Positions 1-26,971 of a stretch of DNA of 26,971 nt are shown here, one piece after another. Position numbers and translations under genes: made by a program. Numbering within the stretch: the first letter of the stretch is position 1; each line of letters opens with the position of its first letter. The DNA is from a virus. The notes under the pieces were generated by a model. The model had not been told where the DNA came from. It searched no databases and saw nothing but the letters and a program-made list of their open reading frames with translations. Location: positions 1 through 26,971 of the IMG/VR virus record IMGVR_UViG_3300030106_004401; one strand, given 5' to 3'.

Positions 1-305
1 TTCAACAAACTGACGAAGTAGGTGCATCAGGCACTTATGCAGAAGGTGGAGGAGCACTAACATCTGTAACACCAACTCTATCGAGTGATACTGCTGTTTG
101 TGATTTTAATGACATATCATTTACAAGTGCAACTATTTCTGCACAAGCTGCTGTTATTTATAACAGCTCTACTGTGTCTGGATTAACCACTAATGCAGCC
201 GTTTGTGTTCTTGATTTTGGTGCTGTTAAATCTTCAACGTCTGGTACGTTTACAATTACGTTTCCAGCTGCTGAAGCAACTGCTGCAATTTTAAGAATAG
301 CATAG
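1..305 (+). CDS. C-terminal part of a virion structural protein (5' end outside window)
   Basis: An open frame enters from the left edge and stops at TAG 303-305, giving 100 visible residues that begin QQTDEVGASG. The visible part is rich in Ser, Thr, Ala and Gly with alternating beta-type stretches (AVCVLDFG, GTFTITFP) and ends in AILRIA. There are no charged helical segments or catalytic motifs. Proteins of this style are common near tail and fibre genes of marine phages, so a virion surface role is an inference from composition and position. The next gene begins 10 bases later behind an AGGAGAT ribosome-binding site, which fits one + strand transcript. The start codon and full length are unknown. 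Confidence 0.7.
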   Translation, partial: QQTDEVGASGTYAEGGGALTSVTPTLSSDTAVCDFNDISFTSATISAQAAVIYNSSTVSGLTTNAAVCVLDFGAVKSSTSGTFTITFPAAEATAAILRIA

Positions 306-315
306 GAGATAAAAC

Positions 316-1236
316 ATGGCCTCTATCCAAGGATGGGGCCGACAAACTTGGAACAGTGGTGCCTGGAACCAGCAAGCACCTGTATCTGTTACAGGTAATG
401 GCCTCACGTCATCTCTAGGTACTGAGACAGTTGCCACTGACCAAAATATTTCAGTAACAGGTATTGGACTTACCTCTACGGCAGGCACTGCTGTTGGAAC
501 TGGTATAGCTCAAGTTAACCCTAGTGGAGTCGCACTTACTGCATCTTTAGGTGAGGAATCACTTTCAACAGATCAAAACATATCAGTATCAGGATTAGGT
601 CTAACTTTATCTTTAGGTAATGAATCGTCAAGTGTCACGAAAACTACTGGTTGGAACCGCGATACAGACATTAATACTGGTAATTCTATTGGTTGGAGTG
701 AACAGCAGTGGGGCGCTGTAGGCGGATCATTTGCTCTTACAGGTCAAGCTTTAACTTCATCTATAGGCGATGAATCTTTAACTACTGATCAAAACATTTC
801 AGTTACTGGATTAGGCACAACATCTGCATTAGGGACTTTCTCTATATCAGGTGATGGACAGATAACTGTTGTAGCTGGTTCTGAAACAGCCATGCAGTCA
901 GCTGTTGGCACAGCAGAGGCTGATCCTGAGTTTGTTGTGTTCCCAAGTGGTAATGCTTTAACTTCAGCTTTGGGCACAGTAGAGACATCTATCTTCCTTA
1001 CAGGTGTAGGATTGACATCAAGCCTTGGTGATGAAACTCAAGAGACAATTTATACAGCTCCAAGCGTATCAGCTACCTCTAATGTAGGAACAGTTGCGGT
1101 AACTGGAAGTTCGACTTTGACAGTGACTGGTAATTCTGTTACAAGTTCACTTGGTACTCTACAAGGCACCTTCTGGTCAGAAGTAGACGACTCAAACAGC
1201 GATATTAGTTGGACAGAGGTTCACAAAGCTGCATAA
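316..1236 (+). CDS. Repeat-containing virion/tail surface protein
   Basis: This 306-residue protein starts at ATG behind AGGAGATAAAAC. It is almost wholly Ser/Thr/Gly/Val and contains a short repeating module: the core TDQNISV occurs at residues 41, 85 and 157, each preceded by a (A/G)LT(S/A)S(L/I)G type strand and followed by (T/S)GxGxT. Degenerate copies continue to about residue 282. Two tryptophan clusters are present: GWGRQTWNSGAWN at residues 6-18 and a second at 112-133. Repeating beta strands with Trp-Gly motifs are typical of phage fibre or baseplate-decorating proteins, so exposure on the virion is inferred. No enzyme motif is visible. The gene lies in a + strand run of surface proteins. 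Confidence 0.75.
   Translation: MASIQGWGRQTWNSGAWNQQAPVSVTGNGLTSSLGTETVATDQNISVTGIGLTSTAGTAVGTGIAQVNPSGVALTASLGEESLSTDQNISVSGLGLTLSLGNESSSVTKTTGWNRDTDINTGNSIGWSEQQWGAVGGSFALTGQALTSSIGDESLTTDQNISVTGLGTTSALGTFSISGDGQITVVAGSETAMQSAVGTAEADPEFVVFPSGNALTSALGTVETSIFLTGVGLTSSLGDETQETIYTAPSVSATSNVGTVAVTGSSTLTVTGNSVTSSLGTLQGTFWSEVDDSNSDISWTEVHKAA
400..834 (+). repeat. Degenerate in-frame repeat inside the surface protein gene
   Basis: Three copies of a roughly 29-residue module start near bases 400, 532 and 748, each centred on the peptide TDQNIS. Spacing differs between copies (44 and 72 residues between cores) and third-base positions have diverged. This looks like old duplication of a protein module rather than a recent DNA tandem repeat. 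Confidence 0.6.
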
Positions 1237-1280
1237 AAGTTTTGACAAACTTTAATTTTTAACTTTATATAGGAGACATT

Positions 1281-2495
1281 ATGAGTTCGACATATTCGAC
1301 AAGTTTGAGAATAGAGCTACAAGGCACTGGTGAAAATTCAGGAACTTGGGGTACTATTACAAACAACAACTTTTCTCAATCTTTAGAGTTTTCTATTGCT
1401 GGCGTCGTAAATGTAGCTTGTGGTGACAACGCAGTTACAACTTTAACTAATGCCGATGGACCACAATCTCAAGCAAACAACCAAGCTAGAAACGCACATA
1501 TAAGATTAACGGGAGCACATGGAGCTGTGAGAATAGCTCAGTTTCCAGCTACACAAAAAATTTATTTAATTACTAACGCAACAACTGACTCTGGATCTTC
1601 AGGTCCTTATGCTATGACAGCAAGACTTGGATCATCTGGAAATACTTTAACAATTGAAAACGGAGCTACTAGACTAGTCGCTACAGATGGAACAAACTGG
1701 TATGATGTTTTTGCTGGACCAGGAACAGTTACTGCTCCAGTAGATCTTAATGGTCAAACATTAACTCTAGATGAAGATGCAGATACAACTATCTCAGCAG
1801 CTTCTGATGACGTAATTACATTTAAGGTTGCTAACACAAATCAAATAACATTATCAGATGGTGCTTTATCACCTTCTACTACTAATGATATTGATCTTGG
1901 AACAGCATCTTTAGAGTTTAAAGATGCATTCTTTGACGGCACAGTTCGTATGGATGCTATCGGTTTTGGTACTACCTCAATGGCTTTACCATCAGCTGAT
2001 GGAACATCAGGACAATTTATTCGTACAGACGGATCTGGAACTTTATCTTTTGCAACAGTTAATACTGATACAGCTTTAGACGATATAACAACAGGGGATG
2101 CTGCATCTACTTTAGCAACTTCCGCTGGTAATATTACTATTGATGCTCAGGGTAACGATACAGATATTTTATTTAAAGGAACAGACAACACTGCTGACAT
2201 AACCATGCTTACTTTAGATGGTAGTGAGGCTGGAACAGCAACATTTAATTCAGGTGCTGTTTTTGGAGGATCAGTTTTACCTTCTGCTGATGATACTCAC
2301 GATTTAGGATCTTCAACAAAACAGTGGAGAGACATATATACAGGTGACTTAAATTTAAATAATACTAAAACTAGAGCAAATGAAGTTGATGGGACTTCAG
2401 GCCATTGGACTATTCAGGAGGGCGATGAAAATCTCTTTATCTTAAATAGATTAAATGGTAAAAAATATAAATTTAACTTAGAGGAGATTGCGTAA
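1281..2495 (+). CDS. Tail fibre protein
   Basis: This 404-residue protein starts at ATG behind TATAGGAGACATT. The N-terminal part (about 1-150) contains GTWGTITNNNFSQSLE, a pattern I know from marine phage fibre proteins. The middle and C-terminal parts contain two copies of a shaft-like module: DIDLGTASLEFKDAFFDGTV at 203-222 and DTHDLGSSTKQWRDIYTGDL at 338-357. The DLGSSxxxWxxIYxGDL pattern is widespread in phage tail fibres and often lies near the C-terminal trimerising region. Host recognition is therefore the likely role, inferred from these patterns. Its stop overlaps the next start (TAATG), so the downstream small protein is probably translated by coupling and may act with the fibre. 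Confidence 0.8.
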   Translation: MSSTYSTSLRIELQGTGENSGTWGTITNNNFSQSLEFSIAGVVNVACGDNAVTTLTNADGPQSQANNQARNAHIRLTGAHGAVRIAQFPATQKIYLITNATTDSGSSGPYAMTARLGSSGNTLTIENGATRLVATDGTNWYDVFAGPGTVTAPVDLNGQTLTLDEDADTTISAASDDVITFKVANTNQITLSDGALSPSTTNDIDLGTASLEFKDAFFDGTVRMDAIGFGTTSMALPSADGTSGQFIRTDGSGTLSFATVNTDTALDDITTGDAASTLATSAGNITIDAQGNDTDILFKGTDNTADITMLTLDGSEAGTATFNSGAVFGGSVLPSADDTHDLGSSTKQWRDIYTGDLNLNNTKTRANEVDGTSGHWTIQEGDENLFILNRLNGKKYKFNLEEIA

Positions 2496-2857
2496 TGGCT
2501 TTAATAATAGGTGGTGTAACCGTAACAGGAACACAAACTTTAGATGCAACGAAACTTACGGGCAACTTGCCTGAAATTTCAGGTGCGGATTTAACTAATT
2601 TGCCAGCACCCTCTGCCTCAGCTGTCGGCACTGCAATGTCGCAAATGGGTGGTCAAGATGTTGGTGGAGTTTTTGCTGGTTTAAATACAGGAACAAGTAG
2701 TTCAAATACACCAGGTACTATAACTAGTCAGATATTATTTGCAGGATCAGCACCCCATGCTGGTGGTTATAACACTGGGGCTACACCAAGTGGCACATCA
2801 ATGTCGTTATACAGAATAGCTGCATCTAATTTTGGTATATTTAGACGTGTTTCATAA
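2495..2857 (+). CDS. Small fibre-associated virion protein
   Basis: This 120-residue protein begins on the last A of the upstream stop codon (TAATG), with GAGGAGATT as ribosome-binding site inside the fibre gene. The start MALIIGGVTVTGTQTL and the phrase KLTGNLPEISGADLTNLPA resemble the repeated LTGxLPxxxGxxLTNLP segments seen in many phage fibre proteins. The rest is Gly/Ser/Ala-rich with no catalytic motif. One-base overlap with the fibre gene suggests fixed-ratio expression. A fibre tip, adaptor or chaperone role would fit but cannot be told apart here. Confidence 0.7.
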   Translation: MALIIGGVTVTGTQTLDATKLTGNLPEISGADLTNLPAPSASAVGTAMSQMGGQDVGGVFAGLNTGTSSSNTPGTITSQILFAGSAPHAGGYNTGATPSGTSMSLYRIAASNFGIFRRVS

Positions 2858-2869
2858 AGGAGATAAATA

Positions 2870-3205
2870 ATGGCAATAGATATAGAAACTTCAGTTATAG
2901 CTTTACAAAACCCTGTAAGAAAATATGCCTTTAGTCTAAAAACTGATGCTAATGGTGAATTAGAAATGGGTAGTGATGGTAAGCCTATTAAAATTTTTAA
3001 TGTATTTGAAGACGACGGCACAACTAAGAGAACTACGATTGAATGTGACGTTAAATGGACTCATAGAACTGAAGCAGTTGGAGATATATGGGAACCTTTT
3101 ATGTGTACACCTTGGGATACAGCGGCGCACGGTCAAAAACTTTGGACTGATTTAAATAATGGAGTTTATGGAGCCATTGATGAATCAGATTTAGAGGGTT
3201 GGTGA
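2870..3205 (+). CDS. Hypothetical protein, end of + strand fibre run
   Basis: This 111-residue protein starts at ATG behind AAAGGAGATAAATA. I do not recognise the family. It is acidic overall, lacks signal peptide and membrane segments, and has a Trp-rich C-terminal half (KWTHR, DIWEPF, PWDTAAHGQKLW, ending DLEGW). Unlike the fibre proteins before it, it looks like a compact globular protein, so a fibre chaperone or assembly factor is possible but speculative. The last 40 bases are also the end of the convergent oxygenase gene on the other strand, leaving no space for a separate terminator. Confidence 0.65.
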   Translation: MAIDIETSVIALQNPVRKYAFSLKTDANGELEMGSDGKPIKIFNVFEDDGTTKRTTIECDVKWTHRTEAVGDIWEPFMCTPWDTAAHGQKLWTDLNNGVYGAIDESDLEGW

Positions 3206-3822
3206 TCCTCAAAAATTGTTGTAAAATTAAAAGATAAAGATCTTCTAATTCTATCTTTGTGTTTCAATTTAAAGGGCATAACAAAATGTTGATGACTAGC
3301 TTGAAAAATATAGAAATCACCTACAGCTGGTTGAAATGATATACAATTTTCACCATCCACAGTTGTAAAAGTCAAGCAACCATTCATAGATTCTTTATTT
3401 AAATTTGTTGGAGCAACAATTTCTGGTGTTTTTAAAAATAAAACAGTTGAGTAGCCAGAGGCCTTTTTTGTTACTGGGTCTATACGATGAACGTGAGGTG
3501 GGTTAAAATCACCCTCAACCATGTCATTTATCCACGCGCCATCTATATGATAATCTTTTATTGGAGTATTTTTACTTTTAAGTAAATGTGCTGTGTTTTG
3601 TACATAATCTTGCATACAAGAATACATAGAGTAAATTATTGGCACAGAAGATAACATATTCATAATATTGGTTTCTTCTTTTACATTACCCGCTAATTTA
3701 TGACTGAAATCTTGTAGAGTTGATTTTTTTGCATCAAATATTTCATTTAATTGATTTATTTCATCTATCTGTAGATGATACTTACCTATAACTTTTCCAC
3801 TAACTGTAAAATCTGCTTGCAT
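3166..3822 (-). CDS. 2OG-Fe(II) oxygenase-like protein (HxH type), copy 1
   Basis: This 218-residue protein has the pattern of the double-stranded beta-helix 2-oxoglutarate/Fe(II) dioxygenases, closest in style to the 2OG-FeII_Oxy_5 / TIGR02466 group. Visible parts are LAGNVKEE at about 43-50, a metal-binding segment GDFNPPHVHR with H110 and H112, the strand GYSTVLFLKTP, then GDFYIFQASHQHFVMPF with distal H179, and RRSLSFNF with R194 as candidate 2OG-binding arginine. The second ligand position is His rather than Asp/Glu. ATG follows AAAGGATAAAAT. It is closely related in layout to the oxygenase at 10742-11419. It ends by overlapping the convergent + strand gene by 40 bases. The substrate is unknown; family members hydroxylate proteins, nucleobases or small molecules. 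Confidence 0.8.
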   Translation of the reverse strand: MQADFTVSGKVIGKYHLQIDEINQLNEIFDAKKSTLQDFSHKLAGNVKEETNIMNMLSSVPIIYSMYSCMQDYVQNTAHLLKSKNTPIKDYHIDGAWINDMVEGDFNPPHVHRIDPVTKKASGYSTVLFLKTPEIVAPTNLNKESMNGCLTFTTVDGENCISFQPAVGDFYIFQASHQHFVMPFKLKHKDRIRRSLSFNFTTIFEDHQPSKSDSSMAP

Positions 3823-3839
3823 ATTTTATCCTTTCAAAA

Positions 3840-4403
3840 TTAATTTATATATTCAAACCAACCTGTTAAAATATATTTATCACCTTTTAACGAAGTATTA
3901 CCTCTGTGTACGTGTGTCCATGAGGCAGGAGCAATAATTAGTCTGCCTTCTTTTGGTTGCACTCTTTTATTTTGATACAAAAATTCTGTCTCTCCTCCTT
4001 CTTCAATATTATTTAAATACATTAAGAAAAATAATGCTCTGCTAGAATTTTGTAAACTTGAATTTTCACTATGCCAAATATGATAACCCTCACTAGGAGA
4101 AGTTTTTTGTAATTTAATATTTGGATTTAAAAAAATCTTTGATCCTGATTCAAAAGCTGTTTTATATCTTTCTACATAATCTAAAAAAGCAAGGTTAATA
4201 ATATTATGGAATTCATTTAATAAATTAATGTTAAAATTTAAGAGAGTGTTTTCTTGTTCTTGTAATAAATAATAATGACTTCCGGTGATTAATTTTTCGT
4301 CTTTGTTTCTGTTTATTAATTCTAAATTTTTTAAGTGATCAAAAACTTTTTTACAAAAAACATCAGTATTATCTATATCATACACTCCTATAAAATCTGT
4401 CAT
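3840..4403 (-). CDS. 2OG-Fe(II) oxygenase, prolyl-4-hydroxylase-like
   Basis: This 187-residue protein (from ATG at 4403) resembles the P4H-like 2OG-Fe(II) oxygenases. The core reads GYHIWHSEN with H111 and E113, RALFFLMYLNNIEEGGETEF at 123-141, then RVQPKEGRLIIAPASWTHVHRG with distal H166, and GDKYILTGW with K176 at the usual 2-oxoglutarate-binding Lys. The HxE in place of HxD is conservative. The open frame could extend 13 codons to a TTG at 4442, but that stretch (MTTNLWYSCKKKN) lacks family character and contains a TTGACA promoter-like box, so I prefer the internal ATG. Its sequence is visibly more A/T-rich than the tail genes. Protein hydroxylation is the usual P4H activity; the target here is not visible. 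Confidence 0.8.
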   Translation of the reverse strand: MTDFIGVYDIDNTDVFCKKVFDHLKNLELINRNKDEKLITGSHYYLLQEQENTLLNFNINLLNEFHNIINLAFLDYVERYKTAFESGSKIFLNPNIKLQKTSPSEGYHIWHSENSSLQNSSRALFFLMYLNNIEEGGETEFLYQNKRVQPKEGRLIIAPASWTHVHRGNTSLKGDKYILTGWFEYIN

Positions 4404-4412
4404 ATTCTTTTT

Positions 4413-4464
4413 TTTACATGAATACCATAAATTTGTTGTCAAGAAAACAATTTATAAAAATACT
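4413..4464. promoter_or_regulatory. Possible back-to-back promoters with overlapping -35 boxes
   Basis: On the + strand TTGTCA (4436-4441) lies 17 bases before AATACT (4459-4464), upstream of the small gene at 4530. On the - strand TTGACA (4442-4437) lies 18 bases before TGTAAA (4418-4413), just ahead of the P4H-like gene at 4403. The two -35 boxes overlap in the 7-base TTGTCAA. The -10 boxes are weak (4 of 6 matches), and the - strand transcript would have almost no leader. Confidence 0.3.
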
Positions 4465-4529
4465 ATTGCGAACGAAATAAATATGCTTAAATTAGGTTCT
4501 CACCAAAATTAAAAATCTAGGAGATAAAT

Positions 4530-4685
4530 ATGGATAATGAAGACACAAATAAAGCTATTGCTTATCTAGCAGACAAATTAAGTAAATTTCACTCAGAACT
4601 TTTAGCAGTTAAAAGAGACCTTGAGCGTCATATAAAAGACGCAGCTAACCATTGTCCTGATGATTGTGAATGTAGAAAGTCTTAA
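4530..4685 (+). CDS. Small hypothetical protein with Cys-rich C-terminus
   Basis: This 51-residue frame starts at ATG behind a strong CTAGGAGATAAAT site and stops with TAA at 4683-4685. It begins MDNEDTNKAIAYLADKLSKF, continues as a probable amphipathic helix with charged residues (LLAVKRDLERHIKDAAN), and ends HCPDDCECRKS with C42, C46 and C48, which could bind a metal or form disulfides. It is the only + strand gene in an 8.2-kb run of - strand genes. Its stop shares the four bases TTAA with the stop of the convergent gene at 4682-4936. The strong ribosome-binding site, clean helix and tight packing argue that it is real; the function is unknown. Confidence 0.65.
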   Translation: MDNEDTNKAIAYLADKLSKFHSELLAVKRDLERHIKDAANHCPDDCECRKS

Positions 4686-4936
4686 GATTTAGGGGTTTCA
4701 CCCAACATATCTTTTAATGATGGAGCAAATACTTTGACATCTCGTCTAACTTTTTCGACAGTTGTTGAAGTGTTTGGATCATCTATATCAGCTTGCATGG
4801 CTTCTTCAGATTCATATTCTTGACCAGTATCTATATTAGTAAGCGTTGTTTCTGTCTTAACATTGTATTTTGGAACAACCCTTCCATCTTCTAGGGTTAC
4901 TGTTCCTATTTGTTCAGCATCTTTTACTATTGGCAT
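4682..4936 (-). CDS. Hypothetical acidic small protein
   Basis: This 84-residue protein starts at ATG 4936, directly after the oxygenase stop at 4938, with GATGGAGAGAG as ribosome-binding site inside the end of that gene. It reads as a beta-rich N-terminal half (IGTVTLEDGRVVPKYNVKTE) followed by an acidic linker (YESEEAMQADIDDPN) and a basic C-terminal strand. I do not recognise a family. Being placed one base after the HxH-type oxygenase suggests coupled translation with it. There is no signal peptide or membrane segment. Its 3' end overlaps the small + strand gene by four bases. Confidence 0.65.
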   Translation of the reverse strand: MPIVKDAEQIGTVTLEDGRVVPKYNVKTETTLTNIDTGQEYESEEAMQADIDDPNTSTTVEKVRRDVKVFAPSLKDMLGETPKS

Positions 4937-4937
4937 T

Positions 4938-5516
4938 TTACTCTCTCCATCTTAAATTAAAACTTAAAATAATTCTATCTTGGTTTGAATTATTTTGTTG
5001 TACCTCATGTTGTAACCATGATGGAAAAAAAATCAAGTTATTCTCTTTTGCTTCCCATTGTACGCTATGAGCAAAATGTACAGATAGATCTTGGTTTTTA
5101 GGTGGATCAAGCACCTCTGATTGTGGTCTGGGTTCAATAAACACAAGATTACCGCTATTTTTAGGCACTTTAATATAATATACACCAGATAAAAAATTTA
5201 AAGGATGTGTGTGAACTGTATTTCTAGCACCTGGTGGATTTATCATACCCCATAATCCTGTCATTTCAGGGCCATATTTTCTCTCTACACTTAACGCATT
5301 AAAACATTCTTGTGCTTGAAACATAATGTCTTGTGTTATTTTTTCAAAACCTTCATGCAAATACAAATCTTCTTTGCTGTGCCACCCATTTACATTTGAT
5401 TTTGGTGATCCAACTTTATCTTGTTTTTGTAAATCATAAAGTTTTTGTTCTAAATTATAATCGTTTTGCAACTCTGTGGTGAACACAGGAGTAATAAACA
5501 TACCTTGCAATTTCAT
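4938..5516 (-). CDS. 2OG-Fe(II) oxygenase, 2OG-FeII_Oxy_5 / TIGR02466-like (HxH type)
   Basis: This 192-residue protein is the clearest member of this family in the window. The motif series is TGLWGMINPPGARNTVHTHP (87-105) with H102 and H104, LSGVYYIKVP (109-118), GNLVFIEPRP (122-131), then FFPSWLQHEV with distal H170, and RIILSFNLRW with R181. This order and the FPSWLxHxV signature match what I know of the family. The expected iron ligands are H102, the residue two later (His here rather than Asp) and H170; R181 would hold 2-oxoglutarate. ATG follows AGAAAGGAAAAAG. The substrate is unknown. Relatives are frequent in marine phages, usually near virion genes as here. Confidence 0.85.
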   Translation of the reverse strand: MKLQGMFITPVFTTELQNDYNLEQKLYDLQKQDKVGSPKSNVNGWHSKEDLYLHEGFEKITQDIMFQAQECFNALSVERKYGPEMTGLWGMINPPGARNTVHTHPLNFLSGVYYIKVPKNSGNLVFIEPRPQSEVLDPPKNQDLSVHFAHSVQWEAKENNLIFFPSWLQHEVQQNNSNQDRIILSFNLRWRE

Positions 5517-5528
5517 TCTTTTTCCTTT

Positions 5529-5912
5529 CTAAAGTTGACCTTTTGTAACCTCCATATCAGCTACAGTTATGTGAACTTGATTGGCTGCGTTAGCTTGTAC
5601 TTTCAACACGTCAGATTCTTGCAAGACAATCATGCCTCCAGTAATTCCGTCGTGCTGATTTAATAAATCCACCGTTGCTCCTGCAGCTATACTTTTTTGG
5701 TGAAACTGTTTAAATGTTGCAGAACTTCTAACTGTTTGTACATCCAAAAGTGTAGCACTACCAGAATCATTACAAACAATTAAAGATTTAATTATTATAG
5801 TAGTTGGCGGAACAGGTGGTGTAGCACCCGGATTAGCTGTTGGCACAGTTATTAAAGTTGTTAGGTCTGTCGAAGTGACATCCAACATAGGTCCTCTGAA
5901 TGTATTAGCCAA
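5529..5912 (-). CDS. Small beta-rich virion-type protein, TTG start
   Basis: This 127-residue protein has a Pro/Thr-rich segment NPGATPPVPPTT (28-39) followed by regular beta strands (TIIIKSLIVCNDS, HQKSIAAGATVDLL, ESDVLKVQA, QVHITVADMEVTKG). The pattern suits a small head- or tail-decorating protein, but I cannot name a family. The start is TTG at 5912, giving MANTFRGPML; GGAGA lies about 10 bases upstream, and the start overlaps the previous stop by eight bases (TTGGCTAA). The next in-frame ATG (codon 9) would drop the MANTF start and lose the coupling, so I favour TTG. It lies between a virion-type gene and the oxygenase at 4938. Confidence 0.7.
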   Translation of the reverse strand: MANTFRGPMLDVTSTDLTTLITVPTANPGATPPVPPTTIIIKSLIVCNDSGSATLLDVQTVRSSATFKQFHQKSIAAGATVDLLNQHDGITGGMIVLQESDVLKVQANAANQVHITVADMEVTKGQL

Positions 5913-6072
5913 GGAAAAATGTCTCCGATTCTGTTTCTTCTTTTAAATCTTGTTGATAGTTAGTATTTAATAAAAGTATAATTTGATCAAGTAATCTAAT
6001 CATTTGGTCAAACTGACCAGCATCATATTCTGGCGTTGCATTAGGTAATCTTGTTATCGTGATTTTAGCCAT
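5905..6072 (-). CDS. Small hypothetical protein
   Basis: From ATG at 6072 this encodes 55 residues beginning MAKITITRLPNATPEYDAGQ. A longer frame to 6108 exists, but the ATG at 6072 has an excellent TGGAGG site five bases upstream and yields an eight-base overlap (ATGGCTAA) with the upstream stop, so it is the likely start. After a beta-like start it has an amphipathic helix (FDQMIRLLDQIILLLNTNYQQDL) and an acidic tail (EETESETFFLG). Such helices can mediate coiled-coil assembly; the function is unknown. It lies between two virion-type genes and overlaps both by eight bases. Confidence 0.65.
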   Translation of the reverse strand: MAKITITRLPNATPEYDAGQFDQMIRLLDQIILLLNTNYQQDLKEETESETFFLG

Positions 6073-6751
6073 AAAAACCTCCATAAAATGGAAATAAAGA
6101 ACCAACACCTTCGCGATTTGGTTGAGATGCCATGTACATACCTTGTCCTCTGTTTCCTAGTAAGCTAGCAATACCATCCTCTAACCTATCTAATCTTTCA
6201 TTTAAACTAGAAAATTGTTTTTCAAAAGGATTTACACTGGCAACAGTCTCTGGTCCAGTAACAGTTACAGGAAGTGCTTTAGTGCCGTCTAACAAGGGTG
6301 GCGCCTGCACTCTCTCTTCATCGCCAGTTAAAACAGGTCTCCCTGCAAATAAATTTAGTGAATCATTAGGACCAGACACTTGAGCTAAAGGTTCAAATTG
6401 TTTTAGACTATTATCTGAAATCATATCTTCCTTACCTACCGATTTCATGTATGACACTAAATTGCCTATAAAGGAACCATTACCTGTAATAGGTAAACCA
6501 TTTATTTCTATTGTTCTAGAATCTTGTTGCATTTGATTTACGTTTTTAGCAAAATCAGATTGACCAAAACCATCTAATATTTCTTTAGTAACAGGGTTAG
6601 TATAAACTTCTGTTAAAGGTGGAGCGTCTTGTTTAGGAGGAAGAATAAGACCACCCGCTAAGGGATCAATTTTCGCGCCCATATTAGACATTTGCATTTC
6701 CCCTGTTAAACCACCAGCTAAAGGATTTTGATACATAGGTCCAGTAATCAT
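6065..6751 (-). CDS. Hypothetical virion-associated protein
   Basis: This 228-residue protein starts at ATG 6751, overlapping the end of the 614-residue tail gene by four bases (ATGA). The N-terminus has two near-identical phrases, NPLAGGL (9-15) and DPLAGGL (29-35). The middle is low-complexity and Pro-rich, a probable coiled-coil or helical heptad segment is at about 176-195 (FEKQFSSLNERLDRLEDGIA), and the tail is aromatic/Gly-rich (LFPFYGGFYG). There is no enzyme motif. Strict coupling to the tail gene suggests a tail or connector accessory protein. I do not recognise the family. Confidence 0.65.
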   Translation of the reverse strand: MITGPMYQNPLAGGLTGEMQMSNMGAKIDPLAGGLILPPKQDAPPLTEVYTNPVTKEILDGFGQSDFAKNVNQMQQDSRTIEINGLPITGNGSFIGNLVSYMKSVGKEDMISDNSLKQFEPLAQVSGPNDSLNLFAGRPVLTGDEERVQAPPLLDGTKALPVTVTGPETVASVNPFEKQFSSLNERLDRLEDGIASLLGNRGQGMYMASQPNREGVGSLFPFYGGFYG

Positions 6752-8592
6752 CTTCTACCGTCTGGTCTTAATTCTAATTTTTGTGAGCCTAATCTCCAAG
6801 GTGTATCATTAACTGTATTAGTTGTGTATCTAATTTTTACTGCTCTACCTCTACCTCTAACACTTACTTTTTCTGTGGTGCTAGTAATACTTGCATTCGA
6901 CGTAACATTAGAGGAGGATTGTGGGTATTGCTCTAATGTAAGTCTAGCCGTCATAGTGTTTGCTAAGTTAGTAAAATCAGGAACTAATTTATTAACAGAC
7001 ATTAATTGATCACCGTCTGCTATCTCAACAGAGCCTGTTTCTAAAAAAGCTGTGATTGCTGTGCCATCTGCTTGATTATTGCCAGACTCATGTTCGTATA
7101 TGAAAGAAGCACCGGATGTTAATCCTAAAATGGTAGAAACGTTAGCTGTGGTGCTAGCATTATATTCAGTAGCAATAGGTTTTTCATATACATAAGCACC
7201 AAGCCAAGTAGTTCTCCCTAAACTCAATGTGTACCAAGTGCCTTCTAAATAATTATATGCAACAGCCCTATCTATTTGAGATGCGTTTGCAGAGGGGTAA
7301 TACCAAATGATCTCATTGTAAGCTGTGTTCAATCCTACAGCTATATCATTTTTATTTGTATAACTAATGTCGTCAAAAACAAAATCTTGCACTGAACAAG
7401 GCATTTTTTTAACAACACCATCATATAAATAAAATGCATCATCAGACATCCAATAAGCTATGCCGTTGACTTCTATAGCTGCGTGTTGAGCTATGAGACC
7501 TGAATTTGCACCAAGCTGTCTAAGCCCAAAGGTAAAAGGCGATCCAACAAATTGAATGCCGTGTAAGGATGTATCTGTCCACACAAGTATTTGGCCGGCT
7601 GATTTAACAGCGCCAACAATTTTTGATCCATCTGATATACGTAAAGATCCTGCCTCATTGGTAGCGACTGGTGTAAAATCTGTTGCATCTTCTCTATCTG
7701 AAAATCTAAAAAATAAATCATCCTGTGAGGATTCAGTGCCTATTGTAGTCTCTGTGCCAAAAATCAACAAATGTCTTGTGTCTGTTGAAACAAGACTAAA
7801 TCTTGATGCGGTAGGAGCATTAGATAAAGCTGTTGCCCTTGTGCCTACTCCTGCAGAAGTGTCCCAAACAAAAGTACCTCCATCTAAGACAGTAGCTATT
7901 AGATCTTCACCAAAATTATCTAATGACCAGTTTCTTCCTGCAATAACAACATCAGATGCAGAGCTTGCAGTGCCCCAAGTGCCACTACTCCATGTGTCAG
8001 TGCCCCAACCTAATCCATATGTTGATGTAGCTGGTCCTACGTTTATTTGATATTTTGCATTACCTGATCCACCACCTCCGGATGTTGAACCAGATGCTGT
8101 GCTAGTATGTGTTACTGTATAATTATTTGCATCAGTTATAGAAGTTATTTCAAATTCTTGATTCATGTCCAAACCGTCTATTGATGAAAAAGAATCAAAA
8201 GTAACAAAATCACCAAGTTTTGCATTGTGTGTGGTATCTGCTACAGAAACAGTGGTTGTACCATTTGTTGTGAAAGGATTTGTTAAGGCCTGAGTTTCAC
8301 GAATTGGAGTTATGTCATATACGGCTCCTTCGTTATAAATGTATAATTTTCTGTCTGTACCCAAGGCTAAATATCGTAAACCGTCTAATCCCATCCATGA
8401 ATGCGAGTCTCTTACGACGCCGACTATGGTTCTATTAGGATTAGGTAAATTTGTCCAGCCACCCCATCTTTCTGGTTTTCCATAATGAAACCTAACAAAA
8501 TCAGAATCTATATATTTACGATCGTCACCGGCTGAATATGCTGTGTCTTGTTTATCTATTCCAGGTCTAAATTTTAAGTCTACTAGCTGCAT
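6748..8592 (-). CDS. Large tail hub / DNA-stabilisation-like protein (P22 gp10-like, tentative)
   Basis: This 614-residue protein has repeated beta-propeller-like strands: RFHYGKPERWGGWTNLP near the start, RYLALGTDRKLYIY at 73-86, and later AGQILVWTDTSLHGIQFVG and GIAYWMSDDAFYLYDG. The early FVRFxxGxPEKxGGW pattern and the WTDxSLxxMQYxG-like segment are what I associate with the phage tail stabilisation/hub proteins of the P22 gp10 kind. A Gly-Ser linker (SGSTSGGGGSGN at 168-178) and a Trp motif (GWGTDTWSSGTWG, 195-207) separate the two halves, and the C-terminus is basic (RRDGR-like). It probably forms part of the short tail below the portal. The next gene overlaps its stop by four bases, so both are likely co-translated. 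Confidence 0.7.
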   Translation of the reverse strand: MQLVDLKFRPGIDKQDTAYSAGDDRKYIDSDFVRFHYGKPERWGGWTNLPNPNRTIVGVVRDSHSWMGLDGLRYLALGTDRKLYIYNEGAVYDITPIRETQALTNPFTTNGTTTVSVADTTHNAKLGDFVTFDSFSSIDGLDMNQEFEITSITDANNYTVTHTSTASGSTSGGGGSGNAKYQINVGPATSTYGLGWGTDTWSSGTWGTASSASDVVIAGRNWSLDNFGEDLIATVLDGGTFVWDTSAGVGTRATALSNAPTASRFSLVSTDTRHLLIFGTETTIGTESSQDDLFFRFSDREDATDFTPVATNEAGSLRISDGSKIVGAVKSAGQILVWTDTSLHGIQFVGSPFTFGLRQLGANSGLIAQHAAIEVNGIAYWMSDDAFYLYDGVVKKMPCSVQDFVFDDISYTNKNDIAVGLNTAYNEIIWYYPSANASQIDRAVAYNYLEGTWYTLSLGRTTWLGAYVYEKPIATEYNASTTANVSTILGLTSGASFIYEHESGNNQADGTAITAFLETGSVEIADGDQLMSVNKLVPDFTNLANTMTARLTLEQYPQSSSNVTSNASITSTTEKVSVRGRGRAVKIRYTTNTVNDTPWRLGSQKLELRPDGRR

Positions 8593-9212
8593 TTGACCCA
8601 GTATTGTATACTAAATCTTTGTTGAGTAAAAGATACATCTTTTCCTGATTTTGATAAAATAGGTGTAATGCAATGATTAATATAACTAGGAAAAACTACC
8701 ATAAGATTATTCCTACTTGGAATCTCTACAATTTTACCCTCGTCCATAAATAACATATCTCCACCTTCTAGCTCGTCTCCTTCATTAATTATTAAATTAA
8801 AGGTAAAAAATTCAGTGTCACAATGCCAATCATAAAAGCCCCCATTGTTATAACAGACAACATGTATTTTTGCTTGTAGGTCTTTTTTTAAAAATTTAAA
8901 AACATTATCTCTGCCTGAATTTTGCAGGAAAGAAAAGAACCCTTGGTTATAAAATCTAGTGTTCAAACTTAGTATGTTCTCATTATTTTGAGGGGTCTCA
9001 CCAAAATTAATCCAATAATCAAAACCCCCGCATGATTTATTAAAAGCAGAATATTTTTCTTTTTGTTTTGTTAAGGTGTTAACCCCATACCATTCAGGCA
9101 TTTTAAATGCATTAATGTTTTTAATTAAATCATTTTGCACGTTTTCAAAAATAACAGGTGGTAAAAAATCTTTACAAATAATTATATTTTCCGAAACGTA
9201 TTCATATCTCAT
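8583..9212 (-). CDS. 2OG-Fe(II) oxygenase (HxD type)
   Basis: This 209-residue protein carries the classic 2OG-Fe(II) oxygenase core: GGFYDWHCDTEF with H130 and D132, FNLIINEGDELEGGDMLF (138-155), NNLMVVFPSYINHCITPI with distal H180, and QQRFSIQYWV with R199 as 2-oxoglutarate-binding arginine. The complete H-x-D...H...R set makes activity plausible. The N-terminal half has a FLPPVIFENV start typical of P4H-like relatives and a Cys/Gly-rich segment (KSCGGFDYW). It starts at ATG 9212, overlapping the glycosyltransferase stop by four bases (ATGA), and its end overlaps the tail gene start by ten bases. It is therefore in the same translational chain as the glycosyltransferase; shared substrate is an inference. 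Confidence 0.85.
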   Translation of the reverse strand: MRYEYVSENIIICKDFLPPVIFENVQNDLIKNINAFKMPEWYGVNTLTKQKEKYSAFNKSCGGFDYWINFGETPQNNENILSLNTRFYNQGFFSFLQNSGRDNVFKFLKKDLQAKIHVVCYNNGGFYDWHCDTEFFTFNLIINEGDELEGGDMLFMDEGKIVEIPSRNNLMVVFPSYINHCITPILSKSGKDVSFTQQRFSIQYWVKCS

Positions 9213-9988
9213 TTTTCGACTCCTTTAAACTGTGTACCAACATTACCTCTAAAAGCATAGTTGCCATAATGTGTCATGCCAGATAAAACATCAGCATAAA
9301 TTTTACCGCCCATGTTTTGCCATAAACGACAAAAAGCGTAATCCTCTGATAGATATCTTTTTGTTTGTGGTTCTATCATGGTATCAAAAAAAGCAAAATT
9401 CCAATCTGATGTTTTGTGATAATTAAATTCTGTTTCGTGCGATTGATTTATATGTTGATCAGGTTTAAATTGTAAATTTGGATAAACTTTAGCCATTCTT
9501 TTAAAAACTTCTTTTTTTATTAACATGAAACCTGTTGGGCCATCTAAGACCTCAATAAATCCATTTTCTAATAAAATTTTATCAGGGTCTTTTACATTTA
9601 AATTATATTGTAATGATGCTGCTAAAAGTTCATCTTCGGATATATCAGGATTTTCTTTCAATCTTTTCTTAACTTTCATCCAATCAATAGTTTTTCTTGG
9701 ATATATGCCAGTGACCACTTCTTTGTCATACTCTAACATTCTTACTACAGCATCCGGATTAAAAGCTAAATCGGCATCTATGAATAATAAATGCGTGTAG
9801 TTTCCATCCATGAATAATTGAACTAATGTATTACGAGCTCTAGTAATTAAAGACTCATTACCTATTGTTGCAAATTGTAATTCTATTTTATTTGCGGCTG
9901 CTAAAGATACTAATTGCATGCAGCTTTTAAAATATTCTGTGGTAATAAGACCGCCGTAACAAGGAGTTCCAACAAATACTTTATGCAT
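9209..9988 (-). CDS. GT-A type glycosyltransferase-like protein
   Basis: This 259-residue protein begins MHKVFVGTPCYGGLITTEYF, continues with NESLITRARNTLV (44-56), then THLLFIDADLAF with the D71-x-D73 metal/nucleotide-sugar motif of GT-A enzymes. Later it has FIEVLDGPTGFMLIKKEVF (144-162) and RYLSEDYAFCRLW (211-223), where E215/D216 occupy the usual catalytic-base region, plus H240 near the C-terminus. There is no membrane segment, so it is likely cytosolic. ATG 9988 is preferred over a start 36 codons upstream because it gives an eight-base overlap (ATGCATAA) with the preceding oxygenase and begins at the family's normal N-terminus. Donor and acceptor are unknown; candidates are virion proteins, host surface glycans or modified bases. 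Confidence 0.8.
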   Translation of the reverse strand: MHKVFVGTPCYGGLITTEYFKSCMQLVSLAAANKIELQFATIGNESLITRARNTLVQLFMDGNYTHLLFIDADLAFNPDAVVRMLEYDKEVVTGIYPRKTIDWMKVKKRLKENPDISEDELLAASLQYNLNVKDPDKILLENGFIEVLDGPTGFMLIKKEVFKRMAKVYPNLQFKPDQHINQSHETEFNYHKTSDWNFAFFDTMIEPQTKRYLSEDYAFCRLWQNMGGKIYADVLSGMTHYGNYAFRGNVGTQFKGVEK

Positions 9989-10490
9989 CTTTATAAAAAA
10001 TATTAAGTGTGTATCTGTCAGTGCTTTCGCCAAATGATTGTAAATCAGAATGCATAATTTTGCTACCATTAAAAAATAAAGCTCTATTTTCAACAAATCC
10101 TATGTGTGAAGATAATTGATTATTATTAGCAAAGCCCGTGCCATTATTAAATAATGGTTCACCTTTTACAAACAGTAAAAAATTAGCAACATTACCCTTG
10201 TAGGTGTCTATGTGAAACATTGGCTCTTTGTTATTTTTTCTTACGTGAGCGCTTACAGATATTGGCTCTAAATTTCTATTAGGAAAAAAATAATTTTTAA
10301 TTAATTTTAATAAAGGATCTGTGTGAAAACTTTTGGGAAATGTATGCCTTTTGCCATATGTGCGTCCGTGAGGATCATTAACTTCGGAATATTTTAAATT
10401 TATAAAAGTTTCTTGTAAAGATTCCAATGTTTCTATTGATAAAAAATTATCAACGTACATTACAAATTCAGTATTGCTATTGTGTTGCAT
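9981..10490 (-). CDS. 2OG-Fe(II) oxygenase-like protein (small, HxD type)
   Basis: This 169-residue protein reads VDNFLSIETLESLQ at the start, then EPMFHIDTYKGN with H93 and D95, NVANFLLFVKGEP (100-112), ENRALFFNGSKIMHSD with distal H147, and DRYTLNIFY with R159. The H-x-D...H...R order and strand spacing match small 2OG-Fe(II) oxygenases of phages. It is shorter than most, with a minimal N-terminal helix region. ATG 10490 overlaps the upstream gene by 14 bases, and its stop overlaps the glycosyltransferase start by eight, which makes these two genes the most closely coupled enzyme pair in the block. Substrate unknown. Confidence 0.8.
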   Translation of the reverse strand: MQHNSNTEFVMYVDNFLSIETLESLQETFINLKYSEVNDPHGRTYGKRHTFPKSFHTDPLLKLIKNYFFPNRNLEPISVSAHVRKNNKEPMFHIDTYKGNVANFLLFVKGEPLFNNGTGFANNNQLSSHIGFVENRALFFNGSKIMHSDLQSFGESTDRYTLNIFYKDA

Positions 10491-10758
10491 ACTCTACAGT
10501 TAAATATTCTATTTTTCTAACCCAGCCACGAGGTATAGATATAGCACCTCCACCATGATTATCATCTTTGTCTAAACACCATGATCTCATAATAACTATT
10601 TTATCATCATTATTAACAACCATATATCCAACCTCTTGACATACTGCTAGTGGAGCAGAAACAATATCTTTTATGTGCAACCAACCTGTTTCTGTATCTT
10701 TAGCATCATGCCACGTAATTCTTACCATAGGAAAAGGTGTATTAGATTTGTTGCTCAT
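10477..10758 (-). CDS. Hypothetical small conserved-type phage protein
   Basis: This 93-residue protein starts at ATG 10758 behind AAGATAAGG. The sequence MVRITWHDAKDTETGWLHIKDI, then APLAVCQEVGYMVVNNDDKIVIMRSW and IPRGWVRKIEYL, suggests a compact SH3-like beta barrel. I recall similar short proteins in cyanophages and other marine phages but no assigned function. It overlaps the preceding oxygenase by 17 bases and the following one by 14, so it belongs to the oxygenase translational unit and could be an accessory or structural partner. No catalytic motif is visible. Confidence 0.7.
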   Translation of the reverse strand: MSNKSNTPFPMVRITWHDAKDTETGWLHIKDIVSAPLAVCQEVGYMVVNNDDKIVIMRSWCLDKDDNHGGGAISIPRGWVRKIEYLTVEYATQ

Positions 10759-11419
10759 CCTTATCTTTTTTTCTTTTCACTTGTACATTAAAAGAAACAG
10801 ATCTTCTTTCTTCGTCTTGTGTCCTGAATGGATAAACCATATGAGATAGCCAAGAAGGAAAAAGATAGATGTCTCCTACTCTAGGTGTTGCTTGAAATGT
10901 ATGCCCATTAAAAGTTGCAGCTTGTCCACACTGCCATTGAATATCACCTACACAAGGAAAATGATCTTCATTTTCATATTCTTTTTTTAATCCTGGAGGT
11001 ATTCTTAAATATATTACACCAGACAAATCACCATCATGAACATGTGAAGGATTAAAATCGCCCGCCCACTGTGATACAACCCACATACTTGTGATAAGTA
11101 TTCTATCTACTTTATCCGGAGATATTGTATTGACCATAGGAGGTTGCTCTAAATATTTATGTATTATCATTTGTAAAGAATTACTCATGGCAGCAAACTC
11201 AGTAGATATCATCCACGCTGGAGGATATCTTACTTCTTGTTTTACATTACCTGCAAGATGCATTGAATGATCCCAATCCTTAGACATTTTTTCACTTTCC
11301 ATAATCTCAGTTGCTTTATCATCTAACAATTTAATTAAAGATTCAGGTAATGAACCTTTGAAGATTGTGGGACCAAACGGCCTAAAGGCCTGAAATTCGT
11401 GCTGTAACTTCTCTGCCAT
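10742..11419 (-). CDS. 2OG-Fe(II) oxygenase-like protein (HxH type), copy 2
   Basis: This 225-residue protein shows the TIGR02466-like series: MHLAGNVKQEV (53-63), GDFNPSHVHDGDLSGVIYLR (120-139) with H126 and H128, then RVGDIYLFPSWLSHMVYPF with distal H193, and ERRSVSFNVQV with R206 as likely 2-oxoglutarate ligand. LAGNVK, GDFNP(P/S)HVH and RRS(L/V)SFN are shared with the protein at 3166-3822, so the two are probable paralogs. The acid that normally follows the first His is replaced by His, with an Asp (D129) directly after. The C-terminus is a charged tail (KRKKDKDEQQI). ATG follows GAAAAGGAATAAAA. It is the first gene of the - strand block, read away from the divergent promoter region at about 11450. 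Confidence 0.85.
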   Translation of the reverse strand: MAEKLQHEFQAFRPFGPTIFKGSLPESLIKLLDDKATEIMESEKMSKDWDHSMHLAGNVKQEVRYPPAWMISTEFAAMSNSLQMIIHKYLEQPPMVNTISPDKVDRILITSMWVVSQWAGDFNPSHVHDGDLSGVIYLRIPPGLKKEYENEDHFPCVGDIQWQCGQAATFNGHTFQATPRVGDIYLFPSWLSHMVYPFRTQDEERRSVSFNVQVKRKKDKDEQQI

Positions 11420-11449
11420 TTTTATTCCTTTTCAACTTAGTATTTATCT

Positions 11450-11489
11450 ATTGTCATATAACAATAATTTGCCTATAATTGTACAATTA
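11450..11489. promoter_or_regulatory. Operator-like palindromes over the divergent promoter
   Basis: Two inverted repeats share ATTGT/ACAAT half-sites. The first spans 11450-11465 (ATTGTCATATAACAAT, one mismatch pair) and covers the + strand -35 and the candidate - strand -35. The second is a perfect 14-base palindrome at 11476-11489 (TAATTGTACAATTA) that covers the end of the -10 box and the predicted start point. A dimeric repressor or activator binding both would control the two divergent blocks together. Confidence 0.45.
11451..11479 (+). promoter_or_regulatory. Strong sigma70-type promoter for the large virion operon
   Basis: TTGTCA at 11451-11456 (5 of 6 consensus) is followed by exactly 17 bases and a perfect TATAAT at 11474-11479. 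Transcription would start near 11486 and give a leader of about 68 bases to the ATG at 11554. It lies in the 134-base gap between divergent genes. A weaker - strand candidate, TTGTTA (11464-11459) with TACTAA 16 bases further (11442-11437), could serve the oxygenase block. Confidence 0.6.
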
Positions 11490-11553
11490 ATTGGCTTATT
11501 TCACAAGTCCTGCCAGCTTGCTAAAACAATCACATAAATTGCAATAGGAGATT

Positions 11554-13353
11554 ATGCTAGGTAAGTTTTTTAAAAAAATTAAAGATGTAGCGGCTGATTT
11601 AAGCCCTTTCGCAGGTATAGCAGCTTCAGCATTTGGTTTAGGTCCACTGTACTCCACATTGATTGGTGCTGGTGCTCCGTTGCTCGCGGGCAAAGGCACT
11701 AGAGAAGCATTAGCTGGAGGCATTGGTGGATATTTCGGAGGAAAGACTTTTGGAGAAAATACATTAAAAGATGTAATAACAGATAAAGCTGTAAGAACAG
11801 CTGCAGGTGAAAGATTAAAACAAGCAGCGATATTTGAAAGTTTAGGTGCAAACAACCCATTAAGAAATCTACCAGGAGTTCTAGGTGGAACTGCATTTCT
11901 TTATGGAACAGGAGCTTTTGACAGTGATCAAGCTCCAAGTAATTTAATAGAAGATTTTACATATGATCCTGATCAAAATAAATTAATTACTTCAGGTGTA
12001 TCAGATAAATTTTTAGAGGACGCACGGGAAGCAGATAGAATAGGCAATAATCCTGGTGACATTTATGAATTTTTAAGAAGTGTAGGATTGTTGAATAGTG
12101 GGGGCAATACAATGAAGTTTGATGATGGCAAAGGAACTGTTATGGGTATGACTCCACAAACACTCTCTAGAATGCCAACAACAGAGGAAAGAATTGAATC
12201 AGCAAATAGAATGGCTCAACTTGAAGGCTCTGAAGAATACGAAGCATACATGAAAAGATTAATAGAAGAACAAATTAAAAAAGGTAAACCAGAACCAGAT
12301 ACCTTTGTTTCAGATAGAGCGGGTAAAGGTAATTTTGCAATGGGTGGTGGTATTGGAGCGTTTGCAGATCCTAACGTAGTAGGTGGTGATAGAATAAATC
12401 CTACAGGTGGAAGATTAGTAGGCATGGGTTCAGGAAGACAAGATTTATTAGATGGTGAAATTGTAGATCCTAACACAGGAAAAACACAAGAAATATTAGT
12501 TAGTAATAATGAACACGTCATACCTGAATATACTTTGTTTGCACTAGGTGGAGGCGATACAGAAAAAGGTCAAAAAATGATGGATAATTTAAGAGCCGAA
12601 ACAAAACCAATGGCAAAAGAAATGGGTTATGATTTTGCAGGTGCAGAGGATGGTAGCGTTAATTATGCTCCTCTTATGGCACAAGATGGTAGACAAACAG
12701 CAATGGCTGGACCTGGTATGAATATACAAGAGATAGTAAAGAAAATGATGGCACAAGGTAAATCTATAGAAGAAATCATGGCGATTATGTCAAAACTTAA
12801 TATGGGCATGCCAAAACAAAGACCTATAACAGCTCAAGACGGCACGGGCACGGGATCTATTGGAGAGATGTTAGAAAAAATGATCAAACGACCAATGGGT
12901 GAATTTAAAATAAAAGGTGAAGATAGACCATTAGGTGACATGAAAGCAAAAATTCCTCCATCTATACCACCAACAATGAGTGAAGATGAATTGAAAAAAA
13001 GATTTGTTATGAAAGAATTTGGTATCAATCCTTTGGATGATGCTATGATTAGATTTTTTAGATCTGACCCAAGTGGATTCACAAAAATGTTTGGCAGGGA
13101 AGAGGCAGATAAAATACGTAAATCAATGAATATGAAAACACAAAAACAAATGGAAGATGAGGGTGCAGTATTTAGAAGAGATTCTGCTGAGATAATAGGA
13201 TACAACATAGCTGATGGTATTGGCACAGATGAGGTAAATGGTTTAAAAAAGATGGGTATGCAAGATGGTGATGGTACTGAATTTTTAAAGGCAGGTTTAG
13301 GTAGAATGGTAAGAGATCTAGACCAAGCAAACATGATAGCGAGTCAAATATAA
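11554..13353 (+). CDS. Large virion protein, ejection/internal type (tentative)
   Basis: This 599-residue protein starts at ATG behind AATAGGAGATT. The N-terminus MLGKFFKKIKDVAADL is amphipathic, followed by a Gly/Ala-rich apolar stretch (about 20-65) that could enter a membrane. The middle is low-complexity with Gly-Gly runs (FAMGGGIGAF at 262-271), and a segment NEHVIPEYTLFALGGGDTEKG (317-337) resembles EFVIPADVV-type phrases I know from other phage structural proteins. Short AQDG/MQDG phrases recur at about 375, 427 and 571. There is no enzyme motif. As the first gene of a run of very large overlapping genes, it is most likely a virion protein delivered with or near the DNA; this is inferred from composition and context. 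Confidence 0.65.
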   Translation: MLGKFFKKIKDVAADLSPFAGIAASAFGLGPLYSTLIGAGAPLLAGKGTREALAGGIGGYFGGKTFGENTLKDVITDKAVRTAAGERLKQAAIFESLGANNPLRNLPGVLGGTAFLYGTGAFDSDQAPSNLIEDFTYDPDQNKLITSGVSDKFLEDAREADRIGNNPGDIYEFLRSVGLLNSGGNTMKFDDGKGTVMGMTPQTLSRMPTTEERIESANRMAQLEGSEEYEAYMKRLIEEQIKKGKPEPDTFVSDRAGKGNFAMGGGIGAFADPNVVGGDRINPTGGRLVGMGSGRQDLLDGEIVDPNTGKTQEILVSNNEHVIPEYTLFALGGGDTEKGQKMMDNLRAETKPMAKEMGYDFAGAEDGSVNYAPLMAQDGRQTAMAGPGMNIQEIVKKMMAQGKSIEEIMAIMSKLNMGMPKQRPITAQDGTGTGSIGEMLEKMIKRPMGEFKIKGEDRPLGDMKAKIPPSIPPTMSEDELKKRFVMKEFGINPLDDAMIRFFRSDPSGFTKMFGREEADKIRKSMNMKTQKQMEDEGAVFRRDSAEIIGYNIADGIGTDEVNGLKKMGMQDGDGTEFLKAGLGRMVRDLDQANMIASQI

Positions 13354-14387
13354 TGTCAACAGAACAAATAGTAACGTATAGAAAACCAGAATTTATAGAA
13401 AAAGCACAAGCTGATTTAATTAAAGCAATTGAAGATTTTATTGTTAAACAAGCAGCTCAGGGCATTCCTGAAAGGGACATCGTAGGATTATCTCAAACAC
13501 AAAAAGATGCTATAGAACAATTAAAAAAAGGGTTAGGATCATTTGATCCTGCTTTAACAAAAGCATTAGATGCTATTGAAAAAGGCACTACAGTTGCTGG
13601 TGAAACAAGACCAGATTTTACTACTAAAGGACAACAATTAATAGACTCGGCCATAGCGACAAAATTTGATCCTACAAAAGACATTGATCCATTTATTAGT
13701 CAATATGATAAATTTGTTATTGATGAAATTAATAAACAAGCAGCTCTTTCAGAGAAAAAAATTGATGATGCTGCTACAAAAGCAGGTGCATTTGGCGGAA
13801 GTAGAGAGGCCGTTGCCAAAAGTTTGGTAGATGAGGCAAGATTATCAGCAATAGGTAAAACAAAGGCTGATACTTTTGATAGAGCATTAAAAGCAGCTCT
13901 CGGTACTTTTGGTCAAGAAGAAAGCGAAAAACTTAAGGGTGCTCAATTAGCTCCATATTTTACATCTGCAGATTCAAAAGCACAGTCAGATCAAGCAAAA
14001 TCTTTGTTTGCGGGTGCTCAAGTTGGAGGTGGTTTAGCTAAAATAGCAAGTCAATTAGGGTTATCAGACATATCTGCATTACTTGGTGCAGGTTCGTTAG
14101 AACAAAAAGCAGCTCAAGATGCAGCTAATATTGAGTTTCAAAATATTATGGCTGCCACAGATAGACCTTTATCTTTGTTTGGATTTTTATCAGATGTTGT
14201 TAGTGGTTTACCATCGGATCAGGGAACACAAATTAGACAGCAATTTGGCAGTGAAACTTCACCTTTACAAACTGCTTTAGGTTTTGGATCTGCAGCTTTA
14301 GGATTTCCTGGATTAGTCAGAGATGGCGGTGACATGGGTATGATAGAGAAAGGGATAATGGCATTGCAGCATGGAAGTAAATCCTAA
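13353..14387 (+). CDS. Virion protein, probably internal
   Basis: This 344-residue protein begins on the last base of the upstream stop (TAATG). It is largely alpha-helical with Ala, Lys, Gln and Asp (QADLIKAIEDFIVKQAAQG, EINKQAALSEKKIDDAATKA), then a Gly/Ala-rich second half (LFAGAQVGGGLAKIASQLGL, ALGFGSAALGFPGLV). The C-terminus VRDGGDMGMIEKG echoes the QDG phrases of the preceding protein. Helical Ala-rich proteins beside giant virion proteins are typical of podovirus internal core components. I do not recognise a named family. One-base overlap upstream and 17-base overlap downstream put it in a single translational chain. Confidence 0.65.
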   Translation: MSTEQIVTYRKPEFIEKAQADLIKAIEDFIVKQAAQGIPERDIVGLSQTQKDAIEQLKKGLGSFDPALTKALDAIEKGTTVAGETRPDFTTKGQQLIDSAIATKFDPTKDIDPFISQYDKFVIDEINKQAALSEKKIDDAATKAGAFGGSREAVAKSLVDEARLSAIGKTKADTFDRALKAALGTFGQEESEKLKGAQLAPYFTSADSKAQSDQAKSLFAGAQVGGGLAKIASQLGLSDISALLGAGSLEQKAAQDAANIEFQNIMAATDRPLSLFGFLSDVVSGLPSDQGTQIRQQFGSETSPLQTALGFGSAALGFPGLVRDGGDMGMIEKGIMALQHGSKS

Positions 14388-16428
14388 TTCAAGTTTATAC
14401 GATTTTGCTGATGACAATTCAGCATTTTTAAACAGTCCAGTTTTAATGTCTGAGCTAATTAACATTAGAGACAATTACGAAAATATGGATTTGGGTGCAT
14501 TAAAACAAGCATATTCAAGATTAACTACAGATCTAGCCAGTCTTTCAGGCGCAGGTGAATTAGAAAAAGAAGTAAGAGCACAAATATCCTTACAACAAGG
14601 CACTTTGTTTGATGCTAATAATACTGGCGCAGTAACTAATGACACTAGTTATGATAATACCCAAGAATCAATTAAAGAAACTAGCACAACGAGTGTTAAT
14701 TCAAATCTCTCAGATTATAAAGATTTTGCGCCACCTTCGGACATATCTAAAGCAGATACAAATGAAGTTTTATATAATCTTAATGATGATAAACAGAAAG
14801 CATTTTATGAAGAAGAAATAAATAAAACAAACACTACAATATCTGAAGCTGAATTTAATTCTAGATTTACAGGTAATGAGTTAAATCAAAATATAACAGA
14901 TGCGTCTATCGCTAACATTTCATCATCAACTTTTAATAATGCGGCAATGGAAGCTGCTAACGTTGGATTTAATAATTTAAAAAAAATGGAAGGAGCAATG
15001 ACTCCTGAAGAAAAGAAACAAAGAACACAAACATTAATAGAAGAATTAAAAGATACTATAGGTTTTAAAGAGGGCGTAGATCCAAACTTATTGTTTTTAA
15101 AATTCGGAATAGATGTTTTAAATGCAAGAACTACAAAAAAGAAACCACTACCACAAGTCTTTGATTTGTTTGCACAAGCATTAGCACCCACTGCAAATTT
15201 TTATTTTCAAGAAGCCTCAAAGAAAAAACAAGACTTAAAAGAATTAGGGCTAACAGCATTTAGTTTAGTAAAAGAAGAAGATGATAGAGCAAAAAGAATG
15301 TATCAACCAACAGGAAATTTAACTGCAGTGCAATTAATTGACTATAATGATGAAGGAACTATTACTGGGCAACTAGATTTTTTTAAAAATTCTTCAGTGC
15401 CAGCAGAAATTGAATTCTATTCTAATTTAAAATATCCAAGCACCATAGGAGGTGTTCCTGTTCCTGAAAATTTGGTTGGAAAGAATATGTTTACGATAAC
15501 TGCTCCTGGTATGGCTACAGATCAACCAAGTAGTAGTGGTATATTAGGTGGTGACGACAAAGCCATAGCACAAAAAGAAGAAGAAACTAAATTTCTTGAA
15601 CAAGGTTTAAATGCAGTTTTAACAGCTCATGACATCGGTAGATTAAATGAAATGCATAACAAGGCAGTATTTGGATCAGTCTATGAAGCGAATATGTTTA
15701 TGAAAACTTTGAGAGGTATAGTAGGGGATTACACCGGGGAAGTTGCTAACATCTTAGGGTTTAGTGATTTTGATTCGTCAAAAATAAATGAAAACATGTC
15801 TACATTACAAAAACAAATAACCACTGTAAATCAATTAGGTTATAATATAAATGAACAAGCCATAGTAAATGATATTGATGGATCATTTAGAAATATTGTT
15901 CAAACAATAAATGCATCAGACATGACATCTGCAGACAAACAAGAAGCTTTGTCAAATGTTACAAGTTATTATACAGATGTTAAACAAAATATTCTTGATA
16001 AAAATTTAGATTTAATAAATATCTTAGAAGCTCAAAGCACTTTTGCTTTTGCTAGATACTTACAAGGCTCTAACAGACTATTAAAAGACGTTATTGCTGA
16101 ATCAAGAAAAGTTGTACAATTAGGTGGTTTGAATAACAATCACAGAAAAACAATGAATAGATTAGAAGGATTAATAAATTTTTATGTCAACAACTACAAT
16201 GCAACCATAAGACCTTTTCATAATACTGATGATTTTGAAAAATTTAAAAAATCAGTAGTCATTGGTAAAGATGGAAAAATAACTGTTGTAGGTGGTGAAT
16301 ATGGTGGAGTGCAAGAAGGTGCTGCATTTGGAACGATACAAAATGGTGTACAAACTAATCAAGGAACTCTTGATTATTTAGATGAAAAATTTGGTGAGGG
16401 TTTTTCAGAGGAATATAATTTAAGATGA
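14371..16428 (+). CDS. Large helical virion protein, probably internal
   Basis: This 685-residue protein starts at ATG 14371, 17 bases inside the end of the preceding gene. It is Asn/Lys/Glu-rich and mostly helical, with a polar N-terminal third and no membrane segment or enzyme motif. A central region (KPLPQVFDLFAQALAPTANFYFQEASKKKQDLKE is one helical stretch at about 257-290, given only by its ends KPLP and DLKE as key points) is followed by long helices to the C-terminus, which ends FGEGFSEEYNLR. Size, helix content and location match podovirus internal core/ejection proteins, but the family is not recognised. Its stop overlaps the next start in ATGATG. Confidence 0.6.
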   Translation: MEVNPNSSLYDFADDNSAFLNSPVLMSELINIRDNYENMDLGALKQAYSRLTTDLASLSGAGELEKEVRAQISLQQGTLFDANNTGAVTNDTSYDNTQESIKETSTTSVNSNLSDYKDFAPPSDISKADTNEVLYNLNDDKQKAFYEEEINKTNTTISEAEFNSRFTGNELNQNITDASIANISSSTFNNAAMEAANVGFNNLKKMEGAMTPEEKKQRTQTLIEELKDTIGFKEGVDPNLLFLKFGIDVLNARTTKKKPLPQVFDLFAQALAPTANFYFQEASKKKQDLKELGLTAFSLVKEEDDRAKRMYQPTGNLTAVQLIDYNDEGTITGQLDFFKNSSVPAEIEFYSNLKYPSTIGGVPVPENLVGKNMFTITAPGMATDQPSSSGILGGDDKAIAQKEEETKFLEQGLNAVLTAHDIGRLNEMHNKAVFGSVYEANMFMKTLRGIVGDYTGEVANILGFSDFDSSKINENMSTLQKQITTVNQLGYNINEQAIVNDIDGSFRNIVQTINASDMTSADKQEALSNVTSYYTDVKQNILDKNLDLINILEAQSTFAFARYLQGSNRLLKDVIAESRKVVQLGGLNNNHRKTMNRLEGLINFYVNNYNATIRPFHNTDDFEKFKKSVVIGKDGKITVVGGEYGGVQEGAAFGTIQNGVQTNQGTLDYLDEKFGEGFSEEYNLR

Positions 16429-19184
16429 TGTTACAGATAGCAGAACTAGCACAAATAAGAATGAATCGTCTAAATGAGACAGGTGAAAAATTACCACAAG
16501 CACAAGATGGAACACCTACTATGTTGCCACCTGGCAGTGAATTACCTACTTTTTTGGGATTTCAACAAGCAGCTGAAGAAGCAACTGGAACAACAAGATA
16601 TGATCCAAAAAAACATAAAATGACTCCTGACAAGTTTAGAGCAGGTGTAGCTGAGATTACAAAAAAAGGCATAGCTGATGGTTTATCACAAGCAGAAATA
16701 ATTAAATCTATAGATAGTTTTCAAGGTTTAGCTGGTTACACTGACAGAGAATTAAATCCAAGATTAATTGAAGGCGATGATGTTAAACTAGATAATTATA
16801 ACACGCAAATGGTAAATCCTTTTCCTGCGTTAAAATTAATATTAGGTTTAGGAGGATCACTTGGCGGTACGTTAGGTGGTGCTAAATTAGGAGCAAGGTT
16901 AGGATTATTTGGAGGACCAGCAGGTGCCGTAGCAGGATCTATCGTCGGTGGAACACTTGGTTACCTTTCAGGATTAGTAGGATACGAAAAATTATTAGAT
17001 AATCTTAATGAAAAAAAGATGTTGTATACACCTACATATAACGAAATAGGTGAGTTTCTTGGTTTTGAACAAGGTATTTCAAGACCAGATGCTGAAACAT
17101 TTAAAGAATATTTACAACATGAAGCAAAAATAGATTTAGCATTTGGTGCAGGTTTTGGTTTTTTCAGACCGGCAGTCAATTTATTAAGGCCCATAGGTAG
17201 AAGATATGTACTTGGTGTAGGTGCAAAAGAAACCAAAGAAGCAAAAGAAATACAAAGATTAACAGGTATTACTCCATCAGTATTTGATGTTTCTAGGTAT
17301 AAACTAATAAGAGCTATACCGAATGCTTTGGGTAGAATGCCTATTTATGGTGCAGGAGTGCAAAGAGCTTTTGAGGAAACACAAACAGCATTTATTAAAG
17401 CTGCTAAAAATATTTTTATGGATGGACCCACTTATAATTTAGCAAATCTTGGAATAGATTTGTCAAAAGTTAGAGATGGAATTACAAAAACTATTGTAGG
17501 TAATGTTAACAAAAAATATACAAATTTTTTTAATGCAATCGGCAATAAACAAATGATTGACTACTCTGATGTTATTAATGAAGCAAGGAAACAAAAAGCT
17601 TTTATTGATGAGCTAACTTTAGGATCACCTAATTCTCCTATATTACAGAGTGACATGTATAAATCGTTGCAAAATTTAGCAACACTGCAAACAAATATGG
17701 CTACAGGTGCTGCATGGAAAGTTAATAGATCTTTAGTAAATGATCAAATTTATACATACGGTATTAAACCTAGAACAGGTGACATACCTGAGTTACGTGA
17801 TGCTTTATTTGAAGTTTCAAAAAAAATGGAAAAAGCTTTGGGTAAACATGCAAAGAATATTGACAACGGTGATGAAATAATGCGTTTGCTAAATGTGGCA
17901 GATCAAGCTTATTCTGATATGGTAACATTGTTTGCAACGCCATCTGCTAAAGCTCTAGGAGCAGATTCTAAATTTGCTTTTCAAGCGTTAATTAAAACTC
18001 CAGGTAACGTTGAAAGTGATCGTTTGTTTAATGTTGTGTTTCAAGATTTTAGAAGTCCAAAGGCCGTTGAGTCAATGCGAAGATTAATGGGTGATGAAAT
18101 GTTTGCCAAAGGTGTAAAGGCAAAACTTCTAAGTGCATTTGAAGATAGTTTCTCTTTTACCAAAGGTGAAAAGCCAGGTATTCTTGATTTTGATATTAAA
18201 GCTTTTGAAAATTTTGATAACTTAACTTTTAATGCAACAAAATTTAAAAGAATATTAGGTTTAGATGAAATAGGTAAATCCTTAGAAACAAAAGGGACAG
18301 CGTTAGCAGAGGCTTTGTCAGTAGCTGGCAAAAGAGTCAAATTACCTGACGCTAATAAATTGCTTGCATTTTCTAATGCTGCAGAAGTTTTCTTTAATGG
18401 TAAAAACTTAAACGTATCACAATATCTTGCAAGAAGAACAATGTTAGGCGGATCAAAAGCATTTACAACTGCGATACTGCCTATAGCAGGAGCAGGTTTT
18501 GCTGGTGCTGTGGCTCCAGGAGTAGGTTTGACACTACTAGGAATATTAGTAGCTAGAAAACTTGGTTATCTTTTAGCATCACCTATGGCACTTGACAGTG
18601 CAACAAAAGCAATGAATGCTAGTGCAAAAGCAGCATTGAACCCATTAAAAATGCCAACATTTAAAGGACCTTTCTTAGGTAAAGGTGGCATTACTGGATA
18701 CAATACAGTTGAGGCAGCATTGCCTATTAGTGAAAGATATGCTTTAGAAACAATTGAAACATTATACAAACAGTTTCCAGAACTACCAGGCGAATTAGAT
18801 AACGAATTCAATGCTATACAAGCAAGAACAGATGGTAATGATATGACTGCATCTGAATTTTATTTAAAATCACAAGAAAGTTTAAATAATCTTGGCACAA
18901 TGTCTGCTGTAGATGAGTTTTTAAATCAAAAGTATGATAATAGAGGTGTCATCAGACCAACTATTTTTGGTTCAGGAACTAGTCAAGCAGAGCAACCAGC
19001 AGCTGTAAACCCTGCATCAACAATTATTGAAGAGCAAAAAACTGCAGATCAACCTGTTAATGTAGCAGCAAATGTTCCAGCAGGCGCTGGTAACCCAGTT
19101 GGTAACATTAATCAATCATCAAGATTAGCCTTGCTAGATGACGATCCATTAGGTAAAGCTATTGCCATGAGAGGACAAACGTAA
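16425..19184 (+). CDS. Giant virion protein with glycine-rich membrane-like segments (ejection protein candidate)
   Basis: At 919 residues this is the largest protein in the window. Residues about 135-187 form an apolar glycine-zipper-like segment (LGGSLGGTLGGAKLGARLGL, then GGPAGAVAGSIVGGTLGYL), and a second apolar stretch lies at about 676-725 (AILPIAGAGFAGAVAPGVGL, LLGILVARKLGYLL). Between them are long helical regions. Glycine-zipper segments in very large phage virion proteins often belong to proteins that enter or cross the host envelope during DNA delivery, so an ejection or pore role is inferred. I see no lytic transglycosylase or other catalytic motif. The start could also be the second Met. 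It overlaps the upstream gene by four bases and the next by one. Confidence 0.65.
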   Translation: MMLQIAELAQIRMNRLNETGEKLPQAQDGTPTMLPPGSELPTFLGFQQAAEEATGTTRYDPKKHKMTPDKFRAGVAEITKKGIADGLSQAEIIKSIDSFQGLAGYTDRELNPRLIEGDDVKLDNYNTQMVNPFPALKLILGLGGSLGGTLGGAKLGARLGLFGGPAGAVAGSIVGGTLGYLSGLVGYEKLLDNLNEKKMLYTPTYNEIGEFLGFEQGISRPDAETFKEYLQHEAKIDLAFGAGFGFFRPAVNLLRPIGRRYVLGVGAKETKEAKEIQRLTGITPSVFDVSRYKLIRAIPNALGRMPIYGAGVQRAFEETQTAFIKAAKNIFMDGPTYNLANLGIDLSKVRDGITKTIVGNVNKKYTNFFNAIGNKQMIDYSDVINEARKQKAFIDELTLGSPNSPILQSDMYKSLQNLATLQTNMATGAAWKVNRSLVNDQIYTYGIKPRTGDIPELRDALFEVSKKMEKALGKHAKNIDNGDEIMRLLNVADQAYSDMVTLFATPSAKALGADSKFAFQALIKTPGNVESDRLFNVVFQDFRSPKAVESMRRLMGDEMFAKGVKAKLLSAFEDSFSFTKGEKPGILDFDIKAFENFDNLTFNATKFKRILGLDEIGKSLETKGTALAEALSVAGKRVKLPDANKLLAFSNAAEVFFNGKNLNVSQYLARRTMLGGSKAFTTAILPIAGAGFAGAVAPGVGLTLLGILVARKLGYLLASPMALDSATKAMNASAKAALNPLKMPTFKGPFLGKGGITGYNTVEAALPISERYALETIETLYKQFPELPGELDNEFNAIQARTDGNDMTASEFYLKSQESLNNLGTMSAVDEFLNQKYDNRGVIRPTIFGSGTSQAEQPAAVNPASTIIEEQKTADQPVNVAANVPAGAGNPVGNINQSSRLALLDDDPLGKAIAMRGQT

Positions 19185-20203
19185 TGCCACACGCACCTGG
19201 ACATGGAGGAGATTTTGGAGCTCAATATTCCCAACAAATAGCAGACACTGCATCAAAGATACGTGGTTTAGAAAACACTAAAACGTTTCAACAAATTGTA
19301 AATGAAGCAGCATCGCAGCAATTACAAAATATACAAGATCAACAAGGACAACCAGGTTTTGAAACAACTTTATTAGATGATCAAGGCAGGGGACAAATAA
19401 CTGCAGACTTCGGCAAACGTAGTGGTAAATTTAACGATATAAGAGACAAACTTAATACACAAGGATATGGAGCTTTGAATGAAGCAGAAAAATCAATAGC
19501 AAATGTTTATCTTGGTATAACCGGAGGTCCAGGCTCTGTCCCAACAAACTTTGAAAAAGCAATTGATGATTTTATTAAATTTGAACCTGGAGGGCGCGAA
19601 GCATATTTAGCTGACTCTGGTTTATTAGGTGCATTAAATGTTGCTGCAACAACTATACCTGAAGCAGTTGCTGAGAAGAGTATTATTGGTAATGTTATAT
19701 CTTCAGCTTTTAATAAAGCCAAAGATGCAGGTAAGTTTGTTAGTGGTCTTTTTCCACAAGGATTTATGCCCGGCATGGGTGATGAAATAACTAGATTTAC
19801 AACACAATTAGCAGGGGCGCCAGCCGGTGCAAAAGAGGATTTTACTACTATGTTGGGTATTAATAAAGATGACGATCCTGTGAAAAGTGTATTAAGAGAA
19901 GAACTAGATATAAAAAAGAATACTTCTAACGATATTTCCCCCGACACTTTCATGCAGGCCGAGGCTCGTAGTCCAGGAATAGAAGGTGTAGATTTCTTAG
20001 GAGGCACTCCAATATCACAAGCTTTATCGGGCACCACTGGTGTTGATTTATCTAGATTTATAGATCCTAACACAGGTAGAACCAGATCTGATGTTAAACC
20101 TCAATTTCAAAATTTAAATTTAGGTCAATTGCAAAATTTAATTAGAGATGAATCAGGATACTTTGACAGAGTAATTCAACAATTAGGTTTAGGTGGTAGA
20201 TGA
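19184..20203 (+). CDS. Hypothetical virion protein
   Basis: This 339-residue protein begins at the TAATG overlap with the giant protein gene. The N-terminus MPHAPGHGGDFGAQYSQQIA is Gly/His-rich, followed by helical Gln-rich sequence (EAASQQLQNIQDQQGQPG) and mixed alpha/beta regions with no catalytic motif, signal peptide or clear membrane segment. I do not recognise the family. Its place as the next-to-last member of the virion operon, sharing four bases (ATGA) with a small membrane protein gene, suggests an assembly or internal virion role. Confidence 0.6.
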   Translation: MPHAPGHGGDFGAQYSQQIADTASKIRGLENTKTFQQIVNEAASQQLQNIQDQQGQPGFETTLLDDQGRGQITADFGKRSGKFNDIRDKLNTQGYGALNEAEKSIANVYLGITGGPGSVPTNFEKAIDDFIKFEPGGREAYLADSGLLGALNVAATTIPEAVAEKSIIGNVISSAFNKAKDAGKFVSGLFPQGFMPGMGDEITRFTTQLAGAPAGAKEDFTTMLGINKDDDPVKSVLREELDIKKNTSNDISPDTFMQAEARSPGIEGVDFLGGTPISQALSGTTGVDLSRFIDPNTGRTRSDVKPQFQNLNLGQLQNLIRDESGYFDRVIQQLGLGGR

Positions 20204-20391
20204 TGCTGTCAACAAGAGATTGGATATGGGTAATTGTCATAGCTGCAGGTATAGCTAGCACTTATGGTATGCTCGCGAACCGCGTAACGGCATTAGAATC
20301 ACAAATAAAAGATCTAGATATGTTGCGCATAGATGCACGACTAGCTGTTATAGAAGAACAAGTAATACAAATAAATAGAAAATTAGATTAA
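20200..20391 (+). CDS. Small membrane protein with coiled-coil tail
   Basis: This 63-residue protein starts MMLSTRDWIWVIVIAAGIAS, giving one membrane segment at about 8-27, followed by a charged coiled-coil-like helix (VTALESQIKDLDMLRI, then AVIEEQVIQINRKLD). The ATG overlaps the preceding stop by four bases. This architecture is common in small phage proteins near the end of late operons and could be a holin- or spanin-like lysis accessory or a virion membrane-docking protein; nothing decides between these. It is the last + strand gene, and its TAA shares the bases TTAA with the convergent gene at 20388. Confidence 0.65.
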   Translation: MMLSTRDWIWVIVIAAGIASTYGMLANRVTALESQIKDLDMLRIDARLAVIEEQVIQINRKLD

Positions 20392-20594
20392 ATATCTTTT
20401 CTTACGTCCTCAATACATTGAACTTTAAACGTAAAATATTTATTCATGTCAAACTTCATAAACTTTCTGCCCATATCTTGACACACTTTAAGATCTTCAA
20501 ACTTTTCTTGATAAATCATTTGATTGCCAGTGTATACCCATGCACTGCCATTAAAACCCCACAAGCTTACTACCAATAAATAAATCTTAATCAT
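20388..20594 (-). CDS. Small protein with signal-peptide-like N-terminus
   Basis: From ATG at 20594 this encodes 68 residues beginning MIKIYLLVVSLWGFNGSAW, a short hydrophobic core with a small-residue site (GSA) that looks like an exported signal. The remainder is charged and aromatic with C39-type and C60-type cysteines (LKVCQDMG and KVQCIED) that could form a disulfide in the periplasm. A longer frame to 20621 exists, but the ATG at 20594 places the signal at the true N-terminus and gives an eight-base overlap (ATGATTAA) with the nuclease gene. The function is unknown; exported small phage proteins may block superinfection or aid lysis. Confidence 0.6.
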   Translation of the reverse strand: MIKIYLLVVSLWGFNGSAWVYTGNQMIYQEKFEDLKVCQDMGRKFMKFDMNKYFTFKVQCIEDVRKDI

Positions 20595-20886
20595 TCTTAT
20601 AAAAGTAGCACTTTCCATCATCAGTTACCATGAGTAATTTTACACCCATGTTCTTTTGAATATCAGATAATTTTCTTCTTATTTTATATCCAGCAAATCT
20701 GCCTGTTTTTCTAATGCTTTCGCTTTTTACGTCTATCTTTATTATGTTTCCGTCCATATCCATTGCGATTAAGTCGCAAGGACCAAGTCCACTTACATTA
20801 CTATAGACGTAGTATTCGTGTTTAGTTAACCACTCTATAGCTCTCCAATGATTTAAAAAACCTTTTTTATGTTTTGCATCAATCAC
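20587..20886 (-). CDS. PD-(D/E)XK nuclease, Holliday-junction-resolvase-like
   Basis: This 99-residue protein shows the PD-(D/E)XK layout: E18 in the first helix (HWRAIEWLTKHEYYVY), then GLGPCDLIAMD with D38, and NIIKIDVKSES with D52-x-K54, followed by a basic region (RKTGRFAGYKIRRKL). Spacing fits E...PD...DxK nucleases of the resolvase or end-processing kind. The start is GTG at 20886, overlapping the polymerase stop by eight bases (GTGATTGA); no better ATG lies in frame. Downstream of polA in a replication operon, a role in resolving branched replication intermediates or degrading host DNA is likely, by analogy with small phage endonucleases. Confidence 0.75.
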   Translation of the reverse strand: MIDAKHKKGFLNHWRAIEWLTKHEYYVYSNVSGLGPCDLIAMDMDGNIIKIDVKSESIRKTGRFAGYKIRRKLSDIQKNMGVKLLMVTDDGKCYFYKND

Positions 20887-22747
20887 TAGCTTCTCCCCAA
20901 TTACGCCCTTCGTTAACGTCTACTTTATTAGGAACGTTGAGCTTAACTGAGGATTGCATGATTTCTATAATCTTTGACTTTTGTTTCTCGTCCTCAACAG
21001 AAAAATCCAACTCATCATGGATTTGTATCAAAGGGAGTAATCCTTCAGATGCTAGATCTACCATAGATTTTTTGGTTTGATCTGCAGCTGACCCTTGAAT
21101 TAATCTGTTGAGAGCTCGAAACGTACCCGCACGTTGAATCTTGTGTAGTCCGGTGCCATATTCTCTCTCTGCATCTTCTTTAGGTAAAGGTCTAAAAACA
21201 CCCCACTCTGTAGGAACCCAAAGATTAAATCGACACTTCCTGCCCATTAGTGTGCGAATAAATCCGTTCTTCTCTGCTTTTTGTGTGGCTATATCAATAA
21301 GAGCTTTAATGAAAGGAACTCTACTATGATATTTATTAAACAATTGTTTTGCATCATTTAAGTCCATATTTAGCTCACCAGCAAGCTTTTTAATGCCCAT
21401 GCCATATGATAAGCCAAGATTAATAGTTTTTGCACTCTTTCTATTAATATCGGCCATATCAGCAATCTGTTGATGAAAGTCTGTGCTTGGATCTTTGTAA
21501 GCTTCTACAACATCTCTTACTCCAGGTAACTCTTTGCCATTTCTTCTAACATCATAGGCAAAATGAGTCATAATCCTCGGTTCTTGTTGTGAATAATCAA
21601 AGGTGCCCCATGTTTGACCTTCTTCGGGCAAAAATAACGTTCTAATAATATTCTTTACTTCTTTGTTTCTTGCAGGCATCTGTTGTAAGTTTGGATTTTG
21701 CATGGATATTCTGCCTGATACTGTGCCACCCATGTCATTGCGCAACTGATTAATAGAAGCGTGTATTCTTCCATTATGTGCGTGTTTCTTAATAGTTTCT
21801 ACAAAAGTAGTTCTAGCCTTATTTATCTCTCTTAGCTGCACTACATTCTTTGCCAAATCAGATTCATGATTAGACAAAAAGTCTTTGTCAAATTTAGGAG
21901 CTTTTGATTTTTCTGTCCTGTCATATTTAATACCTTTTGCATCAAATGCTTTTGCAATAGATCTTGCATTGAATGGGTCTATAGCTACTTTTGTATCTTT
22001 AAATATTGCATCAAGGATTTTCTTCTCTCTTTTTATTAAATCCTTTTCTGTAATATCTGCCTTCTCTAAATCAACTCTTACACCCTTTTGAATCATCTTA
22101 AATATTGTCGGAAACAATGCCATCTCTAAATCAAAAACTGTCATCATTTCTTCATCTTTTATTAATTGTAAAAATTTGTTATATAGTTTTAATGTTAATA
22201 CAGCGTCTTGTTCAGCGTATGGTCCAACGTTCATGGCTGGCATCTTGTACATTTCTGCTTTTGCATCGGCGGCATATTCAATCGCGGCTTTATAGAGACC
22301 TGATTCGCTTTTCTTATCATCTAAATAATCTTTGGATAAGTTATTAAGACTATAACTTAATCTATTTTCATCTACTAAAGCTCCCATTATCATTGTGTCT
22401 ACCATTTGCCCGTGGACCGTTAACCCCATTTGTGAAAGCCAACCAACATCATAAGAAGCGTTATGAAAAACTTTTATTGAATTATTATTTAATATTTTTT
22501 TTAAATTTCTTTTAAGAACTTTCTCATCAAAGTTTGGTCCTATCTTGTGTTTGATGGGGAAATAACCTTTCCAACCTTCAATCGCTAGGGCAACACCAAT
22601 AACTTTGCCATCATTTCTAGTCCAACCTGGACCTAAACTTTTAATATTAGGATCATGTGTTTCAAGATCTATTGATATTATATCAGAGTCAAAAACTGCA
22701 TCAGGAATATTTTCTGGTAACAGCCACTCTTTTTCATCTAATGCCAT
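20879..22747 (-). CDS. polA: DNA polymerase, family A, with 3'-5' exonuclease domain
   Basis: This 622-residue protein replicates the phage genome. The 3'-5' exonuclease shows D27-x-E29 (IISIDLETHD), N96...D100 (HNASYDVGW) and Y177...D181 (YAEQDAVLTL), so proofreading should be active. Polymerase motif A is TFDYSQQEPR with D384, motif B is RKSAKTINLGLSYGM with R436, K440 and Y448, and motif C is QIHDELDFSV with D578. All catalytic Asp and Lys residues are present. The residue equal to E. coli Pol I Phe762 is L444. There is no 5'-nuclease domain, as is usual for phage enzymes. It starts on the last base of the helicase stop (TAATG), within a primase-helicase-polymerase-nuclease run. Confidence 0.97.
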   Translation of the reverse strand: MALDEKEWLLPENIPDAVFDSDIISIDLETHDPNIKSLGPGWTRNDGKVIGVALAIEGWKGYFPIKHKIGPNFDEKVLKRNLKKILNNNSIKVFHNASYDVGWLSQMGLTVHGQMVDTMIMGALVDENRLSYSLNNLSKDYLDDKKSESGLYKAAIEYAADAKAEMYKMPAMNVGPYAEQDAVLTLKLYNKFLQLIKDEEMMTVFDLEMALFPTIFKMIQKGVRVDLEKADITEKDLIKREKKILDAIFKDTKVAIDPFNARSIAKAFDAKGIKYDRTEKSKAPKFDKDFLSNHESDLAKNVVQLREINKARTTFVETIKKHAHNGRIHASINQLRNDMGGTVSGRISMQNPNLQQMPARNKEVKNIIRTLFLPEEGQTWGTFDYSQQEPRIMTHFAYDVRRNGKELPGVRDVVEAYKDPSTDFHQQIADMADINRKSAKTINLGLSYGMGIKKLAGELNMDLNDAKQLFNKYHSRVPFIKALIDIATQKAEKNGFIRTLMGRKCRFNLWVPTEWGVFRPLPKEDAEREYGTGLHKIQRAGTFRALNRLIQGSAADQTKKSMVDLASEGLLPLIQIHDELDFSVEDEKQKSKIIEIMQSSVKLNVPNKVDVNEGRNWGEASD

Positions 22748-24312
22748 TACGCGTATAATTCCTTAAATGCGTATTCATGATTTTGTTTTACGATATATAA
22801 ATTTTGTTTTGCTCTGGTCATACCAGTATAAAAAACTTTTCTGACTTCATTTATATTTTCTTTTAAACCTCTTTTACCTGCAGGTGATAAATCAGAAAAC
22901 ATAATTACATTGTCTGCTTCACCTCCTTTTACTGCATAAATAGTATTAACAACTATGTTTGGTTCTTGATTTAAATTAGTGCCGTTATTAAAAACTTTTT
23001 CAATATAAACGACATCTGGATTATCAAGATTGTCTAACGCTTCATGCCACTTCCAATCTGCTTCAGCAAGTAATCCTAATTCTTTAACATCATTAAAATT
23101 ATATTTTTTATCTATGTCTATGCTATCTACTTTTTTCTTAGCACCAATTTTTAAACTTGCATTAGGCTTATTCTTATTTCTACTTTTCATAAAATTAAAT
23201 AAATTTTTTATTGAGTCCGCGTATACTTGATCACCTTTTTGTAACTTCTTCCAAGTATTAATCGCATAGATTACTTCCTCTCTAATTGATAGGTCACCTC
23301 CTCTTTTATAGAACAAACCACGTTTACGCAACTCTCGGGTAACATCATTAAGCATATAGCTGCATGTTGCTAAAAAATAGTAAGATCCGGGTAATTCATA
23401 ATTAATAAATTTTTCGTTTTCTAAATAAATTATTTTACCTCCGTCCTTTACAGCGCTCCAATCTTTTTGTTCTCTTAAATGTTTTGGTATTCTTTCTATA
23501 AGTTTTCTAGACTTTTCTGCTATGTTTCTAGGCACTCTATAAGACTTGTCCAACACTCTAGATTTTCCCTCTAAGTTCTTGAAATATAACGCTTCTGCAC
23601 CTGCCCACTCATAAATTTCTTGATCATCATCTCCTGCAACATAGACCCTATCTGCTTTTGCTGTAAATTTTTTAACAAGAGCCCATTGTAATTTTGTTAG
23701 ATCTTGAGCTTCATCTACAATAACTACTTTTAATTTTGGTACATCAACATCTTCATCAACAATAAATTCAATACTGCCAGTATAATCATAAACATCTAAT
23801 TGTTTTTTATGTTCTATTAATAGATCGCTAACTTTTTCTAACATTAAATAACCACCCTCTGGTATTCTATTTCTTTGACTAAATTCTTTAATACTTAATC
23901 TTTGCTGTCGAGCTTTATTAATTAATGATATATATTTGTTTGATGCTATCTCTCCTCCCATTTCAGATTGTGTCTTGTCTACTTTTATATCTGTATCACC
24001 CGACACTCTGTGTTGTTTCATTAAGTTTGCAAACTCAAACCAATGTTTAGTTGTCATCTTGTTCTTAGGTTGGAATCCACCGACTTTCCAAGCTATACTA
24101 TGCAAGGTGCTAAAGTATGGAAATTTTTTAGAATCGACTTTCAAAAGCTTACTAGCCCTTGTTACCGCCTCGATTCTGGCTTTCTTTGTAAAAGTCAAAA
24201 AAGCAATATCATCAGGTGTACAGTTTTCTTTCAATTCTTTTTCAACAATATCCAAAAGAGTTTTTGTTTTACCCGTTCCTGGCGGTCCAAATATTTTATA
24301 GATTTCAGTCAT
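22747..24312 (-). CDS. SF1 DNA helicase, UvrD/Rep/PcrA-like
   Basis: This 521-residue protein contains the SF1 helicase motif set: Walker A GPPGTGKT (9-16), FLTFTKKA (38-45), STLHSIAW (68-75), Walker B VVIVDEAQDL with D200/E201, AGDDDQEIYEWAGA (226-239), SYRVPRNIA (257-265), NTIYAVKGGEADNV (456-469) and FYTGMTRAKQNLYIV with R500. It should move along ssDNA using ATP and unwind duplex for the polymerase. It is shorter than UvrD (about 720), so accessory 1B/2B domains are reduced. It starts one base after the primase stop and overlaps the polymerase start by one base. There is no DnaB-type helicase in the window, so it may be the replicative helicase. Confidence 0.92.
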   Translation of the reverse strand: MTEIYKIFGPPGTGKTKTLLDIVEKELKENCTPDDIAFLTFTKKARIEAVTRASKLLKVDSKKFPYFSTLHSIAWKVGGFQPKNKMTTKHWFEFANLMKQHRVSGDTDIKVDKTQSEMGGEIASNKYISLINKARQQRLSIKEFSQRNRIPEGGYLMLEKVSDLLIEHKKQLDVYDYTGSIEFIVDEDVDVPKLKVVIVDEAQDLTKLQWALVKKFTAKADRVYVAGDDDQEIYEWAGAEALYFKNLEGKSRVLDKSYRVPRNIAEKSRKLIERIPKHLREQKDWSAVKDGGKIIYLENEKFINYELPGSYYFLATCSYMLNDVTRELRKRGLFYKRGGDLSIREEVIYAINTWKKLQKGDQVYADSIKNLFNFMKSRNKNKPNASLKIGAKKKVDSIDIDKKYNFNDVKELGLLAEADWKWHEALDNLDNPDVVYIEKVFNNGTNLNQEPNIVVNTIYAVKGGEADNVIMFSDLSPAGKRGLKENINEVRKVFYTGMTRAKQNLYIVKQNHEYAFKELYA

Positions 24313-24313
24313 G

Positions 24314-25819
24314 TTAAAAAGGTGTCTCGTCTTCTAAGCTCTGCACTGGCAAAGGTGTATTATCGAAATTAAATGATGGCATGTACCATAAATGCTCTAA
24401 CGCACCTTTGACTCTTTTCTTTTTACTACCACCATCAAGTTCTCTTATTCTCCCACAAATTTGTGTTTCGTTATAGTCTGCAAACTTTCTTGATTTAAGA
24501 AAAGACTCTAACGCACTTAAAGTAAACCAGGACACATCATCTTTATCTGTAAACACTTTATCAATTAAAACTTCATCTATAGATAACGCTTCACCATTCT
24601 CTCTCATAAATGATTTAAGATGTTCATCAAATCTACCTTGCTTTGTTATTTCTTTAGGCATCTCTATTACGTCACAATTTTCTAAAAGAAAGTTTACTTT
24701 TGCTGACCAATCAACTTCTTTCATCCTTGGTGGCAACTCTGTTAGTACATCCATACATCGTTTTCTAAATTTGTTTTGATCATACAAAGTATCTGTATCT
24801 AGTTCCATACGTTTACCATCAACGTTTAAAAACCAAACAGGTTGATCACTTTCTAATTTAGTAAGATCTGTCAACTGATGTTGATAGGCGGACCCTATGC
24901 CATGTTTTCTTAATTTACATTGCACAGGATTACAAACAGAACACATTGGCTGGTCTTTACACTTGTATTGATAATCTTGTTTCTCATGTTGTTTTATTGT
25001 TTTGTTAACTTGTTCTATTGATAGTTCTGGAGAAAAGTATTGATAATTAAATTTACCAATCTTTGTTTGCCATGAGTCTGGAAAAGCTTTCTTCGCATAA
25101 ACTGCATACTGATACAAAACTTGATCACGGCCGCCCTCTGATATACCCATCGACATTAGTGTTTGTAAACAAGGAGGACCATCGTCCATCTCCACTGCTA
25201 TCTCTCTTTTTGCTTTTCTTTTTGTTAGTTGACTTTTAGTCAACGACACCGCGTCGACTTTTGTATAGAATTCTTCTAATGTCATGCTTTCGCCTACATC
25301 GTTAAATGCATAACGAAAAGAATCATCTCCACCATGGTATGGAAGATTTAAAAAATTACCTACGTCACCACGTTCGGTGTTAATGCTTATTTGTTTTGGA
25401 AAGACTTCTGTGTTTGCATGCCCGAGGTCCGCTGACCATTCTATTAATTTACTTCGAACAATCTTTGCAGGCACCCACTCAGATAAAAATAAAAAAATGT
25501 GAGCACCACCACTCTTTGATCTTGCTACAATTAACGGGAGCTCCAGCTTCTGTATTTCTTCAACGATGGCCTTATGATCAATTGGATAAGTATCCACATC
25601 AATACAACCCCAACGACACATGCTGTCATCATTGATAGGAACAATGCCAAGAGAAGGATTGTCGCCACGTAAGTGAGTGCGCCACATATCATCTGTAACA
25701 GGCGTTTTCTTAATGTAAGCTTTGCCGCCTTTTTTGCCTTTTTCGTCGAGATCACCAGCAATGTATTCGCCATGTGCTCGGTCTAGACCACTAAATATAT
25801 CTTTAAATTTTTCAAACAT
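24314..25819 (-). CDS. Archaeo-eukaryotic type primase (TOTE-primase-like)
   Basis: This 501-residue protein carries the AEP primase signature: RWGCIDVDTYP with D74-x-D76, ARSKSGGAHIFLFL with S103 and H107, and TEVFPKQ with E138, followed by the VGNFLNLPYHGG segment (153-164) I associate with TOTE-type primases. A Cys cluster KCKDQPMCSVCNPVQC (C287, C293, C296, C301) is a probable zinc or iron-sulfur site. The C-terminal 190 residues are helical and charged, and end EDETPF. It would make primers for the downstream polymerase. ATG 25819 follows ATGAGGTCAAA; this binding site lies in the outer stem of the structured leader at 25822-25925. No TOPRIM primase is visible. Confidence 0.85.
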   Translation of the reverse strand: MFEKFKDIFSGLDRAHGEYIAGDLDEKGKKGGKAYIKKTPVTDDMWRTHLRGDNPSLGIVPINDDSMCRWGCIDVDTYPIDHKAIVEEIQKLELPLIVARSKSGGAHIFLFLSEWVPAKIVRSKLIEWSADLGHANTEVFPKQISINTERGDVGNFLNLPYHGGDDSFRYAFNDVGESMTLEEFYTKVDAVSLTKSQLTKRKAKREIAVEMDDGPPCLQTLMSMGISEGGRDQVLYQYAVYAKKAFPDSWQTKIGKFNYQYFSPELSIEQVNKTIKQHEKQDYQYKCKDQPMCSVCNPVQCKLRKHGIGSAYQHQLTDLTKLESDQPVWFLNVDGKRMELDTDTLYDQNKFRKRCMDVLTELPPRMKEVDWSAKVNFLLENCDVIEMPKEITKQGRFDEHLKSFMRENGEALSIDEVLIDKVFTDKDDVSWFTLSALESFLKSRKFADYNETQICGRIRELDGGSKKKRVKGALEHLWYMPSFNFDNTPLPVQSLEDETPF

Positions 25820-25821
25820 TT

Positions 25822-25925
25822 TGACCTCATGTAAGTGGTGTGTGTTGAGTCATAAAACGGCGAAGTTTTATATGGTTTCAACCCAACACACCCACGCGCA
25901 ACAACCAACGGTACACATGAGGTCA
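25822..25925 (-). promoter_or_regulatory. Structured leader (nested inverted repeats) upstream of the primase gene
   Basis: Within the 142-base gap between the ssDNA-binding-like gene and the primase gene are three nested stems. The outer stem is an exact 11-base repeat, TGACCTCATGT (25822-25832) with ACATGAGGTCA (25915-25925). The second pairs 25835-25847 with 25884-25895 (12 pairs, one bulged base). The innermost pairs ATAAAAC (25852-25858) with GTTTTAT (25865-25871) around a six-base loop. In the - strand RNA the 3' arm of the outer stem contains the primase binding site GAGGT, four bases before ATG, so the fold would hide it. An RNA regulator, attenuator or DNA origin structure are all possible. 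Confidence 0.6.
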
Positions 25926-25961
25926 TCATAGTTTTCCCATTCATTGTTACGAACCTGTACC

Positions 25962-26813
25962 CTAGAATTTCACGCCAGAAATTTCTTCAGCATCCTGTGC
26001 ACTATTAGAGTTTGGAGTGACATCAGCCATTTCCTCCTGCTGCTCTTCGTCATGATCTGGAGCTATTCCAACTTCCCCCTGCTGGAATGATTTAGCAAAG
26101 CTGATGCAGGATTCTAGGGTATCCTTATTTGATACCATATCGAGTCTTTCAATAACCCAACTATGTACAGGGTTACCACCGACTTGTTCTAATGTGGTAC
26201 CTAACTTGTATATAAACGAATAACTTGGTGGATTTTGAATGACTCTACCAGCTACCTTTAGAATAGCAGTCTTTTGCATATACAACCACATTCTACTTTT
26301 TTTCATCTGTGAAACTTTCATAGTGATCAAAGCTTTAGATAGCGGTAGGTCATCTTCGTCTAGAACCACAACCAAATGATTCGCAACCTCTTCAATGTAA
26401 TTACCATTAGGTAGATAATTTAAATTATCTTTTTCATCCTTTTTGGTTTTACTCATTATGTCAGATGTTGCAGGATAAGTATTAACAGGTGCTTTTCTTG
26501 AAGTCTGTCCTCTCTTCTCCCACTCAACATAATTTCTAAAAAACTCACAAGGCACAACACGTATGCCCGCCTCGCCGTCAAATGTTTCTTTGTTAGCTTT
26601 ATTAATTATATTGCCTGGCGTATTACCTTTTACTGTCTTGTCACTAATTTCTGGTGACATAGGTTGTAAGATTTGAAACCTAGGTATTAGTATATCTTGG
26701 GTGGTAACATTACCTAACCCATCTCCAACGTTTTGTATTATTAATTCTAATGCCTCATCTACTTCAGCTACTGCTGTAGATTTTTTAGTGGCAGGTACTC
26801 CTTTAGTTGCCAT
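25962..26813 (-). CDS. Probable ssDNA-binding / replication accessory protein
   Basis: This 283-residue protein starts at ATG behind TAGGAGGTCATC. The N-terminus (MATKGVPATKKSTAVAEVDE) is followed by mixed alpha/beta sequence with strands such as IRVVPCEFF, HLVVVLDEDDLPLSKALITMKVSQM and SYSFIYKLGTT, consistent with an OB-like core though not decisive. The C-terminus is strongly acidic (DHDEEQQEEMAD) and ends GVKF: an acidic tail with a terminal Phe is the hallmark of T7 gp2.5-type and other phage ssDNA-binding proteins. Its place directly upstream of the primase, helicase and polymerase supports this. The family is not firmly recognised, so an unrelated replication accessory factor is possible. 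Confidence 0.6.
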   Translation of the reverse strand: MATKGVPATKKSTAVAEVDEALELIIQNVGDGLGNVTTQDILIPRFQILQPMSPEISDKTVKGNTPGNIINKANKETFDGEAGIRVVPCEFFRNYVEWEKRGQTSRKAPVNTYPATSDIMSKTKKDEKDNLNYLPNGNYIEEVANHLVVVLDEDDLPLSKALITMKVSQMKKSRMWLYMQKTAILKVAGRVIQNPPSYSFIYKLGTTLEQVGGNPVHSWVIERLDMVSNKDTLESCISFAKSFQQGEVGIAPDHDEEQQEEMADVTPNSNSAQDAEEISGVKF

Positions 26814-26822
26814 GATGACCTC

Positions 26823-26971
26823 CTATTTATTTTTTATTTTAACGTCGTGATAACGAAAGATACCAAACACTTCTTCTGGAAAAGCTTTTCCTTGTGCTGC
26901 GTATTTTTCTATAGTCTCTCTGCACCATGCATCGAGAGTATTCCATGCAATGCCCTGTTTTTCCATGGGCA
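26823..26971 (-). CDS. Small hypothetical protein, possibly cut by window end
   Basis: A - strand frame stops at TAG 26825-26823 and runs to the right edge. From an ATG at 26966 it gives 47 residues beginning MEKQGIAWNTLDAWCRETIE and ending FGIFRYHDVKIKNK; the frame continues upstream with no stop, and only five bases before the ATG are visible, so I cannot tell whether this Met is the start. The sequence looks coding (helical, with Trp/Tyr and charged residues). Its stop codon is part of the TAGGAGG binding site of the next gene, so the two are coupled. No family is recognised. Confidence 0.6.
   Translation of the reverse strand, partial: PMEKQGIAWNTLDAWCRETIEKYAAQGKAFPEEVFGIFRYHDVKIKNK

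Follow-up and report, generated by a model that had tools for sequence, protein, structure and literature searches.

HTVC023P-type pelagiphages carry eight distinct oxygenase genes, often neighbouring one another (PMC9599517, 2022), and 24 were described in the 229-kb genome of the T4-like cyanophage S-SCSM1 (PMC9602691). Tail fibres, lectins and Fe(II) oxygenases abound in the hypervariable islands of marine phages (PMC3909814). The DNA analysed here (the window; 26,971 bases) comes from a relative of the HTVC023P type and covers part of that phage's genome, as its gene-block layout and the homology of PolA and the tail protein show. Homologues of its tail gene S, PolA and glycosyltransferase-like (GT) protein occur in HTVC023P, HTVC027P and 023Pt_psg01 (PMC9599517). 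The one pointer to a host, putatively Pelagibacter, was a contig of an alphaproteobacterial single-cell genome with a relative. A nucleotide search of annotated phages with the window returned no match. Promoter and terminator scans of the window did not exceed chance, and neither RNA families nor tRNAs were found in it. The block under study, with its six oxygenase-like genes A–F, consists of the following parts:

F, 10742..11419, minus strand: PF13759/TIGR02466-type oxygenase-fold protein; HxH (H126, H128), H193, R205; conserved frame member
X, 10477..10758, minus strand: conserved 93-aa protein (phrog_25889, 1e-10); overlaps F by 17 nt and E by 14 nt
E, 9981..10490, minus strand: PHD/P4H-like oxygenase; HxD (H93, D95), H147, R159; conserved frame member
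GT, 9209..9988, minus strand: glycosyltransferase-like protein with a DxD-like motif (phrog_1574, 4e-41); overlaps E and D
D, 8583..9212, minus strand: PF13640 oxygenase; HxD (H130, D132), H180, R199; accessory (slot) member
S, 6748..8592, minus strand: tail/virion 'stabilization' protein at the centre of the block (phrog_3287, 7e-78)
C, 4938..5516, minus strand: TIGR02466/PF13759 oxygenase-fold protein; HxH (H102, H104), H170, R181; conserved frame member
B, 3840..4403, minus strand: PF13640 oxygenase; HSE motif; accessory (slot) member
A, 3166..3822, minus strand: PF13759 oxygenase-fold protein; HxH (H110, H112), H179, R193; accessory; adjoins tail-fibre genes

As in the HTVC023P-type phages named above, several non-orthologous oxygenase genes stand in one block beside S. 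The window differs in that A–F belong largely to other orthologous groups, are packed more densely than in the cultured isolates and lie on the strand opposite to the flanking virion genes. The Pfam types PF13640 and PF13759 and the low identity among copies are shared with the T4-like cyanophage sets, whereas six genes per 8-kb block of a podovirus-like genome contrast with the 24 per 229 kb of S-SCSM1. The block was confirmed to lie among tail genes, and no further oxygenases were found beyond it in the 26,971-base record.

All six oxygenase reading frames have an ATG start and a single terminal stop, with no internal stops; for B, the ATG at 4403 is the correct start, the mechanical TTG reading frame extending to 4442. 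The run F, X, E, GT, D, S and three more genes form a chain in which each overlaps the next; three oxygenases are thereby linked to the tail protein and the GT-like protein. X is present as 51 related ORFs. GT is more than 60% identical in 75 relatives, with a dN/dS of 0.08, and matches PF00535 weakly (0.005). The S homologue in DSL-LC04 is annotated as a stabilization protein.

The first-pass annotation had called six oxygenase-like genes on this strand, and each of them matched phage oxygenase families. A, C and F matched phrog_81 (E values of 7e-22, 2e-37 and 4e-31), B and D matched phrog_61 (6e-39 and 2e-10), and E and D matched phrog_274 (2e-10 and 4e-10). Against a curated cut-off of 27 bits, A, C and F scored 34.5, 87 and 71.4 for PF13759, and B and D scored 42.4 and 36 for PF13640. 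C also exceeded the TIGR02466 cut-off with 121 bits, A and F falling below it. F is 26–32% identical to cyanophage and pelagimyophage proteins. E had no Pfam match, and tblastn against 50,697 phage records retrieved nothing for it. Its AlphaFold2 model (pLDDT 91.9) retrieved PHD2, P4H, AlkB and EasH in a fold search of the PDB, and the best PDB match of its family profile was OGFOD1 (E 3.4e-5). The predicted double-stranded beta-helix fold is thus supported for E by this model and search, and for A, B, C, D and F by Pfam scores above the cut-off. Single-sequence PDB searches with E, and with the HTVC023P 'ferrochelatase' considered below, returned chance matches only, so that profiles and fold searches were needed.

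The H-x-(D/E/H)...H...(R/K) core on which the genes had first been recognised is present in each, but is weak as sole evidence, since 26 of 179 unrelated ORFs match it. The loose pattern also matched 185 of 350 shuffled sequences and was rejected as a detector; the oxygenase claim is based on families, structure and conservation. The active-site residues do not vary within any orthologous group, be it the seven-member group of B, the 40 orthologues of F or the 26 of A, the fastest evolving of the six (dN/dS 0.47). Median dN/dS values of 0.11–0.47 indicate that all six genes are under purifying selection. From sequence and modelling together, it is virtually certain that all six are Fe(II)-oxygenase-fold proteins. 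B, D and E, in which the HxD/E...H metal triad is present and invariant in orthologues, are assigned by fold and triad to the 2OG-Fe(II) oxygenase superfamily, with predicted Fe(II)- and 2OG-dependent activity.

A, C and F fail the HxD/E...H triad test. They carry an HxH...H site instead, invariant in 178 of 178 phage proteins and found likewise in cellular relatives and in the PDB entries 2rg4 and 3bvc, bacterial TIGR02466/PF13759 proteins that all three match by profile with a common HxH...H...R. Cysteine dioxygenase uses a three-histidine iron site for O2 chemistry that does not involve 2OG. A, C and F might accordingly be non-2OG enzymes whose iron serves other O2 chemistry, the block then mixing two chemistries, and the invariance of the site in the phage proteins and its presence in cellular relatives favour this. 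However, the region aligns with canonical members, the second His falling over the Asp, and the Arg/Lys following the distal His, at the usual 2OG-binding position, is invariant or, in the HxH proteins, retained as Arg in 174 of 178. We regard the non-2OG reading as rather unlikely and class A, C and F only as PF13759-type oxygenase-fold proteins with putative 2OG use.

The same block was found in the 15 close relatives spanning the region, with 3–11 oxygenases around a tail gene. The concentration is therefore not unusual, as had been supposed, but ordinary for the lineage; multiple neighbouring oxygenase genes are already known in HTVC023P-type phages, for which clustering is published (PMC9599517). 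Of the refuting condition named in the first-pass annotation, that related phages routinely carry as many unrelated single copies scattered in the genome, only half applies: relatives do carry several, but the genes lie in a single block rather than scattered, also in the long relatives. The earlier view that at least two types are present, without simple tandem duplication, was borne out. The best identity within the window is 30% (A against F), and among 340 complete homologues there was a single pair in which the closest sequence came from the same contig. The oxygenases form about 62 orthologous groups, as a rule with one member per contig. C lies downstream of S in 39 of 44 contigs, and D upstream of S in 10 of 43. 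By this comparison of sequences, F, E, C, the GT-like gene and S are a conserved frame, and A, B, D and others occupy exchangeable slots, whose contents related phages draw from a common pool and exchange. Adjacency alone would make accessory oxygenases correlate with tail-fibre variants. That the block is a modular bank of separate oxygenases is highly probable. This frame/slot map, the near absence of tandem duplication, the three-histidine site and the oxygenase-fold reassignments that follow are new here.

Two family labels were rejected. 'DNA endonuclease V' for phrog_274, the family of E, is contradicted by the oxygenase fold and profile, and an endonuclease V Pfam match was found in none of its 40 members. 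'Ferrochelatase' for phrog_2954 is likewise at odds with its fold matches, P4H/PHD oxygenases headed by Pseudomonas putida P4H in complex with EF-Tu, and the ferrochelatase Pfam model matched 0 of 31 members. The group's profile had no significant PDB match and aligned weakly with E in hhalign; its assignment follows from the predicted structure and the invariant HxD and distal H. The 'ferrochelatase' thus appears to be an oxygenase-fold protein, and the published oxygenase–ferrochelatase pairing looks like an annotation artefact.

We propose that the block is a modular Fe(II) oxygenase bank set within the tail-gene module of a marine HTVC023P-like podovirus. Production of the oxygenases would coincide with that of tail proteins, late in infection, and each enzyme would hydroxylate a distinct protein side chain, with phage tail or adhesin proteins as the likeliest carriers; the GT-like neighbour may go on to glycosylate some of the resulting hydroxyl groups, and oxygenase swapping would retune the virion surface. 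The enzymes would act in parallel, in one step each. No evidence was found for the multi-step hydroxylation system suggested by the first-pass annotation, and the independent gain and loss of accessory members argues for independent enzymes. This explanation as a whole is tentative, somewhat less probable than its negation. A protein substrate is reasonably probable, the closest solved relatives of E being mostly protein hydroxylases (PHD2, P4H, OGFOD1), which share its fold and HxD...H...R site at about 10–16% identity. The same PHD/P4H-like fold is also used by small-molecule and nucleic-acid enzymes (EasH, AlkB), an observation that counts against the explanation. A virion target is possible but doubtful. 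The oxygenase-rich hypervariable islands of marine phages (PMC3909814) favour the explanation as a whole, and the low proline content of the neighbouring virion proteins counts against it. Our best guess ranks phage tail or adhesin proteins first and a host target second. No run of at least three strict Gly-X-Y triplets was found in the 16 proteins neighbouring the block in this fragment record, which speaks against a collagen prolyl hydroxylase system and is a difference from the HIF prolyl hydroxylase PHD2, bacterial P4H and OGFOD1. A literature search yielded no relevant report of hydroxyproline in the virions of phages. S is present in relatives with one or no oxygenase (DSL-LC04, CRP-901) and hence does not need the oxygenases. 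A bolder version, combinatorial virion decoration in which a fixed core of prolyl-hydroxylase-like (HxD) and three-histidine (HxH) iron oxygenases modifies tail adhesins with the GT-like protein and accessory exchange shifts surface chemistry and host recognition, is improbable.

The oxygenases might instead act on the host, modifying translation factors, ribosomal proteins or surface polysaccharide or lipid for better phage protein synthesis or exclusion of competitors. Precedents are a bacterial P4H that binds EF-Tu and OGFOD1, whose substrate is a ribosomal protein; OGFOD1 is the top PDB profile match of E, the related 'ferrochelatase' group has the P4H–EF-Tu complex as its best fold match, and an arms race at the host surface would also account for the turnover of slots close to tail fibres. 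These matches are at fold level only (10–16% identity) and do not fix a substrate, however, and genes serving an early takeover of the host would not be expected in the tail module. We consider host targets rather unlikely. Modification of nucleobases in phage DNA, which the first-pass annotation had also named, is disfavoured to the point of being very improbable: none of the six matches TET/JBP or AlkB Pfam models (E up to 1), their neighbours are tail genes, with polymerase and primase at a distance, and oxygenase content varies between phages of one group, even though the fold search with E did retrieve AlkB and a thymidine hypermodification gene pair exists in some HTVC023P-type clades (PMC9599517). 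We likewise give little credence to enzymes that mainly drain 2-oxoglutarate or shift the nitrogen or iron state of the host. A 2OG model was proposed for cyanophages (PMC3037559), and iron and nitrogen genes of the host go up during infection by HTVC027P (PMC12753301), but a simple drain needs no six sequence-distinct, separately conserved active sites, half of the six carry the HxH site with putative 2OG use, and the supposed iron partner, 'ferrochelatase', seems to be one more oxygenase.

The slot map singles out three conserved enzymes (C, E and F) as concrete targets, and the strict three-histidine site of the PF13759 type offers a testable chemistry in a family of phages and bacteria. 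With the 'ferrochelatase' and 'endonuclease V' families reassigned, published data (PMC9599517, PMC11561400) lose their iron-metabolism reading, and the actual number of oxygenases in HTVC023P-type phages goes up.

The first-pass annotation had placed six oxygenase genes in one block of the window, and all six were confirmed as intact open reading frames (ORFs):

3166-3822, - strand, gene A, intact oxygenase ORF
3840-4403, - strand, gene B, intact oxygenase ORF
4938-5516, - strand, gene C, intact oxygenase ORF
8583-9212, - strand, gene D, intact oxygenase ORF
9981-10490, - strand, gene E, intact oxygenase ORF
10742-11419, - strand, gene F, intact oxygenase ORF

Each of the six matched PHROGs oxygenase families of phages, and A, B, C, D and F exceeded the Pfam cut-offs for PF13759 or PF13640. 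E returned zero Pfam matches and was assigned by structure and profile. Structure prediction, which the first-pass annotation had asked for, was run on E with AlphaFold2 (pLDDT 91.9), and a PDB fold search with the model matched HIF prolyl hydroxylase PHD2, bacterial P4H, AlkB and EasH. The gene E profile (40 relatives) matched OGFOD1 at E 3.4e-5, and H93, D95, H147 and R159 were invariant in the underlying alignment, with identities as low as 17%. The simple oxygenase motif is not significant on its own, since its loose form also matched 26/179 unrelated ORFs and 185/350 shuffled sequences. Purifying selection acts on orthologues of all six genes (median dN/dS of 0.47, 0.32, 0.19, 0.23, 0.11 and 0.24 for A to F, respectively). 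The charged residues and histidines that do not vary among 26 orthologues of A (E50, H110, H112, H179, R193 and R194) are essentially the active site.

Along the - strand, F, X (encoding a 93-aa protein, 10477-10758), E, the glycosyltransferase-like gene GT (9209-9988; phrog_1574), D, the tail "stabilization" protein gene S (6748-8592; phrog_3287) and three small genes each overlap the next, by 17, 14, 8, 4, 10, 4, 44 and 8 nt successively. Three oxygenases (F, E and D) are thus organised together with the GT-like protein and S, and the median dN/dS of both S and GT was 0.08. C begins 12 nt past the last overlapping small gene and is followed after 1 nt by an 84-aa gene, which a 278-nt gap separates from B and A; these two adjoin convergent tail-fibre genes. 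The GC content of B, E, D and A was 0.26-0.31, versus 0.35 for the whole window. Promoter and terminator predictions for the window were at chance level only, so we only infer that the block lies on a single transcript. It is flanked on both sides by + strand tail and internal virion genes, with the replication genes at 20-27 kb. A homologue of Pam3 phage gp34 (PF23977, 136 bits) was found at 25962-26813, upstream of the primase and on the same strand.

The phrog_81-type proteins (A, C, F and their relatives) all carry an HxH...H motif (178/178), with the Arg kept in 174/178, and profile alignment placed the second His of HxH over the Asp of canonical enzymes. As HxH also occurs in cellular relatives and in PDB entries 2rg4 and 3bvc, it characterises the family as a whole and does not reflect decay in phages. 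Calling A, C and F "2OG oxygenases" therefore describes their fold, and the chemistry that the name implies is putative. Eleven matches to this family were found in CP070833.1 (Gammaproteobacteria MAG bin107), with HxH present in the members read, which points to a family expansion outside phages.

The window is an IMG/VR fragment of 26,971 bases. The closest annotated phages were DSL-LC04, 023Pt_psg01, HTVC027P and HTVC023P (38-46% identity in S, 46-52% in PolA). Using S as the query, 80 IMG/VR relatives were collected; iterative profiles detected 368 oxygenase ORFs. Across 21 region-spanning contigs (15 IMG/VR relatives, the window and five annotated phages), blocks held 0-11 oxygenases (mean 5.5), with zero counted in DSL-LC04 and Roseobacter phage CRP-901 (2/21) and 3-11 in the IMG/VR relatives (n = 15). 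The genes were ordered F-X-[variable]-E-GT-[D or others]-S-[variable]-C-[B or others]-A. Downstream of S, C was found in 39/44 contigs; upstream of it, F, E and D were found in 27/43, 25/43 and 10/43, respectively. The 340 complete oxygenase proteins formed 62 groups at 50% identity, and a single pair had its best match within its own contig. The set thus did not arise by recent tandem duplication, and the first-pass annotation had likewise held that simple tandem duplication was not involved; exchange out of a common pool accounts for it better. Scattering of copies in relatives was also considered: in four longer ones (a 50.6-kb IMG/VR contig, HTVC023P, HTVC027P and 023Pt_psg01), all oxygenase matches were confined to one block within ~5.5 kb.

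A related phage with S 80% identical was found on contig CACGTA010000011.1 of AG-910-K03, a single-cell genome assigned to an uncultured marine alphaproteobacterium. It carries five oxygenase-fold genes laid out as in the window and is a host lead, though free particles can be co-sorted. A DUF6065 protein lies among these genes, and in another related phage (L064:9439-10320) an HD-like domain, DUF6817, is fused with an oxygenase domain of the PF13640 type. Adjoining the oxygenase block of two annotated phages, a 167-aa protein (HTVC023P gp64, L087:6542-7045; URG13116 of 023Pt_psg01, L085:7826-8329) has a C-terminal part that is oxygenase-core-like by eye, without the histidine motif, and is possibly a catalytically dead copy.

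Such sets of oxygenase genes have precedents. In HTVC023P-type pelagiphages, eight 2OG-Fe(II) oxygenase genes, distinct from one another and non-orthologous, were reported in a 2022 study, frequently close together and frequently adjoining one or two "ferrochelatases" (PMC9599517); both gene types were reported as seasonally enriched in a time series (PMC11561400). Cyanophage S-SCSM1 has 24 such genes (PMC9602691), and of the genes that can be identified in marine-phage hypervariable islands, Fe(II) oxygenases are some of the commonest, alongside tail fibres and lectins (PMC3909814). The block thus adds one more case, a densely packed one, to a kind already known. The first-pass interpretation held in part: the genes are distinct and not tandem duplicates, but their concentration is not unusual for phages of this type, and the Pfam results and slot map disfavour both a multi-step hydroxylation pathway and a nucleobase target.

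The best reading is of parallel, mostly protein-directed hydroxylases that would be produced along with the tail proteins. Tail or adhesin proteins of the virion are the likeliest targets, at somewhat less than an even chance, given the location, the overlaps with S and GT, the PHD/P4H-like fold and the turnover of slots (positions with exchanged content) beside tail fibres. Against it, a search of 16 neighbouring proteins for collagen-like repeats found none, and some relatives have S but few or no oxygenases. Host proteins or the host surface come next as targets, at a slightly lower chance. A 2-oxoglutarate drain leaves the many separately conserved active sites unexplained.

Two family labels were also reconsidered. 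The label "DNA endonuclease V" of phrog_274, the family of E, looks wrong, as this is an oxygenase family. The following belong to phrog_2954, labelled "ferrochelatase":

L087:8295-8915, HTVC023P gp67
L085:10057-10713, 023Pt_psg01 URG13120.1
L074:4894-5520, member in a related sequence

None of 31 phrog_2954 members matched any ferrochelatase family in Pfam. When a predicted structure of L074:4894-5520 (pLDDT 83.4) was compared with the PDB, the leading matches included the P4H of P. putida, further prolyl hydroxylases and a collagen prolyl hydroxylase from a virus, with no ferrochelatase among the best 50. HxD and the distal H are invariant in the group, and the usual 2OG-binding Arg/Lys position is less clear. 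The ferrochelatase label accordingly looks wrong, and from this model and the invariant HxD...H, phrog_2954 appears to be an oxygenase-fold family. A literature search of partial coverage found no prior report of either correction. The block is a dense, modular case of a published phage trait, to which the analysis adds these two corrections of annotation and a question on the chemistry of the three-histidine site. The phrog_2954 reassignment bears on the published oxygenase-ferrochelatase partnership, which, from the fold and Pfam results, is in all likelihood one of oxygenases beside oxygenases.

What the first reader, a model, noticed from the sequence alone, without database searches (positions are those of the whole stretch)
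8583..10490. Glycosyltransferase translationally locked between two HxD oxygenases
The small oxygenase (9981-10490) overlaps the GT-A gene (9209-9988) by eight bases, which overlaps the next oxygenase (8583-9212) by four, which overlaps the tail gene by ten. Hydroxylation followed by sugar transfer to the new hydroxyl is a known logic for hydroxylysine and for modified DNA bases. The chain suggests a hydroxylate-then-glycosylate module, perhaps acting on the tail protein encoded next in the chain. No base-modifying methylase or hydroxymethylase is visible here, which weakly favours a protein or glycan target.
Basis: inference. Interest (0 to 1): 0.7.

Follow-up and report, generated by a model that had tools for sequence, protein, structure and literature searches.

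The report
Phage sugar-transferase with swappable oxygenase neighbours
A marine phage carries a sugar-transferring enzyme fixed beside a tail gene, with protein-hydroxylase-like genes plugged in on either side; relatives show that these neighbours are swapped or missing, so the fixed 'hydroxylate, then add sugar' pair that was proposed is possible but not shown.

Summary
In detail: the genes, strands and overlaps (8, 4 and 10 bases) are as stated, and all three enzymes keep their catalytic residues. The overlaps alone mean little, since 17 of 25 same-strand neighbours in this window overlap.

For it: oxyU folds like bacterial P4H/PHD2 prolyl hydroxylases, oxyD is PKHD/P4H-like, and the glycosyltransferase (GT) resembles STIV A197, then LH3 and COLGALT1. 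But the LH3 match is to its non-catalytic accessory domain. Against it: in 102 close relatives the GT is constant while its neighbours turn over. Only 24 of 99 have oxygenases on both sides and 12 have none. GTs 96-99% identical sit beside different enzymes. Five complete phages with a distant GT homologue (30-40% identity) have no detected 2OG oxygenase.

New here: a clean two-state docking site after the GT. If the tail gene follows, the GT ends QFLPQ with no overlap (58/58). If any of several oxygenase families follows, the GT usually ends FKG and overlaps it by ATGA/GTGA (43/44), usually with the ribosome site inside the GT codons.

Best reading: an interchangeable protein-tailoring island beside a tail gene, not an obligate pair. 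Target unproven.

The parts
9209..9988 (-). GT-A glycosyltransferase, 259 aa, phrog_1574; DxD at D71/D73, E215-D216; the constant gene of the island
   Evidence: PHROG E 7e-41; invariant catalytic residues in 48 homologues; AlphaFold pLDDT 90.3; best structural match STIV A197 Z 19.0
9981..10490 (-). oxyU: 2OG-Fe(II) oxygenase, 169 aa, P4H/PHD-like; HxD...H...R intact; upstream slot
   Evidence: no Pfam match; fold closest to P. putida P4H Z 15.9 and PHD2 15.8; OGFOD1 by sequence E 0.0017
8583..9212 (-). oxyD: 2OG-Fe(II) oxygenase, 209 aa, PKHD/P4H-like; HxD...H...R intact; downstream slot
   Evidence: PF13640 E 1.4e-8; PKHD hydroxylase 3dkq E 1e-11; invariant triad
9209..9226 (-). GT-oxyD junction: AAAGGAG (SD-like) inside the last GT codons, then ATGA stop/start overlap; the docking site
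   Evidence: sequence; two-state pattern in 102 loci
6748..8592 (-). tail/head-completion 'stabilization' protein (phrog_3287); conserved downstream anchor of the GT
   Evidence: PHROG E 7e-78; immediately after the GT in 58 of 102 close loci
10477..10758 (-). 93-aa protein of unknown function (phrog_25889), abutting an oxygenase in all 75 testable loci
10742..11419 (-). third 2OG oxygenase of the same chain (PF13759 / TIGR02466-like)
   Evidence: PF13759 E 9e-20; TIGR02466 62.1 bits, cut-off 62.5
4938..5516 (-). 2OG oxygenase (PF13759) of the same minus-strand block
   Evidence: E 1.3e-24
3840..4424 (-). 2OG oxygenase (PF13640) of the same block
   Evidence: E 1.5e-10
3166..3822 (-). 2OG oxygenase (PF13759) of the same block
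   Evidence: E 2.8e-8

Best explanation
This is a modular tailoring island in a marine podovirus distantly related to the HTVC023P-type pelagiphages. One GT-A glycosyltransferase is kept in place beside a tail-completion gene. Slots on both sides of it take interchangeable cassettes, mostly small protein-type 2OG-Fe(II) hydroxylases (also a second putative GT, a cupin/JmjC protein, a halogenase or a carbamoyltransferase). Shown: the gene layout, intact catalytic residues, folds, cassette turnover, and the two-state docking junction with ATGA overlap. Inferred: the genes are translated together; the oxygenases hydroxylate protein side chains (Pro or similar); the GT adds a sugar to a protein, most likely a virion or tail protein made from the same region; and the GT does not depend on any one neighbouring oxygenase to make its acceptor. 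Swapping oxygenases would then vary the chemistry around a constant sugar-adding step, for example on the receptor-binding surface.
For: The GT is constant and its neighbours variable: 102 close loci, upstream neighbour oxyU 39, Oxy5-type 28, GT-B-like 14, 93-aa gene 8, cupin 5; downstream tail gene 58, oxygenase of several families 44. Family changes on the GT tree: 31 upstream, 20 downstream, with the downstream slot filled or emptied 15 times. GTs 96-99% identical with different neighbours. Two-state GT C-terminus: FLP ending and no overlap 58/58 before the tail gene; ATGA/GTGA overlap 43/44 before oxygenases, FK ending in 42 of these 44. GT among tail/virion genes in other phages: L113-L120 next to a phrog_2941-type virion protein and the fibre homologues; T4-like contigs between tail tube phrog_45 and UvsY phrog_231. 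Protein-hydroxylase-like oxygenases. Closest fold is STIV A197, an essential viral GT thought to glycosylate the capsid protein (PMC10551542).
Against: No substrate, sugar donor or modified protein is known. Some GT relatives lie in replication modules (Cr30, phiM12, OspM_OC, DLP6) and many are single genes in alphaproteobacterial genomes, so the virion link is not general. The loci are related and include near-copies, and most branches of the GT tree are weak: starred branches force only 3 changes of the downstream slot.
Confidence: 0.5

Rival explanations
1. Obligate hydroxylate-then-glycosylate pair: oxyU or oxyD makes a hydroxyl (hydroxyproline or hydroxylysine) on a tail protein and the GT adds a sugar to it, like the Skp1 or collagen pathways.
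For: P4H/PHD-like oxygenases; GT fold near LH3 and COLGALT1; ATGA overlap where an oxygenase follows; at least one oxygenase touches the GT in 87 of 99 close loci.
Against: Neighbour families swap under near-identical GTs; 12 of 99 have none abutting; five complete phages with a distant GT homologue have no oxygenase detected; the LH3 match is to a non-catalytic domain; no collagen-like protein.
Confidence: 0.17
2. The GT changes a host surface glycan (for example to block superinfection), and the oxygenases are unrelated passengers.
For: Pelagimyophage GTs have been read this way (PMC7029224); GT homologues stand alone in bacterial genomes, Pelagibacteraceae included.
Against: No LPS-type enzyme stands out among structural matches; in this lineage the GT is fixed beside the tail gene.
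Confidence: 0.18
3. DNA base modification: an oxygenase hydroxylates a methylated base and the GT glycosylates it.
For: GT relatives next to clamp/gp46/SSB genes in other phages; a C5 DNA methylase in two of ten related records.
Against: No thymidylate synthase/dCMP hydroxymethylase family member in ten records, controls positive; no methylase was seen in the window; the oxygenases are P4H/PKHD-like. The TET/JBP search gave nothing, but its control was also silent, so it is uninformative.
Confidence: 0.07
4. No joint pathway: a hypervariable spot that collects AT-rich cassette genes, each with its own target.
For: High turnover; GC 29-31% for the three genes against 35% for the window and 38% for the tail gene; a mild excess only over shuffled order.
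Against: The overlap junction recurs with several oxygenase families; the same enzyme classes recur rather than random genes.
Confidence: 0.08

Closest known systems
STIV A197 (PDB 2c0n), GT-A glycosyltransferase of an archaeal virus
   Same: Closest fold (Z 19.0, rmsd 2.2, 164 residues) and the only significant sequence-level PDB match (E 3.8e-4); small single-domain viral GT-A
   Different: 20% identity, unrelated virus, no oxygenase partner described in the passage read; A197 is essential (PMC10551542), untested here
Collagen hydroxylysine GTs: LH3/PLOD3, COLGALT1, Mimivirus R699
   Same: Same hydroxylase-plus-GT logic; COLGALT1 is the top Foldseek hit; LH3 Z 17.3, R699 15.7, COLGALT1 15.4
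   Different: LH3 residues 295-536 and R699 252-455 aligned are the accessory domains, not the catalytic GT; 10-15% identity; no collagen substrate found
Anp1/Mnn9 (GT62)
   Same: Weak Pfam match E 0.009 and Mnn9 Z 15.7
   Different: Below Pfam's cut-off (15.9 of 28.8 bits); yeast mannan enzyme
Skp1 hydroxyproline glycosylation (PhyA P4H plus GT) in Dictyostelium and Toxoplasma
   Same: Cytoplasmic P4H followed by sugar transfer (PMC3515798 and PMC11570480, abstracts); the oxygenases here are P4H-like
   Different: Eukaryotic; oxygenase and GT act strictly in sequence there, separable here; not compared by sequence
HTVC023P-type pelagiphages with several 2OG oxygenases and GTs (Wittmers et al. 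2022, PMC9599517)
   Same: Related phages: polA 46-52% and tail gene 38-43% identical; colocated 2OG oxygenases and GTs already reported
   Different: In HTVC023P/027P the GT follows a GT-B gene with no abutting oxygenase; docking junction not described in the passages read

Membership tests
GT-A glycosyltransferases | Rossmann-like GT-A fold | tested here: met
   Model pLDDT 90.3; A197 Z 19.0 and many GT-A enzymes at Z 12-17
GT-A glycosyltransferases | DxD metal/donor motif | tested here: met
   D71 and D73 invariant in 48 homologues; E215-D216 invariant too
GT-A glycosyltransferases | sugar transfer activity | not testable with these tools
   needs an enzyme assay
Collagen hydroxylysine GTs (LH3/COLGALT) | homology to the catalytic GT domain | tested here: inconclusive
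   best alignments are to accessory domains of LH3 and R699 and to COLGALT1 51-315, 10-15% identity; no sequence match in the PDB profile search
Collagen hydroxylysine GTs (LH3/COLGALT) | collagen-type substrate in the same genome | tested here: not met
   no PF01391 match in the window and nine related records, controls positive; records may be fragments
2OG-Fe(II) oxygenases (oxyU, oxyD) | HxD...H iron triad and 2OG-binding Arg | tested here: met
   invariant in 40 and 23 sequences
2OG-Fe(II) oxygenases (oxyU, oxyD) | double-stranded beta-helix fold | tested here: met
   oxyU model; oxyD by Pfam PF13640 and PKHD profile match, not modelled
Prolyl hydroxylases (P4H/PHD) | hydroxylates a prolyl residue of a protein | not testable with these tools
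   fold and profile similarity only
Fixed hydroxylate-then-glycosylate operon | conserved gene order oxygenase-GT-oxygenase | tested here: not met
   oxygenases on both sides in 24 of 99 close loci; neither in 12
Fixed hydroxylate-then-glycosylate operon | GT never without an oxygenase in the genome | tested here: not met
   Cr30, phiM12, OspM_OC, MW202825, MW202753 complete genomes without PF13640, PF13759 or oxyU-profile match; distant relatives, other 2OG families not searched
Phage DNA hypermodification cluster | thymidylate synthase/dCMP hydroxymethylase homologue | tested here: not met
   0 of 10 records, controls positive; records may be fragments
Phage DNA hypermodification cluster | TET/JBP dioxygenase | tested here: inconclusive
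   0 of 10, but no control genome rang

The most novel reading that the evidence does not exclude
A phage protein-glycosylation system with a plug-in slot: a constant glycosyltransferase whose last codons form a ribosome-binding and stop/start docking junction, into which different protein hydroxylases are exchanged, so that the phage changes the hydroxylation and glycosylation chemistry of its tail proteins as fast as it changes tail fibres.
Probability: 0.22. Interest if true: 0.8.

Novelty: new variant of a known kind. Interest (0 to 1): 0.48.

Why it matters
Many marine phages carry rows of 2OG oxygenases and glycosyltransferases, and their targets are generally unknown. The constant GT, its tie to a tail gene, the swappable P4H-like partners and the two-state junction turn a vague 'auxiliary metabolic gene' label into a testable claim about protein modification in phage particles. 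Cultured relatives (HTVC023P, HTVC027P) with a homologous GT exist, so virion mass spectrometry could settle it.

Tried and rejected
Overlaps as evidence of a special lock: rejected, 17 of 25 same-strand pairs overlap. Adjacency as strong evidence: weakened by shuffling. Foldseek's top ranks (COLGALT1, LH3) as proof of a hydroxylysine GT: rejected after the second alignment put A197 first and LH3's non-catalytic domain second. PHROG labels 'DNA endonuclease V' and 'ferrochelatase' for the oxygenases: not believed. oxyU and oxyD as one family: profile comparison inconclusive (probability 3.7%). No similar phage DNA in the annotated collection; no oxyU match and one partial oxyD match there. GT-B-like 285-aa neighbour: no PDB or Pfam match, so its name is only a guess from the sequence. 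DLP6 restriction digests as a hint of modified DNA: the passages found do not give the result.
Full report
WHAT WAS CHECKED. The window is one IMG/VR virus record of 26,971 bases, a marine podovirus distantly related to the HTVC023P-type pelagiphages: DNA polymerase 46-52% identical to 023Pt_psg01, DSL-LC04, HTVC023P and HTVC027P; no similar DNA among annotated phages. It continues upstream with a 93-aa gene and a further oxygenase. Six 2OG oxygenases lie in this 13-gene block.

ENZYMES. oxyD matches PF13640, PKHD-type hydroxylases (E 1e-11) and, more weakly, P4H. oxyU has no Pfam match, but its model (pLDDT 91.8) aligns best with P. putida P4H and PHD2 (Z 15.9 and 15.8), and its profile with OGFOD1 (E 0.0017). 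Both keep HxD...H...R. The GT belongs to phrog_1574, 'unknown function', with DxD and ED invariant in 48 homologues. Its model (pLDDT 90.3) aligns best with STIV A197 (Z 19.0, rmsd 2.2 over 164 residues), then LH3 (17.3), Mnn9 and Mimivirus R699 (15.7) and COLGALT1 (15.4); the next row of another kind is 13.8. The LH3 and R699 stretches aligned are the accessory domains, which in LH3 are reported as non-catalytic and as the part most like ordinary glycosyltransferases (PMC6082870; PMC11838735). So the likeness to hydroxylysine enzymes is real at fold level but does not show their specificity.

NEIGHBOURHOODS. One hundred and one contigs with close GTs (at least about 64% identical over the aligned part), plus the window, were read. 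Of 99 with both sides visible, an oxygenase lies upstream only in 44, on both sides in 24, downstream only in 19, on neither side in 12 (L030, L031, L046, L077, L092, L095, L103, L105, L106, L107, L109, L110; some of these have a cupin or an unclassified gene next to the GT). L103 and L105 have simply the 93-aa gene, GT, tail gene. The other occupants include a 285-aa putative GT-B, a cupin/JmjC protein, and, one or more genes away, a tryptophan halogenase and a carbamoyltransferase. GTs 96-99% identical have different neighbours. On the GT tree the downstream slot changes between filled and empty 15 times, the downstream family 20 times and the upstream family 31 times; most branches are weak and starred ones force only three slot changes.

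THE JUNCTION. When the tail gene follows directly, the GT ends in QFLPQNNK or similar, with no overlap (58 of 58). When an oxygenase of any family follows, 43 of 44 junctions are ATGA or GTGA overlaps, 42 of 44 GTs end in an FK-type tail, and in 35 the last codons hold an SD-like stretch (such as TTTAAAGGAG). The shared junction with non-homologous oxygenases marks it as a docking and exchange point. Whether it couples translation was not tested.

GT WITHOUT OXYGENASE. Farther relatives (38-51%): 34 of 58 loci show no oxygenase by these profiles. L113-L120 have the GT among virion genes just before the fibre homologues, although the L113 phage has oxygenases elsewhere. T4-like contigs have it between tail tube and UvsY; Cr30, phiM12, DLP6 and OspM_OC in the replication module. 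Cr30, phiM12, OspM_OC, MW202825 and MW202753, all complete, have no match to PF13640, PF13759 or the oxyU profile. DLP6 and cyanophage ACG-2014f have oxygenases elsewhere. Seventy-nine of 80 bacterial-collection loci show none near the GT with these phage-derived profiles, a test of limited sensitivity; the exception, L171, is a contig of this phage lineage.

TARGET. Against collagen: no PF01391 in ten records. Against DNA: no thymidylate synthase family member; a C5 methylase in two of ten records keeps the route open; the TET/JBP search is uninformative. For protein: prolyl-hydroxylase-like oxygenases, GT beside virion genes, A197 as closest fold, thought to glycosylate a capsid protein (PMC10551542). 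All of this is indirect.

PRIOR KNOWLEDGE. Wittmers et al. 2022 (PMC9599517) reported eight non-orthologous 2OG oxygenases and three GTs in HTVC023P-type phages, oxygenases often colocated. Pelagimyophage GTs have been read as LPS-modifying (PMC7029224). The docking junction and the fold assignment of this GT family were not seen in the passages read; supplementary files were not read.

LIMITS. Genes were called mechanically; the census keeps the closest relatives and contains near-copies; contigs are fragments; oxygenase detection rests on profiles made here plus Pfam; chance estimates assume free gene order within a block.

Noticed in passing
L083:1286-1906 (HTVC023P gp67) and L142:4370-4978: Proteins labelled 'ferrochelatase' (phrog_2954/3531) have no Pfam ferrochelatase match (gp67) and show an invariant HxD...H pattern as in 2OG oxygenases; the published oxygenase-ferrochelatase partnership in these phages may be a labelling artefact. 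A PDB profile search gave no support either way.
   Followed up: partly
window 9981-10490 and 8583-9212: phrog_274 'DNA endonuclease V' is a misleading label: it matches these 2OG oxygenases.
   Followed up: partly
L050-L053, upstream of the GT: A tryptophan-halogenase-family gene (PF04820, E 2e-76) sits in the same cassette region.
   Followed up: no
L056:2990-3958 and L171: A NodU-type carbamoyltransferase gene (PF02543) in the cassette region near the GT.
   Followed up: no
window 10477-10758: A 93-aa protein (phrog_25889) abuts an oxygenase in all 75 loci where both sides are visible; a possible oxygenase partner.
   Followed up: partly
L171 (NZMJ01000082.1): A contig filed as a Maricaulis MAG carries this phage island (GT 83% identical, oxygenases, 93-aa gene): phage sequence binned into a bacterial genome, or a host hint.
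   Followed up: no
L190 and L191 (Pelagibacteraceae): A homologous GT (about 40%) lies in host genomes, next to a gene that reads as hisF.
   Followed up: no
records of L038 (23661-24527) and L100 (47-787): C5 cytosine DNA methylase (PF00145) in two GT-bearing phage records.
   Followed up: no
window 316-1236: Predicted fibre-like protein made of an imperfect repeat (VTGxGLTSxLGxE...), seen by eye.
   Followed up: no

Follow-up and report, generated by a model that had tools for sequence, protein, structure and literature searches.

The gap between the SSB-like gene and the archaeo-eukaryotic-type (AEP) primase gene of a marine-type virus (virus record IMGVR_UViG_3300030106_004401, 26,971 bases, analysed in full and called the window here) carries a structured element that is, with high confidence, real, conserved, and formed at the level of the mRNA. 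Its helices are conserved through compensatory changes, lie on the RNA strand, overlap the Shine–Dalgarno site of the primase, and include two covarying helices that compete for one strand. The element is probably pseudoknotted. As for its role, we favour, with fair but limited confidence, that of a gate on translation acting in cis from the mRNA segment that joins the two genes; gating of primase translation is likely, and the pairing would be expected to lower translation. We place the element in a known category, phage translational control by site sequestration, as a new RNA family within it. With helices, competing pairings, and start site defined to the base, it is a compact candidate in uncultured viruses, in which the setting of an SSB-to-primase ratio by an RNA switch becomes a testable question. 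To our knowledge, most examples of phage replication genes controlled by structured RNA come from T4-type phages.

Nested stems and a crossing helix in the primase leader

On the minus strand, the SSB-like gene (stop codon TAG at 25964-25962) is followed by the primase gene and then by genes for a UvrD-type helicase and a family A DNA polymerase (Table 1), and the non-coding gap in front of the primase has the size initially annotated (25820-25961, 142 bases). The primase was matched to phrog_21866 (primase, 1.3e-93) and to the Pfam family AEP-TOTE (PF22548, 1.2e-15), and an SSB-like homologue also lies upstream of the primase in the relatives examined. In many relatives, the SSB-like protein terminates in an acidic, PF-containing tail, like that of bacterial SSBs. 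A small minus-strand open reading frame (25783-25944) was considered as a hidden leader peptide and rejected, as it is not preserved in the leaders of the relatives L004 and L005 (by eye).

Table 1. Features of the SSB-like/primase gap (window positions) and leaders of family B (positions in the relatives named)
Feature	Position	Strand	Description
SSB-like gene, upstream	25962..26813	-	Pam3_Gp34 family PF23977, Pfam 2.6e-39
Primase gene, putatively regulated	24314..25819	-	Archaeo-eukaryotic-type, 501 aa, ATG at 25819
P0 (S1) 5' arm, CGUAACAAU-G-AAUGG	25937..25951	-	Begins 11 nt past the SSB-like stop codon
P0 apical 5' strand, AC-U-AUGA	25926..25932	-	Pairs with 25915-25920, competing with P1
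P1 (S2) 5' arm, UGACCUCAUGU, anti-Shine–Dalgarno strand	25915..25925	-	Exact complement of 25822-25832
P0 (S1) 3' arm, CCGUU-G-GUUGUUGCG	25897..25911	-	Pairs with 25937-25951
P2 stem, 15 pairs, one bulge	25835..25895 (25881-25895 with 25835-25850)	-	In the long loop of the pseudoknot
P3 hairpin, 7 pairs	25852..25871 (25852-25858 with 25865-25871)	-	Hexaloop UUCGCC at 25859-25864
P1 (S2) 3' arm, ACAUGAGGUCA	25822..25832	-	Includes Shine–Dalgarno GAGGU (25828-25824)
Family B leaders, before the primase	L173 2874-2997; L174 1393-1546; also L254, L257-L260		

Three nested stems had been described in the initial annotation as a structure of 104 bases at 25822-25925, which is real but was understated in extent, P0 and the probable pseudoknot reaching beyond it. 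The outer stem (P1) is exact over 11 bases as described, its arms forming a perfect inverted repeat that is the only exact non-palindromic one in the window of at least 11 bases with arms within 150 bases, and its 3' arm contains GAGGT four bases ahead of the primase ATG, again as described. The second stem (P2) is present, but the 12 pairs given for it were too few (15 pairs with one bulged A were found), and the 7 pairs of the third stem (P3) were confirmed. Either DNA strand of the region is able to fold; as RNA, 25815-25930 folded at −45.0 kcal/mol, compared with −28.1 ± 3.5 kcal/mol for shuffled sequences (z −4.9; 0 of 200 shuffles as good). The UUCGCC hexaloop of P3 is identical across all seven distinct sequences of the element, which is compatible with recognition by a ligand or a protein. 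P3 contains TATAAAA in type 1 (sequence types are defined below), and types 2 and 3 (L004, L008, and L005) contain a short alternative hairpin, AAGUAA-UAG-UUACUU, which shares bases with P3 and has a similar predicted stability.

A fourth helix, P0, had been overlooked, its 5' arm lying outside the interval annotated, and was discovered by folding with upstream sequence added. Its arms in the window form a duplex of −22.3 kcal/mol (shuffle fraction 0.0035), and for each of the three types the best duplex was found in the same register, with a fraction of 0.001-0.0035 of dinucleotide shuffles being as good in this alignment-free test. P0 starts 10-11 nt past the stop codon in all three types. 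The 14 pairs of its lower part and P1 use different bases and cross, an arrangement that would make an H-type pseudoknot with P2 and P3 in the long loop. The P0 apex takes 25915-25920, a part of the P1 5' arm, so that the two pairings are mutually exclusive, yet both covary. The stretch between P1 and P2 was considered as a conserved single-stranded site for a ligand or protein, which was dropped because it pairs with the P0 5' arm.

Compensatory changes and the folding strand

Relatives were found in IMG/VR by protein searches with the primase and the SSB-like product and by a DNA pattern scan, yielding seven distinct sequences of three types (type 1: window, L001, and L144; type 2: L004 and L008; type 3: L005 and L006). 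In every relative carrying the element, it is located in the gap between the SSB-like and AEP primase genes, with one strong copy per genome and further matches at chance level. The conserved strand, used as a DNA pattern, was present in 86 viral stretches, and the hexaloop and Shine–Dalgarno arm were found only in those preceding this primase; 13 matches of the pattern in bacterial or archaeal genomes gave no covariance-model match better than E 1.5, and no copy of the element was found with primases that are 46-56% identical. Types 2 and 3 were retrieved at E 1.2e-4 to 7.6e-7 by a covariance model for which only window-type sequences had been used, and at E 2e-6 to 2e-8 by a second model (P0, P2, and P3), likewise trained on the window type only.

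In the alignment of P1 to P3, 95.7% of the pair cells were standard, compared with 35-51% in slid controls with the partner moved by 1-3 columns, and both sides had changed in 13 of 32 pairs. Counted for single helices, both-side changes were present in four of the 10 counted pairs of P1 (93.2% of cells paired), in 7 of 15 for P2 (95.2%), and in 3 of 7 for P3 (100%). For P0 they amounted to 7 of 20 pairs overall (96-100% of cells paired), i.e., three of 14 in the lower part (95.9%) and four of six in the apex (100%), and the pairing of the full pseudoknot reached 95.2% of cells (slid controls at most 45%). With seven distinct sequences of three types, these double changes represent few independent events, and the two alignments behind the counts (A7 and A9) had themselves been fitted to the model; the shuffle test of the P0 duplex is independent of the alignment. 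The Shine–Dalgarno arm is complementary to the GACC... arm in all three types and itself differs among them (GAGGUC, AAGGGGUC), its partner changing along. Between L004 and L005, all helices are kept with leaders that are 70% identical and primase genes that are 95% identical, and the letters of the leader thus change quickly with the helices preserved; L005 and L006 differ by an A-U to G-U change within P0. A lack of compensatory changes in homologous leaders had been named initially as evidence that would speak against the structure, and such changes are abundant.

The position of the region within a block of replication genes and the possibility of folding on either strand would suit a replication-origin or other DNA hairpin, the alternative offered in the initial annotation. 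The wobbles in the P1 to P3 stems, however, are all on the mRNA strand (about ten sense G-U, zero antisense) and would become A-C mismatches on the opposite strand, the opposite-strand fold was weaker in six of six sequences, and the pairing coincides with the Shine–Dalgarno site. Since G-U pairs are confined to the mRNA strand and no A-C pairs tolerated by a structure of the other strand are seen, selection most likely acts on the mRNA, and we regard a DNA hairpin as very improbable.

A putative gate on primase translation

In a longer mRNA context, plain folding gave P1 and a P0-containing alternative of nearly equal energy, so that the Shine–Dalgarno is not simply always hidden. With a program that handles nested folds only (pseudoknots are outside its reach), the ensemble difference of P0 minus P1 at 37 °C ranged from −5.1 to +1.8 kcal/mol. 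Window-type leaders favoured P1 and types 2 and 3 favoured P0 or were even; in the latter two the nested P1 fold was less stable than P0 at most temperatures, and hiding of the site would thus require the pseudoknot there. A pure two-state switch between P0 and P1 was demoted, since in type 2 P0 wins outright with P1 almost never forming, and an RNA thermometer was rejected, the P0 minus P1 difference at 4 versus 37 °C (nested folds only) shifting inconsistently across types with no consistent flip. A rough additive estimate, in which the energy of the P1 duplex and a crude pseudoknot penalty of 9.6 kcal/mol were added to the nested energy obtained with the two P1 strands left unpaired, placed the pseudoknot under the best nested fold in six of six sequences. 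Judged by this sum, P0 and P1 may coexist in one molecule, and the pseudoknot would reconcile the three types; sterically, the long loop would have to span a P0 helix of 14-15 bp with few linker bases, which is tight. According to nearest-neighbour folding, four other genes in the window have more buried sites than the primase, and the functional argument is therefore the covarying design, since burial of the site alone is unexceptional.

In the proposed gate, hairpin P0 would form shortly past the SSB-like stop codon, and its loop (UGACC...) would pair with the primase Shine–Dalgarno as P1, giving the H-type pseudoknot that carries P2 and P3. With P1 formed, 30S subunits would be kept off and translation of the primase would be low; with P1 opened, the P0 apex would close on itself and absorb the anti-Shine–Dalgarno strand, leaving the site free and raising translation. 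In the order of transcription, P0 would be able to form first and P1 only once the last bases before the ATG had been made. The arrangement may serve to keep the primase low relative to SSB, and the balance could be shifted by the SSB-like protein, another factor, or the timing of transcription or ribosomes; a ligand and ribosomes arriving from the SSB-like gene are further candidate triggers, and the gate may also work without any signal. The translational switch suggested in the initial annotation stands as far as the structure of the mRNA and the Shine–Dalgarno arm in a covarying helix of every homologous leader are concerned, and it is better grounded than before because a competing, covarying P0 exists.

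A specific form of the gate names its trigger: SSB-like protein in excess, with ssDNA saturated, would bind the pseudoknot, spread over the A+U-rich primase start (which reads AAAAUGUUUGAAAAAUUUAAAG), and repress the primase. The SSB-like product is the obvious candidate for a binder, as a lead by analogy. It is a predicted OB-fold protein, and the best matches of its predicted structure (mean pLDDT 73) include the cores of RB69 and T4 gp32 (about 155 residues aligned at Z 6.1). In T4, gp32 is a repressor of gene 32 itself (PMC535899), acting through an operator composed of a 5' pseudoknot and an unstructured A+U-rich start with UUAAA repeats (PMC3014915, PMC535899). However, a Z of about 6 falls within the common-fold range, the phiC31 recombination directionality factor was matched at Z 8.4, and these matches can simply reflect the common OB arrangement; when the SSB-like family was compared by sequence with solved structures, nothing meaningful emerged. 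UUUAAA in the primase start is accounted for by FKxFK, a motif conserved in the protein, together with the AT richness of the genome. The T4/RB69 operator, a pseudoknot, resembles the probable pseudoknot here in its place in a replication-gene leader next to an SSB gene and in the A+U-rich start, but it has a length of about 28 nt, is followed by a ribosome-binding site that is open, leaves the Shine–Dalgarno unhidden, and controls gene 32, whereas the element here exceeds 100 nt, includes the Shine–Dalgarno, and precedes the primase. Located downstream of the SSB-like gene, it would target the primase and not SSB itself, and we consider an SSB operator a tentative and rather unlikely form of the gate.

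Possible, if doubtful, is the sensorless form, i.e., a fixed attenuator that would set a low primase-to-SSB ratio and replace the simple intrinsic terminator found in the gap of 36 of 76 more distant relatives and in 0 of 6 clade members tested; such a device would need neither so large an element nor an invariant hexaloop or a covarying P0 apex set against P1. Close precedent exists for a promoter-dependent sequestration, in which read-through mRNA would be silent and a transcript with an internal start, lacking the 5' arm, would be translated: in T4 genes e, soc, 49, and I-TevI, the Shine–Dalgarno and/or start codon are sequestered in an mRNA helix (PMC3014915). Here, too, the ribosome-binding site in the read-through mRNA of a phage gene is paired in a helix, and this helix is conserved in relatives. 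The TATAAAA in P3 of type 1 would suit an internal start but is not kept in types 2 and 3, where P3 varies as a helix, and no sigma-70-like site was found on the minus strand of the gap (sigma-70 may not be the promoter type of the phage), unlike T4 gene e, in which release occurs via a transcription start inside the structure. The reading also leaves P0 without a role, P0 and the nested P2/P3 domain being additions relative to the T4 group, and is improbable. Long paired stems immediately past the stop codon, with hairpins at the equivalent place in relatives, could alternatively be an RNase III or RNase E site or a 3' stabiliser of the SSB mRNA; such a processing or stability element would leave the helix partner that tracks the Shine–Dalgarno arm, the competing helices, and the pseudoknot unexplained, and is improbable.

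Regarding known classes, PreQ1-II and related translational pseudoknot riboswitches (PMC11625349) resemble the translational gate in that a pseudoknot helix occludes the Shine–Dalgarno, but they belong to other organisms and another gene, and there is no sequence or Rfam match here. The search for a known Rfam class, suggested initially, matched none: all families of Rfam 15 at gathering score gave no match in the window or in L004 and L005, a loose search (E up to 10) gave two chance-level matches only, and PreQ1-II (RF01054) was absent from both. No description of the element was found in the open-licence literature on phage primase leaders or riboswitches.

The same gap in more distant phages

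Relatives at greater distance (identity of about 56% or below) usually have a short gap between the SSB-like and primase genes. The intrinsic terminators, surveyed in the gaps of L157-L181, L190-L228, and L012-L036, lie a few bases past the SSB-like stop codon (e.g., GGGGCGG-GCAA-CCGCCCC-UUUU). The distribution would fit a shared requirement that primase be made in smaller amounts than SSB, served by termination in some phages and by translational gating here.

A group of relatives with primases about 50% identical (family B; Table 1) has a long leader of different sequence in the same gap. There, the UUCGUUGGGU arm behind the stop codon forms a helix that crosses a second helix system, giving a pseudoknot; over its 28 pairs, 98% of cells are paired, against 36% at most in slid controls, and no Rfam match was found for it. 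Family B shares with the window element the SSB-primase gap, the post-stop UUCGU... arm, and pairing of a pseudoknot type, and differs in sequence and helices, its outer helix covering no obvious Shine–Dalgarno. Taken together, this suggests several solutions at one junction: a terminator, the pseudoknot of the window type, and that of family B. More speculatively, and with low confidence, the junctions might harbour an undescribed class of phage RNA switches that would respond to some signal of replication, such as a nucleotide or other ligand or free SSB, by toggling primase translation through strand exchange in the pseudoknot, with family B as a second pseudoknot at the same place in a related clade.

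Elsewhere in the window, several adjacent minus-strand open reading frames at 3166-5516 and 8583-11419 look similar to one another and may belong to an Fe/2-oxoglutarate oxygenase-like family (by eye).
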